A stretch of 44,576 nucleotides of DNA. Source: a virus. The stretch lies in IMG/VR virus record IMGVR_UViG_3300048589_000333, positions 1-44,576 of that record; one strand, written 5' to 3'. Position 1 is the first letter of the stretch; each line of letters starts with the position of its first letter. Of this stretch, positions 1-44,576 are shown piece by piece. A program made the translations under genes and the position numbers. The notes beneath the pieces were generated by a model that was given only the letters and a program-made list of their open reading frames with translations, searched no databases and had not been told where the DNA came from.

Positions 1-222
1 AAACGTCTGCGCCGCGGTGAACGTCTGCGCCGTCCCCAACAACGCCGCCGTCCCCGTCGCCGGAATGGTCAGCGAATATGTACCGGCTGCGGCGATTTTG
101 GCGATTGTGCCGTCATCCTTGCGCCAACAAAGGCTTCCGTCTGTGTCCACATAGATAGCGACCTTTCCAGCGCCGGGGGTGTCCGGTGCGCTGGATTGTT
201 CCGCCAAAACGATTTTACTCAT
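1..222 (-). CDS. Tail appendage protein, N-terminal part (runs off left end)
   Basis: The ATG at 222 opens 74 codons that reach base 1 without a stop. The product begins MSKIVLAEQSSAPDTPGAGK, followed by a Val-Asp-Thr-Asp-Gly segment, then two short repeats ending AQTF, a composition common at the N-terminus of phage fibre and appendage proteins. A Shine-Dalgarno (TAGGAGAA) precedes the ATG. It follows the 69-aa gene in the same leftward tail operon. The gene entering at the right end of the window (44060-44575) supplies a fitting C-terminal part, giving about 246 aa if the molecule is circular. Function in host recognition is inferred from position and style only. Confidence 0.75.
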   Translation of the reverse strand, partial: MSKIVLAEQSSAPDTPGAGKVAIYVDTDGSLCWRKDDGTIAKIAAAGTYSLTIPATGTAALLGTAQTFTAAQTF

Positions 223-234
223 GTTGTTGTTCTC

Positions 235-444
235 CTATCCTATCAAAAGCAAAACTGCATTGTCGCTGACATTCAATTGGTAGCCGTTGGCTACCTCGAT
301 GTACTCCAGAATCATCGTTGTGCCGGAAGGAACCGACGTGCTCACCTGGATCAACGAACGCAACCGGTAATCAGCCGCTTCCAGAACGGCGATTCGTTCG
401 GCAAGTTTCAGAACCTTGTCAGTGAGCAAATAGAGTTCAGTCAC
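235..444 (-). CDS. Small tail-operon protein, 69 aa
   Basis: I chose the GTG at 444, which overlaps the stop of the upstream hub gene (GTGACTGA) and has a GAGG about 9 nt upstream. The N-terminal half (TELYLLTDKVLKLAERIAVLEA) is a leucine-rich helix that could form a short trimeric coiled coil. The C-terminal half is beta-rich with many Val and Ile. That layout (helix then beta) suits a fibre-attachment or baseplate accessory protein, but no family is recognised. It lies between the Gp37-like hub gene and the partial appendage gene, so a structural or fibre-assembly role is likely. Confidence 0.65.
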   Translation of the reverse strand: MTELYLLTDKVLKLAERIAVLEAADYRLRSLIQVSTSVPSGTTMILEYIEVANGYQLNVSDNAVLLLIG

Positions 445-1486
445 GGCACACAACCTCAATTGTTTCCTGTCCGTTGCTGTCCACGGTGACGCCCACTTCA
501 CGGATCTGTGTGAGCCTTGTCACACCTGCAAAGGACACCGTAATCCAGTCGAGAAACGCATAGTGCACGGCATAGGCGCAGGTAGGCGTCTGAATGATCT
601 GGAAGGAGAGTTGATCCACCACCTGCCCGGCAAGCGCCGCCTGCCCTGCGGCCGATAGTCCATCTTCCGTCGTGTTCGGTGCGTGCATGTGCAATTCGGC
701 GTCAAGGTAATCGGCAATGTCGCCGAGTTGCACATTCTGAAAAACGCCATCCGCATTGCCGGTAATGGCAATCGTCTTGGTGTCCAACCAATTGCGAGTC
801 AGCACAGGCAGGGTCACATTGCCAAAGTTCGGCGCGAAGACCAGGTCGTCAACCTCGTTTGGTGCACGCCATCCGAATTCGTACAACGCCGCGGCTTCTT
901 TGGTCATCACAAAGTCGCCGCCTCCGATGTCCGCAACCCGCTGGATTGCCGTCAAAGAGTTCTGCAAACTGCATTCAAAGTCGAGCGTTTCACCTCGACT
1001 AGCATCCGCCTCAACCTGCACGCCGCCAATCTGCACGTTGCGCAGCCGCCCATCTGCCACGGTGCCAGCCGACGTAGCGTTGTACTTGACGATATTCTTG
1101 ATGATCGTTTCGGCTTTCTGCTGAACAAACGCCGCCCGATTGTTGGTATTCTTCGCATAGGCAACAATCGAGCGTTGCACCAGGTGAAGCAATCCAGGAC
1201 AGCGCACCGTGAGCCAATGCTTACCATCTTGATCAAGGCCTTGTTGCTGCCAACGATAGAGGCCGGAAAACTCGACATACCACGGTAGGTTTTCCGTGCG
1301 TCGCCACACCTCGACAAGTCCATCAATCTCCAGTTCATTGACTGCGGCGTGCGTGGGATTGATGGCAAATTCCAGCATACCCGGCGCGTTCCGTTGGTGA
1401 CGATAGGCCAAGCGCAGGAAGTCCACGACTACCGCTTTGAGCGTGCCTGTTCGATTATAGATGCGAAGTTGGTATTCTGTGCTCAT
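437..1486 (-). CDS. Siphovirus Gp37-like minor tail / baseplate hub protein
   Basis: This is a 349-aa protein starting MSTEYQLRIYNRTGTLKAVV; the ATG at 1486 overlaps the fibre stop by ATGA, which fixes the start against a longer open frame. The N-terminal strand pattern (Y-x-L-x-I-Y, then V-V-x-D-F, then F-x-x-N-P-T, then V-E-V-W-R-R) and the long mid-region match my memory of the siphovirus ReqiPepy6 Gp37-like family found after distal tail proteins. The role would be in the tail-tip hub or fibre-attachment complex. Assignment rests on pattern recognition and position, not on a search. Confidence 0.7.
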   Translation of the reverse strand: MSTEYQLRIYNRTGTLKAVVVDFLRLAYRHQRNAPGMLEFAINPTHAAVNELEIDGLVEVWRRTENLPWYVEFSGLYRWQQQGLDQDGKHWLTVRCPGLLHLVQRSIVAYAKNTNNRAAFVQQKAETIIKNIVKYNATSAGTVADGRLRNVQIGGVQVEADASRGETLDFECSLQNSLTAIQRVADIGGGDFVMTKEAAALYEFGWRAPNEVDDLVFAPNFGNVTLPVLTRNWLDTKTIAITGNADGVFQNVQLGDIADYLDAELHMHAPNTTEDGLSAAGQAALAGQVVDQLSFQIIQTPTCAYAVHYAFLDWITVSFAGVTRLTQIREVGVTVDSNGQETIEVVCRD

Positions 1487-4161
1487 ACGTAAGCCATTGA
1501 AAAGCGCATGGTATATGCCTCGGTCAACGTGATATTGGTTGGAAAGCCGGGTGTCATATACAGTTGCCCGTAATAGCCATCGTTCACTAGTTTGATAGTC
1601 ATTTCGTAGCGTTCCCCGGTGCTTTCTCGCTTGAGGATGCCACCACCGTAAACAGTACCTACAATCGGCATGTCCGCTGCCTCCAAGGACAGCATGGGGA
1701 TGGTATGCCATCTCCATTGATCAGGCGCGTAGGCAAAAGTCACCGAAAGATCAACGTTGAAAACCTTTACATTTTGCGATTTCTGCAAGGTAATTTGAGT
1801 TGCAAGAACCGTTCCATTCACATAGCTTGCATAATATGCTGTTGACGTTGCGTCATGGTCATGCGATGGCACCACATACAAGTCATTGTGATTGTGCGCT
1901 TCCGGTGAATAGACTCCGGTATGATTGTGTGATGGTGTTGCATAGCCGCTATGCGTGTGACTGGTAGGCGAGTACACACCGTCATGGTTGTGACTGGTCG
2001 CGGCGTACACACTGTCATGGTTGTGCGCAACCAACGCAAAAGCAGTGGAGTCGGAACCGTCGAGCAGGTCAGCATCAAACCCACTGAACGAGCCGTTGAG
2101 CGTGCTGAGGATTTCCACCACCTGCGCCGCGGTCAGGTCAACCGGCAATCCTGTCCCGGTATTGTGCGCCCGGCCCTTGACCGTCGCCTGCGTCATGTTG
2201 GCAAGCTTGGCGTTTGTCACCGCGTCATTGTCGATGGTTGTCGAGGTGTGCGTGTGCGAGACCGGCGAATAGGCGCTATGCGTGTGCGCTATGGCCGAAT
2301 ATCCGTAATGTGTGTGATTCAGCGCAGAATAGGCGTAATGCGTGTGCTCTACAGCAGAATAGCCGCTATGCGTGTGTCCGACAATGGCGTAGGTGCTATG
2401 CGTATGCGCTATGGCCGAATAGCCGCTATGCGTATGACTAACCAGTGACAAGCCGGATGCGTGCAACGTGTCAAGCGTGTCAGCATCCAAATGCACTGCG
2501 CGTCCATCCTGCAAGAGCAAACTTCCCGTGCTTGCCACCTCGACCGCAACACCGTTGCCAACTTCAATCCACTCCGTTAGATATTCGCTGCTGATCGTCG
2601 TGTTGCCGGTGAAGATGCGCGCAGGCACAACCGATTGCAGCATTGCCACAAGTTGAGCCGCCGTCAAGTCAGCCGGTGCGCCGCTTCCTGCACTGATAGC
2701 ACGGCCCTTGACCGTCGCCTCCGCCATCTCGCTGAGCTTGGCGTTTGTCACTGCGTCATCAACGATTGTGCTTGTGCCGTGCGTATGGCTTGCCAGTGCA
2801 TAGCCGGTGTGCGTGTGAGCCTCAGCCGAATAGGTTCCGTCGTGGTTATGCGCCACTGCCGCATATTCGGTGTGCGTGTGCGAAGTAGGCGAGTAGACGC
2901 CCGCATGGTTGTGACTGGTCAGTGCATAGCCGGTGTGCGTGTGCACTTCTGGCGAGTAGGTTTCGTCGTGGTCATGCGATGGCGTTGCATAGCCGGTATG
3001 CGTGTGCACGGTTGCCGCATAGGTTTCGTCGTGGTCATGCGATGGCGCCGCATAGCCGGTGTGCGTGTGCGAAGTGGCGGCGTACACACTGTCATGGTTG
3101 TGGCTGAGCGCCGCATAGCCGGTGTGCGTATGTGCGCTTGCGGCGTAGGTGCTTCCGTGACTGTGTGAAAATGTTGCATAGCCATCATGCACATGGCTGA
3201 GCGCCGCATAGCCGGTGTGCGTGTGCGCGCTTGCGGCGTACTCGCTATGCGTGTGTGCAGTCGGTGAGTACACACCGTCATGGTTGTGCGAAGTGAGCGA
3301 ATAGACGCCCGCATGATTGTGACTGACAATGGCGTAGCCGCTACCTTGCACGCCGTCGAGCGTGTCAGCGTCCAACCCGCTGCCGGTTCCATCGGCTGTG
3401 GCCACAATCGCCACAAGTTGAGCCGCCGTCAAATCAACCGGATCGCCGGTTCCGCTGCCTGTCGCCCGGCCCTTAACCGTCGCCTCCGTCATGTCTGCAA
3501 GCTTGGCATTGGTTGCGGCGTTGTCGGCAAGTGTGTCGGTAGTCGCCGCGTTTGTCGCCACCATTGCCGAGGTGACGCCGCCCGATGCAACCATCGACAA
3601 GATGTTCCGTTCGTCGGTTGCCAGTGCAACATCTTCCAGGACAAGTTGAGCGCCGTTGTTCACTTCGAGGAAAACGCCGTTGCCGACTTCGACTGAACGC
3701 ACGAACAGGAGCGCCGTCACCGTCAGATTGGCAGACAGCACGCGGTCAACGCTCGCGCCAACAATGGCGAGCGGTATTTCGTAGGTTCCGCCGCGCTGCC
3801 GCGTCAAGGTCGGCGGCGTCAATGATCCTTCGGTGCCTGCCTTGCGCACGGCGCGCACTGTCTGTGCGTTCCAGTTGGCGCGCAACACAACACGGTCAAT
3901 GCGGTTCTGTGCCGTTGCCGCCGCAATCGCTATTGCTACGTTGGCATCGTTGGTGTATGGAATGCCTGCCACAAGCGCCGCGCCTGCCGCAACTGTGGCC
4001 GTTCCGCTTGCCAACGTGACCGGCAAATCAGCGGAACGAGCAACGCCGTCACCGCCAAAGGACAGCGCGCGGAACAATGACCAGATGCGTTCTGGCGTGT
4101 AGCCTGATAGCGCACCGTCGCCACTGCCTGTAGTAGTCCAAAACAAGGATGTCTGTGTCAT
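1483..4161 (-). CDS. His-rich repetitive tail fibre, paralogue B (892 aa)
   Basis: The 892-aa protein starts MTQTSLFWTTTGSGDGALSG, very like the upstream 813-aa protein, so the two are paralogues. Residues 1 to about 190 form a conserved attachment region. After that come three blocks of roughly 10-residue repeats of the type HTHxxY / HNHDGVYS; my hand count gives about 31 HxH motifs. The blocks are separated by a linker containing TNAKLADM, VKGRA and LDADTLDG. In T4 gp37, HxH motifs bind iron inside a trimeric fibre needle, so a metal-loaded fibre is plausible. The last 120 residues lack repeats and may be the receptor-binding tip. The ATG overlaps the upstream stop (ATGA). Confidence 0.85.
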   Translation of the reverse strand: MTQTSLFWTTTGSGDGALSGYTPERIWSLFRALSFGGDGVARSADLPVTLASGTATVAAGAALVAGIPYTNDANVAIAIAAATAQNRIDRVVLRANWNAQTVRAVRKAGTEGSLTPPTLTRQRGGTYEIPLAIVGASVDRVLSANLTVTALLFVRSVEVGNGVFLEVNNGAQLVLEDVALATDERNILSMVASGGVTSAMVATNAATTDTLADNAATNAKLADMTEATVKGRATGSGTGDPVDLTAAQLVAIVATADGTGSGLDADTLDGVQGSGYAIVSHNHAGVYSLTSHNHDGVYSPTAHTHSEYAASAHTHTGYAALSHVHDGYATFSHSHGSTYAASAHTHTGYAALSHNHDSVYAATSHTHTGYAAPSHDHDETYAATVHTHTGYATPSHDHDETYSPEVHTHTGYALTSHNHAGVYSPTSHTHTEYAAVAHNHDGTYSAEAHTHTGYALASHTHGTSTIVDDAVTNAKLSEMAEATVKGRAISAGSGAPADLTAAQLVAMLQSVVPARIFTGNTTISSEYLTEWIEVGNGVAVEVASTGSLLLQDGRAVHLDADTLDTLHASGLSLVSHTHSGYSAIAHTHSTYAIVGHTHSGYSAVEHTHYAYSALNHTHYGYSAIAHTHSAYSPVSHTHTSTTIDNDAVTNAKLANMTQATVKGRAHNTGTGLPVDLTAAQVVEILSTLNGSFSGFDADLLDGSDSTAFALVAHNHDSVYAATSHNHDGVYSPTSHTHSGYATPSHNHTGVYSPEAHNHNDLYVVPSHDHDATSTAYYASYVNGTVLATQITLQKSQNVKVFNVDLSVTFAYAPDQWRWHTIPMLSLEAADMPIVGTVYGGGILKRESTGERYEMTIKLVNDGYYGQLYMTPGFPTNITLTEAYTMRFSMAYV

Positions 4162-6599
4162 GAGATATACGTAATCGAAAATTGATACGTTACGCTTTGC
4201 GCTGGATTTGTAATACTCAACGTGAGACTATTCCACGCATTTGCAAAAGCGGTGATCTGCCGCAAATGGCCGTCACTCTGCGCAATTGCAACACCGTAGA
4301 TTGTCACCGCCGGTTTTGGCAATGTCGCCGAGTTCGTGACTTGAATCAATGTGCGGTCTCCCGTCCGCAGGTTGGAACGTGATGCAGTGCCGGAAACCGT
4401 GACAACACTCAGATTCTTTCTTGCTGACGCCGATCCTGTCCAGGGGTCTTCGGAGGTGCTCACCACGGACAAGGAAACCGCCGCTTCCGCCGCGTGCGTG
4501 TGGCTTGCCGTTGCATAATCGCCGTCATGGTTGTGCGCTACCAGTGCATAGCCGCTATGTGTGTGACTGGTTGCGGCGTAGGTGCTGTCATGGTTGTGCG
4601 CTACTGCGGCGTATGCGCTATGCGTGTGACTGATTGCGGCGTAGGTGCTATGCGTGTGACTTGCCAACGAAAAGCCAGATGCGTGCACACCGTCAAGCGT
4701 GTCAGCGTCCAACCCGCTGCCGGTTCCATCGGCAAGCTTTACGATGTCCCTCAATTGACTCGCAGACAAATCGGACGGATCGCCAGTTCCGGCGCTTGCC
4801 GCTCTGCCTTTGACGCGCGCCTCAGCCATGTCGGCAAGCTTGGCGTTCGTAATGGCGTCGTCAACAATATCGCCTGTGCCGTGCGTGTGTGAAGTCGGCG
4901 CGTACACCCCGTCATGATTGTGACTGGTTGCGGCGTACACACTGTCATGGTTGTGCGTCGTTGCGGCGTATGTGGCGTCATGGTCATGCGTCGTTGCGGC
5001 GTATTCGCTATGTGTGTGCGTCGTCGGTGAATACACACCGTCATGGTTGTGACTGGTCGCGGCGTAGGTGCCGTCATGGTTGTGCGACGATACTGCGAAT
5101 TCGCTTGCATGTTTGCCGTCGAGCGTGTCAGCGTCCAACCCGCTGCCCGATCCATCGCCTGTGGTAGCGATTGTCACCAACTGAGATGCCGTCAGGTCAA
5201 CCGGATCACCGCTGCCCGCACCCGCTGCGCGTCCCTTTACGCGCGCCTCGGACATGTTCGCAAGCTTGGCGTTCGTAATGGCGCTATTGTCAATGCCGCT
5301 TGTGCCGTGCGTGTGCGTCGTTGTTGCGTAGGTGCCGTCATGGTTATGACTGGTTGCGGCGTAGCCGCTATGCGTGTGACTGGTAGGCGAGTACACACCG
5401 TCATGGTTGTGCGTCACCGCGGCGTATTCGCTATGCGTGTGCACAGTAGGCGAGTACACCCCGTCATGTGTATGACTGAGCGCCGCATAGCCGCTATGCG
5501 TGTGCGAAGTAGGCGAATATGTCCCGTCATGGTTGTGACTGATTGCCGCATAACTGCTATGCGTGTGCAGGGTAGGCGAGTACACACCGTCATGATTGTG
5601 ACTGAGCGCCGCATAGCCGCTATGCGTGTGACTGGTTGCTGCGTAAGTGCTGTCATGGTTGTGGCCCGCTGCCGCATATTCGCTATGCGTGTGCACGGTT
5701 GCGGCGTAGGTGTTGTCGTGGTCGTGGTCGTCTGCCGCGTAGGTGCTGTCGTGGTTATGCGCCGCCATTGCATAGACGCCAGTGTGCAGATGGTCAATGG
5801 CGGCGTAGGTGCTATGCGTATGACTGATTGCGGCGTACTCGCTATGCGTATGCGCTACCAGTGCATAGCCGCTACCCTGCACGCCGTCGAGCGTGTCAGC
5901 GTCCAACCCGCTGCCGGTTCCATCGGCTGTGGCCACAATCGCCACAAGTTGAGCCGCCGTCAAGTCAGCCGGATCGCCGGTTCCGCTGCCTACCGCACGT
6001 CCCTTGACGGTCGTCTGCGTCATATCGGCAAGTTTGGCATTGGTTGCGGCGTTGTCGCTGATCTTCGCCGTCGTAATGGCACTGCTTGCCAACTGCGTTG
6101 TACCCACACCTGCCGGTGCAACCATCTGCAAGAACTCGCGTTCGTCGGTCAACGTGATGGAGCCGCCCGGTGTAATGCTCACCCTCGCAAGTGGAATGTC
6201 CCACGAACTCCCTGCCGATTGAACCAAGTTCGGCGGTTCTGACGCACCCTCCGTGCCTGCAATGCGCACAATGCGCACCGTCTGCGCCGCCCAGGTTGCA
6301 CGCAAGACAATTCTGTCAATGCGCACTTGCGTGACCGGCGTTGCAATCGCCACGGTGACAACAGCATCATTGAAAAATGGAATGCCGTACACCAACGCCG
6401 CGCCCGTCGCCACACTTACCGGCGACGTTGCACCGCTGACAGCAAGTTGGTTCGCATAGTTTGGAGCCACACCGCCAACGTTCGTCGTGTGGCCTGTGTA
6501 CAGGCTGCGCCACAAGGCGAACCATTGCGTAGCGGTGTATCCGCTTTCCACGCCGTCGCCAGTGTCGTTGGTTGTCCAAAAAAGTGATTGCTCTGTCAT
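4158..6599 (-). CDS. His-rich repetitive tail fibre, paralogue A (813 aa)
   Basis: The 813-aa protein starts MTEQSLFWTTNDTGDGVESG; the ATG overlaps the Dit stop by ATGA. Its N-terminal 180 residues resemble those of the 892-aa neighbour (an LFWTT start, then V-A-T-G-A-A-L-V-Y-G-I-P, then V-L-R-A-T-W). About 31 HxH motifs sit in three repeat blocks with alternating HTHSxYAA and HNHDGxYxxT units, separated by the shared TNAKLADM / LDADTLDG linker. The C-terminal 110 residues differ from the paralogue, as expected for a variable receptor-binding tip. It follows distal tail and tape measure genes, which supports a baseplate-attached fibre. Confidence 0.85.
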   Translation of the reverse strand: MTEQSLFWTTNDTGDGVESGYTATQWFALWRSLYTGHTTNVGGVAPNYANQLAVSGATSPVSVATGAALVYGIPFFNDAVVTVAIATPVTQVRIDRIVLRATWAAQTVRIVRIAGTEGASEPPNLVQSAGSSWDIPLARVSITPGGSITLTDEREFLQMVAPAGVGTTQLASSAITTAKISDNAATNAKLADMTQTTVKGRAVGSGTGDPADLTAAQLVAIVATADGTGSGLDADTLDGVQGSGYALVAHTHSEYAAISHTHSTYAAIDHLHTGVYAMAAHNHDSTYAADDHDHDNTYAATVHTHSEYAAAGHNHDSTYAATSHTHSGYAALSHNHDGVYSPTLHTHSSYAAISHNHDGTYSPTSHTHSGYAALSHTHDGVYSPTVHTHSEYAAVTHNHDGVYSPTSHTHSGYAATSHNHDGTYATTTHTHGTSGIDNSAITNAKLANMSEARVKGRAAGAGSGDPVDLTASQLVTIATTGDGSGSGLDADTLDGKHASEFAVSSHNHDGTYAATSHNHDGVYSPTTHTHSEYAATTHDHDATYAATTHNHDSVYAATSHNHDGVYAPTSHTHGTGDIVDDAITNAKLADMAEARVKGRAASAGTGDPSDLSASQLRDIVKLADGTGSGLDADTLDGVHASGFSLASHTHSTYAAISHTHSAYAAVAHNHDSTYAATSHTHSGYALVAHNHDGDYATASHTHAAEAAVSLSVVSTSEDPWTGSASARKNLSVVTVSGTASRSNLRTGDRTLIQVTNSATLPKPAVTIYGVAIAQSDGHLRQITAFANAWNSLTLSITNPAQSVTYQFSITYIS

Positions 6600-7498
6600 A
6601 GGCTTATATAGTTAATCGGAAAGTCCATCTTAAGACCGGTTGCGCCGGTTGCGCCGCTGCCAACCGTGAATCTGATTTCGTTCTCGCCGGGTGCCAAGCG
6701 AAAGGTCACCAAATCGCTTGTTGTCGATAGATCGGCTATGCGGTTCGCGCCAGTGTCGTCAATCACTGACTTGGTGTTGTACGCCAGGTCAATGTCGAGC
6801 CAGTCGCCCTCACTCAATGCGATGTTCGGAAAGGTAAGAATTGTGCCGTTGGTCAGATTCTCAATGCTGACTCCGGAAAATGGCCCGTACACCGTGATTC
6901 GTGGAAAGGTGTCCGCGGTTCCGTCGTAGGCAAGAGGCACGGCGTAGTCAATGCCGGAACTTTCTACGGTGATGGTTGGCACCTCGGTTGGCACCTGATA
7001 GCCTGCCGTCTGCCCGCTGCCGGTTCCGCCTACGTTCGGATCGTCCGCGCCCAAGATGTACCAATAGCCGGTGCCGCTTGTCCAGTACGGGAACGGCGCT
7101 TGCAGTTGTAGCACATAGCGTTGCAGTGAGCCGATCCTGTCGTTTGGCGTGTGTGGTGCATCTACCAGATTGATTGCATGTACGGCGATTTGCCGGGTTT
7201 GTGCGTCGTCACGCACGCCAACCAACGCCAAACTTTCGTCAGATGGCCGCACAATCGAAAACAGTGCATCTCTGGCGGCGTCTGCATCCGCTTTTGACGC
7301 TGAATTGCTCACCAGCGCCATTGTGATGAGCCGTGCATCCCATCGCACGCCTACGTCACGGTGTCCAACCTGGAACGGCCCTTTTTCCGTCAGGCGGCGT
7401 GTATTGCTGATCCCGATTCCATCCACGCTAATCACGTCGAATGGATTGCGGTCACTCAGTTGTAGCGTGTCACTGTCTCGAACCAAACTCCATTGCAT
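6596..7498 (-). CDS. Distal tail protein (Dit-like)
   Basis: This 300-aa protein follows the tape measure gene directly, the canonical position for Dit. It starts MQWSLVRDSDTLQLSD and has an early V-I-S-V-D-G-I-G segment, a central region with L-Q-R-Y-V-L-Q-L-Q-A-P-F-P-Y-W (typical of siphovirus tail proteins that close the belt domain), and a beta-sandwich-like C-terminal half ending NEIRFTVGSG then a short tail. Its role is a ring at the tail tip joining the tube to the hub and fibres. The start has GGAG 8 nt upstream, overlapping the end of the tape measure gene. Family call is from order plus this motif. Confidence 0.75.
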   Translation of the reverse strand: MQWSLVRDSDTLQLSDRNPFDVISVDGIGISNTRRLTEKGPFQVGHRDVGVRWDARLITMALVSNSASKADADAARDALFSIVRPSDESLALVGVRDDAQTRQIAVHAINLVDAPHTPNDRIGSLQRYVLQLQAPFPYWTSGTGYWYILGADDPNVGGTGSGQTAGYQVPTEVPTITVESSGIDYAVPLAYDGTADTFPRITVYGPFSGVSIENLTNGTILTFPNIALSEGDWLDIDLAYNTKSVIDDTGANRIADLSTTSDLVTFRLAPGENEIRFTVGSGATGATGLKMDFPINYISL

Positions 7499-7501
7499 CG
7501 C

Positions 7502-9673
7502 CTATGCTCCATACAACGCACTGGCCAAGCGCAACGCCGCCATTGCATCACCGCCGTTGTCCCCATTGCCGACAACCGACAGATTGTAATTGTTGTTGAC
7601 AATGTTCGATGTTTGATTGTTCGGTATGATGGTTCCGTTGCTGTCAGGAACGAACAACTCCATCCCCTGCTCGCCGACAAAATACGGCTTTCCGGCGTCA
7701 ACCGGACCACCCGCCGCTCTACCCTGAATTGCATCCCAAATGCCGCCCGGAATGCTGAGCGCCGTCCAAACGGTGTCGCCGAACGTGGCCGCAATTTGGC
7801 GTGCAATGTCGCCTGCATTGCCCCAATCCGCATCTCTCAGTGCACCGAACAAGTCGCCGAGCATTGCCACCATTTCAACGATGTTCGCTATCACGTGCAC
7901 CAACCCGGCAAGCGGCACACTCGCCACCGCAACAAGGTTCGTAAAGAACTCGCTCCAGCTTGACGCCGCCGCGCTGCCTTCTCCGCCCGAAAACCAACCG
8001 AAAATCTTGTTCAACGCATTGAGCAATCGTGTCAAGTCCTCGCTCATGTTGCCCGCGGCGTCCGCAACAATGTTGGCGATTTCCGGCCAAGCCATCGACC
8101 ACCCTTGACGAATGGTGCGCACCATGTCGGCAAATGCGCCTGTCCATCGTTCTGTCGCCGTGCCGATGCCATTGCCGTTTTCGTCGAGCCACGTGCGCAT
8201 GTTCTGCCACACTTCGCGCAGACCCGGCCATAGATAGATGTTCCATAGGTTCGTCGCCCAAGAGCCGAACAACTCGCCCCAACTCAGCAAAACTGCAACC
8301 CAATCCGACCAGTGAGAACGCACGTAGTTGATTGTCTCCATGATGACGCCGGAAATGATCTGCGTCACCTGTCCCCAAATGGCGCGCAGTTGCGTGAATT
8401 GTTCCGGCCCGCCACGCAACCAATTGAGTACTTCGCCAATCGCCTGAATGGTAACCTGCGCCCAACTGCTGACAAGCGGAGCCACCTGGTTGATCCACTG
8501 CGCAAGTTGCCCGAACCATGCAACGATGGCCGCACCATGCTGATCGGCAAAGGTGATTGCCCACGTCGCCAAATTGCGCAATACCGGCAAGAACTGATCG
8601 CCGATCTGCATCAACACACCGTCAATGATGCCTTGCAGAATCTCAAGAGCGCCGCTCAGCGTGTCCATTCTGGTTGCGGCCATTGCCTCGGCGTCAATGG
8701 CCGCCATGCTCGCCGCCAGTGCGTCGAATTGCTCAGAGCCAACCTCAGCCAAGCCAACCGCCGCGCGCATGGCATCCGTGCCGAAGATGGTGCTCAGTGC
8801 GGCGTTCTTCTGTTCCTCGGTGAGATTGCCCAACGCACCTTGCAACAATCCGGCAATCTCTGCCATGCTGCGCATTGAGCCGTCAGCGTTGAAGAACTGA
8901 TTCGCGCCTTCCGCCGTCATCAAGCCGAGGTCTTTCATTGCGGCTTCGGCGTCTTTGCTTGTCGGTATCAGCCGTTGGATCATCACCTTGAACGATGTTC
9001 CGGCGTCGCTACCACTCGCAAAGTACGGAGAAATTGCCGCTATCGTCGTGTTGAAGTCGGCAAAGGTGACGCCCGCCGCCGCTGCCACACCACCACCCTG
9101 CGCCAACGCCAACCGGTAATCATCAATGGCAAATTTCGAGGATGTCGTCACGGAGGTGATGCCATTCACCGCGGTTGACATGTCCGCTGCCTGAATGTTG
9201 AAGAGCGCCATCACGTCAGTTGCGATGTCTGCCGCTACCGCAAAGTCGGCATTCGTGGCATTGGCAAGCAAGACGGTTGAATGCGCAGCGCCGTCGAGGA
9301 TCTCCGTCATGCTCAGGCCATTTCTGGCTAGCATCTGGATAGCGTCCGCTGCTTCGTTGGCGCTGACTTTGAGGTTTGGGTCAACGCCAAGTTGTGAAAT
9401 GAGTTCTTTGAGCGGAGCCGCTTCAGCCGCAGTGATGTTCATGACGCTGGCAATGTCGGCGAGCTGCTGCTCCATGTCCATTGCTTTGTTGACGCCAACG
9501 CCGATGGCCGTAGTAATGCCAGCCACCGCCGCCACTGCCGCCGCGCCCGCAGCCATGACCGCACTTTGTGCAATGCCTGCCAAGCCGTTGAGTTTACCGC
9601 CAACGCCGTCGATGATGTGTGACGCTTCATCCTTGGCGCGTAGCAGAATCATTACCTGTTCAGTGGCGGCCAT
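7502..9673 (-). CDS. Tail tape measure protein
   Basis: The 723-aa protein has the features of TP901-type tape measure proteins: a start rich in helix (MAATEQVMILLRAKDEASH), an Ala/Gly-rich hydrophobic segment at about 40-65, an amphipathic region with A-N-E-A-A-D-A-I-Q-M-L-A-R-N-G-L, a segment D-A-G-T-S-F-K-V-M-I-Q-R-L, and a C-terminal third with several hydrophobic stretches. By the usual rule of about 0.15 nm per residue the tail would be near 105-110 nm. The C-terminal end (around 630-723) contains a G-x-x-G-M-E-L-F-V-P motif often seen at the end of tape measure proteins. It starts 14 nt before the end of the frameshift extension of the tail chaperone. Confidence 0.92.
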   Translation of the reverse strand: MAATEQVMILLRAKDEASHIIDGVGGKLNGLAGIAQSAVMAAGAAAVAAVAGITTAIGVGVNKAMDMEQQLADIASVMNITAAEAAPLKELISQLGVDPNLKVSANEAADAIQMLARNGLSMTEILDGAAHSTVLLANATNADFAVAADIATDVMALFNIQAADMSTAVNGITSVTTSSKFAIDDYRLALAQGGGVAAAAGVTFADFNTTIAAISPYFASGSDAGTSFKVMIQRLIPTSKDAEAAMKDLGLMTAEGANQFFNADGSMRSMAEIAGLLQGALGNLTEEQKNAALSTIFGTDAMRAAVGLAEVGSEQFDALAASMAAIDAEAMAATRMDTLSGALEILQGIIDGVLMQIGDQFLPVLRNLATWAITFADQHGAAIVAWFGQLAQWINQVAPLVSSWAQVTIQAIGEVLNWLRGGPEQFTQLRAIWGQVTQIISGVIMETINYVRSHWSDWVAVLLSWGELFGSWATNLWNIYLWPGLREVWQNMRTWLDENGNGIGTATERWTGAFADMVRTIRQGWSMAWPEIANIVADAAGNMSEDLTRLLNALNKIFGWFSGGEGSAAASSWSEFFTNLVAVASVPLAGLVHVIANIVEMVAMLGDLFGALRDADWGNAGDIARQIAATFGDTVWTALSIPGGIWDAIQGRAAGGPVDAGKPYFVGEQGMELFVPDSNGTIIPNNQTSNIVNNNYNLSVVGNGDNGGDAMAALRLASALYGA

Positions 9674-9854
9674 GTTTCGCTTTCCTTACTTGCGCTTCCG
9701 CGCTCATCATTGCCAACACCGCCAAAACGTTGTCTGCCGGTTCATTTCTCAACTGAGAAGGCAAGCAGTGAAACTCTCGACAGAGTTGCAATTCAACGTA
9801 CTCAACTGGCGCGGGTGCCGCTGACCAGAGGTGCATCAGCACCCGCGCTTTCAG
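9660..9854 (-). CDS. Tail assembly chaperone, -1 frameshift extension (gpGT-like T domain)
   Basis: This reading frame has no convincing start of its own but continues in the -1 frame from the A-AAA-AAC slip site at the end of the upstream chaperone gene. Entered by frameshift it adds 64 residues (LKARVLMHLWSAAP onward, including E-F-H-C-L-P-S-Q-L and a helix A-D-N-V-L-A-V-L-A-M-M), giving a fusion of about 148 aa. The F-x-x-x-P-S-x-L...P-A-x-x-V-L pattern is typical of the second part of siphovirus tail chaperones. It ends inside the start of the tape measure gene, as in lambda-like tails. Confidence 0.8.
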   Translation of the reverse strand: MKARVLMHLWSAAPAPVEYVELQLCREFHCLPSQLRNEPADNVLAVLAMMSAEAQVRKAKHGRH

Positions 9855-10105
9855 TTTTTTTGGTCAGCGCCTTGACCGCCTGCACGCGCCATCATTGCTT
9901 GCACGACCTGTGAGAATGCCTGTGCAGGCATGTCGCCCGCGTCGATGCCGGTCACTTTGGTGACAATGGCCTCGATGGTCTCTTGTGCGGTCAGTTCGTC
10001 GGCAACCTGCGCACGTTGAATTGAAACGATGTCGCGCCATGTCAGTTTGGACATGTCGACATTGACTTCGAGCGGCGTGTCAATCCAATTGATGGTTACG
10101 GTCAT
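9851..10105 (-). CDS. Tail assembly chaperone (gpG-like)
   Basis: The 84-aa protein starts MTVTINWIDTPLEVNVDM and overlaps the tail tube stop by ATGA. It has an acidic, helical body (L-T-W-R-D-I-V-S-I-Q-R-A-Q-V) and ends GADQKN at a slippery A7 run. In siphoviruses the short form binds tape measure and tube monomers with the longer frameshifted form during tail assembly; both are absent from the finished tail. Length, gene order (tube, chaperone, tape measure) and the slip site all agree. Confidence 0.85.
   Translation of the reverse strand: MTVTINWIDTPLEVNVDMSKLTWRDIVSIQRAQVADELTAQETIEAIVTKVTGIDAGDMPAQAFSQVVQAMMARAGGQGADQKN
9854..9862 (-). promoter_or_regulatory. Programmed -1 frameshift slippery site
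   Basis: On the minus strand the sequence CAA AAA AAC TGA ends the zero-frame chaperone; it contains the classic heptamer A AAA AAC. Slipping one base back skips the TGA and reads CTG AAA GCG into the extension frame. Position directly between tail tube and tape measure genes is where this event is conserved in siphoviruses. Confidence 0.85.
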
Positions 10106-10578
10106 TGTGAGATGGTCTCTTCCAGGATGCCCGCCGTCTTGACGCTGAACTCCGCCAACGCCGGATCACCGCTGCTTGCGTCGTGGTCAGGCAGTTTGCA
10201 ACCGGTGATCACAGCCGGAGCCGCCGCACCCGCAACCGCCGTCACATATCGTTTCTGCGTGGCTGCGCCGCCGCGCGGTGACCAACGCACATATACCCGC
10301 TTGTCGGTGCCCTGGTACAAGTCCCACATCACTTTGAAGGCGTCAGAACTGCCTTCGGTGTAGACAACACGGAAGGTCAAATCCATCGGCGCCATCTTGT
10401 TGGATGTGACGACGATAGCCTCTTCGCCATCCGCGGTCATCTGCTCACCAACCACCACGTCGCCGCCACTCAGCGTCAACGATGTGGCCGCGCCGCTCAC
10501 GTCCGTCCAAGAGACGCCCGCCGCGCTAACTTCCAGCTTGAAAATGCTTTGCGCTACCGCGCCCGTTACCTGTGCCAT
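10102..10578 (-). CDS. Major tail tube protein
   Basis: The 158-aa protein starts MAQVTGAVAQSIFKLEVSAA with an AAGGAG box 10 nt upstream. It is beta-rich, with a G-x-x-T-S-L-T-L-S-G-G-D-V-V-V-G segment, a central V-T-S-N-K-M-A-P-M-D-L-T-F-R-V-V-Y-T segment, and a C-terminal stretch A-E-F-S-V-K-T-A-G-I close to the end. These are usual for tube proteins of phages with HK97/SPP1-type tails. It sits after the tail terminator gene and before the tail chaperones, the standard position. High expression is expected but no separate promoter is seen. Confidence 0.8.
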   Translation of the reverse strand: MAQVTGAVAQSIFKLEVSAAGVSWTDVSGAATSLTLSGGDVVVGEQMTADGEEAIVVTSNKMAPMDLTFRVVYTEGSSDAFKVMWDLYQGTDKRVYVRWSPRGGAATQKRYVTAVAGAAAPAVITGCKLPDHDASSGDPALAEFSVKTAGILEETISQ

Positions 10579-10585
10579 TGTGTGC

Positions 10586-10966
10586 TTACTCCTTGTGCAC
10601 GATTGTTACGTCCAACGCCCGGCCCCATCGAGCCGGCGAAAAGTCCCCATCAAACAAGTCCGTCACATTGTCTGTGACTGCCATCTGCACCGCGGCGCTT
10701 TCCCATGTATCCATTGACGCCCGCACCGCTGCCGCCAGATTGATTGCCTGTAGCGCCGTTTCCGACCATACGTTGAGTTGAAATCGTGTGCGGCGTAGAT
10801 TCAACACACCATCCGCAACCCGTGACGGCCTGTCTGCGATTTGCTGCCACGTGACATTCGGCAACGTCGCCACTTCTGGAGCTGGTGCCGGGTAGATCCT
10901 CTGTGCAACGATGGCCGTTACCGCCGTCGAGGCCTTGAGCCGTGTCACGATGTCCGCTTCAATCAT
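10586..10966 (-). CDS. Tail terminator / DUF3168-like protein
   Basis: The 126-aa protein begins MIEADIVTRLKASTAVTAIV and continues with R-I-Y-P-A-P-A-P then P-x-V-T-W-Q-Q-I and a central L-N-L-R-R-T-R-F-Q-L-N-V-W segment. That order (short helix, R-I-Y-P, a strand ending in F-Q-(I/L)-x-V-W) is characteristic of DUF3168-type tail terminator proteins, which cap the tail tube and join it to the head. ATGA overlap with the upstream gp10-like gene shows translational coupling. The neighbouring order (gp10-like, terminator, tube) agrees. Confidence 0.8.
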   Translation of the reverse strand: MIEADIVTRLKASTAVTAIVAQRIYPAPAPEVATLPNVTWQQIADRPSRVADGVLNLRRTRFQLNVWSETALQAINLAAAVRASMDTWESAAVQMAVTDNVTDLFDGDFSPARWGRALDVTIVHKE

Positions 10967-11421
10967 CGGAAGATTCGCTCCATTACATCGTCAATGGCCG
11001 CGCTAATTGCTTCCACCGCTTCGCCTGATCCAACCTCGACCGCTCTGCGCATGAATGGCCGTGCATTGCTTCGACTGCGCCCGTACTCGATGAAGTAGGC
11101 GTATTCAGCACCCGCCACAATCGCCGCCGATCCTTTCGGCGCTTTGTACTCCGGCGTCATGGTCGCGTTGGCGTTGCGCTGCTTGGCCTTGCTCAGTGCA
11201 TCGGCATAGCCGCTGTCGGCTGTCGAGGTGCTGTGAATCGAGTTCAAGAGAAAGCCGGTGTCAACCGCTTTCATGTCAACCACGTTTTTCTTGGCTTCAC
11301 CTTCCAACACGAACGCACCCGCCATCAACACCCGCGCGACTTCGTTCTCACCGAGTTCGTTGGCAAGCTGATTCAATCTGCCCGCCACACGATTCAGATC
11401 AACGGTGCTGACAGTCATCAT
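10963..11421 (-). CDS. HK97 gp10-like tail completion protein
   Basis: The 152-aa protein starts MMTVSTVDLNRVAGRLNQLA. It has the family hallmarks: an N-terminal helix, then A-x-x-L-E-G-E-A-K-K-N-V, then V-D-T-G-F-L-L-N-S-I (the D-T-G-x-L-x-x-S signature of HK97 gp10), then E-Y-A-Y-F-I-E-Y-G and R-P-F-M-R-R-A at the C-terminal side (the Y-A-x-x-x-E-Y-G-T then P-F-(L/M)-x-P-A pattern). It acts at the head-tail joint. It overlaps the stop of the upstream head-closure gene. Confidence 0.88.
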   Translation of the reverse strand: MMTVSTVDLNRVAGRLNQLANELGENEVARVLMAGAFVLEGEAKKNVVDMKAVDTGFLLNSIHSTSTADSGYADALSKAKQRNANATMTPEYKAPKGSAAIVAGAEYAYFIEYGRSRSNARPFMRRAVEVGSGEAVEAISAAIDDVMERIFR

Positions 11422-11798
11422 TGTAGGAGCCTCACCATTGCTTGCTGCGCAGTTGGCCCAACACGTGTCACGCCAAGCACCTCGAAGAGCAAGGGAGTCA
11501 TCAACGTCATGCCATATCGTTTGGTGACTCTGATTTGATTCTGCGGTGCCACGGTGACGGACAACGCCAAGCGGATGATTGCATTCACGTCGTAGCGCAC
11601 GCCGGCAACCTCAATGGATTCCTGCGCACGCTCCGACACGAATTTGAGGCCACACGGCGTCAAAGCGCCGTCTGTCGCTGTCTGAATCGCACCGCCAACC
11701 GCATCGTAGGTGGTGACGAACGTCCTGATTGTGCAGGTGTCCATCATTGATTCTTCGGCGACATCTGCCATTGCATCCAACTCGGCTTGTGTCAACAT
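11418..11798 (-). CDS. Head-closure / stopper protein (SPP1 gp16-like)
   Basis: I start at the ATG at 11798 (MLTQAELDAMADVAEESMMD), 6 nt after the stop of the two-TM gene; a longer open frame upstream lies over that gene. The 126-aa product has M-D-T-C-T-I-R-T-F followed by a strand-rich body with V-A-P-Q-N-Q-I-R-V-T and ends with L-F-E-V-L-G-V. This pattern (T-x-x-I-x-R, then D-x-x-x-V-x, then F-x-V) is typical of head-tail joining proteins that plug the portal after packaging. The CHAT and two-TM genes separate it from the usual upstream adaptor. Confidence 0.75.
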   Translation of the reverse strand: MLTQAELDAMADVAEESMMDTCTIRTFVTTYDAVGGAIQTATDGALTPCGLKFVSERAQESIEVAGVRYDVNAIIRLALSVTVAPQNQIRVTKRYGMTLMTPLLFEVLGVTRVGPTAQQAMVRLLQ

Positions 11799-11803
11799 CG
11801 TCG

Positions 11804-12034
11804 CTAGTCCTGCCCACGCACCGCAAAAGCCAACGCGCCAACCGCAATGCCGACGATTGCCCACGCCGCATCGGGGATGGTTTTGTCAAAGAACGCCAAA
11901 ACCATCGCGCCGAGGATGGCAGTCACGCCGATCAATGCCAACGAACCGACCGCAATCACGTACAGATTGATTGCACTTGGATTCTGTAGGATCGGTTCGG
12001 GTATGCTTGCAGGTTTTAGAATGTCATCGTTCAT
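11804..12034 (-). CDS. Small two-TM membrane protein, holin-like candidate
   Basis: The 76-aa product starts MNDDILKPASIPEPILQN. Two hydrophobic helices are clear: about residues 23-48 (INLYVIAVGSLALIGVTAIL and on) and about 56-73 (AAWAIVGIAVGALAFAV), joined by FFDKTIPDA. The ATG overlaps the CHAT-protease stop by 11 nt, so the two are translated together. Small size, short charged ends and two TM helices suit a holin or a membrane partner of the protease. No established holin family is recognised, and the location in the head-tail joining cassette is unusual. Confidence 0.7.
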   Translation of the reverse strand: MNDDILKPASIPEPILQNPSAINLYVIAVGSLALIGVTAILGAMVLAFFDKTIPDAAWAIVGIAVGALAFAVRGQD

Positions 12035-12860
12035 CACGATACCCCCACCACATATACGACCACAGGATTGCAGAGAACAGGTAAGCGAAAAACGCCAACA
12101 CCAAAGCGGCCTGCCAACCGATTTCGAACCATTCGCGCACCTGGCTGTAAAAGAGCGGAACCGGCAAGAAGAGCAAGCCAAACGCCGCGGCGAACACTGT
12201 ACGATGCCACGGCGGTAGGCACACCGCTTGCTGCACATTGCCCGCTAGTGTGGTGACATCCTGGCGCAGCGCCCCGATTTCTTTGTCTAGCCGTCGTTCC
12301 AACCCATCGATTTTGCTGGACAGCGTAGCGCCCCACTCGTTAAGCATCAGGATCGTTCGTGTCTCTGACGCCTCATCCCGGTCGCTGCCATGAAAGAGCA
12401 AGTAGTTTTGTCCTTGTCCCGGCTTTGACGCCGAGAACGCCGTTACGACGTTCTGCGACTTAGCCAACGCCTCGGCCAGCAGCGCCCCGGTCTGGTATGC
12501 CGTGGCATCGTCTATTTCGGCCTGCGTCGTAATGACGCTGACCTCTAGCTCGTAGTGCAATTCCAGCCCAACCAAGCGACTAGAACACGTGTTCAGCACC
12601 ACAAGCCATGCACCACTCGACCGCACAACCGCCGTGAGGTCACTGACGGAGATGTGACCGTCTGACAACTGGATTCCCACCATATCGCCGTGCGTGGCGA
12701 ACCAGATCACATCCCACGAGCGGTTGCGCAATGCCTCCAACACGTCACGCCGCGTAACCGTCCCGCTCAGAATCGCCGGACGCAACGCAGCGGACACCGC
12801 GCGTACTTCGTCCGATACAGCAGGTAGGTTTGTCTCCGGCGCAATCAACAAAACATTCAT
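12024..12860 (-). CDS. Membrane-anchored CHAT/caspase-like protease
   Basis: The 278-aa product starts MNVLLIAPETNLPAVSDEV; the ATG at 12860 overlaps the upstream stop as TGATG. Residues 1-165 look like a CHAT/caspase fold: strand V-L-L-I-A-P, then W-D-V-I-W-F-A-T-H-G with candidate catalytic His57, then W-L-V-V-L-N-T-C-S-S with candidate Cys92, spaced as in the family. Residues about 178-212 form a coiled coil (K-I-D-G-L-E-R-R-L-D-K-E-I). Two hydrophobic helices follow (about 222-238 and 249-272), so the enzyme should be anchored in the membrane. CHAT proteases normally serve as effectors in cell-death or defence systems; one in a phage head-tail operon is unexpected. Substrate unknown. Confidence 0.8.
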   Translation of the reverse strand: MNVLLIAPETNLPAVSDEVRAVSAALRPAILSGTVTRRDVLEALRNRSWDVIWFATHGDMVGIQLSDGHISVSDLTAVVRSSGAWLVVLNTCSSRLVGLELHYELEVSVITTQAEIDDATAYQTGALLAEALAKSQNVVTAFSASKPGQGQNYLLFHGSDRDEASETRTILMLNEWGATLSSKIDGLERRLDKEIGALRQDVTTLAGNVQQAVCLPPWHRTVFAAAFGLLFLPVPLFYSQVREWFEIGWQAALVLAFFAYLFSAILWSYMWWGYRDER

Positions 12861-13228
12861 CAATTTTCTTCCGGTAGATTGCCAATCCACGGTTCGAGCT
12901 CTGAATCGTTGATGTCAGCTTCCAGTGCAACGGCCTTCGCATAGCGGCGTGATCGGTAGTGGATCGCCATTGCTCTTGCCTGTGCGACTGCCTGCGAGCG
13001 GTGAAATGTCGAGCCGTCTGCGGTGAAGTCAAAGCGCGTGGCCAACGCCGCGGCTTTCTCCGTCCACACATCAGCCGCCGCGGCATTCAGATCGTAGACG
13101 GCGCTTTCGATGTCTACCGGATAGCGTTCTATCGTTTCCGTTAGAACGCTATCCGAATAGCCGTTGCTGCTGTCCGGTTCCGAGGCCATGCGGCGCAAGC
13201 GCGCAATGTCACTCGCTGCAACAGTCAT
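12860..13228 (-). CDS. Head-tail adaptor / connector protein (gp6-like)
   Basis: The 122-aa protein starts MTVAASDIARLRRMASEPDS. Pattern: an N-terminal helix with L-R-R-M-x-x-E-P, then Y-S-D-S-V-L-T-E-T-I-E-R-Y-P, then D-L-N-A-A-A-A-D-V-W-T-E-K-A-A-A-L-A and F-D-F-T-A-D-G-S-T-F-H-R-S-Q. This matches the all-helical adaptor proteins that dock on the portal in HK97/SPP1-like phages. It lies downstream of the capsid genes and its stop overlaps the CHAT-protease start (TGATG), so the foreign-looking protease is translated with it. Confidence 0.82.
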   Translation of the reverse strand: MTVAASDIARLRRMASEPDSSNGYSDSVLTETIERYPVDIESAVYDLNAAAADVWTEKAAALATRFDFTADGSTFHRSQAVAQARAMAIHYRSRRYAKAVALEADINDSELEPWIGNLPEEN

Positions 13229-13230
13229 GG

Positions 13231-13704
13231 TTACTTCACAACTCCGATAGCCTTGATGCTGAGTTCTTCGGTGTTCGTGGCATCCACATGCAGGCGTGCG
13301 TACGCGCCGAAGATGCTGTATTGCTGCATTACGTTGGCGTCGGCGGCGTTGTCTGCAACCACGGTCGCGCCGTCAATCCAGTTCACAAGGTCGTTGGAAA
13401 ACTGGAGCTTGAGCGTAACGGTGTTGACACTGGTAGGCTGGTCGATAATGTATTGCAGGTCGATGCGGTCACCGGTCAAGATGCTGACGCCGGTTCCTAG
13501 TTGAGCCGTGCCGGTTGTGACATCGGCGTCAAAGAGCGTGACCGCCCGCGCCAACGTGCCGCCTGTGTACGTGCCTGCAACCGGCGTAGGCGCAGCCTGT
13601 GGAGCCGCCATTGCATTTGGCGAAGCCACGGCGAAGGACAAGCCAACCAGAAGCGCAACGGCCACGGTCAGCGCGATGAAGATATTTCGAGTGTTGCTGT
13701 TCAT
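13231..13704 (-). CDS. Secreted (signal-peptide) protein in capsid operon, possible decoration protein
   Basis: The 157-aa product begins MNSNTRNIFIALTVAVALLV: a short n-region with Arg6, a hydrophobic core at about 8-27, and an A-M-A motif giving likely Sec cleavage after Ala33. The mature part is Thr/Val/Asp-rich and beta-predicted (L-x-D-A-D-V-T-T-G-T, then L-K-L-Q-F-S-N-D-L-V-N-W, then Y-A-R-L-H-V-D-A-T). It resembles head-decoration or cell-surface beta-sandwich proteins. A strong AAGGAGGA box precedes it. It lies between capsid and connector genes, where decoration proteins are common, but a signal peptide there is odd; surface-exclusion or receptor masking are alternatives. Confidence 0.75.
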   Translation of the reverse strand: MNSNTRNIFIALTVAVALLVGLSFAVASPNAMAAPQAAPTPVAGTYTGGTLARAVTLFDADVTTGTAQLGTGVSILTGDRIDLQYIIDQPTSVNTVTLKLQFSNDLVNWIDGATVVADNAADANVMQQYSIFGAYARLHVDATNTEELSIKAIGVVK

Positions 13705-13717
13705 GTTTCAGTCCTCC

Positions 13718-14683
13718 TTATGCCGTCAACACGGCAAACGGGTAGCGCGTCGCTGCGTTCTGGTTGATGCGATTCAGCGGGTTCGGCAAGGCAAAACCGA
13801 GCCGGATCACACAACGCAATGCGACCATGTCTTGCTGCGCAAGGTTGTAGACGATTGCGCCGGTGTTGTCGGTGATGACTGCCTGATCCAACACCTTGTA
13901 AGTGATGTCTTGCCGCAAGGCGTAGACAAGCTGCGGCCACTCGCCGGAAACCAGCAAGTATGTCTGATCGATTGCGCCGTTGGTCGGGAACACACAAGGC
14001 ACACCATCCAACGTGTACGCGCCGGCCTGTTGAACGGACGGCGAGAAGATCAGATCGCCGGTTGTCGTGCGCATGTTGCGAAGTTTCTGCCGCATGACAC
14101 GCGCCGCAATGGAGCCGGTCACCGCAAACCCGTCATTCTCAACCAAGCCGAACAAACCCGGCGCGACGTTGCTTTCACCGAGAATCGATTCGTACAGGTC
14201 GGAATACTGCGCGACACTCGCCACATGACTAGCTGCCGTTGCACCTGCAACCAAGCCAGCCGCACCGAGGTTCGTTGTCCAAGATGCTGGGATGTTCGTA
14301 CCGTACAGGACAGCCTGATCGATGGCAACGGCAATCGCCGTCTCGACAGAGGGACGGACTTCACTCCAAATGTCATAGTTGGCATCGTCAAGCACGGCTT
14401 CTGGAATCGGCACAATGACGGCCAACTCTTCGGCGTCAATGTACTTGTTTGCCCAACTCACCTCACTGGTTTGCTTCAGCCCGGTGTCGCCACTGACAAA
14501 GTAAGCACTTGCCAGTGCGGACATGACCGGCATTCTGCGCTGCGCGGTGCTCAGGTTGGGCAGACGGCGCGCCATCTGCATCACGGCGCTTGTGTCTGCC
14601 AAGTTGTTGATCAGTTCAAAACTGACATCTTCAGGAATCAGCGCGGCTACGTCTGCGCGCTGAATGATGTTGTTGTAAGCCAT
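13718..14683 (-). CDS. Major capsid protein (HK97 fold)
   Basis: The 321-aa protein starts MAYNNIIQRADVAALIPEDV, with GGAGG upstream. It shows the usual HK97-fold pattern: an N-terminal helix; S-A-V-M-Q-M-A-R-R-L-P; P-V-M-S-A-L-A-S-A-Y-F-V; an E-loop-like segment with V-S-W-A-N-K-Y-I-D-A-E-E-L-A-V-I-V-P-I-P-E; then the spine helix region V-E-T-A-I-A-V-A-I-D-Q-A-V-L-Y-G-T, and late A-domain strands ending in R-Y-P-F-A-V-L. It follows the scaffold gene and comes before the secreted protein and connector. No separate protease gene is seen, so maturation may be protease-free or use an unrecognised enzyme. Confidence 0.9.
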   Translation of the reverse strand: MAYNNIIQRADVAALIPEDVSFELINNLADTSAVMQMARRLPNLSTAQRRMPVMSALASAYFVSGDTGLKQTSEVSWANKYIDAEELAVIVPIPEAVLDDANYDIWSEVRPSVETAIAVAIDQAVLYGTNIPASWTTNLGAAGLVAGATAASHVASVAQYSDLYESILGESNVAPGLFGLVENDGFAVTGSIAARVMRQKLRNMRTTTGDLIFSPSVQQAGAYTLDGVPCVFPTNGAIDQTYLLVSGEWPQLVYALRQDITYKVLDQAVITDNTGAIVYNLAQQDMVALRCVIRLGFALPNPLNRINQNAATRYPFAVLTA

Positions 14684-14697
14684 TTCCTAGCCTCCGG

Positions 14698-15294
14698 TTA
14701 GCCACGCCCCGCGGCGCGGCGAATGAAATCGTTCATGTTCTTGCCGGATGGCGGCGCTCCCTGCGTGCCAATCCCGGCGCTCACTGCCTGCGCCTTTGGT
14801 CGGAAAAACTCCGGTGCGAATGTTTGGATTGCTTCCCAATCCGGCGTGCCGTCGCGCTTGAACAGTCCTTCTGTCTGCGCAATGAGGAACGCCGCCTTCG
14901 GATTCGTGCAGTTCGTCGCCTGTGCGGTTTCCAGGAATGTTGCGCGGCGTTCTGCCGCATCCTTTTCCGCTAGCAATTTCTGCAACTGCCCTTCCAACTC
15001 GCTGCCCTTCTCCGCCTTCGTCGCAAGTTCTTTCAATTGCTTGATTGCTTCCTTGCGCTGCTCTCTCTCAGACTGCAACGCCGAGCGCAACCCCGCCGTG
15101 TGTTGCTCAGCCAATGCCTTGACTGTCTCGTCTTGGCCTGCTAACCATGCGTCGAACGTGACTGGCGCTTGCGTCTTACTCGCGCCGTCTTGGCCTGCCA
15201 ACCATGCGTCGAACGTGACTGGCGCTTGCGTCTCACTCGCGCCGTCTGCCTGCTGTGTTGTCTGCGCCTCTCGCGCAGTCGTTTGTGTGTCCAT
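14698..15294 (-). CDS. Scaffold protein with internal tandem duplication
   Basis: The 198-aa product starts MDTQTTAREAQTTQQADGAS; it has an acidic, low-complexity N-terminus, a long coiled coil at about 60-125 (E-R-E-Q-R-K-E-A-I-K-Q-L-K-E-L-A and on), and a C-terminal basic end (N-D-F-I-R-R-A-A-G-R-G), which is the usual plan of siphovirus scaffolds. Residues 18-36 and 37-55 are a near-perfect 19-aa tandem repeat (GAS-E/K-TQAPVTFDAWLAG). No Shine-Dalgarno precedes this ATG, and the predicted promoter -10 lies so close that the mRNA may be leaderless. It precedes the capsid gene. Confidence 0.8.
   Translation of the reverse strand: MDTQTTAREAQTTQQADGASETQAPVTFDAWLAGQDGASKTQAPVTFDAWLAGQDETVKALAEQHTAGLRSALQSEREQRKEAIKQLKELATKAEKGSELEGQLQKLLAEKDAAERRATFLETAQATNCTNPKAAFLIAQTEGLFKRDGTPDWEAIQTFAPEFFRPKAQAVSAGIGTQGAPPSGKNMNDFIRRAAGRG
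15130..15243 (-). repeat. 57-bp tandem duplication inside scaffold gene
   Basis: Two adjacent 57-bp units differ at only a few bases and encode the same 19 residues apart from Glu/Lys at position 4. The near identity at DNA level suggests a recent slippage or duplication. Confidence 0.9.
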
Positions 15295-15300
15295 ATCCAC

Positions 15301-15334
15301 AGGATAGCAAAACGCCATCAACAATCTGTTGATG
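15301..15334 (-). promoter_or_regulatory. Late promoter with 19-bp palindromic operator (scaffold/capsid operon)
   Basis: On the minus strand an extended -10 (TGCTATCCT, core at 15301-15306) lies 9 nt downstream of a palindrome CATCAACA-GAT-TGTTGATG (15316-15334). The same 19-bp sequence with a similar TTTTGYTATYCTGTG box occurs at 22223-22256 ahead of the packaging genes. An operator overlapping the -35 zone with no good -35 suggests activator-dependent late transcription. The predicted +1 falls at about the scaffold ATG. Confidence 0.6.
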
Positions 15335-15362
15335 ACGTTAACTTTCAGCAAAAATTTGGTGC

Positions 15363-15405
15363 GCTTCCTTAAAGTTTCCCGCCTGTTTGGGTTTGACTAT
15401 TGACA
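15363..15405 (+). repeat. 43-bp promoter-region direct repeat, copy A
   Basis: A 43-bp sequence from GCTTCCTTAAAGTTTCCC to the -35 TTGACA is repeated at 16157-16199 with one mismatch by my alignment. Both copies end in the -35 box of a plus-strand promoter. Confidence 0.92.
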
Positions 15406-15428
15406 CGGCGCAATAGGAGTGGTAGAAT
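15400..15428 (+). promoter_or_regulatory. Plus-strand sigma70-type promoter 1
   Basis: TTGACA (15400-15405), 17 bp, TAGAAT (15423-15428). It drives the mini-ART gene and its partner. Only the right half (GTGGTA) of the operator seen in promoters 2 and 3 is recognisable. Confidence 0.85.
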
Positions 15429-15475
15429 TAGCTATAGGCAAACGGAAATAGTAACCCAAGAACAAGGAGATGGAA

Positions 15476-15769
15476 ATGATGAAACTATACCACGGGACGA
15501 GTTGGAAAAATGCAGAATACATCGAAAAAGAGGGTTTTGTCGGCGGCGAACTGTCCGCCATGACGATCATGAAGCATGTGCACGGCGGCGCCGTGTACAT
15601 GGCTGCCTCTATCGAAGAAGCCGCCGAGTATGGCGAGGCGATTTTTGAGATTGATTTTGATCTGGACGGCTGCGAACAGCCGGAGCAATTCACCGACGGA
15701 AACACAAATCACTGGTATTCTACCGACGAGAATATTAATCAGGCGGCGGATTATCGCCGCATTCGCTAA
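15476..15769 (+). CDS. Mini ADP-ribosyltransferase-like protein (moron)
   Basis: The 97-aa product starts MMKLYHGTSWKNAEYIEKEG; AAGGAG at 15464-15469 supports starts at 15476 or 15479, not the ATG overlapping the box. It carries L-Y-H-G-T-S at residues 4-9 and G-A-V-Y-M-A-A-S at 38-45, the H...Y pattern of H-Y-(E) ADP-ribosyltransferases and KptA/PARP-like folds, followed by E-A-A-E-Y-G and a strand F-E-I-D-F-D. The usual C-terminal catalytic Glu region is short, and the protein is about half the usual catalytic domain, so activity is uncertain. It is the first gene of a plus-strand unit embedded in the leftward head operon. Anti-host or anti-defence effector is an inference. Confidence 0.6.
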   Translation: MMKLYHGTSWKNAEYIEKEGFVGGELSAMTIMKHVHGGAVYMAASIEEAAEYGEAIFEIDFDLDGCEQPEQFTDGNTNHWYSTDENINQAADYRRIR

Positions 15770-15779
15770 GGCGGAAGCA

Positions 15780-16082
15780 ATGAACATCATAGGATCGGTC
15801 GAGGCTCTGGAGGCGCTTAACCAGCGCCTTCAAAAGCCCATCAGCCGTCAGCTATTCTCACAATCCATTCAGCCGGAGTTGATCCGGACAGGCTACGCCA
15901 AACAGATCGGCGGCGTGGTGGTGGTGGATGAGGAAGCGTGGCGGGGCTGGTGGTGCGGCTACATCAGCTTTAGAGAGCGCAAAATCGCCGCCGGCGAATG
16001 GCTGAGCAATCGGCCGTACTCGGCGGAAGAAGCCGAGGACTATCGGGACGGCGTGTTCGATGACGATTTGCACGCCGCCTAA
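15780..16082 (+). CDS. Unknown small protein, second gene of moron unit
   Basis: The ATG at 15780 follows the upstream stop by 10 nt with AAGGCGG between them. The 100-aa product (MNIIGSVEALEALNQRLQKP...) has an N-terminal helical part that could be a helix-turn-helix (I-S-R-Q-L-F-S-Q-S-I-Q-P-E-L-I-R) followed by a short strand G-G-V-V-V-V-D and an unusual W-R-G-W-W motif, then an acidic C-terminus. An excisionase-like or winged DNA-binding role is possible. A strong terminator follows, so this gene and the ART-like gene form a two-gene transcription unit. Confidence 0.7.
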   Translation: MNIIGSVEALEALNQRLQKPISRQLFSQSIQPELIRTGYAKQIGGVVVVDEEAWRGWWCGYISFRERKIAAGEWLSNRPYSAEEAEDYRDGVFDDDLHAA

Positions 16083-16093
16083 CCGCCCACACG

Positions 16094-16128
16094 CCGCCCG
16101 ATCCGCACGATGGATCGGGCGGTTTTTT
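16094..16128 (+). terminator. Rho-independent terminator of moron unit 1
   Basis: A perfect 11-bp stem (CCGCCCGATCC / GGATCGGGCGG), 7-nt loop, then TTTTTT. It lies 12 nt after the stop at 16082. Confidence 0.95.
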
Positions 16129-16156
16129 GTTGGCGTGAGGTTGGTGCAGGCGGGGA

Positions 16157-16199
16157 GCTTCCTTAAAGTTTCCCGCCTGTTTGGGTTTGCCTATTGACA
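16157..16199 (+). repeat. 43-bp promoter-region direct repeat, copy B
   Basis: Matches 15363-15405 with one mismatch (A to C before CTATTGACA). The duplication suggests the two units arose by copying a promoter cassette. Confidence 0.92.
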
Positions 16200-16223
16200 T
16201 TGTACCGTATTGTGTGGTACAAT
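16194..16223 (+). promoter_or_regulatory. Plus-strand sigma70-type promoter 2 with operator
   Basis: TTGACA (16194-16199), 18 bp, TACAAT (16218-16223). Between and over the boxes lies an inverted repeat ATTGTACC-N9-GGTACAAT, an apparent operator that would block RNA polymerase. Confidence 0.88.
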
Positions 16224-16282
16224 AGAGACATAGGAAGCGGCGAAACAAAGTAGCCGCAAAGAGATAAACAAAGGAGACTAAG

Positions 16283-16513
16283 GTGAGCAACTACACCGTA
16301 AAAATTACCAACGTCGAGGAGCGGATTAACGAGACGAAGATTGTTGATTTCGACGTCAATGACGGCTACATCAACGTCGGTTCTGGATCGGTCGAATGCG
16401 GTAATAAGGGAAACTACTATCACGAGAATCGGCAGGCGTATCAATTTGAAATGGACGGCGATGTTACCGAGTCAACAATCCTGGGCGCGGTAAACAAAGC
16501 ACTCAACGTTTAA
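16283..16513 (+). CDS. Unknown small acidic protein, 76 aa
   Basis: GTG start at 16283, AAGGAG 6 nt upstream. Product MSNYTVKITNVEERINETKI and on is beta-predicted (alternating V-D-F-D-V, Y-I-N-V, Y-Q-F-E-M-D-G-D), acidic and ends in a helix G-A-V-N-K-A-L-N-V. No family recognised. It is the first gene of the second plus-strand unit, under promoter 2. The compact single-domain size and independent transcription are typical of phage proteins that bind and alter host factors. Confidence 0.8.
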   Translation: MSNYTVKITNVEERINETKIVDFDVNDGYINVGSGSVECGNKGNYYHENRQAYQFEMDGDVTESTILGAVNKALNV

Positions 16514-16535
16514 CCACCACCAGCCAACACAATCA

Positions 16536-16580
16536 CACCCGGCCAGCCGTGCAAGCCGGGGGAAGGGGCAAGGGAGAACA
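16536..16580 (+). repeat. Conserved leader element, copy 1
   Basis: Contains CACCCGGCCAGCCGTGCAAG followed by CCGGGGGAAGGGGCAAGGGAGA. CCCGGC and GCCGGG can pair as a hairpin just upstream of the ribosome-binding site for the gene at 16583. Related copies lie at 17028 and 17252. Confidence 0.85.
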
Positions 16581-16582
16581 AA

Positions 16583-17014
16583 ATGAGCACCGCGCAGATG
16601 AACATTGAGGAGTTGGAAGCAGAATGCGTCCGCCCATACATTCCACCAAATCGGTATGGGGTGGACATCCCCGGCCTTTACGCCCGTGTGCGCGGAGGGC
16701 AGGTTGAGGAACTGTCGGATGGAGAGGTCACGCCGACAGGGTTGAGCCTAGAGGAGTATCGCGAAAAGTGTTACATGATCTATGCCGGGTGGGGAGAATG
16801 GCCCGGATACGGGAAGCCGTACTCGCGACTTCCCGTGAAACGAACATGGGGAGGGAGATTCCTGATTCCGTCAAACTACAGAGACTTGGGAGTGTTGTCC
16901 GGCTTCGCCAAAAACGAAGCCGGAGAGACCCTGGCTGAGACGTGGGACGAACTCCACGCCAGAGGCGTAGAGTTCTTTTGGGGTGAAGACACGGGCGTAT
17001 TTGCTTGTGTCTAG
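16583..17014 (+). CDS. Unknown moron protein, 143 aa
   Basis: ATG at 16583 with AAGGGAGAA upstream. The product starts MSTAQMNIEELEAECVRPYI and is mixed alpha/beta, rich in Gly, Trp and Tyr (Y-A-G-W-G-E-W-P-G-Y-G-K-P), with an acidic end. No family recognised. It follows a copy of the repeated leader element and is the second gene of plus-strand unit 2. The sequence has no signal peptide or TM helix, so a cytoplasmic role is likely. Confidence 0.75.
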   Translation: MSTAQMNIEELEAECVRPYIPPNRYGVDIPGLYARVRGGQVEELSDGEVTPTGLSLEEYREKCYMIYAGWGEWPGYGKPYSRLPVKRTWGGRFLIPSNYRDLGVLSGFAKNEAGETLAETWDELHARGVEFFWGEDTGVFACV

Positions 17015-17027
17015 CTCCCAACACCCA

Positions 17028-17073
17028 CACCCGGCCAGCCGTGCAAGCCGAGGGAAGCGGCAATAAGGGAGAA
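17028..17073 (+). repeat. Conserved leader element, copy 2
   Basis: Contains CACCCGGCCAGCCGTGCAAG then CCGAGGGAAGCGGCAATAAGGGAGA, immediately before the gene at 17079. One base change weakens the hairpin seen in copy 1, but the spacing to the Shine-Dalgarno is the same. Confidence 0.85.
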
Positions 17074-17078
17074 TCACC

Positions 17079-17315
17079 ATGAGCGTTGTAAGCGAAATTG
17101 TAAGCGAAAAGAGATACGACGGGTACCGGTGGCAAAACTCAACCCACTGCCGGTTCCTGGAGGAACCGGAGTACATCCAATACACTCCAGCGAAAGATGG
17201 GGTGTGGGTGAAAACAATTTATCGCGACGGGCGCGTCGAATGGGGCACGCGCCCAGCCGTGCAAGCCGGGGGAAGCGGCAACAAGGAGATTGAGGATGAT
17301 GACGATGAATCCTAA
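17079..17315 (+). CDS. Unknown moron protein, 78 aa
   Basis: ATG at 17079 with AAGGGAG upstream. Product MSVVSEIVSEKRYDGYRWQN and on has a beta-like middle (V-W-V-K-T-I-Y-R-D-G-R-V-E-W-G) and an acidic tail (E-I-E-D-D-D-D-E-S). The last third overlaps leader copy 3 and codes for P-A-V-Q-A-G-G-S-G-N-K, so the tail may be set by the leader element rather than by protein function. No family recognised. Its end overlaps the next gene by 20 nt. Confidence 0.72.
   Translation: MSVVSEIVSEKRYDGYRWQNSTHCRFLEEPEYIQYTPAKDGVWVKTIYRDGRVEWGTRPAVQAGGSGNKEIEDDDDES
17252..17289 (+). repeat. Conserved leader element, copy 3 (inside coding sequence)
   Basis: CCCAGCCGTGCAAGCCGGG then GGAAGCGGCAACAAGGAGA lies within the end of the 78-aa gene and provides the Shine-Dalgarno of the ribbon-helix-helix gene at 17296. 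Confidence 0.8.
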
Positions 17316-17505
17316 GAACACGTCGATGCGCCTCACAGCATACACGCAGGCGCAAATCGAGCGCCTGTGTCGTGCTCACGGCCTTACACAGACAGCCGTG
17401 CTCACGCTGGCGGTCGAAAGGATGGCGGCGCAGACGCTAGGCGAGCACGGGGAACGTGATCCGATGGTCAGTCACTATCAGGCAAAGGAACAGAAAAAGG
17501 AATAG
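17296..17505 (+). CDS. Ribbon-helix-helix-like DNA-binding protein
   Basis: ATG at 17296 lies 7 nt after AAGGAG (17283-17288). The 69-aa product reads MMTMNPKNTSMRLTAYTQAQ and then I-E-R-L-C-R-A-H-G-L-T-Q-T-A-V-L-T-L-A-V-E-R-M-A, a strand (M-R-L-T-A) plus two helices as in MetJ/Arc repressors. A regulator of its own plus-strand units is plausible, since three of them share an operator-like inverted repeat between -35 and -10. It ends the second unit before a terminator. Confidence 0.72.
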   Translation: MMTMNPKNTSMRLTAYTQAQIERLCRAHGLTQTAVLTLAVERMAAQTLGEHGERDPMVSHYQAKEQKKE

Positions 17506-17512
17506 CCACCAC

Positions 17513-17549
17513 AAAGCGCCGCTACACACTGGAAGCGGCGCTTTTCTTT
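17513..17549 (+). terminator. Rho-independent terminator of moron unit 2
   Basis: Stem AAAGCGCCGCT / AGCGGCGCTTT with a 10-nt loop, then TTTTCTTT. It lies between the converging ribbon-helix-helix gene and the end of the gpF-like gene. Confidence 0.9.
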
Positions 17550-17550
17550 G

Positions 17551-18561
17551 TCACTCGCCAAGGGCACGCCGCAGCGACTTAGTTTGCACCGATGCCCCGT
17601 AAATTGGATGATGCACGGTTTCGGTCAGGTCATCCAATGCAATCTCACCATTTTGCCACGCCTGCCACGCCGCGATGCCTAGTATCCTCTGCTGTACTTC
17701 GTCCTTCTGCGAGTTGAACCATTCTCTCCCTGTTCTCCAGGTCGGATCGGGTCTGTTCTTGAGACAAGGCGTAAGCGTACAGCGGCACTGTACATGCGAA
17801 TCAAATGACTCGTCAATGTCGTAGTAGCGACCATCGGCCAAAAGGCAGGCTATGCATGTGCGTGTGCTCTTCGCTGACAGGCGTTTCCAGCCACGAACCA
17901 AGCCGCTTTGTCTGTACGTGTCGAGGCTTGATGTCCGATACGCTCTGAGTTGCTCAGTCCGTGCAATGCGCAACGCCCTTTGCAGCGCACCTTCCATGCC
18001 GTCCGCCATTGCCCTCGCCGTCTTGCGTGGATTCCAGCCCAACGCCACGCCATTGAAGAGCGCCTCAGACATTCTGACAGCGGCATCTCCCCACGCATCC
18101 TCAAGGAGTTGTCCTATCGGTGCACCCGGCTGCAATACGCCTGCAATGGATTGCGCCGCATTGACGCCGAGCCGGTCAAACTGTGCACGAAGCATCGGAT
18201 CGCCAACGGTCAGCGCGTCCAACGTGTTGTAGGCGTGGCGTGTGCCCGCGCCATAATGCCAGTCAACGCCCGACTCTATTTCACTCTGCGCATAGTCGTT
18301 GAACGCCGCTATTTCTCTGCGTGTCTGTTCCAACAATGTGCGGTAGCGTTCCAAGCGCAAGTATGCGTCACTTGTCCGGCCAAAGACAATGCCTTCGGCT
18401 TGTCGTTGTGCCACTTCATCGAGCAATGCATTGATGTCCTGCATCAAGCGCCGTTCGGCTTGCGTCCAACGTAGCGTCATTTCTGTCATTTGCGCAGACT
18501 CGCGGCGTAAGAGAGCCGCGCGATAGTCCAACGCATCACGCACTATTTGCGGGTCAGGCAT
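17551..18561 (-). CDS. Head morphogenesis protein (Mu gpF / SPP1 gp7-like)
   Basis: The 336-aa protein starts MPDPQIVRDALDYRAALLRR. Signature elements are A-L-R-I-A-R-T-E-Q-L-R-A-Y near residue 205, then G-W-K-R-L-S-A-K-S-T-R-T-C-I-A-C-L-L-A-D-G and H-V-Q-C-R-C-T-L-T-P near residue 260. The R-T-E, T-C-x-x-C and C-x-C-x-x-x-x-P pattern defines the minor head protein family, found next to portal genes in SPP1 and Mu. A few copies are packaged in the head. No Shine-Dalgarno is clear in front of this ATG. The second moron unit separates it from the portal. Confidence 0.88.
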   Translation of the reverse strand: MPDPQIVRDALDYRAALLRRESAQMTEMTLRWTQAERRLMQDINALLDEVAQRQAEGIVFGRTSDAYLRLERYRTLLEQTRREIAAFNDYAQSEIESGVDWHYGAGTRHAYNTLDALTVGDPMLRAQFDRLGVNAAQSIAGVLQPGAPIGQLLEDAWGDAAVRMSEALFNGVALGWNPRKTARAMADGMEGALQRALRIARTEQLRAYRTSSLDTYRQSGLVRGWKRLSAKSTRTCIACLLADGRYYDIDESFDSHVQCRCTLTPCLKNRPDPTWRTGREWFNSQKDEVQQRILGIAAWQAWQNGEIALDDLTETVHHPIYGASVQTKSLRRALGE

Positions 18562-18600
18562 AAAGCACCAAACTTTAACATTGAGTTTTCTATTACCCTA

Positions 18601-18629
18601 TTGACATGTACCGCAATATGTGGTACAAT
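18601..18629 (+). promoter_or_regulatory. Plus-strand sigma70-type promoter 3 with operator
   Basis: TTGACA (18601-18606), 17 bp, TACAAT (18624-18629). TGTACC-N9-GGTACA spans the spacer, the same operator as in promoter 2. Confidence 0.9.
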
Positions 18630-18670
18630 AGATACATAGAAGCAAACAGACAAACGCAAAGGAACGAACG

Positions 18671-18880
18671 ATGAAAGCCACGCAGAAAACCACCACCTTG
18701 AGCGAAGCACACCGCATCGCAAGTGAAATGAAAAAAACCGGTAAATCAGTTGGATACTCATGGTCATTTGACACCGTGAGATGGCTACTACGCAACGCCA
18801 CACCAGAAGGAATGGTGGTATGGTGCGACAGCCACAACACCGAAACCGCAAACTATTCATTCCGCCGGAGAGAATGGTAA
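18671..18880 (+). CDS. Small moron protein, 69 aa
   Basis: ATG at 18671 with AAAGGAACG upstream. The product starts MKATQKTTTLSEAHRIASEM; it is basic, with an N-terminal helix (L-S-E-A-H-R-I-A-S-E-M-K-K) then short strands with aromatic residues (Y-S-W-S-F-D, M-V-V-W-C-D, Y-S-F-R-R-R-E-W). No family recognised. It has its own promoter and terminator, and the operator matches that of promoter 2, so the three plus-strand units are likely co-regulated. Confidence 0.82.
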   Translation: MKATQKTTTLSEAHRIASEMKKTGKSVGYSWSFDTVRWLLRNATPEGMVVWCDSHNTETANYSFRRREW

Positions 18881-19048
18881 CCACCACCGGGGAGGGGCAA
18901 CCCTCCCCATTTCTTTTTTAGCCTCCGTTGCGTCGTCAATCTGCGTGCATTCGCTGCGCAGACAAGTCGTAGAACGAACGTGCAGCCATTTCGCGTCAAC
19001 GTCGTAGCGCACCGAATACGCCGAACAAGCGCCGCCTGCTATCGCCAT
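18857..19048 (-). CDS. Small protein coupled to portal gene (63 aa)
   Basis: The ATG at 19048 overlaps the portal stop (TAATG). The product starts MAIAGGACSAYSVRYDVDAK and contains W-L-H-V-R-S and three Cys. The frame crosses the plus-strand terminator stem and overlaps the last 24 nt of the convergent 69-aa gene. The first 48 residues look like a normal short protein; the last 15, coded by the hairpin, are less natural (P-P-R-W-W-L). Position after the portal suggests a head accessory, but no family is recognised. Confidence 0.5.
   Translation of the reverse strand: MAIAGGACSAYSVRYDVDAKWLHVRSTTCLRSECTQIDDATEAKKEMGRVAPPRWWLPFSPAE
18889..18919 (+). terminator. Rho-independent terminator of moron unit 3
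   Basis: GGGGAGGG, loop GCAA, CCCTCCCC, then a T-rich run (ATTTCTTTTTT), just after the stop at 18880. Confidence 0.9.
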
Positions 19049-20349
19049 TATTCTACCTCGCCTGCGTCAAACTGTTGTTGTGCGCGCATCATCGCGCCGG
19101 CAAGCGTGGATTGTTGTTGTTGGCTTTCTTCGTCTTTGTCCGCTTGCAGTTGCTCCAGGTCAGCCGCCGTCCAACCTTCGTCACGAAGGATGGTTGTCAG
19201 TGGCATTCCAGCCGCCACGCTGAGTTGTCTGATCTGCGCCTGCGTGAATGGCTGGACGGTCTCCGCAGGTTCCCACAATGGCGTAATGTCGTCGCCATCC
19301 TGGATGTTGAGCAGGAATGCACAGAGTTCCTTCCACGTTGCGCCAAGAGCCGCCTGATAGCGTTCTACTTTGCGATTGAGCGGCGCTTCCATCGCAATCA
19401 ACGCCTCGCCGCTTGGATCGCCGCCTTGCTGAAAGAAGTAGTGTCTAGGCGTCTGCGTGATGACGCCGATTGACGCAGACAAGCGGTCAATGGCGTTCAG
19501 GTAGTTGGCTAAATCAGTCGTGGCAAACTCGCCAACCGTTGTCGGCTGCTCACCGGCTTGCGCGGCTGGTAGTTCCCAGATTTCGTTGGGTGCGTTGCGT
19601 AGTTGGCTGGTATCGGCGTTAGTAATCGCCCATCTTTGGCGGAACGCGCCAAACTCAGCCGCTATCATCATGTCGCCGAGCAGCTTGTTGATTGCGTCCT
19701 GGATCGGTACGACGTTGGTTAGCGTGCTTTGGATAAGGTGCCGGTCTCGCACAAAGTGAAACACCGGAACCACGCCGAACGGGTTTGCTTCTACGCTGTC
19801 CAGTTTGAAGGAGGCTGCATTGCCGAGGTCGCCAACGTTGCCGGAGTAACGTTCAACCCGGTCAGGATAGAACAAATTGAGCCACCATTTTTCATCGTCA
19901 TCCTGCCACCACTTCGCAGCAAAGCGCTTCACCTTCGGGCGTTCGGCCTCGTACCAAACGTGACAAACTCTTGGATCATGGTAGTACGCTTCGATGTCTG
20001 CACCGTCACGCCACGCCACTACATAGGATTCCCCGGCAATCAACACACTTCTTGCAATGGCCTCGGCGTCACGGTTCAACCCGGTGCTCTGATAGATGGT
20101 GTTCAGTTCATCGGCTTCGGCGTCATCCTCACCAATGGCAAATTGCAACAAGTCGAGCCGATCCAAAACGGCGTCAACCACCAACGCACACCAGTTCTGT
20201 GTAAACCTGGTTTGCCTTGACTGGAACACCTCACGCAGTCTTTCGGCGGCGTAGCGGATCGGCTGATCACCTTCGTAGTACTGGAAAAATGGCGTCAACG
20301 CAATCGCTTTGTATTGCAGCGTTTCCACTGCGAGTTTCAGATCGTCCAT
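19048..20349 (-). CDS. Portal protein (SPP1 gp6-like)
   Basis: The 433-aa protein starts MDDLKLAVETLQYKAIALTP and follows the large terminase by 6 nt, the standard order. Family features are the N-terminal F-x-x-Y-Y-E-G-D, W-C-A-L-V-V-D-A-V-L-D-R-L, a central V-P-V-F-H-F-V and D-A-I-N-K-L-L-G-D-M-M region, and a Q-G-G-D-P-S-G-E-A-L-I-A-M-E segment typical of SPP1-type portals. It forms the dodecameric ring at the packaging vertex and contacts terminase, gpF-like protein and adaptor. The C-terminus is Gln-rich (residues about 410-430). Confidence 0.9.
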   Translation of the reverse strand: MDDLKLAVETLQYKAIALTPFFQYYEGDQPIRYAAERLREVFQSRQTRFTQNWCALVVDAVLDRLDLLQFAIGEDDAEADELNTIYQSTGLNRDAEAIARSVLIAGESYVVAWRDGADIEAYYHDPRVCHVWYEAERPKVKRFAAKWWQDDDEKWWLNLFYPDRVERYSGNVGDLGNAASFKLDSVEANPFGVVPVFHFVRDRHLIQSTLTNVVPIQDAINKLLGDMMIAAEFGAFRQRWAITNADTSQLRNAPNEIWELPAAQAGEQPTTVGEFATTDLANYLNAIDRLSASIGVITQTPRHYFFQQGGDPSGEALIAMEAPLNRKVERYQAALGATWKELCAFLLNIQDGDDITPLWEPAETVQPFTQAQIRQLSVAAGMPLTTILRDEGWTAADLEQLQADKDEESQQQQSTLAGAMMRAQQQFDAGEVE

Positions 20350-20355
20350 GTTGCC

Positions 20356-21621
20356 TTATCCTTGCCTACTCTTTGCCGGTTTCGGCGGTTGCCTCACCAG
20401 CAAGTCGCTGATTGCCCAAACCAATGCGTCAAGACGATCAGGACTGTCGTCAACGCCCGGTTGCCACTCGCAAAGCTGATCTTCCATCGTGGCGAAGGAG
20501 CCGACATGGTGCACCTTGCCTTGCTCGTACAATGCCGCTATCGGTTCCGCCCTGGTGCGCTTGCCACGTGACGCATGTACCGCCCGGTATGACACATTCT
20601 TGTCAACGGTGCGCACCGTCAGCGCCACCATATCGCCGCCGTTGTTGGTCTCAGCTACGAGCCTATCGGCGCTCAGTTCATGGTACAGATTCACCGCCAC
20701 CCTTGCCCACGTGTCAGGAGATGCACGCAAGGAACGGTCATCAAGCACGTAGTAATGCCCATCCACGCCCTGCCCCGCGGCGACAATGCCGGTTTCGTCG
20801 CTTGTTTCCTCAGCTGTCACTGCCGGGTCAATGGCAACCACTATACGAACAAAATAAGGCGCTTGCTTGACTCGGAACTGGTCAAGGTTCGCGCGTGTCC
20901 ACAATGCGCCGGGGACATCTTCAAGCAACTCGGCGTTCAATTCCTGTCGCCCCAACCGTGTGCCTTCGTACTTGGCTATGATCTGCTCGAAAAATGCGCC
21001 TGCCAGATTCGCCCGGTTGTCGTAGGTGGTTCCTCGTGTGACATGACACGAGGAATCCTTCAACAGTTCTTTGATGATCGCCGTTGGGCGCGGCGTAGTG
21101 GCAATGGCAACACGTGGATTGGTGCCAAGACGCAAGCCAAATTGAAGCTGATCCCATGATTCACTGTAGCGCCACGATGCAAGTTCATCGGCTATGGCCC
21201 AATGGCATTGCGGCCCACGCAAGCGGTTCGGTTCATCCGCTGAAAATAGCAATGCCTTGCTTCCGTTTGGCCAAGTCAAACGTCGTTTGCTTGGTTCGTA
21301 GAGCGGAGGCTTTGACAAACTCATGAATCCGCTATGCCCTTCGACCAGTACATCCCTGGCGTCACCCGCCGTACTTGCCACAATGTGGCCGATGCTGCCC
21401 GGCATCGCTAGCGCCTGCTCGTTTGCCCACTCAACGATGGTTCTACTTTTCCCAAAACCACGCCCGGCAAGAAGCAGCCACTTCCGCCAGTTCCCAGCCG
21501 GTTCGACTTGCTCCGGCCTCGCCGTCAGCCGCCAGGGGTTAATCGTCGCTAGCAGGCTGTTGACTTGCTCTTTTTCGCGCGGCGTCAAAAATTGCCACAA
21601 TTGCGGCAATTCGCTGTTCAT
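20356..21621 (-). CDS. terL: Terminase large subunit (TerL)
   Basis: I use the ATG at 21621 (MNSELPQLWQFLTPREKEQV); it overlaps terS by about 80 nt. The 421-aa enzyme has Walker A L-A-G-R-G-F-G-K-S-R near residue 53, Walker B H-W-A-I-A-D-E-L near 140, a C-terminal nuclease start V-V-A-I-D-P-A-V near 264, then R-L-V-A-E-T-N-N-G-G and a late D in A-L-V-W-A-I-S-D. It powers DNA packaging and cuts the concatemer. Whether packaging is headful or cos cannot be told, though apparent circular permutation would favour headful. Confidence 0.95.
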   Translation of the reverse strand: MNSELPQLWQFLTPREKEQVNSLLATINPWRLTARPEQVEPAGNWRKWLLLAGRGFGKSRTIVEWANEQALAMPGSIGHIVASTAGDARDVLVEGHSGFMSLSKPPLYEPSKRRLTWPNGSKALLFSADEPNRLRGPQCHWAIADELASWRYSESWDQLQFGLRLGTNPRVAIATTPRPTAIIKELLKDSSCHVTRGTTYDNRANLAGAFFEQIIAKYEGTRLGRQELNAELLEDVPGALWTRANLDQFRVKQAPYFVRIVVAIDPAVTAEETSDETGIVAAGQGVDGHYYVLDDRSLRASPDTWARVAVNLYHELSADRLVAETNNGGDMVALTVRTVDKNVSYRAVHASRGKRTRAEPIAALYEQGKVHHVGSFATMEDQLCEWQPGVDDSPDRLDALVWAISDLLVRQPPKPAKSRQG

Positions 21622-22012
21622 CGGTAAGGCTGTCAACGGTTTTCACTTCTCCAGATAGGTTGACGTTCTGCTTTTCGCCGTATTCGTCGGGGTCGAGCCA
21701 CTTGAGCCGCTTTTCCCACATGCGCCAATCGTCGCTGCCGGCGCGCTCCATCTCGCCCAGGTAGCGCAGCTTGGTTTTGACTTTGGCCGTCTGCATGGCG
21801 TGTACCAACCGTTTGGCTGGCAAGTAATGCGTGTGCGTCGAGTCCCCAGCCCAACGAAACCACTCATCAAGCGTTGTGACGGAAATCTCCGCATGGATGC
21901 AGATTTCCGATTTCTTGGTCAAGCCGCGGTCAACGGCCTCAACAAGAAGCTCTTGCGTGCGGTTGTTGAGCTTATTTAGTTTGTTGCCCGATTTGCGTCG
22001 CCTTCTCGCCAT
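21539..22012 (-). CDS. terS: Terminase small subunit (TerS)
   Basis: The 157-aa protein starts MARRRRKSGNKLNKLNNRTQ, with GGAGAA just upstream. It carries a helix-turn-helix (G-L-T-K-K-S-E-I-C-I-H-A-E-I-S-V-T-T-L-D-E-W) and a central W-R-M-W-E-K-R-L-K-W-L-D-P-D-E-Y-G motif common in terminase small subunits, ending with an acidic tail. It recognises the packaging site and activates TerL. Position directly upstream of TerL agrees. Confidence 0.85.
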   Translation of the reverse strand: MARRRRKSGNKLNKLNNRTQELLVEAVDRGLTKKSEICIHAEISVTTLDEWFRWAGDSTHTHYLPAKRLVHAMQTAKVKTKLRYLGEMERAGSDDWRMWEKRLKWLDPDEYGEKQNVNLSGEVKTVDSLTDEQRIAAIVAIFDAARKRASQQPASDD

Positions 22013-22200
22013 TTCTCCATCACTTCGTCAAAGTCGTCGTAGGACACCCAAGCGGCTTTGTTACTCTGTAACTGCCGCAACGCCTGATCTTTGCTATCCA
22101 TGCGCACGTGTAGCACATTCGCTTTGCGTGTCTTGCCGTCAGGATAGATGACCACGCATGGACGGTAATCATCACTGGTTTTTGTCGTTGTCCAACTCAC
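21976..22200 (-). CDS. Small protein upstream of terminase, 74 aa
   Basis: GTG start at 22200 with AAGGACACACAAG upstream; ends inside terS. Product begins MSWTTTKTSDDYRPCVVIYP: a beta pattern (Y-R-P-C-V-V-I-Y-P-D-G-K-T-R-K-A-N-V-L-H-V) then a charged helix with W-V-S-Y-D-D-F-D-E-V. No family recognised. It is the first gene after the predicted late promoter at 22223-22260, which makes it the leading gene of the packaging transcript. Confidence 0.7.
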   Translation of the reverse strand: MSWTTTKTSDDYRPCVVIYPDGKTRKANVLHVRMDSKDQALRQLQSNKAAWVSYDDFDEVMEKWREGDANRATN

Positions 22201-22222
22201 CTTGTGTGTCCTTCCTGTTCAC

Positions 22223-22260
22223 AGAATAACAAAACAACATCAACAGATTGTTGATGTCAA
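22223..22260 (-). promoter_or_regulatory. Late promoter with 19-bp palindromic operator (packaging operon)
   Basis: Minus strand: TTGACA-like -35 (22255-22260) overlaps the palindrome CATCAACA-ATC-TGTTGATG (22238-22256), and an extended -10 TGTTATTCT lies at 22223-22231. The palindrome and the -10 zone match the element before the scaffold gene. Confidence 0.6.
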
Positions 22261-22712
22261 CGCACCAACCCGGCAAGCCAATCGGAAAGGACTTCAATCG
22301 GCGTGACCGGCTTTGCCCGTTTGCGCCCCTGCCACGGCGGAGGCAACGCGCCGCCATGCCTCGATGCCCGCTCCACGTTTGCCGGGTCGATCATCGGCGT
22401 GGTTGGTCTCAACCCCGCCCGGCAAAAAACGTACTCCGCCCAATTCGCCTGTTGACGATTTACCCACATCCACCGATGATACTCTCTTCGTTTTTTGTCT
22501 CCGTCCGGCACAAGTTCAACACGAACGGCGCGCCCGTATGCGTGAATGTCGTATTTCCTCAGCACGCTTTCCACTCCATAGCCAGGTGCGTCAATCCAAC
22601 CGATTCGATGCAACCGACCGTGACGCATGACGCCGTGCAACAAATCGAGCCATCCGATCAAATCCATGCGATAGAGAATGTTTTCCACCGCAACCATCGT
22701 TTCTTGGTTCAT
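22257..22712 (-). CDS. Unknown protein, 151 aa, between FtsK-like and terminase genes
   Basis: ATG at 22712 overlaps the FtsK-like stop (ATGA) with GGAGGG upstream. The product begins MNQETMVAVENILYRMDLIG and contains L-R-K-Y-D-I-H-A-Y-G-R, R-E-Y-H-R-W-M-W-V-N-R-Q-Q-A-N-W-A-E-Y and a conserved-looking R-P-T-T-P-M-I-D-P-A-N. Density of Trp, Arg and His suggests a DNA- or nucleotide-binding protein, but no family is recognised. Downstream begins the late promoter for packaging genes. Confidence 0.75.
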   Translation of the reverse strand: MNQETMVAVENILYRMDLIGWLDLLHGVMRHGRLHRIGWIDAPGYGVESVLRKYDIHAYGRAVRVELVPDGDKKRREYHRWMWVNRQQANWAEYVFCRAGLRPTTPMIDPANVERASRHGGALPPPWQGRKRAKPVTPIEVLSDWLAGLVR

Positions 22713-24433
22713 GACAACCCTCCGTGACTAACATCCACACCGAGCCGCTCACCACTGGGAAGGCGCAATTCAGCGCGCAACCGCTTGCCAAGTTCAGATG
22801 CTACGCCTTTGTACGCTTCATATTGCGCAGCGTCGCCGCGTGCCAACTCCGCCATTGCCTCGGCCAGTTTCCGCACGCCCAACCCGCGCCCCTGCGCGTC
22901 CACTTGCAGCAATTCAGGATGACCCGGCAAGTACTCGCCGACCATCCATTCATACCAACCATCGGCGTTCGTCGGCGCGTTCGTCGGCTGTTCATCGCCC
23001 CTGTTCGTCGCCTGTTCACCAGAGGTAGGGGTATATGGCACCTCATCACGAACACCCTCACCAATCACCCGGTACTCGGCGTCAATCACCGGATCGGCTT
23101 TGCGAACCGCGGCGATTGCGTGCGGCACGATTACCCTCATGTCGAACGCCTTGAACACCGTGCCGCCAAAGTGGAATGTGTACGCAGGCAACTTGTCAGC
23201 GCGCCAGTAGCCGCCCGCCGCACCGTAGTTCTGCGGCAGGTAACCTGTGACCGGTTCTGCATTCGTGCTGATGCCCTTTGGCCATTTGTCCGACACGAAC
23301 TGGTCTTCGATGACCACATGGACGCCGGTTGCACCGGCCTCGCGCAGTACCATCGACAACGGGTGCAACATGTCGTCGAGCACGCCATCCGCCTTTGCCT
23401 GATCGCACAATGCGCCGAACTCGCTGACTACTACCACGATTCGTTGTGGTGGATTCGGCAATTTGGCAATGTTCGGCGCGCCGTGCTTGCCAAGCATGGC
23501 ATCGCGCTCTTGGTAGATGTCCATGAGCCGCTGCGCGACCTTCGCAAACTCAGCCGGGTTTCGTGTGTCAACAAATTCGGCTTTGTCGCTGAACTCCGAC
23601 CAATCCTTGAAGCGGCGACGGTCACACACGATGACATGATGCCCAACTCGCAGTGCGTTCGTGGCCACGCACCTGATCAAGTTTGTCTTGCCGCTTCCTT
23701 GGCTTTTGCCGTGCACGCGCAGATGCGGCGCTTCCGGCATGTTCCAATGCACGATGTCAGCCGACTCTGTTTGCCCGATGACAAGTTTGGTTCGATGGTT
23801 GCGCATGATGGCCTCTTCGACCGGTATCAACTGCACCGGTTTCGACGGTTCTGGCATGTCAACAACCTTCGGAGCCTCAAGCATCTTTGGCGGCTTTTCG
23901 TCGTACTTGCCTGCTACCAGTTTTGCACTTGCCGCGTTGAGCAAACCGCTTGCTTTGAACTGACTGCCAAACCTGCTTTCGATGGCGGCGTCGCCGGGTG
24001 CCAACGCCTGCAAACTCGCCACCCGGCTGCGTGCAATGGCGGCTTGCAGGTGCAACTGTGGATCTGCGGTAAACATTTCTTGGATACCGTTGCGCCCGAC
24101 GATCAAGGCAGGGGCGATTGTCTTGTTTACGTCGATGATCACGTCATGGCCAAGCACCTTGACACGCTGCAACGGAAAGGAGCCGTCACGTTGCCGCATG
24201 TTTTCATTGCGGCGCTTGGCCACCCAAACGCCAAGCCACGTCAACCCGGTGAGCGCGCCGAAGAGCATCAAGCCAACCAAGCAGTAATACGCCAAGTCCA
24301 ACGTCTTGGCGGTGAATTGCTCGATGTGCACGCCGATTCTCTGCGCCGTTTGCCAGTTCAACGCGAACAGCGCGCCGAAAATCAGCATGACGCACAGTGT
24401 TGCCAGTGTGAGGAGTCGGTTTAGGAGTTCCAT
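22709..24433 (-). CDS. FtsK/SpoIIIE-like DNA translocase, membrane-anchored
   Basis: ATG at 24433 with AGGAAG upstream; 574 aa. Two N-terminal TM helices (about 5-25 and 45-68) precede a linker and a RecA-type ATPase with V-H-G-K-S-Q-G-S-G-K-T-N near residue 248 and R-I-V-V-V-V-S-E-F-G-A-L near residue 338. The Walker B Asp is replaced by Ser, but the Glu that activates water is kept. FtsK-like ATPases move double-stranded DNA near the membrane; in phages and conjugative elements they may aid DNA transfer. Here it stands upstream of the packaging genes. The C-terminal 90 residues are low-complexity then helical. Confidence 0.82.
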   Translation of the reverse strand: MELLNRLLTLATLCVMLIFGALFALNWQTAQRIGVHIEQFTAKTLDLAYYCLVGLMLFGALTGLTWLGVWVAKRRNENMRQRDGSFPLQRVKVLGHDVIIDVNKTIAPALIVGRNGIQEMFTADPQLHLQAAIARSRVASLQALAPGDAAIESRFGSQFKASGLLNAASAKLVAGKYDEKPPKMLEAPKVVDMPEPSKPVQLIPVEEAIMRNHRTKLVIGQTESADIVHWNMPEAPHLRVHGKSQGSGKTNLIRCVATNALRVGHHVIVCDRRRFKDWSEFSDKAEFVDTRNPAEFAKVAQRLMDIYQERDAMLGKHGAPNIAKLPNPPQRIVVVVSEFGALCDQAKADGVLDDMLHPLSMVLREAGATGVHVVIEDQFVSDKWPKGISTNAEPVTGYLPQNYGAAGGYWRADKLPAYTFHFGGTVFKAFDMRVIVPHAIAAVRKADPVIDAEYRVIGEGVRDEVPYTPTSGEQATNRGDEQPTNAPTNADGWYEWMVGEYLPGHPELLQVDAQGRGLGVRKLAEAMAELARGDAAQYEAYKGVASELGKRLRAELRLPSGERLGVDVSHGGLS

Positions 24434-24461
24434 GCAATGCTTCCTGTCAAAAGCATTGCAT
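24432..24461 (-). promoter_or_regulatory. Start-codon hairpin of FtsK-like gene
   Basis: ATGCAATGC (24432-24440) and GCATTGCAT (24453-24461) form a perfect 9-bp stem whose 12-nt loop holds the AGGAA ribosome-binding site. The stem ends at the start codon, so it could throttle translation. Confidence 0.65.
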
Positions 24462-24494
24462 CGCGTGGACGATTGTTGTATGATTCTCTGCGTT

Positions 24495-24548
24495 GCATCG
24501 CCCACACGATGCAGCCAAGGGGCAGGATGTTTTCAGCATCGCTGCCCC
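24495..24548 (-). promoter_or_regulatory. Structured leader of FtsK-like mRNA
   Basis: Downstream of the promoter the leader contains an 11-bp stem (GGGGCAG-GATG with CATC-CTGCCCC, one bulge) and a 6-bp stem (GCATCG / CGATGC). GCATCGC-like sequences recur three times in the leader. No U-run follows the long stem, so it is not a plain terminator. Confidence 0.6.
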
Positions 24549-24560
24549 AACTATTTCATC

Positions 24561-24589
24561 ATTCTAGCACAGTTGTTTCAATGATTCAA
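24561..24589 (-). promoter_or_regulatory. Minus-strand promoter of FtsK-like gene
   Basis: TTGAAT (24584-24589), 17 bp, TAGAAT (24561-24566) with an extended TGC before it. Confidence 0.85.
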
Positions 24590-24594
24590 TCCGA

Positions 24595-25140
24595 TCACCT
24601 ACCTAACACCTCGTACAACTCCGCTCTCTTTTCAAATGCACCGATAGCCCAAAAAACCATACCAGATTTGCCGTAATTGTTTGTGCCGTTGTATCGATGA
24701 TGCTCATTCCGGCGCAGATTATCCAAAGCCTGAATGTACAAACCTGCCGGACTTGGATAAGCGTCACCTTTAGCAATGCCACCACGCTGCAAAAATGCCA
24801 AAATAACGTGGTGTCCTGATTGTCTCTGCAATTCCTGATAATGCAAATAGTGATGCAAATCAATGCCCGTCACCCAATCGCCTGTATTCCTGTGCATCGA
24901 CCATGCTGATTTGGTTTTAGCTTCAACCCAAATCACATTGTCAACCTTGAACGCAAGCATATCAGGAGCAATCAGCCGCTCGCCAGAAGTGAATACGCGC
25001 GGCCCTTTGCTAGCATCCTCTGGAACGTCGTAAACCGGCAAAACCACAAACCCACGACGTATAAACCATTTCGCTATCACGCTTTCGCCAGTCTGCCCAA
25101 CGCTTAATTGCTGCTTGAAGTGCATGTTAGTGGCTATCAT
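24595..25140 (-). CDS. PD-(D/E)XK-family nuclease
   Basis: Start at 25140 has GGGAGG 9 nt upstream; a second ATG at 25125 is possible. The 181-aa product contains V-G-Q-T-G-E-S-V-I-A-K-W-F-I-R-R-G-F, then A-P-D-M-L-A-F and V-I-W-V-E-A-K-T-K-S, which fits an E...PD...ExK core, then H-Y-L-H-Y-Q-E-L-Q as a helix with Gln. Such nucleases in phages act as recombination or restriction enzymes. It overlaps the methyltransferase by 14 nt, so the pair could form a small restriction-modification set. Confidence 0.75.
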   Translation of the reverse strand: MIATNMHFKQQLSVGQTGESVIAKWFIRRGFVVLPVYDVPEDASKGPRVFTSGERLIAPDMLAFKVDNVIWVEAKTKSAWSMHRNTGDWVTGIDLHHYLHYQELQRQSGHHVILAFLQRGGIAKGDAYPSPAGLYIQALDNLRRNEHHRYNGTNNYGKSGMVFWAIGAFEKRAELYEVLGR

Positions 25141-26203
25141 TGACCATTGCCTCCCATCCAAAACGTGAAAACTCCCTATTGAAATTACACGGTTTAACAC
25201 CAATGTAAATCAATGCTTGCCCCTGCAATGGAGCGCCTGTCTCCCCATCTGGTTTCCAAAAACGCACCCGCCCACGCGGGAAAACTACCGAAGATGCTAC
25301 GCTGATAATGTCCTGAAACCATGCCGTTTCCGTCGCATTGTTCACAAGTATGATAGCCTCTGGAATGTCACCGTTTTCAACATGCTCAACCAACTTAGTG
25401 GCGAAACACCCGATCAAGTCACTAGCATACGGAGGATTCATCCAAGTTCTACCCTGCCAATGCTGACTTAATCCGTCATCCTCAACGGTGTAATAGATTT
25501 CAGCTTTCACCGTCTGATTGGCAATGTCCGACGATGCCGGATCAAGTTCTATCGCACCCATGACACGCCGTGCCGCTTCGATGTACTCTACCGGCGTATA
25601 CCACTCATTGTTACCAGAGTTGAAGGAAACATGCGGCTTCAACGTCTGCGCAGGTTGCAGCACAAACGTTTCAACATGCCCGTTTGCATCCTCGACATTC
25701 ACCGCATTCGATGCAGCATCAAACACTGATTCTTCGGATTCCTCTTCGTCGTCGTCATCCGCTGCCCAAGCAGGTAAAGGGTAAGGCGTAGACATTTCAG
25801 CAGGTTTTCGGTACTCGTTGACAACCGCTTGCACGTGCGCCGCAGTAACCTTGCCGTTTGTGGCTGTCTCTACTGCACGCTGCCACGCTTCCCGCTGCTG
25901 CTCTGGTTCAAGCGTGGTGAGTGGGCGAATCTGCCGTTCCGCTGTCGGCAGAATGGGTACCGTGGTACCCAAATTTGTCGCCACCTCCGCAGCCGCAATC
26001 AGCTTGTTGGCATAGTTGCGTTGCATCCCCCACCGCTCACGGCAATAGTCCTCAAAGGTTCCGTGCGTCTGCCTGTACAACCGTGAATCACGTATCTCCA
26101 ACAATGCATTGCCGACATGCACGAAGGTTTGCATACCGGCGTCAATCACCGATTCCAACACTTCGAGCCGCTGCGATTCCGCCACCGTGATTACTTCGTT
26201 CAT
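25127..26203 (-). CDS. DNA N6-adenine methyltransferase (phage Dam-type) with N-terminal DNA-binding region
   Basis: The 358-aa protein starts MNEVITVAESQRLEVLESVI. Residues 1-135 form an HTH-rich region like those in ParB/DUF3102-type proteins (T-F-E-D-Y-C-R-E-R-W-G-M-Q-R-N-Y). After an acidic linker (D-D-D-D-E-E-E-S-E-E), the C-terminal part has N-E-W-Y-T-P, I-E-L-D-P-A-S, then R-T-W-M-N-P-P-Y near residue 253 (motif IV), and A-I-I-L-V-N-N-A-T-E-T-A-W-F, as in phage N6-adenine methyltransferases. It overlaps the nuclease gene. Confidence 0.88.
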   Translation of the reverse strand: MNEVITVAESQRLEVLESVIDAGMQTFVHVGNALLEIRDSRLYRQTHGTFEDYCRERWGMQRNYANKLIAAAEVATNLGTTVPILPTAERQIRPLTTLEPEQQREAWQRAVETATNGKVTAAHVQAVVNEYRKPAEMSTPYPLPAWAADDDDEEESEESVFDAASNAVNVEDANGHVETFVLQPAQTLKPHVSFNSGNNEWYTPVEYIEAARRVMGAIELDPASSDIANQTVKAEIYYTVEDDGLSQHWQGRTWMNPPYASDLIGCFATKLVEHVENGDIPEAIILVNNATETAWFQDIISVASSVVFPRGRVRFWKPDGETGAPLQGQALIYIGVKPCNFNREFSRFGWEAMVNDSH

Positions 26204-26228
26204 CTTCCTACCTTCCTATTCAAATACG

Positions 26229-26377
26229 CGCAGAGAGCGTCATTGCACCCAGGTTGGAAGCCGTCTACACGCCGAGCATTTGCCCTTTGTGCTTTGGGGT
26301 GCAATGACGCTCTCTGCGTCAAAGCTACGTATGTAGGACAAAAAATATTGCCCGGCTTTGTGGGTAGACGGCTTCCA
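26229..26377. repeat. Interleaved long inverted repeats (pseudoknot topology)
   Basis: Two perfect inverted repeats interlock: A 26229-26250 with A' 26297-26318 (22 bp), and B 26255-26268 with B' 26364-26377 (14 bp), in the order A B A' B'. The region lies in the leader of the adenine methyltransferase gene and carries no gene. In RNA the arms would form an H-type pseudoknot; in DNA, cruciforms. Confidence 0.93.
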
Positions 26378-26399
26378 TTCGTCTGCCTATGATTATACA

Positions 26400-26510
26400 T
26401 CATCTCCCCACCCGCCGCAATAGAGCAGTGACCATCGCCACGCCCAAGACCACCGAGCCGCCTGTCACCATGCCAAGCGCAAAGACGGCAACACCCTGCA
26501 TTGTGTCCAT
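26400..26510 (-). CDS. Single-TM small protein, 36 aa
   Basis: ATG at 26510 with GAGGGGG upstream; coded right after the winged-helix gene. Product MDTMQGVAVFALGMVTGGSV and then V-L-G-V-A-M-V-T-A-L-L-R-R-V-G-R: one long hydrophobic helix closed by Arg residues, so C-terminus inside. No family recognised. The clear ribosome-binding site and operon position favour a real gene. Confidence 0.65.
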   Translation of the reverse strand: MDTMQGVAVFALGMVTGGSVVLGVAMVTALLRRVGR

Positions 26511-26518
26511 TTTCCCCC

Positions 26519-26731
26519 TCATTCCATGCGCCGCCAGATGCCATCTTCCAGGCTAACCGGCAACACACGACATAGTTTGGCCAAGAGTGACCACGCTCCG
26601 CCATGCGTGATCCCTAGTATCTGCGCAACGTCCGCGGTGCACAGTGGCACACCATGCGCCAACTGCCACACGACGATAGCTACACGTTCTGTTGTGACCA
26701 TCTCTTCGACATTCTCAGGGATGTGAATCAT
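26519..26731 (-). CDS. Winged-helix DNA-binding protein, 70 aa
   Basis: I start at the ATG at 26731 (MIHIPENVEEMVTTERVAIV). The body L-A-H-G-V-P-L-C-T-A-D-V-A-Q-I-L-G-I-T-H-G-G-A-W-S-L-L-A-K-L-C-R-V-L-P-V has a helix-turn-helix followed by a short beta-wing (G-I-W-R-R). Small winged-helix regulators are common in phages. It overlaps the RusA gene by 17 nt. A target is not visible. Confidence 0.7.
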   Translation of the reverse strand: MIHIPENVEEMVTTERVAIVVWQLAHGVPLCTADVAQILGITHGGAWSLLAKLCRVLPVSLEDGIWRRME

Positions 26732-27101
26732 TGTCACTGCGCTCAATCCTTATCTCAAGTCTAGGATTCGCCTTGTCTATCTTCACACGTGGGACAACGG
26801 TCTCCACCCATTTGCCGTCGTCGTCGGGAATCACCCAACCTTTGAGCGCGTCAACGTAGAGCTTTGTGCACACGTTGTCGGCGTCCATCGGTGAGCTTTT
26901 CACATAGGCTGTCACTTCGATTTTGACACGCTCCGTCACCGGCCAGCCGAACCCGTCAACCACTTCAGCCGGAAACGCACTGCGCACCACCAACCAAACC
27001 CGGTCTTTCTCCGCTTTGCGCTTCGACCAGTGCCCGCCTGCATAGAAGGCGTTCCAGGAGATTGGCCGTTCATCCGGCATCGTGATAACCAGAGGAATCA
27101 T
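26715..27101 (-). CDS. RusA-like Holliday junction resolvase
   Basis: ATG at 27101 overlaps the upstream stop (ATGA). The 128-aa product begins MIPLVITMPDERPISWNAFY and contains the family hallmark S-P-M-D-A-D-N-V-C-T-K-L-Y-V-D-A-L-K-G-W-V-I-P-D-D-D near residues 68-94 with its Asp cluster, then a basic strand. RusA cuts Holliday junctions and branched DNA before packaging. The N-terminal strand plus P-x-S-W-N order fits. Confidence 0.9.
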   Translation of the reverse strand: MIPLVITMPDERPISWNAFYAGGHWSKRKAEKDRVWLVVRSAFPAEVVDGFGWPVTERVKIEVTAYVKSSPMDADNVCTKLYVDALKGWVIPDDDGKWVETVVPRVKIDKANPRLEIRIERSDNDSHP

Positions 27102-27703
27102 GAGAACAACTCCTTCCAATTTGGGCGTTCGCCAACTTTGTCGCATTCATCCATGTAGCACTGCATCGAGTCCGTGATGCTGAGCAAGTGACGCCAAATC
27201 ATGTCACGTGCCTTTTCATCACTGCGTGCCTTCCGAAACAGATTGATGATCGGCGGCTGTCCTTCGCCGTCGTCGCCCAGGAATGACCACGCCGCCGCGC
27301 GGACACCTTCCATCGCATGAGATATGCGCCAACCCTTGTTCTTTTCGAGACAGCCAACGCACTCGCAGTCGGGCGGCGTCGTGTTATGCGCCTCGACACC
27401 TTTGACTGCGCACATGCCTTGATAGAGTACATCTGCATCCTCAGCGATTTTGTACGCATGTTGCGCCATCTCTATCAGTTTTTCGATGGCCGCGGCGTAT
27501 GTCTGCGCCTTGCCAGTGTCGCCCGCTTCAATGGCCACCTGCCGCATCTGGTACGCGCGGTGAATGCGCCCGGCGTAGCATAGCGAAAGCGTGGAGCCGT
27601 CCGCTTGTGCAACCTGGTGCGGCGCGTAGGCCAGCGCCATGAGTCGTTTGGCTTGCACTTCGGCTTCTTCGATGGTTGTCGGTTCAATAATTGCAGTTGT
27701 CAT
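27098..27703 (-). CDS. Unknown protein, 201 aa, with Cys cluster
   Basis: ATG at 27703 has GAGG 9 nt upstream, ruling out the longer frame. The product (MTTAIIEPTTIEEAEVQAKR...) is mostly helical, with T-Y-A-A-A-I-E-K-L-I-E-M-A-Q-H-A-Y-K and a cluster P-P-D-C-E-C-V-G-C-L-E-K that could bind zinc. No family is recognised. It sits upstream of RusA in the recombination cluster, so a DNA-repair accessory role is plausible. Confidence 0.75.
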   Translation of the reverse strand: MTTAIIEPTTIEEAEVQAKRLMALAYAPHQVAQADGSTLSLCYAGRIHRAYQMRQVAIEAGDTGKAQTYAAAIEKLIEMAQHAYKIAEDADVLYQGMCAVKGVEAHNTTPPDCECVGCLEKNKGWRISHAMEGVRAAAWSFLGDDGEGQPPIINLFRKARSDEKARDMIWRHLLSITDSMQCYMDECDKVGERPNWKELFS

Positions 27704-27719
27704 TATGTCGCCTCTTTGC

Positions 27720-28223
27720 TTATGAGAATGGTAATTCTGATACGTTTCGTTCATACAATGCTTTGGCGTTTGGCAGAGTCTCGACAAGCTGCACGCGCCA
27801 TCTGCCAGCAAAGACGCCGCCAAGCAGACGCAGCGCTTGCCAGTGCGCAGCGTCGCCAAGGTCAACGTCAACATAGCGCCCGTCACCGCGCACGCCGATC
27901 CACACCCGTTGATGCTCGCCGCCGCGCGGTGCAGGCAAACCAGCCATGACCGGAAAACGCCCCTTGCCCTTTTTGCGCAGCGGCGTCAGTGCGGTGAGCA
28001 CATCCTTGCCATTCGTGAGAATGATGACGTTCTCTGCACCGATTGTCTCAGCATCCGCCAACGCCGCGGCGATTGCCTGCCACGTTGCGCCACAATGCTC
28101 AATGACGCCTGTTCTCAGCGTCCCATCGGCGGCAACCAGCGAGCCAACAACGGCGGCGCTTTGGCTTTCCACGTGCACACCGAGAATGATTGTGTTCGGC
28201 GTCTGTGTGTTGATATTTAGCAT
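27720..28223 (-). CDS. Possible RNase H-fold protein without active-site acids
   Basis: The 167-aa product starts MLNINTQTPNTIILGVHVES. The order of elements (a strand I-I-L-G-V-H-V, A-A-V-V-G-S-L-V, G-A-T-W-Q-A-I-A-A-A-L-A-D-A-E-T-I-G, E-N-V-I-I-L-T-N-G-K-D-V-L) parallels RNase HI, where a catalytic Asp, Glu and a Y-T-D-S motif sit at these points. Here those are replaced (His/Glu, Trp and Asn), so it would be inactive if this alignment is right. It is first in the RusA operon. Low certainty on the fold. Confidence 0.4.
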   Translation of the reverse strand: MLNINTQTPNTIILGVHVESQSAAVVGSLVAADGTLRTGVIEHCGATWQAIAAALADAETIGAENVIILTNGKDVLTALTPLRKKGKGRFPVMAGLPAPRGGEHQRVWIGVRGDGRYVDVDLGDAAHWQALRLLGGVFAGRWRVQLVETLPNAKALYERNVSELPFS

Positions 28224-28526
28224 AGTTTAGACTCATTCTAATGTACTGACGTAACGCCCTTTTTTTCCTAAAGGTAGTACAAGGGAATATTTAGACCTTG
28301 ATCACGGAAAAAAAGAAAATGCTTGTATGAGTTACTAACTTTAGAAGTTACTTCAGTAACACAGTTACATTTACCCTTTTTACTCTGGAGGATCGTGTTA
28401 CTGACGTGTAACTGTGTTACTGACTTCTTCATTACGCTGGTTTGCATATACCGTTAGAATTACCTTAATGAAAAAATGCTCTTGTTTGTAACTGAATCAG
28501 TAACAGGAATCCGGCGATTTTCAGTA
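28224..28526. other. Repeat-rich AT-rich gap, candidate replication origin
   Basis: This 303-bp gap has no gene. It holds about ten GTAAC or GTTAC pentamers (for example 28331, 28347, 28356, 28364, 28397, 28408, 28416, 28488, 28500), including a GTTAC-TTCA-GTAAC palindrome at 28347-28360. It is visibly AT-rich and borders the primase-helicase gene, as iteron origins often do. Confidence 0.6.
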
Positions 28527-30740
28527 TCAAACGCCAAGCGCCTGTAGCATGTCCTGGTTAGCAAAATCGTCGCCGTCGAGCGCCGTTGGGACAAGGTGCA
28601 ACACACGTGAAACCTTGTCGCCGATGCGCACGGCCTTGGTTGTCTGCGTCTTGTCCTTCGATGCAATGACGCCGATTTTGTCCAACTGACTGTAGAGCGC
28701 CTGAGCGGACAACAAGAGCGTATTGGAGCCGCCCAAGCGCCGCGCCGCGCTAAGTGCGATATTTGGCAACAGGTAGAAACCTTGTGCGTCCATCCATCCA
28801 AGAACCTGGTTCGGATTGGTAAAATCTGTTTCGCCAATCTCACGGCGAAGGAAAACGTATTGCTTGGATGCAACCAGCTCGCGCAGAATGTTGAGAAATT
28901 GCTTTGCTTCCAACGCTTCCGCCGTGTTGTTTGCCATAAACGTTGCAATGGCCAGTAGTCCATTGGCGTACTGTGTGCGGTACTGTTCCAAGATGGAGCC
29001 AAAAAGCGGATGACGGAGCGCAACGCGCCACGTCATTTCATTGGCGGCTAGACTCTCTGCAATGCGGTTTGCGTTCGTGGTGTCCTCTCGGACGGTTGTC
29101 ATGTACGTAGCCCAGCGCGCCGCAACACTGTCGAAATCTCTGCCAACTTCCTTGATAACTGCCTGTGCATCGTCTGACATCAACCATGTGAGCCACGCCC
29201 GCCCGATCAAAGGCAAATGCTTTGCGTTGCGCTGCGCCTGCGCCAACTTGGTATTTCTGACGCCGCGCTGCCAGGGGAATGAAATCACGAACAGGCGCGC
29301 CAGTGTTGCGGCGTCGTGCACCGGTACATCTTCACCTGTACAGATGGGGAATGCATGAATGGGTGCGGCTGGTTTGACGGTTCCATCTCGCATGGAGCGT
29401 TCACGGTTGGAACCCTCGACGATGTTGTGAATCAGGTTCACGAAGCCGGTTGCGCCATCTCCGGTGTTCGGCTTGTAGTTGTCAATGAAGAACGGGAGAT
29501 CATGTGCGGCCGTCGCGTACGTCATCAATGCATTCCTGGTTGCACCTTCGCCCCACTTCAACAATGACGCATCTTCCATAAACGTTGCGCCGAAACAGCA
29601 CATGATCGTCTGCACCCACGACGTTTTGAGCGAGCCGGTTCTACCCTGCACGAAGCAGCCATACTTTTTGGCTTGCCACGTGGCGCGCCGATGAAGCGGA
29701 GCATTCAGCATCGAAACGAAGATCGGCACCGTCACGCCCGCGTCAATTGCCGACAGTGCGTCATCGAGCGCCTGCACTGCCTTTGTTTGATTGGTTCCAG
29801 TGTCGTCAATCGAATATGGCAACTTGGCAGGCAGTTCAATTTTGTGTTCCGACTTGAGTCCAGGAATGAGGAATCCGCCGTCATGCCACCCGGTATGACG
29901 AAAGCGCCGCGTTTGCTTGATGTTGTCAGGCGGCGTCAATTTCTTGATGGAAGAGCCGAGATGGCCCGCCATGCGGTAATGTGTCGTGTCGAGTGCGCCG
30001 GCTGCCTGTTCGAGAATGCCTCTGAGTGCCTTATCATCCGCAAACTTGGTGGCTGCAATTTCCACACGGAAAGCGCCGCCGCGCTTGGCAACACCTTCGA
30101 TGATAGATGTCTTTGATCCGTCCTCATCAATGATTTCCTCGACTGTCAGCGCGTACCAGTCGCAGACTGGCCGCTCAGTGATTTCGCCGTCCTTGTTCTG
30201 CGTGCAGTGCATCGTGATGCCGTCCGTAATTCGGTATGGCCAAGGATTGTGCACAGGCTTCTCTGCCGGTTCCCCACCCTCATCCAAGAAAGCCTGTGCA
30301 TCGTCCGCCGTAACGTCAAGATCGCCGGTGTAACCGGAGTTACGATTTTCCTTCTTGGCAACCTCTGACAAATCTCTTGGTTGCTGCGACCCGGCATCGA
30401 GACCGCTTGTCAGCGTGGCGAGTGTTTCAGACTCACCAAGTCCGCACTCTGCCGCCGCGCTGCGCAGCGCGGCTTCTGCCTCTGAGCGTTCCAGCGCACC
30501 CGCACCGACAAGTGTGCCAAGCGAAAACGCCGCGGCGTTCAATCGTTCGTTGCGATTGCCTTGCCCGGCGTTTCTCAATTCGTCGCACTCCATCGTCACC
30601 GCCTGCTCGACATACCTGCGCAGCGCATCGGCGTTCGGCGTCGTGCCGGTGCCGTTCGTGTAGGTGGTTGGCGCTTGTTTCGGTGATTCCTTTTTCGTTG
30701 GTTCTGTGGTCAATGACCGATAAATTGCTACAATATCCAC
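28527..30740 (-). CDS. DUF927-type replicative helicase/primase partner
   Basis: The GTG at 30740 is chosen for its AGGGAG box 7 nt upstream; it overlaps the prim-pol by 13 nt. The 737-aa product has a DUF927-like middle (H-Y-R-M-A-G-H-L-G-S-S-I-K-K-L, then G-W-H-D-G-G-F-L-I-P-G), Walker A F-V-Q-G-R-T-G-S-L-K-T-S-W near residue 367 and Walker B D-L-P-F-F-I-D-N near 420. It is expected to unwind DNA together with the prim-pol. It ends in ...QALGV, a tail shared by two other proteins of this cluster. Confidence 0.82.
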   Translation of the reverse strand: MDIVAIYRSLTTEPTKKESPKQAPTTYTNGTGTTPNADALRRYVEQAVTMECDELRNAGQGNRNERLNAAAFSLGTLVGAGALERSEAEAALRSAAAECGLGESETLATLTSGLDAGSQQPRDLSEVAKKENRNSGYTGDLDVTADDAQAFLDEGGEPAEKPVHNPWPYRITDGITMHCTQNKDGEITERPVCDWYALTVEEIIDEDGSKTSIIEGVAKRGGAFRVEIAATKFADDKALRGILEQAAGALDTTHYRMAGHLGSSIKKLTPPDNIKQTRRFRHTGWHDGGFLIPGLKSEHKIELPAKLPYSIDDTGTNQTKAVQALDDALSAIDAGVTVPIFVSMLNAPLHRRATWQAKKYGCFVQGRTGSLKTSWVQTIMCCFGATFMEDASLLKWGEGATRNALMTYATAAHDLPFFIDNYKPNTGDGATGFVNLIHNIVEGSNRERSMRDGTVKPAAPIHAFPICTGEDVPVHDAATLARLFVISFPWQRGVRNTKLAQAQRNAKHLPLIGRAWLTWLMSDDAQAVIKEVGRDFDSVAARWATYMTTVREDTTNANRIAESLAANEMTWRVALRHPLFGSILEQYRTQYANGLLAIATFMANNTAEALEAKQFLNILRELVASKQYVFLRREIGETDFTNPNQVLGWMDAQGFYLLPNIALSAARRLGGSNTLLLSAQALYSQLDKIGVIASKDKTQTTKAVRIGDKVSRVLHLVPTALDGDDFANQDMLQALGV
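30330..30343. promoter_or_regulatory. GTWACC-type 14-bp palindrome, site 1
   Basis: GTAACCGGAGTTAC inside the helicase gene. The same motif recurs at 32908, 34085, 35087 and 43004 in different reading frames, which argues against coding constraint alone. Confidence 0.6.
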
Positions 30741-31306
30741 GGTTGCGCTCCCTGTTCCGGTTCTTCGTTCAACCACTCATACACACCGCCGCTTGGATGG
30801 TGCGACCCTGGAAGCGCCGTGTAATGCCCTGTCCAACGCAACTCGACAAACGCCCCATCCACCTCGGCAACCGGCCTGCGCTCCTTGCCCTTCGGAATGT
30901 CCAAAGGTTCCTGAGTGCGCAGCCACAAATGGAAACCGTTGCCCGGCGTTTTCACCGTCCACGGGTAGTCTGCTGGCAAGCTAAACTTTTGCATGAAACC
31001 TTGCAGCGTTTCTTCTGGACAATGGTCGAAGTCAAAGCAAACCAAGTTGCCTGAAATCGGCCCACTGATCGCAGCAATGCCGCGCACATCCGCCCACCAA
31101 GCCGGTTCAAGCAATGCATCGAAAAGCCTGCCTTCCTGCTTGGTTGATTCCCAATCTTCCCAACGAAAACGCAACACGCCGCCCGTCTTGCCGACTCCGA
31201 CAACCACCGGCCGTTTGTCGTTGCCGAGCGGAACAATGTTGAAGCCGAGCGAATGGTAGTACCGTGCGAGCGTCCTCCAGTGGATAGCAGCTTCTTTAGC
31301 GTTCAT
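30728..31306 (-). CDS. Bifunctional primase-polymerase (prim-pol) domain protein
   Basis: The 192-aa product starts MNAKEAAIHWRTLARYYHSL. It has the prim-pol pattern: Y-H-S-L-G-F-N-I-V-P-L, a K-R-P loop, W-E-D-W, then N-L-V-C-F-D-F-D-H with the catalytic Asp pair near residue 92, K-T-P-G-N-G-F-H-L-W, and Y-T-A-L-P-G-S-H-H-P-S-G-G-V-Y-E-W. It should make primers and extend DNA. The separate helicase gene follows directly, so this is a split primase-helicase. No other DNA polymerase was recognised. Confidence 0.9.
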   Translation of the reverse strand: MNAKEAAIHWRTLARYYHSLGFNIVPLGNDKRPVVVGVGKTGGVLRFRWEDWESTKQEGRLFDALLEPAWWADVRGIAAISGPISGNLVCFDFDHCPEETLQGFMQKFSLPADYPWTVKTPGNGFHLWLRTQEPLDIPKGKERRPVAEVDGAFVELRWTGHYTALPGSHHPSGGVYEWLNEEPEQGAQPWIL

Positions 31307-31482
31307 GCGTACACCTTCTCTCCGTCCAAATAGCGCCAGTGTGTAATGGTAGCCATTACAAAGTTCTCATTTGGATAGCGCCAATCCAACCCATCCCAAA
31401 AGACTTGCACCCACGCCGTGAGCACCCACGCCTCTACCACCTCGCGCACGGCTGGATAGCCTGTAATTTCAACAACACCCAT
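31303..31482 (-). CDS. Unknown protein, 59 aa, upstream of prim-pol
   Basis: ATG at 31482 has AGGAG 10 nt upstream; the end overlaps the prim-pol start (ATGA). Product MGVVEITGYPAVREVVEAWV and on contains W-V-Q-V-F-W-D-G-L-D-W-R-Y-P. Aromatic-rich, with no TM or signal. No family recognised. It follows a terminator-like hairpin, so the prim-pol unit may have its own transcription control. Confidence 0.65.
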   Translation of the reverse strand: MGVVEITGYPAVREVVEAWVLTAWVQVFWDGLDWRYPNENFVMATITHWRYLDGEKVYA

Positions 31483-31501
31483 GATCTGATGACTCCTATA
31501 G

Positions 31502-31544
31502 AAAAAAAGGCTGCCTTCCAGTCTGTGCGCAACACCTGGAAGGC
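31502..31544 (-). terminator. Terminator/attenuator before prim-pol unit
   Basis: On the minus strand GCCTTCCAG and CTGGAAGGC form a 9-bp stem with a 14-nt loop, followed by AGCC and a run of seven T. It lies between the ParB-like gene and the 59-aa gene. Confidence 0.75.
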
Positions 31545-31653
31545 CTTGACTCGGTTCCACTTACGACGATAAGGAGAGTCAAACTCGCCGTGCGCAACTA
31601 ATGCCGAGCGCCAGGAAGATTACTGTTTCTGGCTAGTTCGTATGAGTAGCGCT

Positions 31654-32304
31654 CTAGATTTTGGGAGCATAGCTTTGTACTAATGCGACATCCGCTTGAA
31701 TGGCACGCCACAAATCCCGTGGTGTAATCAGATTTGCTTTTACGGCAACCCGCACTGGATTTTGCATTCGATGTACAATCAGCCATCTCAGTATTTGAGC
31801 GCACTTCTTCTTATCGTCTGGATCAACGCCTAAAAAGTTTCTTGCCGTAGCAAATTCTTTAATTACATTGAGTGCCATACCGTGCTCTTGCAACATGGCA
31901 ACTCCACCGGGTAGATATTCTTCAATCTTGAAATAAACTTCTCGGATCGCCTCCGGTGCGTTATTTACATCGAATCCACCGGCTGGACTAAGCACATAAA
32001 CCCATGCCTTACTATCAATAGGCTTTGTTGACGCATTCAATGTAGCCCAGCCGTCTTGAAGTGAAAGCGGCAATCGAATAATCGGAATCTCACCTAGCTT
32101 TAAGTAAAGGGCAGCGGTTGTTCTACGATGACCGTCGATAATTTCGTAGTTATTTGCCGTGATAACTGGCACAACAAACCCTACCCGCTTGATTCCTTCG
32201 ATGAGCGTTTTCATCTTCTTGTCTTTTAGATTGACTCTCATCGGTGGATTGAATCCAGCCGGTTTCAACTGCTTTGGATTGACCCACTCAATTTGGATTT
32301 TCAC
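31654..32304 (-). CDS. ParB/sulfiredoxin-fold nuclease-like protein
   Basis: GTG start at 32304 with GGAGAA upstream, overlapping the HTH gene stop (GTGA). The 216-aa product has the ParB N-terminal pattern: K-P-A-G-F-N-P, G-F-V-V-P-V-I, then E-I-I-D-G-H-R-R-T-T-A-A near residue 55. Phage ParB-like proteins can be DNA-binding, CTPase or nuclease. No ParA is present, so a full partition system is not supported. The coding sequence looks more AT-rich than its neighbours. Confidence 0.82.
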   Translation of the reverse strand: MKIQIEWVNPKQLKPAGFNPPMRVNLKDKKMKTLIEGIKRVGFVVPVITANNYEIIDGHRRTTAALYLKLGEIPIIRLPLSLQDGWATLNASTKPIDSKAWVYVLSPAGGFDVNNAPEAIREVYFKIEEYLPGGVAMLQEHGMALNVIKEFATARNFLGVDPDDKKKCAQILRWLIVHRMQNPVRVAVKANLITPRDLWRAIQADVALVQSYAPKI

Positions 32305-32930
32305 GATTGTTCTCCTTGTTCACTAAGCGCCGCAAGCCCTGCGTCAATCACATCGCGCCAAGCCACACCCAAAGCGGCGCGGCGTTCGTTCTGCTCCGCC
32401 GATGCGACAGGACGCACCAACTTTGCCCGTTTGCGCGAAAACGCCGTAGAGCCGCCTATTTTCGTTTCGCCGTGCAAATCAGTATCTATGTACTCTAAGC
32501 GGTTTTCCGTTGAATCTACCCCGGTGTTACTAGGGTAACATTTGATGCTAGGTTCCTGCGCTACGTTACCATTTACGTGTAGCGTCAAATCATGCGAATT
32601 TGCCACCAAAATGACATGCTTGGCGCGTCCGTCGCCTGCCAGCCAAACCGAAGCATCTGCGTGTGCGTGGTGGGCGACTGCATCGGTAATCGTGGCAGGC
32701 AACTCAGGCAGATTCACCGCCCGCCGCAACTCGCAACGCATTTGGCGCGTTAGCTCGTAGTCGCCGCGTTCGTAACGTGACCACGCCGCTTTGCTGTATT
32801 GCGACTGCATGACGCCGATCAGCTTGTCGAGGCTGAGGTTTTGCCGCAACTCGGCAAAAATGTCTTTGTAATCCTGATCGGTGAGATTGTCCTGTGTTGC
32901 GTTCGATGTAACCAGAGTTACAGGTGTCAT
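32301..32930 (-). CDS. Cro/XRE-like HTH protein, 209 aa
   Basis: The product starts MTPVTLVTSNATQDNLTDQD. Residues about 20-72 look like an XRE helix-turn-helix: L-R-Q-N-L-S-L-D-K-L-I-G-V-M-Q, then Y-S-K-A-A-W-S-R-Y-E-R-G-D-Y. The remainder is acidic-to-basic without a known family. One copy of the 14-bp palindrome (32908-32921) lies in its first codons and another (32526-32539) further inside, so it could be the protein that binds the motif. A regulator of the early operon is inferred. Confidence 0.7.
   Translation of the reverse strand: MTPVTLVTSNATQDNLTDQDYKDIFAELRQNLSLDKLIGVMQSQYSKAAWSRYERGDYELTRQMRCELRRAVNLPELPATITDAVAHHAHADASVWLAGDGRAKHVILVANSHDLTLHVNGNVAQEPSIKCYPSNTGVDSTENRLEYIDTDLHGETKIGGSTAFSRKRAKLVRPVASAEQNERRAALGVAWRDVIDAGLAALSEQGEQS
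32526..32539. promoter_or_regulatory. GTWACC-like palindrome, variant
   Basis: GTTACTAGGGTAAC: outer pentamers conserved, centre differs from the main group. Confidence 0.4.
32908..32921. promoter_or_regulatory. GTWACC-type palindrome, site 2
   Basis: GTAACCAGAGTTAC, within codons 4-8 of the HTH gene (V-T-L-V-T on the minus strand). Close to the translation start, so it could act as an operator for its own regulator. Confidence 0.6.
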
Positions 32931-33187
32931 TGCTTCACCTCGCGTCGTTCGTGGATACCGTGCGCTTCAAGACAAGCCGCGGCGACCGCGGCCACTTGCA
33001 GAACTTCCAGCAAAAGTGATTCCTTTGTCTCCTTGACGAAAGCATGTTCCGCCTCGCGCAGTTCTTGCCGCAAAATCACCAGATAATCGCCGATGCTGAG
33101 ATTGCGGTAGAGAATGCCGCCGTACTTGTCATCTTGGTAGCTGCGTTCACGTGCAACTGCATCGAACACATTTGCAATGTCAGGCAT
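32927..33187 (-). CDS. MazG-like nucleotide pyrophosphohydrolase-type protein
   Basis: ATG at 33187 is 9 nt from AAGGGG. The 86-aa product (MPDIANVFDAVARERSYQDD...) has the all-helical MazG-like pattern: E-R-S-Y-Q-D-D-K-Y-G, L-R-Q-E-L-R-E-A-E-H-A-F, then L-L-L-E-V-L-Q-V-A-A-V-A-A-A-C-L-E. The E-x-x-x-E on one helix and E...Q on the next are placed as in metal-binding NTP pyrophosphatases. Phage MazG proteins alter host nucleotide pools or (p)ppGpp. Its stop overlaps the HTH gene. Confidence 0.65.
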   Translation of the reverse strand: MPDIANVFDAVARERSYQDDKYGGILYRNLSIGDYLVILRQELREAEHAFVKETKESLLLEVLQVAAVAAACLEAHGIHERREVKQ

Positions 33188-33386
33188 AGACATATTCCCC
33201 TTCTCTGAGATACTGCGTAGTAGGCACCGTCTTGGTTGGCTTATAGCTGTGGTGCCCGGTTTGTGGATTGTGATAGCGTGTGTCATCATCCGTCGAGCAG
33301 CGCGGGCACCCGCTCCACTCAGCCGGAAACGTTTCACCGCACTCCGTACAAGTCACTTCATTTGGATGCACAATGATCTTGTTCAT
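33180..33386 (-). CDS. Zinc-ribbon protein, 68 aa
   Basis: ATG at 33386 overlaps the upstream stop (ATGA). Product MNKIIVHPNEVTCTECGETF and on has C-x2-C, then C-x2-C (G-C-P-R-C), a classical zinc ribbon at residues 13-31. The rest is polar (H-N-P-Q-T-G-H-H-S-Y-K) without a known fold. Small zinc-ribbon proteins in phages often bind RNA polymerase or nucleic acid. Confidence 0.75.
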   Translation of the reverse strand: MNKIIVHPNEVTCTECGETFPAEWSGCPRCSTDDDTRYHNPQTGHHSYKPTKTVPTTQYLREGEYVYA

Positions 33387-33976
33387 CGCACACCCCACGC
33401 TACGAATGTTCTGCCGTTGGCTTGCCACACCCGGCGCGGGGTGTCAAAACAGTGCAAGCCCTGATAATTTCGCTGTTGTTCAATGATTTCGGTTGCTTTT
33501 CCCTTGGCGGCGTCAATTTCCTTTTCAACATCACGGAAGCGGCGCGCACCCTGTCGTCTTGTCCCGCTCGCAACGCCGGTTTTCTGCTGCGTGAATCCTG
33601 CGCGCTTTACCAGTTCGCCCCACTCGACATGACAAGATTCGCGCAGTGCGTTCGCTGAGTAGCACTCACTACCGCGCACCTTGTTGTATTCATCCCTGGT
33701 CGGTGCGATGCCATTGACAGCAAGCTCCTGAATTCGCTTGATGGCTTTTTCGATTTCCTCTTCTGGCGTGCCAAACTTGATGCGCGGTACAGGAAAACCC
33801 GCCATTTCCACCAATTTCAACCATGCCAGCCCGCGCCGCTTGAACGTGTCAGAACCCAGGCAATCCCCCCGATTTGCGTCGAAGATGCGCACCGTTGGCG
33901 GCTTGCCGTCCTCGGCAAGTTCCTGAATTCGCTTGACTGCCTTCTCTACCTCTGCATTAAAATTTCTTACGCCCAC
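33383..33976 (-). CDS. HNH-associated repeat protein without nuclease domain
   Basis: GTG start at 33976 with GGAG 7 nt upstream, overlapping the DinG-like stop. The 197-aa product has two copies of a 52-residue unit: (V/I)-E-K-A-(V/I)-K-R-I-Q-E-L-A ... G-x-x-P-T ... W-x-x-L-V-(E/K)-x-A-G-F. This matches the homing-endonuclease-associated repeats (HNH_repeat type). No H-N-H catalytic motif follows, so it is a stand-alone DNA-binding module. The C-terminal 70 residues are basic and unassigned. Confidence 0.7.
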   Translation of the reverse strand: MGVRNFNAEVEKAVKRIQELAEDGKPPTVRIFDANRGDCLGSDTFKRRGLAWLKLVEMAGFPVPRIKFGTPEEEIEKAIKRIQELAVNGIAPTRDEYNKVRGSECYSANALRESCHVEWGELVKRAGFTQQKTGVASGTRRQGARRFRDVEKEIDAAKGKATEIIEQQRNYQGLHCFDTPRRVWQANGRTFVAWGVR

Positions 33977-36426
33977 AGTACATCTCCATTCTCTTCATAC
34001 TGGATTGCTTTCACGATAGGCAGCGCCTCTTGGCGCTTGGTGCGCCCGCCTTTGAATGCCTGTAATGCCTTCTGATCCGCCGCTGTAACCTGAGTTACAA
34101 CGGTTGGTTTGCACTTGCGAAGGAAGTCATCAACCACCGACGCATTGCTCAGCACTGGAGCCGGAGGTAAAGCCGGAATCACCAATTGTCTGCCGTACTG
34201 CGCAGACCGAACCCGGCTGTCCAAAATAGCAATGACGCCCTTGTCGGTGTGCGTGCGGATGAGTCGCCCCGATGCTTGCTTCAACTCAATGACCATCCGC
34301 GGCACTCTCAAATGATGGAACGGATACATTTCCAGCGTCTTGCCGGAAACGCCCTTGCTGCGTGCAAACTCCATCAAACTAGCCTCCATTGCCGCAAGCA
34401 ACGGGTTTGGAGCCTCAAATGGCATCTTGTCTACGATGACTAGACGAAGTGCCTGCCCGTCAATCGACACACCTTCAAAGAATGACTTCGTAGCAAAAAG
34501 AACGGCGTTGCCGTCCTCACGGAAGCGGCGTGCAATCTCAAGTTTTGGCATTTCGCCTTGCTTGAGTGTCTGCCAACGATTCAACCAAGAATTGCGCAGG
34601 CGTTCGGCTGCGTACTCCATCATGCTGATCGAGGTGAAGAGCAGGAAAGCGCCGCCGCCCGATGCCCGTACCAACCGATCCATTTCCTCAACCGCCCATT
34701 CTCGCCACGTCACGTCCTGTGGTTGCGGCGACGTGCCGTTGGGCAGGTAAATCATGGCGTTGTCAGCGTAGGGGAATGGTGAAGCGGCAATCATCCTGTA
34801 CCCGTCAGTTAATCCGCATTCACGCATGAATGCAGAGAGGTCAGGAGCCGCAAGCGTAGCCGAACAGAAGATGACCGGCTTCGAAGTGCGTGGCATGGTT
34901 TGCGGTGCGTCATGGTCGAGCGCCAACCAATCGTTTAAGAACATCGTTTCGGCGTCGCCTGCCACGTCCACATAATTGATGCACTCCGGCCCGTATGGAC
35001 GGCCTTCCAGGATGGCTACCTTGTCAGCCGTCAAAGTGCGGTGACAGCGTGCGCAGTGCGTGTAATGCGGCGTCTCGATTTCGCTTGTAACCGGAGTTAC
35101 ACCGGCAATCGAGCCGATAAACATGGACACATCCGCCGGAGCCGCCTTGAGCACTGGCATTTCGCTCGACTCAATCCAGCGCACCAACTCACCCGGCTGC
35201 GCCATCAAGCGCACCTTGTCGGATAGATTGCGCACCTTGTCGGCGCGTCGCTTCTGCTTGCGGCTTGCCGTGTCGGTTGGCAAGTCCTCATCTGTCCACA
35301 TCTCCTTGGCCAAATCGAGCAGCGTTTCAGCCAACGATAACCCTGCATCGAAGGTGTGTTGATTGGTTCCGATCTGCGCAGGCGCTTTGCCGGTTTTGGC
35401 ATCCTTCGAGGCCTCGATGTAATCCACAATCTGCCGCTCGAATTTTGCGCCCAACTCCATTGCATCGTTGAACGTGTCCAGGTATTCGACATACTGCTGT
35501 GCGGCGTCGATTGTTTTTACCATCGCACCGAGCCGCACCTCAGCACCGATAGCATTGCGTGCGTAGTCCGGCAGCTTGTGCGCTTCATCCACGACAAGTA
35601 CTTCGGCGTTGGGCAGGATACCGGCTGATGGATACAGTTCATGCACACAAAGCAACGCATGGTTTGTCACCACCACATCGGCGTTCTGCCGCTTGGCCTT
35701 GGCATCGTAGTAAAAGCACTCGTAGTACAACGGACAGTACTTTCCGCCGCAGTCATCATCTACCGTAAAATCGCTGAGTTCCTGCCATGTGACCGGAAAA
35801 TCGATTGTTTCGACGTTGCCATCTTCGGTTGCGTCGTACCACGCCGCAAGTTCCTTCGTCTTGAAGCCCTTCTCCCCGGCTTTCAGCTTGCAAGCGTAAT
35901 TGCCCTTGCCCTGTGCAAGCACAATGCTTTTGCCCGGAAAGATGCCAGCCAGAAACGGCAAATCCTTCGACATGAGTTGTGCTTGGAGCGCCTTGTTGCT
36001 TGTGCTGATGACAACCCGCTTATTCATCGCCATGCAGATAGCGGCGTATGCGTATGATTTGCCGACACCCGTCCCTGCTTCCACGATGGCAGGCTGATTG
36101 GTCTCGATGGCCCGTTGCACCATGCGCGCCATGTGGAGTTGAGGTAGACGCACTTCGTAGTTGTCGAGCCGCTGCGCAATCAAACCATTTGCACCAAAGA
36201 TCATGTCAGCGTAGGACGGCCATCGGCATGTCAAAACGTCCCCGTTTTCTTCCTTGAGTGCGTAATCTGGAACGCCTGCCGCCTCGGTGAGCATCTGCCA
36301 GTTTGGACGGTTGCCGGTAATGCGTAGTTGGAAATATCCATCCGTCACCGTCACCGACTGCCGCGCCGGTTGATCAGTGCAGGCACTCTCCCAAAGTCTT
36401 ATGAATGTTTGTTTCAGATCGTCCAT
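33967..36426 (-). CDS. dinG: DinG/XPD-type helicase with zinc-binding insertion
   Basis: The 819-aa protein starts MDDLKQTFIRLWESACTDQP with AAGGAG upstream. Motifs: Walker A V-E-A-G-T-G-V-G-K-S-Y near residue 118, D-E-A-H in V-L-V-V-D-E-A-H-K-L-P near 282, Fe-S-type Cys (N-Y-A-C near 178; C-G-G-K-Y-C and Y-Y-E-C near 225-238). Around 450-485 an insertion T-H-C-A-R-C-H-R-T-L and G-P-E-C resembles the small DUF6011 zinc domain, not usual for DinG. Predicted role is 5'-3' DNA helicase in replication or R-loop removal. Two copies of the 14-bp palindrome lie in this gene. Confidence 0.9.
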   Translation of the reverse strand: MDDLKQTFIRLWESACTDQPARQSVTVTDGYFQLRITGNRPNWQMLTEAAGVPDYALKEENGDVLTCRWPSYADMIFGANGLIAQRLDNYEVRLPQLHMARMVQRAIETNQPAIVEAGTGVGKSYAYAAICMAMNKRVVISTSNKALQAQLMSKDLPFLAGIFPGKSIVLAQGKGNYACKLKAGEKGFKTKELAAWYDATEDGNVETIDFPVTWQELSDFTVDDDCGGKYCPLYYECFYYDAKAKRQNADVVVTNHALLCVHELYPSAGILPNAEVLVVDEAHKLPDYARNAIGAEVRLGAMVKTIDAAQQYVEYLDTFNDAMELGAKFERQIVDYIEASKDAKTGKAPAQIGTNQHTFDAGLSLAETLLDLAKEMWTDEDLPTDTASRKQKRRADKVRNLSDKVRLMAQPGELVRWIESSEMPVLKAAPADVSMFIGSIAGVTPVTSEIETPHYTHCARCHRTLTADKVAILEGRPYGPECINYVDVAGDAETMFLNDWLALDHDAPQTMPRTSKPVIFCSATLAAPDLSAFMRECGLTDGYRMIAASPFPYADNAMIYLPNGTSPQPQDVTWREWAVEEMDRLVRASGGGAFLLFTSISMMEYAAERLRNSWLNRWQTLKQGEMPKLEIARRFREDGNAVLFATKSFFEGVSIDGQALRLVIVDKMPFEAPNPLLAAMEASLMEFARSKGVSGKTLEMYPFHHLRVPRMVIELKQASGRLIRTHTDKGVIAILDSRVRSAQYGRQLVIPALPPAPVLSNASVVDDFLRKCKPTVVTQVTAADQKALQAFKGGRTKRQEALPIVKAIQYEENGDVLWA
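34085..34098. promoter_or_regulatory. GTWACC-type palindrome, site 3
   Basis: GTAACCTGAGTTAC inside the DinG-like gene. Confidence 0.6.
35087..35100. promoter_or_regulatory. GTWACC-type palindrome, site 4
   Basis: GTAACCGGAGTTAC inside the DinG-like gene, identical to site 1 but read in another codon frame. Confidence 0.6.
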
Positions 36427-36450
36427 TGTGGAAACTCCTTGTTTGATAGA

Positions 36451-37251
36451 CTACAGCATTGCGAGTTGCTTCAACTCGTTGTGTGGAATGCCTTTTTTGA
36501 GGCAATTAAGCAGCACAATGAGTCGTCTTGGGTCGTTTGTTTCTTCTGGTGCAATGTCGTGTGTCCAGTTTGCGCCTAGCATGGTTCCTACCAATTGCAC
36601 GTCACGCCCATTTGGTGCGATGCGTGCAAACATATGCAGATCTGTTGTTCGTTTCCGCAATACAATTTTTTCGCCGCTCCATCTTCGTGACACAGAGGCA
36701 ACATCTACTGCAATTAGTTTTCCAGGAATCTTCAAAAAGAAATCTTCCTTAGACCACTTCTCCCAATCACCGGCGTTACTGGCTGGCCTGTAGAACTCTG
36801 GATAATTTTCACGAAACCAGTCCGTTACATGTTGCTCAATGACTAGACCCTTGCAGCGCGTATGCATATCAGTTTTTTCTTGCATGTTGCCTTGCGTACG
36901 CATCAAAGTGACATACGCGCCTTCGATGCCGGATGTGACATTGCCTTCGATTGTGATGGCTGTATCTTTAGCTGATGAGTTGAACAGGTCTAATTGTTGA
37001 TTTTGAAACCATCGGCGGCGCGCCATCAAACAATATGGCTTTTCAAGGTAAACGACACCGTGTTGCCTGTGCATGGGCAGCTTCTCGCGTACATCCTCGC
37101 TTACTTTATCCATTGCCACGTCTTTGACTGAGTAGCCAAGTAAATCTATGGCCTCTTTGGTCAGGTCGTTGTAGCGCATCGGCATCAATTTGCTTTCGAG
37201 CACGCGTACACATGCCGGAAACAAATCGGTCATTGAAGGTACAATGCTCAT
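36451..37251 (-). CDS. HARE-HTH protein with restriction-nuclease-like domain
   Basis: ATG at 37251 overlaps the ParB-methyltransferase stop (ATGA). The 266-aa product starts MSIVPSMTDLFPACVRVLES; residues 10-45 (A-C-V-R-V-L-E-S-K-L-M-P-M-R-Y-N-D-L-T-K-E-A) fit a HARE-HTH domain. The second half has V-I-E-Q-H-V-T-D-W-F-R, D-F-F-L-K-I-P-G-K-L-I-A-V-D-V-A-S, then K-R-T-T-D-L-H-M-F, like a PD-(D/E)XK core in which the ExK is degenerate (V-D-V). HARE-HTH domains are known to sit on nucleases and modification-sensing proteins. The gene looks AT-rich. Function with the methyltransferase is inferred. Confidence 0.65.
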   Translation of the reverse strand: MSIVPSMTDLFPACVRVLESKLMPMRYNDLTKEAIDLLGYSVKDVAMDKVSEDVREKLPMHRQHGVVYLEKPYCLMARRRWFQNQQLDLFNSSAKDTAITIEGNVTSGIEGAYVTLMRTQGNMQEKTDMHTRCKGLVIEQHVTDWFRENYPEFYRPASNAGDWEKWSKEDFFLKIPGKLIAVDVASVSRRWSGEKIVLRKRTTDLHMFARIAPNGRDVQLVGTMLGANWTHDIAPEETNDPRRLIVLLNCLKKGIPHNELKQLAML

Positions 37252-38519
37252 TCTCCAACCCTCCAGATAATCAACTCGCGCGTGATGACAAGCAGCTTGC
37301 GGTTTTCCTTTGCCCAGTTCACCTGCTGAGCGTTGTACTGTTCTGTCGAGTACGGAACAGACACACGGTTTTCAAGTGTGAGTTTCTTGTTGCCGACATT
37401 GCGCACCAAGTCGGTTACGTGGTCAGCAAACTCGCGGCCCGGCGTTTTCCATTGCGTAGGCTGAATCAATAGCGCAATCACGCCTTTGGACTGCCGCTTT
37501 GCAATGTCTCTAACGATACCGGTCAACGTGTCGGTAAACTGGTTAAGCTCCATGTTTGCCAAGTCGGTTGGATCGTTGCTGTATTGTCCTTCTGCCTGCT
37601 TCCAGTACGGAGGATCAAGGTAGGTAAGCGTCACCTGTGACCAGTTCCTATTGAGGTTTGGCGCGCCGTCAAGTACTAGGTCATGCTTGCGAATTTCGTT
37701 CTCACGTTCCACGATGGGCTTGCGGTCGCTGACACAGTAACGGCGTAGGCGTTTTCGACAAACGTCAATCGTCGCACCACCACCGGCAAACGGATCAACT
37801 ACGATGTCAAACGGCTGTGTGTAGAGGTACAGCAGGTTATCGACAATCGCCTGTTCGGAGTTGCCGAAGTGACTCACGCCGTTGGTTTTCTTGGCAAACG
37901 TCCATACGTTGTACAGCGGGGGAACGTAATCAGAGTCCATGTAATCCGATGATAGTTTCAGATTTTTTGGCAACGTTTCCGAAATATCCGAAAGTGCATC
38001 TTTTACAGGCTGAACAGACAAATCTAACGCCTCTGCGATTTCCTCGTATGTCATCGCAGCCATCCACATGTTGAAAATGCGTTCCTTGCGTTCCTCTCTG
38101 ATTTGCTTGTCAACGTCGCCAAGATAGCTTTGCACTGAGCGCAAGGAAACAGAAAGCGTCTGCGCAATGGCCTGCTTATCCATGCCAGTACCGGCGTTAT
38201 AAAGCCGGATCGCCATCTTGCGCTTGTCCTGCTCGCCAAGTTGCAAGCCATGGGAGGCATTGCGCTGAATTGCTAATGCAAGCAATTCCAGATCGCTATT
38301 GGTCTGCGTGATGGTGACGGCGATTTCGTCGGCTTCCATCTTGCGGTGAGCCGTCCAACGGTGAAAGCCGTCGATCAATTCATTGTGCTGATTGATTTCG
38401 ATAGGTGGTAAGACTTCCAGATTTTCAGCATAACGCTGGATCATTGCCGGATCGGACTTGATACGAGGATACAAATCCTCGCGATAGACAATCTCAGAAA
38501 CCAGTTTTGTACCAGTCAT
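37248..38519 (-). CDS. ParB-domain DNA methyltransferase
   Basis: ATG at 38519 is used because GAGG lies about 10 nt upstream. The 423-aa product has a ParB N-terminal domain (N-E-L-I-D-G-F-H-R-W near residue 48), an HTH (D-K-Q-A-I-A-Q-T-L-S-V-S-L-R-S-V-Q-S-Y), then a methyltransferase with motif I V-V-D-P-F-A-G-G-G-A-T near 243 and motif IV T-Y-L-D-P-P-Y-W near 303. ParB-methylase fusions occur in phages and plasmids. It is followed by the HARE-HTH nuclease-like protein, so a restriction-modification or modification-directed module is plausible. Confidence 0.88.
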   Translation of the reverse strand: MTGTKLVSEIVYREDLYPRIKSDPAMIQRYAENLEVLPPIEINQHNELIDGFHRWTAHRKMEADEIAVTITQTNSDLELLALAIQRNASHGLQLGEQDKRKMAIRLYNAGTGMDKQAIAQTLSVSLRSVQSYLGDVDKQIREERKERIFNMWMAAMTYEEIAEALDLSVQPVKDALSDISETLPKNLKLSSDYMDSDYVPPLYNVWTFAKKTNGVSHFGNSEQAIVDNLLYLYTQPFDIVVDPFAGGGATIDVCRKRLRRYCVSDRKPIVERENEIRKHDLVLDGAPNLNRNWSQVTLTYLDPPYWKQAEGQYSNDPTDLANMELNQFTDTLTGIVRDIAKRQSKGVIALLIQPTQWKTPGREFADHVTDLVRNVGNKKLTLENRVSVPYSTEQYNAQQVNWAKENRKLLVITRELIIWRVGE

Positions 38520-38538
38520 GGTTAGCATTCCTCAGAAA

Positions 38539-38581
38539 GTCGTTACCGTGGTTACAGCATCGCCGTAACCACGGTAACGAC
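38539..38581. repeat. 17-bp inverted repeat carrying two GTTAC-type palindromes
   Basis: GTCGTTACCGTGGTTAC (38539-38555) and its perfect reverse complement (38565-38581) surround a 9-nt loop, between the ParB-methyltransferase and the putative ssDNA-binding gene. No T-run follows on either strand. Each arm is a variant of the 14-bp palindrome. Confidence 0.9.
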
Positions 38582-38587
38582 ATTGAA

Positions 38588-39523
38588 CTACACCCCCAAC
38601 GCGCCCAAATCCACATTGCTTGCAACCACTTCCGGCGCTGCTTCCTCGGTCACTGCCTCGCCGCTTTCCTGGTCAGGCGTCAGGTTGTCCCACGCCGTGA
38701 CCCACGTGGTTGACGCATCAACAAACAAGTTCTTGGCGACTTCCAACAACTCATTGCCGACGTAGAACGCACCCAAGTTCTTGACTTCTTGCGGCTTGTT
38801 CGGCAATCCCAACGGAATCGGCGTGATGATGTGGCGTGTCGAATTGCCGCTTCCAACCTTGTCGAACACCGGTTCGTCTTTGGCATCACGGTTGGCACCA
38901 ACCGGAAGCCAGAAGGCGAACAACGGCCACTTCTTCCGGCTTGCCTGTGTGGTCAGGTTAGCCGCGGTGATGACTGTCTGCTGAAACCGACCCAAGCAGC
39001 CCAACGAATCCCGGTTGTTGCCCTCGAATGCAAGCGCCGACATGCCGCGCAGCGTCAGCACGATAGCGCCTGCATCTTCCAACCCACGCACCAAGCAAAG
39101 AATCTGGAGCCGCCCTGACGCCTTGCCCGCCGCCTTTGCCTTGTCGTAGGACTTCCACGGAAAGACCAACGGACGCCCGCCGCCATCCGGGTAGACTTCC
39201 CAGCGCTTGCGCATCGAGATGACGCTGATCGCCACTTGGCGCTTCCACCACCCCGATTCCTCTTTGCCGTCTGCGTGCGTCCAAGACGTTTTCTCCCATC
39301 CGGCCTTGGTCATCAATTCGTCGTCAATGGCATCGCTCTTGATGAAGAAGCCGCCCAGGTAGTCCATACCCCCGGCTTTTTTCATCTTCTGATCGCCGGT
39401 GTGCCACTGCATGATCGGATAGATTGGACCGGCGTCGCTGATCATGCTCTGGTCGATGCCCTCGACCGCGGACGGGTCGAAGGTGTTGCCATTGCTGTTC
39501 AAAAGGTCATTGAGGTTAGTCAT
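38588..39523 (-). CDS. Putative ssDNA-binding / recombination protein (311 aa)
   Basis: The product starts MTNLNDLLNSNGNTFDPSAV with AAGGAG upstream. Central beta-rich part with W-W-K-R-Q-V-A-I-S-V-I-S-M-R-K-R-W, R-P-L-V-F-P-W-K-S-Y and L-C-L-V-R-G-L-E suggests an OB-fold-like nucleic-acid binder. The C-terminal 30 residues are acidic and end V-D-L-G-A-L-G-V, like the acidic tail of SSB proteins but with an LGV end. It follows the coiled-coil protein in the replication operon. Family not named with certainty. Confidence 0.6.
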   Translation of the reverse strand: MTNLNDLLNSNGNTFDPSAVEGIDQSMISDAGPIYPIMQWHTGDQKMKKAGGMDYLGGFFIKSDAIDDELMTKAGWEKTSWTHADGKEESGWWKRQVAISVISMRKRWEVYPDGGGRPLVFPWKSYDKAKAAGKASGRLQILCLVRGLEDAGAIVLTLRGMSALAFEGNNRDSLGCLGRFQQTVITAANLTTQASRKKWPLFAFWLPVGANRDAKDEPVFDKVGSGNSTRHIITPIPLGLPNKPQEVKNLGAFYVGNELLEVAKNLFVDASTTWVTAWDNLTPDQESGEAVTEEAAPEVVASNVDLGALGV

Positions 39524-39537
39524 GATTCTGGCGCTCC

Positions 39538-40089
39538 TTAAACGCCGAGTGAATCCAGTGAAGATTTTCCATTGCCGAACTGCTGCGCATCGAATGCCGC
39601 TGCATCGGCTGATGTAACGTAGGTTGTATTGTTGTCACTTCGCGTGGCGTAGCTGGTTGGCTGGAACACCACATCACCAAGGCTGTCCGTTGTCGTCACC
39701 GTGACCGGCGCTTTGGCATTGCTCAAGTACTGCATCAATCCTGACAGCAATTGAGCCTCAAAGCAGACCGCGCCGTATTGCCGTGTCAGCATGTCTACCT
39801 CAACCTGGAGCGTGTCCAGTTCTTCCGCCTCTTGCCGCTGCGCCTTGATGAGCCGCTGATAGGCTGCGTCTTGCGCCAACGCCAACGCCAAGCGCGCTTT
39901 GCGCTCCTCGGCGTTCTTGCCTTCGATGTTTAGCGCAATGGCCTGTTCATGCTGCTCGACAAGCCGCTTGGTGTCTGCGCTCTGTCGCTTGAGCACGGCC
40001 TTGTCGCCTTCCGCCGCGGCAATCTCTGCCGGCAGGTTGGACAAAGACGCCATCAACGCTTTGTACTGCTCGAAAATTTGTTCTTTCAT
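39538..40089 (-). CDS. Coiled-coil protein, 183 aa, LGV tail
   Basis: ATG at 40089 is 7 nt after AGGAG. The first 110 residues (MKEQIFEQYKALMASLSNLP and on) form a long coiled coil with A-E-E-R-K-A-R-L-A-L-A-L-A-Q-D-A-A-Y-Q-R-L. The C-terminal part is Thr/Ser-rich and ends S-S-L-D-S-L-G-V, matching the tails of the 311-aa protein and of the helicase. It may recruit replication proteins through that tail. No family recognised. Confidence 0.75.
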   Translation of the reverse strand: MKEQIFEQYKALMASLSNLPAEIAAAEGDKAVLKRQSADTKRLVEQHEQAIALNIEGKNAEERKARLALALAQDAAYQRLIKAQRQEAEELDTLQVEVDMLTRQYGAVCFEAQLLSGLMQYLSNAKAPVTVTTTDSLGDVVFQPTSYATRSDNNTTYVTSADAAAFDAQQFGNGKSSLDSLGV

Positions 40090-40152
40090 CTCTTGACTCC
40101 TTGTGATAAACTGAGGATGAAGCAACGTTCCTCTACTACCCCGACTCCTGTC

Positions 40153-40192
40153 GATGCTTGCCAGTGATGCGCACTGGCAAGCATCATTTTTT
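40153..40192 (+). terminator. Strong hairpin with T-run on the plus strand, no plus-strand gene nearby
   Basis: Perfect 14-bp stem (GATGCTTGCCAGTG / CACTGGCAAGCATC), 5-nt loop, then ATTTTTT on the plus strand. The leftward operon crosses it, so it may stop antisense transcription or serve as an mRNA processing hairpin between genes 40191 and 39538. Confidence 0.65.
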
Positions 40193-40490
40193 ACCGATAC
40201 TCTGCAAACAGCGGTGTACTGTAACTGCGCATAAGTTCAAGATTGCGCTTTGGGTCGAGAGCCGGGTCATAGTCTGGCAACTCGACAGCCTTGACTTTGG
40301 TTTGATCTTCGCCTTCAAATTCGGTATCATCTTCTTCGTGGTCATAATCAGGTTCACCGTCCAAATCGGCGATTGCACGTTCGATGGCGGTTTCAGCGCT
40401 GTCCGCTGTGACAACACAATCCAGGTTGGCTACGCAATGGTAGAGTCGGCTTTCATACCATTCATAACGACCGGTGACGTGGTATTTCAT
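40191..40490 (-). CDS. Unknown acidic protein, 99 aa
   Basis: ATG at 40490 has AAGGAG close upstream. Product MKYHVTGRYEWYESRLYHCV and on has a beta start (Y-H-V-T-G-R-Y-E-W), then A-D-S-A-E-T-A-I-E-R-A-I-A-D-L and a strongly acidic stretch (D-Y-D-H-E-E-D-D-T-E-F-E-G-E-D). Acidic phage proteins of this size can mimic DNA or bind RNA polymerase; there is no family match. It follows the nuclease-like gene. Confidence 0.72.
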   Translation of the reverse strand: MKYHVTGRYEWYESRLYHCVANLDCVVTADSAETAIERAIADLDGEPDYDHEEDDTEFEGEDQTKVKAVELPDYDPALDPKRNLELMRSYSTPLFAEYR

Positions 40491-40498
40491 GATTCTCC

Positions 40499-40951
40499 TT
40501 ACACTGCGATGAACGTTTCGCAGATGCCCGCCAATGTGGACAACGGAACAAGTAAACCCGTTGCATGGTATGACGGATTCTGCGCACTCTTGACTATGCA
40601 TTCCTCCTTCCACTGACTGAGATGGTTCCGCAGCGTGCACGGCCTGAACACATACACATGCTTCCCCGGCACGATGTAGGCGATGAAGTCGGCTTCACAC
40701 GTGAGCGCCCACCCGCTCTTGTCGCCTGACTCCAACTCGATGAAGGCATTGCCTGACGTTGCCGCTGTGTAATCCGTCTTGTATTCGACCGTGATTTTCT
40801 GCTTGGCCTGCTTGCCGACCATCACACGGTCAATGCCGTGCATCTGCTGTTCCGGCGTAGCTGGCTTGACATCGAAGAACACGGAGAACATTCTATCTAG
40901 TAGACTTTCGCCTTTGTTGCCTAGTGCCTTTGCCTGCTGAAAACCGTTCAC
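40499..40951 (-). CDS. PD-(D/E)XK-like nuclease, 150 aa
   Basis: The GTG at 40951 has GGAGG 7 nt upstream and overlaps the small TM gene (GTGA). The product contains K-A-L-G-N-K-G-E-S-L-L-D-R-M-F, H-G-I-D-R-V-M-V, I-T-V-E-Y-K-T-D, and G-N-A-F-I-E-L-E-S then G-W-A-L-T. The E, the Asp in G-I-D and the E-Y-K triad fit a PD-(D/E)XK core. Role unknown; a recombination or DNA-degradation enzyme in the early operon is likely. Confidence 0.72.
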   Translation of the reverse strand: MNGFQQAKALGNKGESLLDRMFSVFFDVKPATPEQQMHGIDRVMVGKQAKQKITVEYKTDYTAATSGNAFIELESGDKSGWALTCEADFIAYIVPGKHVYVFRPCTLRNHLSQWKEECIVKSAQNPSYHATGLLVPLSTLAGICETFIAV

Positions 40952-41085
40952 CGTGTCACCTCCATGATCACCAACCACACCAAGAAACCGACGATAAACA
41001 CCCATTGCCAAAAATCGTGATTGAAGCGGAGCCGATACCGGCGTTTCGGAGCCGGATAGCGTGCATATCTGCGATAGGGGAACAT
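40948..41085 (-). CDS. Single-TM protein, 45 aa
   Basis: ATG at 41085 overlaps the upstream stop (TGATG), with AAGGTGG upstream. Product MFPYRRYARYPAPKRRYRLR then F-N-H-D-F-W-Q-W-V-F-I-V-G-F-L-V-W-L-V-I: a basic N-terminus followed by one TM helix near the C-end, so N-in topology. Arg/Tyr-rich beginning is unusual. No family recognised; part of a run of tiny membrane proteins. Confidence 0.7.
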   Translation of the reverse strand: MFPYRRYARYPAPKRRYRLRFNHDFWQWVFIVGFLVWLVIMEVTR

Positions 41086-41192
41086 CATTCCACCTTTCCA
41101 GCCATTGCCGCCGCCGCCCATAGCAGCACGGCCAGCGCCGTTGGCACGCCGATCAGCAGTGCCGCCAGCAGCAGGCAGAGTGTTGGCGTCAT
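41085..41192 (-). CDS. Single-TM protein, 35 aa
   Basis: ATG at 41192 overlaps the stop of the upstream coiled-coil gene (ATGA), with GAGGAG 8 nt upstream. Product MTPTLCLLLAALLIGVPTAL then A-V-L-L-W-A-A-A-A-M-A-G-K-V-E: one hydrophobic helix, nearly all Leu/Ala. It resembles a signal-anchor or small toxin-like membrane peptide. The perfect coupling to neighbours supports expression. Confidence 0.65.
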   Translation of the reverse strand: MTPTLCLLLAALLIGVPTALAVLLWAAAAMAGKVE

Positions 41193-41500
41193 GGTTGCGG
41201 CTCCTCAAATATCGGATCGCTCATAATGGCTGCCAGTGAATTTAGATGATCAACCTGCTGGCGCAGTGCGTTAGACAACGCCCTCTCTGCAACAACCTGG
41301 GCGGTCAGTTGCTTGACCTGCGTGCGCAGCTCGGTGATTTCGTCATGCAGACCCAGAAGGCTGTCATCCTGTTCGCTATCGTTGTCGGCGTCCCAATTCG
41401 GCAGCGGGCGTGGTCCGTACACGGTGAAAGACGGCGACCTGCGCAATCCTGTCGCAACCGGCGCAGGCATGTCGAGATAGCTGTCATCCTGCTCGCTCAT
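41189..41500 (-). CDS. Coiled-coil protein, 103 aa
   Basis: ATG at 41500 overlaps the upstream stop (TGATG) with GGGGGGA upstream. Product MSEQDDSYLDMPAPVATGLR; the middle repeats D-S-E-Q-D-D-S-L-L as at the N-terminus, and residues 50-90 form a coiled coil (L-H-D-E-I-T-E-L-R-T-Q-V-K-Q-L-T-A-Q-V). Acidic and soluble. No family is recognised. The repeated S-E-Q-D-D-S motif may be a protein-binding linear motif. Confidence 0.7.
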   Translation of the reverse strand: MSEQDDSYLDMPAPVATGLRRSPSFTVYGPRPLPNWDADNDSEQDDSLLGLHDEITELRTQVKQLTAQVVAERALSNALRQQVDHLNSLAAIMSDPIFEEPQP

Positions 41501-41607
41501 CACATCCCCCCCGCCGCCCCAGCGCCGACGACGAAAAAGCCCAATACGCCGATGATGCCAAGGATCAGCATCACATAGAACAGTGGTGAGTATCCTTCTT
41601 GTTGCAT
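41500..41607 (-). CDS. Single-TM protein, 35 aa (Gly-rich end)
   Basis: ATG at 41607 has AAGAGGAATAGTC upstream and the stop overlaps the next start. Product MQQEGYSPLFYVMLILGIIG then V-L-G-F-F-V-V-G-A-G-A-A-G-G-M: one TM helix with small residues at the end. Two tiny TM genes around a coiled-coil gene suggest a membrane complex. No family recognised. Confidence 0.65.
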   Translation of the reverse strand: MQQEGYSPLFYVMLILGIIGVLGFFVVGAGAAGGM

Positions 41608-41609
41608 GA

Positions 41610-41834
41610 CTATTCCTCTTCCTTTGTCGATGTGAAATCGTCTGCAATATAAAAACCGTTGATGCCGTGGAACCTCTCGGATCGCTCCATCGGTTCGGCA
41701 ATCCACCAAGTGACGCCATAATCAACGCGTCGGAGCCGTTCATCTTCTGCTTTGACAAGTGCCTCTTCGATGGTGTCAAAGACAACTACCTCATGTCGAT
41801 TGATGTAGTTGGCAAAACTAATCAATGCGTACAT
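41610..41834 (-). CDS. Unknown protein, 74 aa
   Basis: ATG at 41834 with AAGGAG 9 nt upstream. Product MYALISFANYINRHEVVVFD and then T-I-E-E-A-L-V-K-A-E-D-E-R-L; a strand-helix beginning, then W-W-I-A-E-P and an acidic end. No family recognised. Short spacing to the following tiny TM gene places it in the same mRNA. Confidence 0.75.
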   Translation of the reverse strand: MYALISFANYINRHEVVVFDTIEEALVKAEDERLRRVDYGVTWWIAEPMERSERFHGINGFYIADDFTSTKEEE

Positions 41835-41879
41835 ATGACATTTCTCCTTAAGTGAATGACTTTCAGCGAAAATCCGCTA

Positions 41880-42209
41880 CTATGCGCCGAATAACTCTGA
41901 CCAATCCGCCGTTTCAAGTTGAACCATGAAATTGACGCTGCCCATCGGCACCTTGACCAAGCCGAGGAACGCCACGCCGCTGGATGGCTTCAATGACTCG
42001 CTGACAAGTTCATCTGACTCGACTTCATAGGCGTTCGTCAGGAACAGCCAATCTGAGTCACTGACGGTTTTGCCAACCAGCAGACTGCCCCGTGCGTTGA
42101 CAAGCTGCAAGCCATGATTGATCAAGGTGCGCTGCGGTAGTGGTGCGTGACTGTGTTCGTGTTCTTCTGTTCCGTGTCCCATTTTTCCCTTACCTTTTGT
42201 CATATTCAT
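41880..42209 (-). CDS. Unknown protein, 109 aa
   Basis: ATG at 42209 (MNMTKGKGKMGHGTEEHEHS); a second ATG lies 6 nt later. The start is polar and His-rich, then a beta-rich body (L-Q-L-V-N-A-R-G-S-L-L-V-G-K-T-V, V-A-F-L-G-L-V-K-V-P-M-G-S-V-N-F-M-V-Q-L-E). No family is recognised. Weak ribosome-binding site (AAGAAAC). It overlaps the upstream gene end by 20 nt. Confidence 0.65.
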   Translation of the reverse strand: MNMTKGKGKMGHGTEEHEHSHAPLPQRTLINHGLQLVNARGSLLVGKTVSDSDWLFLTNAYEVESDELVSESLKPSSGVAFLGLVKVPMGSVNFMVQLETADWSELFGA

Positions 42210-42453
42210 TGTTTCTTGCCTGCCTGTGCAGGCTGGCGAGTCTGCCTGTGTGCATCTGGAGCTTTGCCAGCGTGACGAACGCCTGCCCAAGTCGCACCTG
42301 TGTTCCCTTGTCGAATCGTCGCTTTGCCTCCTCGTTTTCTCGTTCCAGTGCGTGCAGTAGTTGCGTGAGTAGTTCCGCCGTTTCCGTGTCGTGTTCTATG
42401 GCCTCATCGAGCGCCCACAACACTTTGTTCGGCGGTCTTACCTTCGTCGCCAT
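42190..42453 (-). CDS. Unknown helical protein, 87 aa
   Basis: ATG at 42453 overlaps the stop of the three-TM gene. Product MATKVRPPNKVLWALDEAIE and on is nearly all helical and charged (E-L-L-T-Q-L-L-H-A-L-E-R-E-N-E-E-A-K-R-R-F). It could be a coiled-coil partner of the membrane protein upstream. No family recognised. Confidence 0.7.
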   Translation of the reverse strand: MATKVRPPNKVLWALDEAIEHDTETAELLTQLLHALERENEEAKRRFDKGTQVRLGQAFVTLAKLQMHTGRLASLHRQARNNEYDKR

Positions 42454-42722
42454 TACTGCACATCCTCACGGTGCTCGTTGATCCATGAACGAATCAGGAT
42501 ACCAACCGATGACGCCGCAATGACTGCAATCACCGTCACCCACGCTTGCCAATCCAACACGGCAATCAGCAACAGCAGGTCAACGCCGATACCAACCACA
42601 ACCGTGAGCCACGTTCTACGCATGGCGAGCCACTGCCCGAAGGTGTGCTTTTGGAGAAACAACGCCCAAAGAGCACCCCAAACGCCCGCTGCAACGACAG
42701 TAGCGGCAACAACGTGTGTCAT
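42453..42722 (-). CDS. Three-TM membrane protein, 89 aa
   Basis: ATG at 42722 overlaps the ribbon-helix-helix stop (ATGA). Product MTHVVAATVVAAGVWGALWA and on has three hydrophobic segments, about 3-23, 38-57 and 60-78, with a basic C-terminus. Small three-TM proteins in phages can be holins, but the early position here (second gene of the early operon) argues for another role, such as superinfection exclusion. Confidence 0.7.
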   Translation of the reverse strand: MTHVVAATVVAAGVWGALWALFLQKHTFGQWLAMRRTWLTVVVGIGVDLLLLIAVLDWQAWVTVIAVIAASSVGILIRSWINEHREDVQ

Positions 42723-42910
42723 GATTGGAGCGTAAGTCGTTCGTCGGAGAAGCGGCGAGCCTCTTGACGAATCAAGCGGCGAATCGTCGCACTCAGATTG
42801 ATGGACGTTGCACCGCTGATTTCTGCGTCACGCTCAGCGATTTTGCTGAGTGCTTCGTAGTCATCATTGGTAACTTGTGCGTTCACGAATTTCATCGGCT
42901 GTTCTTGCAT
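42719..42910 (-). CDS. Ribbon-helix-helix-like protein, 63 aa
   Basis: ATG at 42910 has GGGGGAAAC upstream. Product MQEQPMKFVNAQVTNDDYEA then L-S-K-I-A-E-R-D ... I-N-L-S-A-T-I-R-R-L-I-R-Q-E-A-R-R-F: a strand (F-V-N-A-Q-V) plus two helices, as in CopG/Arc. First gene of the early leftward operon. A regulator at the start of the early transcript is expected; its target may be one of the operator families in the switch region. Confidence 0.72.
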   Translation of the reverse strand: MQEQPMKFVNAQVTNDDYEALSKIAERDAEISGATSINLSATIRRLIRQEARRFSDERLTLQS

Positions 42911-43003
42911 GTTTCCCCCGTCGTTGGTTTCGCCGCCGCCCTGCCGTTCCAAGTTGCTGTGAGCAACTCCCCGGAACCGTCACGTACAGGCGCAGCGGCC
43001 TTT

Positions 43004-43017
43004 GTAACTCTGGTAAC
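43004..43017. promoter_or_regulatory. GTWACC-type palindrome, early leader site
   Basis: GTAACTCTGGTAAC (reverse complement GTTACCAGAGTTAC), just downstream of the early promoter start; matches the group inside the early genes. Confidence 0.65.
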
Positions 43018-43025
43018 GATTTTTT

Positions 43026-43039
43026 GTTACCGTAGTTAC
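43026..43039. promoter_or_regulatory. GTTAC palindrome at early promoter +1
   Basis: GTTACCGTAGTTAC overlaps the predicted start point of the early promoter and forms an imperfect inverted repeat with 43004-43017. Confidence 0.65.
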
Positions 43040-43068
43040 ATCTTAGCAGATAACGGGTAAATTGTCAA
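43040..43068 (-). promoter_or_regulatory. Early leftward promoter
   Basis: TTGACA (43063-43068), 17 bp, TAAGAT (43040-43045) with extended TGC. It reads into the ribbon-helix-helix gene. Its -35 overlaps operator arm 43067-43081. Confidence 0.9.
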
Positions 43069-43106
43069 GACTTATATAAGACTTGTGGGAATCTTATATA
43101 AGTCTT
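43067..43106. promoter_or_regulatory. Paired operators of XRE-recombinase switch
   Basis: AAGACTTATATAAGA (43067-43081) and its perfect reverse complement TCTTATATAAGTCTT (43092-43106) each contain palindrome CTTATATAAG; centres are 22 bp apart (two helical turns). One arm covers the -35 of the leftward promoter, the other the -35 zone of the rightward one. Confidence 0.88.
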
Positions 43107-43119
43107 CACAAATTTTTCA

Positions 43120-43128
43120 TGATATAGT
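43120..43128 (+). promoter_or_regulatory. Rightward promoter of XRE-recombinase gene
   Basis: Extended -10 TGATATAGT, no good -35, so it probably depends on the extended box. Shine-Dalgarno AAGGGGGA follows at about 43136-43143. Confidence 0.55.
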
Positions 43129-43146
43129 GATCAAAAAGGGGGAACC

Positions 43147-43740
43147 ATGCGCATCAAGCAACTAAGAGAACAGTACGGATACAGTCAGGAAGGCATCGCC
43201 GGTATCGTCGGCATGTCGCAGACAACGTACAGTGGTTGGGAAAAAACATTTCCTGAGCAGTTGACGCGCTTGGCGGCACTGGTCAAGCATTATGATGTAA
43301 GCACCGATTACCTTTTGGAGTTGACGAACGATCCAACGCCTGCCGAAGTCGCCGCCATTCTCAAAGAGGTAGACAAATCGTCAATTTGGACAACCAGAAC
43401 CGGCAAGGAGACCACCTCGAAGCGGCCCACGGCATTGAGAGACAAGGCCATCATTCTCACGCTGTTTGCCACACGAACCGGCGAGCCGTTGAACCGTTCC
43501 AACCTACGCAAGCTGATTGTCAGGTTGGCGGATCGTGCAGGCGTGCGCAATGCGTCCGTGCATCGCTTCCGCCACACCTTTGCCGTTAGCTTTCTGCGCA
43601 ATGGTGGCAATGTCTTTGCGCTCCAAGAGATACTTGGCCACGCCCGCATTGACACCGTGAAAATCTATGTGCGGTTGGCTGAGCGTGACTTGGCCGATGC
43701 GCAGCGCCGTGCATCACCCGTCGACAACTGGCGACTCTGA
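43147..43740 (+). CDS. XRE repressor fused to truncated tyrosine recombinase
   Basis: The 197-aa product starts MRIKQLREQYGYSQEGIAGI. Residues 1-66 are a classical XRE HTH (S-Q-E-G-I-A-G-I-V-G-M-S-Q-T-T-Y-S-G-W-E). Residues about 96-197 are the C-terminal half of a tyrosine recombinase: H-R-F-R-H-T-F-A, I-L-G-H, Tyr in K-I-Y-V-R-L and a tail R-A-S-P-V-D-N-W-R-L. The box I Arg and the beta-sheet Lys region are missing: a start of that domain (L-R-D-K-A-I-I-L-T-L-F-A-T) is joined straight to R-T-G-E-P-L-N-R-S-N-L. So it likely binds DNA but cannot recombine alone. It lies beside its own operators. Convergent with the gene at 43714. Confidence 0.88.
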   Translation: MRIKQLREQYGYSQEGIAGIVGMSQTTYSGWEKTFPEQLTRLAALVKHYDVSTDYLLELTNDPTPAEVAAILKEVDKSSIWTTRTGKETTSKRPTALRDKAIILTLFATRTGEPLNRSNLRKLIVRLADRAGVRNASVHRFRHTFAVSFLRNGGNVFALQEILGHARIDTVKIYVRLAERDLADAQRRASPVDNWRL

Positions 43741-44052
43741 AAGCGCAATCCCGAACGTCCCTGGTGCAACCCGCTCCACCGCTTCCATGATCTGCGTGAT
43801 CGCCGTCGCCGCCGCAATCATATCCGCCATTTGCAGCGCAACCGGCGCAATGTTGGATTGGTAATACTTCCAGAGTTCAGGATCATGGAGTTTTCCGCCC
43901 GGTGCATAGTCTGCTTGAAAGCGGTTGAACAATCCTAGCGCCTGTTGTAGATTCGGATACACCCCAAAGCGCAGGCTGTCCCGCAGTTCACCCCGCCTGC
44001 GGTGATACTCCGTAAATCTCTGTTCTTGTTCGAGTGTCGTGATTTCAATCAT
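43714..44052 (-). CDS. Unknown tail-operon end protein, 112 aa
   Basis: ATG at 44052 is chosen from the start M-I-E-I-T-T-L-E-Q-E-Q-R-F after the appendage gene. Product is helical with R-R-R-G-E-L-R-D-S-L-R-F-G-V-Y and a Y-Y-Q-S-N-I-A-P-V-A-L-Q-M-A-D segment, and overlaps the recombinase end by 27 nt. It is the last gene of the leftward tail operon once ends are joined. No family recognised; chaperone for the appendage is one possibility. Confidence 0.65.
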   Translation of the reverse strand: MIEITTLEQEQRFTEYHRRRGELRDSLRFGVYPNLQQALGLFNRFQADYAPGGKLHDPELWKYYQSNIAPVALQMADMIAAATAITQIMEAVERVAPGTFGIALSESPVVDG

Positions 44053-44059
44053 CGCATCC

Positions 44060-44575
44060 TCACGCCTGATAGACTCCAGAAAATTGCAAAATTGTTGAGT
44101 TGCCGAAGGCAGCATCTGTTAGTTGTGCAATGGTTGCCGTTGCTGCTGTAGCGCCATATAGAAGAATGCTGGTAGAATTATCGGCAATTCCGCCAACCAT
44201 TGTCACCAACGAACTAGTCATGCTAACCCAACGAAAAGCCAACGTGCTATTTGGATTGTTAGCGGATGTCAGCGGCAATCCTGTAATTGCAGCATTGCCA
44301 GTTGCGCTCCCCTTGCTGGACAAGCGGATATCCGCCACGACAAAAACCAACGGACCAAAACGAGAATACCGTGCAGTTCTTGCCGAGTACGTAATGCCTG
44401 TTGAAACGCCACCAAATTGTAATTCAGGTGTCCATGTCCCCACTGCATACGCCATATCAACGCCACCAATTTGCAGCGCCGCCACGTTGATCTTGCTCGC
44501 TGTCGTGTTGGCCGTCAACACCGCCGTCCCCGCTGCGTTCTGAATTTGCACAGCCGTCGTGCTGTCCGCTGCCGG
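44060..44575 (-). CDS. Tail appendage protein, C-terminal part (enters at right end)
   Basis: The frame is open to base 44575 and continues upstream of the first Met-like codon (P-A-A-D-S-T-T-A-V-Q-I-Q-N-A-A-G). The body has G-T-W-T-P-E-L-Q-F-G-G-V-S-T-G-I-T-Y-S, then Y-S-R-F-G-P-L-V-F-V and L-S-S-K-G-S-A-T-G-N-A-A-I-T-G-L-P, a pattern common at the C-end of phage appendage proteins (beta-sandwich tip). It fits as the end of the 74-codon fragment at 1-222, with two nucleotides missing at the join. Confidence 0.82.
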   Translation of the reverse strand, partial: PAADSTTAVQIQNAAGTAVLTANTTASKINVAALQIGGVDMAYAVGTWTPELQFGGVSTGITYSARTARYSRFGPLVFVVADIRLSSKGSATGNAAITGLPLTSANNPNSTLAFRWVSMTSSLVTMVGGIADNSTSILLYGATAATATIAQLTDAAFGNSTILQFSGVYQA

Positions 44576-44576
44576 T

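Follow-up and report, generated by a model that had tools for sequence, protein, structure and literature searches.

A single reading frame joins an XRE helix-turn-helix to a tyrosine recombinase remnant at the repressor position of a virus genome

Results

The fusion gene and its domains

The window, that is, the whole stretch of DNA analysed, was a complete IMG/VR record of 44,576 bases that carried tail, head, portal and terminase genes. Between a small divergent early gene and a convergent gene lay a fusion gene with an XRE helix-turn-helix (HTH) at its N-terminus and a tyrosine recombinase part at its C-terminus (Table 1). The gene started with ATG, and a GGGGG Shine-Dalgarno-like run lay just 5' to it. 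The HTH_3 match scored 37.5 bits versus a curated Pfam cut-off of 23, and the identity of the HTH to phage repressors reached about 45%. The RstR/DicA-type repressor models of NCBIfam matched residues 2-76, covering the HTH and linker, with scores below the family cut-offs. Phage_integrase (PF00589) matched residues 102-178 with an E-value of 1.5e-16, spanning profile positions 92-169 of 172. The protein had no dimerisation domain of the RstR/DicA or LexA-like kind at its C-terminus, where the recombinase remnant lay instead. The N-terminal core-binding domain of the recombinase was missing as well, with the XRE HTH standing in that position, while the C-terminal recombinase tail was kept.

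Table 1. Coordinates of the features at the fusion locus, numbered along the window
Feature	Position	Strand	Basis or remark
Small divergent early gene	42719..42952	-	ribbon-helix-helix-like by eye; 36% identity to same-place gene of G401
Leftward sigma-70-like promoter, TTGACA-17-TAAGAT	43040..43068	-	promoter scan; -35 touches first palindrome
Candidate operator region	43059..43114	.	23-nt inverted arms, 10 nt apart, enclosing two CTTATATAAG palindromes
Possible extended -10 (TGATATAGT) for fusion gene	43120..43128	+	read from sequence
XRE-tyrosine recombinase fusion gene	43147..43740	+	single intact ORF, 197 aa
XRE helix-turn-helix, residues 3-56	43153..43314	+	Pfam HTH_3, E 2.4e-9
Recombinase part before box I, residues 66-106, ends at deletion point	43342..43464	+	alignment, 71 integrases
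CGCTG at L106/F107 junction, putatively common to both parental breakpoints	43460..43464	+	comparison with integrase relatives
Recombinase part after deletion	43465..43737	+	PF00589 match and invariant columns
Retained residue H139	43561-43563	+	invariant column in alignment
Retained residue R142	43570-43572	+	invariant column in alignment
Retained residue H165	43639-43641	+	invariant column in alignment
Retained residue Y174	43666-43668	+	invariant column in alignment
Convergent gene, synteny anchor	43714..44115	-	58% identical to gene beyond integrase in G401

The internal deletion

The fusion was aligned with 71 related intact integrases; XRE rows were misplaced when added to this alignment, and that version was discarded. 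Over residues 66-197 the fusion was collinear with the integrase catalytic domain, starting at the helix that precedes box I and ending at the C-terminus, and a single gap, located between L106 and F107, interrupted the recombinase part. With the integrase L015 as reference, the missing stretch was 64 residues long (VDTGLRASEL...GKGDKER...TEPL), and it was present in all full-length integrase relatives examined. The left flank of the gap read AII-TL-(V/L)D... in these relatives and its right flank (D/E)PLF..., where the fusion read ATTCTCACGCTGTTTGCC. Both the box I Arg and the beta-strand Lys lay inside this deletion. The HxxR, H/W and Tyr of boxes II-III were kept as H139, R142, H165 and Y174. 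The internal join is consistent with a deletion at about five putatively shared bases, CGCTG. We considered whether the fusion was a still-active integrase and rejected this, as it has neither the box I Arg nor the beta-strand Lys. Judged by its residues, the protein is best read as catalytically dead, and strand cleavage and exchange by it are expected to be absent.

The preliminary description of this locus had reported an XRE HTH followed by a recombinase with its Tyr, and this was borne out by the two Pfam matches and the four retained residues. The deletion of the box I Arg and the segment after it, also claimed there, corresponded to the 64-residue gap. The term "recombinase C-terminal half" was accurate in that this half was present, but the recombinase sequence begins before box I and is rather a catalytic domain with a hole in it; the earlier account of what was lost was likewise incomplete, since the core-binding domain was gone too. 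The alignment with full-length integrases that the description had proposed thus gave a single gap, filled in every full-length relative examined. Homologues with the segment in the same frame, which it had regarded as contrary to a deletion, did occur as unfused integrases, and they show the ancestral state without refuting the deletion.

Conservation and predicted structure of the remnant

The frame of the fusion was open throughout, and none of 15 highly conserved columns of the integrase alignment was violated. A relative-rate count gave 14 unique changes in the fusion versus 12 in its intact sister L102, and the branch leading to the fusion was unremarkable among the integrases. The conserved columns and the ordinary rate exclude a long neutral decay and are equally compatible with a recent deletion. 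The remnant therefore bears no sign of decay, and selection and a recent event would fit equally well. In an AlphaFold model of the fusion, which informs on the fold of the remnant and not on oligomers, the remnant had pLDDT values of about 74-97 by blocks of ten (fair to good), and the XRE part was poor because the alignment held no XRE homologues. The intact L015 domain was modelled at 91.8 overall. A PDB fold search returned XerH/XerA-like and other integrases as the best matches, none of them below E 0.001.

Regulatory DNA upstream of the fusion gene

The two CTTATATAAG palindromes were located at 43071-43080 and 43093-43102, and their spacing of 22 bp is near two helical turns. The stretch 43067-43106, proposed earlier as a footprinting target, contains both (AGACTTATATAAGNCTT). 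None of 100 shuffles reached as many matches to the longer palindrome pattern. The second palindrome was located at the expected -35 of the possible promoter of the fusion gene, whose extended -10 was not picked up by the promoter scan. The pair at the divergent promoter looks like the operator pair of a repressor and is a candidate for one; the divergent position with palindromes at an early promoter, as for an XRE repressor, was recognised through consensus matches.

When viral contigs were searched with the operator pair, unrelated loci were returned. CTTATATAAG pairs with the same 22-bp spacing occurred in three unrelated viral contigs (L199, L200 and L201), with no XRE gene near the pairs in any of the three. 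The motif also resembles the sites of SdhR, a GntR family regulator (PMC4494728). Because of these XRE-less contigs and the likeness to SdhR sites, the assignment of the motif to the fusion protein is one that we infer. Just downstream of the leftward promoter lay a perfect array, GTAAC-4-GTAAC-8-GTTAC-4-GTTAC (43004-43039), which none of 100 shuffles produced and which is possibly the site for the product of the small divergent gene. A Pfam search with that product gave no match.

A collinear genome with separate XRE and integrase genes

IMGVR_UViG_3300048839_000848 (G401) was collinear with the window, with a capsid protein of 57%, a portal of 48% and a head protein of 35% identity, and with more genes in the same order. 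In G401, the interval bounded by the homologues of the small divergent gene and the convergent gene contained a discrete XRE gene and, about 3 kb from it on the same strand, an intact integrase, with further genes lying in between; the same interval of the window contained the fusion alone. The fusion occupies the repressor position of G401, divergent from the short early gene. Since the XRE gene and the intact integrase are separate in G401, on the same strand and in the same interval, the fusion is most readily understood as the product of a deletion, and from this comparison it very probably arose from an ancestral order of XRE repressor and downstream integrase. The earlier proposal of a deletion product is thereby well supported, both by G401 and by the retention of the segment in the full-length relatives examined. 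The simplest account requires two or more deletions, of which one fused XRE to the integrase and another fell inside the integrase. An XRE gene in tandem with an integrase gene is also found in Aeromonas phage A051, and the order is an ordinary one. The recombinase part was most closely related to integrases of Chloroflexota phages and genomes, and the host of the virus is taken to be a Chloroflexota-like bacterium.

Search for further fusions

No second fusion was found in viral contigs queried with the whole protein, the XRE part or a degenerate junction pattern, nor in GTDB species genomes, nor among the matches listed for 396 genomes of one class. In phages and plasmids none was found either, and no record there covered 80% of the query. 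Short-ORF matches were followed as possible fusions and ruled out as integrase fragments or frameshifted integrases. In Anaerolineae genomes, the integrase genes L078, L092 and L096 were fragmented or frameshifted. None of 20 capsid relatives tested had a close relative of the fusion, and the helicase and ParB-methylase genes used as bait led to no phage with a shared early region. A 16.7-kb contig from another sample (L108, IMGVR_UViG_3300048592_000103) had a capsid protein 99% identical to that of the window; a search of this contig gave no match to the fusion. XRE-integrase fusions were absent from the open-access literature searched.

Genome ends and other genes

A tail-fibre-like frame overran both ends of the record (1-240 and 44060-44576, both on the minus strand). 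This suggests that the genome is circular and was cut within a repetitive fibre gene, and so that it is probably almost complete. IMG/VR classes the record as linear. Apart from the fusion, the window gave no PF00589 match, and it gave no PF00239 match. The virus would thus probably carry no working integrase of either kind. The protein encoded at 37248-38528 (minus strand) had ParB-like, HTH and partial N6_N4 methylase matches; its relatives, 47-60% identical, were found in 21 viral contigs, which had no other tested early gene in common with the window.

Discussion

The fusion is likely a working repressor on the evidence of its HTH, its position and the DNA upstream of it. In the proposed sequence of events, one in-frame deletion would have joined the HTH and linker of the repressor to the integrase catalytic domain, and a second would have removed the 64 residues around box I, leaving a dead hybrid at the repressor position. 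Its HTH would bind both palindromes in the region that separates the divergent promoters, and the bound hybrid would shut the leftward early promoter and restrain its own synthesis. The helical recombinase remnant would stand in for the lost C-terminus of the repressor and may help two dimers to sit side by side. The earlier suggestion of a lysogeny switch regulator fits the position and the regulatory DNA; we infer DNA binding, repression and any role of the remnant. Taken whole, function included, the statement that a deletion-born, catalytically dead hybrid acts as the XRE-type repressor of this phage seems to us evenly balanced. A contribution of the remnant to that function is possible; the earlier description had put forward dimerisation or DNA synapsis as what it might do. 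It is a more doubtful step to suppose that the helical remainder of the integrase was reused as the oligomerisation domain of the repressor, merging two genes into one switch protein at the price of site-specific integration, and we offer it only tentatively.

A repressor of this kind has precedent. The crystallised master repressor MrpR (YopR) of the Bacillus phage SPbeta has the fold of a tyrosine recombinase but no longer functions as one, and the authors of that study suggested that such recruitment is more widespread (PMC10516654). Like MrpR, the fusion is derived from a recombinase and has lost catalytic residues while keeping the catalytic Tyr. However, in MrpR the core-binding and full catalytic domains are kept and bind DNA, and the residues were substituted (PMC10516654), whereas the fusion lacks the core-binding domain and the box I segment and has an XRE HTH as its DNA-binding part. 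A recombinase fold does not in itself imply dimerisation, given that MrpR runs as a monomer (PMC10516654). With XRE phage repressors of the RstR/DicA/P22 C2 type the fusion shares the HTH, the linker and the divergent position with palindromes; it differs from them in its recombinase-derived C-terminal part and its NCBIfam scores below cut-off. The Chloroflexota integrases L102, L015, L069, L017 and L002/L004 were 50-63% identical to it over the shared residues, but in them the core-binding domain, box I Arg and beta-strand Lys are all present, and none is fused to XRE. In animals, Crypton-derived DUF3504 proteins retain dead tyrosine-recombinase domains in transcription regulators (PMC3212892). 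Those proteins are eukaryotic, ancient and conserved, with substituted residues in a retained domain (PMC3212892), whereas the fusion is single, carries a deletion and may be young.

The main rival, and a strong one, is that the fusion is a recent neutral accident. The integrase would have been lost by deletion, leaving a frame open by chance; the HTH alone would repress with a passive tail, or the phage would be strictly lytic and the gene on its way out. We give this explanation a substantial chance, though one short of even. That the fusion is a single case in the collections searched counts against the repressor reading and for this one. The lack of any other recombinase in the window and the decayed integrase pieces in Anaerolineae genomes also speak for the accident, and the absence of decay fits a recent event. 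Against it, the candidate operator and promoter are intact and both deletions kept the frame, although the latter is weak because it would happen by chance in 1 of 9 cases. An error of assembly or sequencing, with an intact segment or two separate genes in the true genome, is improbable: the fusion does come from one metagenomic contig, which the near-identical L108 cannot confirm, but the frame is open across both joins and the putative shared junction sequence of about 5 nt is far below an assembler's word.

Protomers of tyrosine recombinases exchange their C-terminal helix, and the fusion keeps both the C-terminal tail and the four family-conserved residues. The remnant, with its C-terminal helix and Tyr, might then dock on the host Xer or on the integrases of competing phages and interfere with recombination, leaving the HTH to control its own synthesis only. 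We regard this as very improbable, since the protein has no core-binding domain, which is needed to sit on recombination sites. The reading as a repressor remains the one that we prefer.

Dead tyrosine recombinases are already known as regulators, as in MrpR and the Crypton-derived proteins, but time has usually erased the steps that led there. G401 preserves what was likely the ancestral arrangement, so that the transition of two genes into one hybrid regulator can be followed directly and is testable. If the remnant works, a recombinase domain deprived of box I and the beta-sheet can still be an interaction module. The fusion may show how a dead enzyme joins a gene switch, or it may be a fresh genetic accident.

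Repressor genes related to that of G401 were also compared. L002 (XRE gene at 421) and L004 (XRE gene at 768) encode related repressors whose C-terminal halves are near-identical and whose HTH halves differ, an apparent swap of operator specificity. The XRE protein of L002 versus that of G401 showed the same pattern, a shared C-terminal half and a different HTH half. The shared C-terminal halves and differing HTH halves of the two related contigs point to an exchange of repressor modules within this group.
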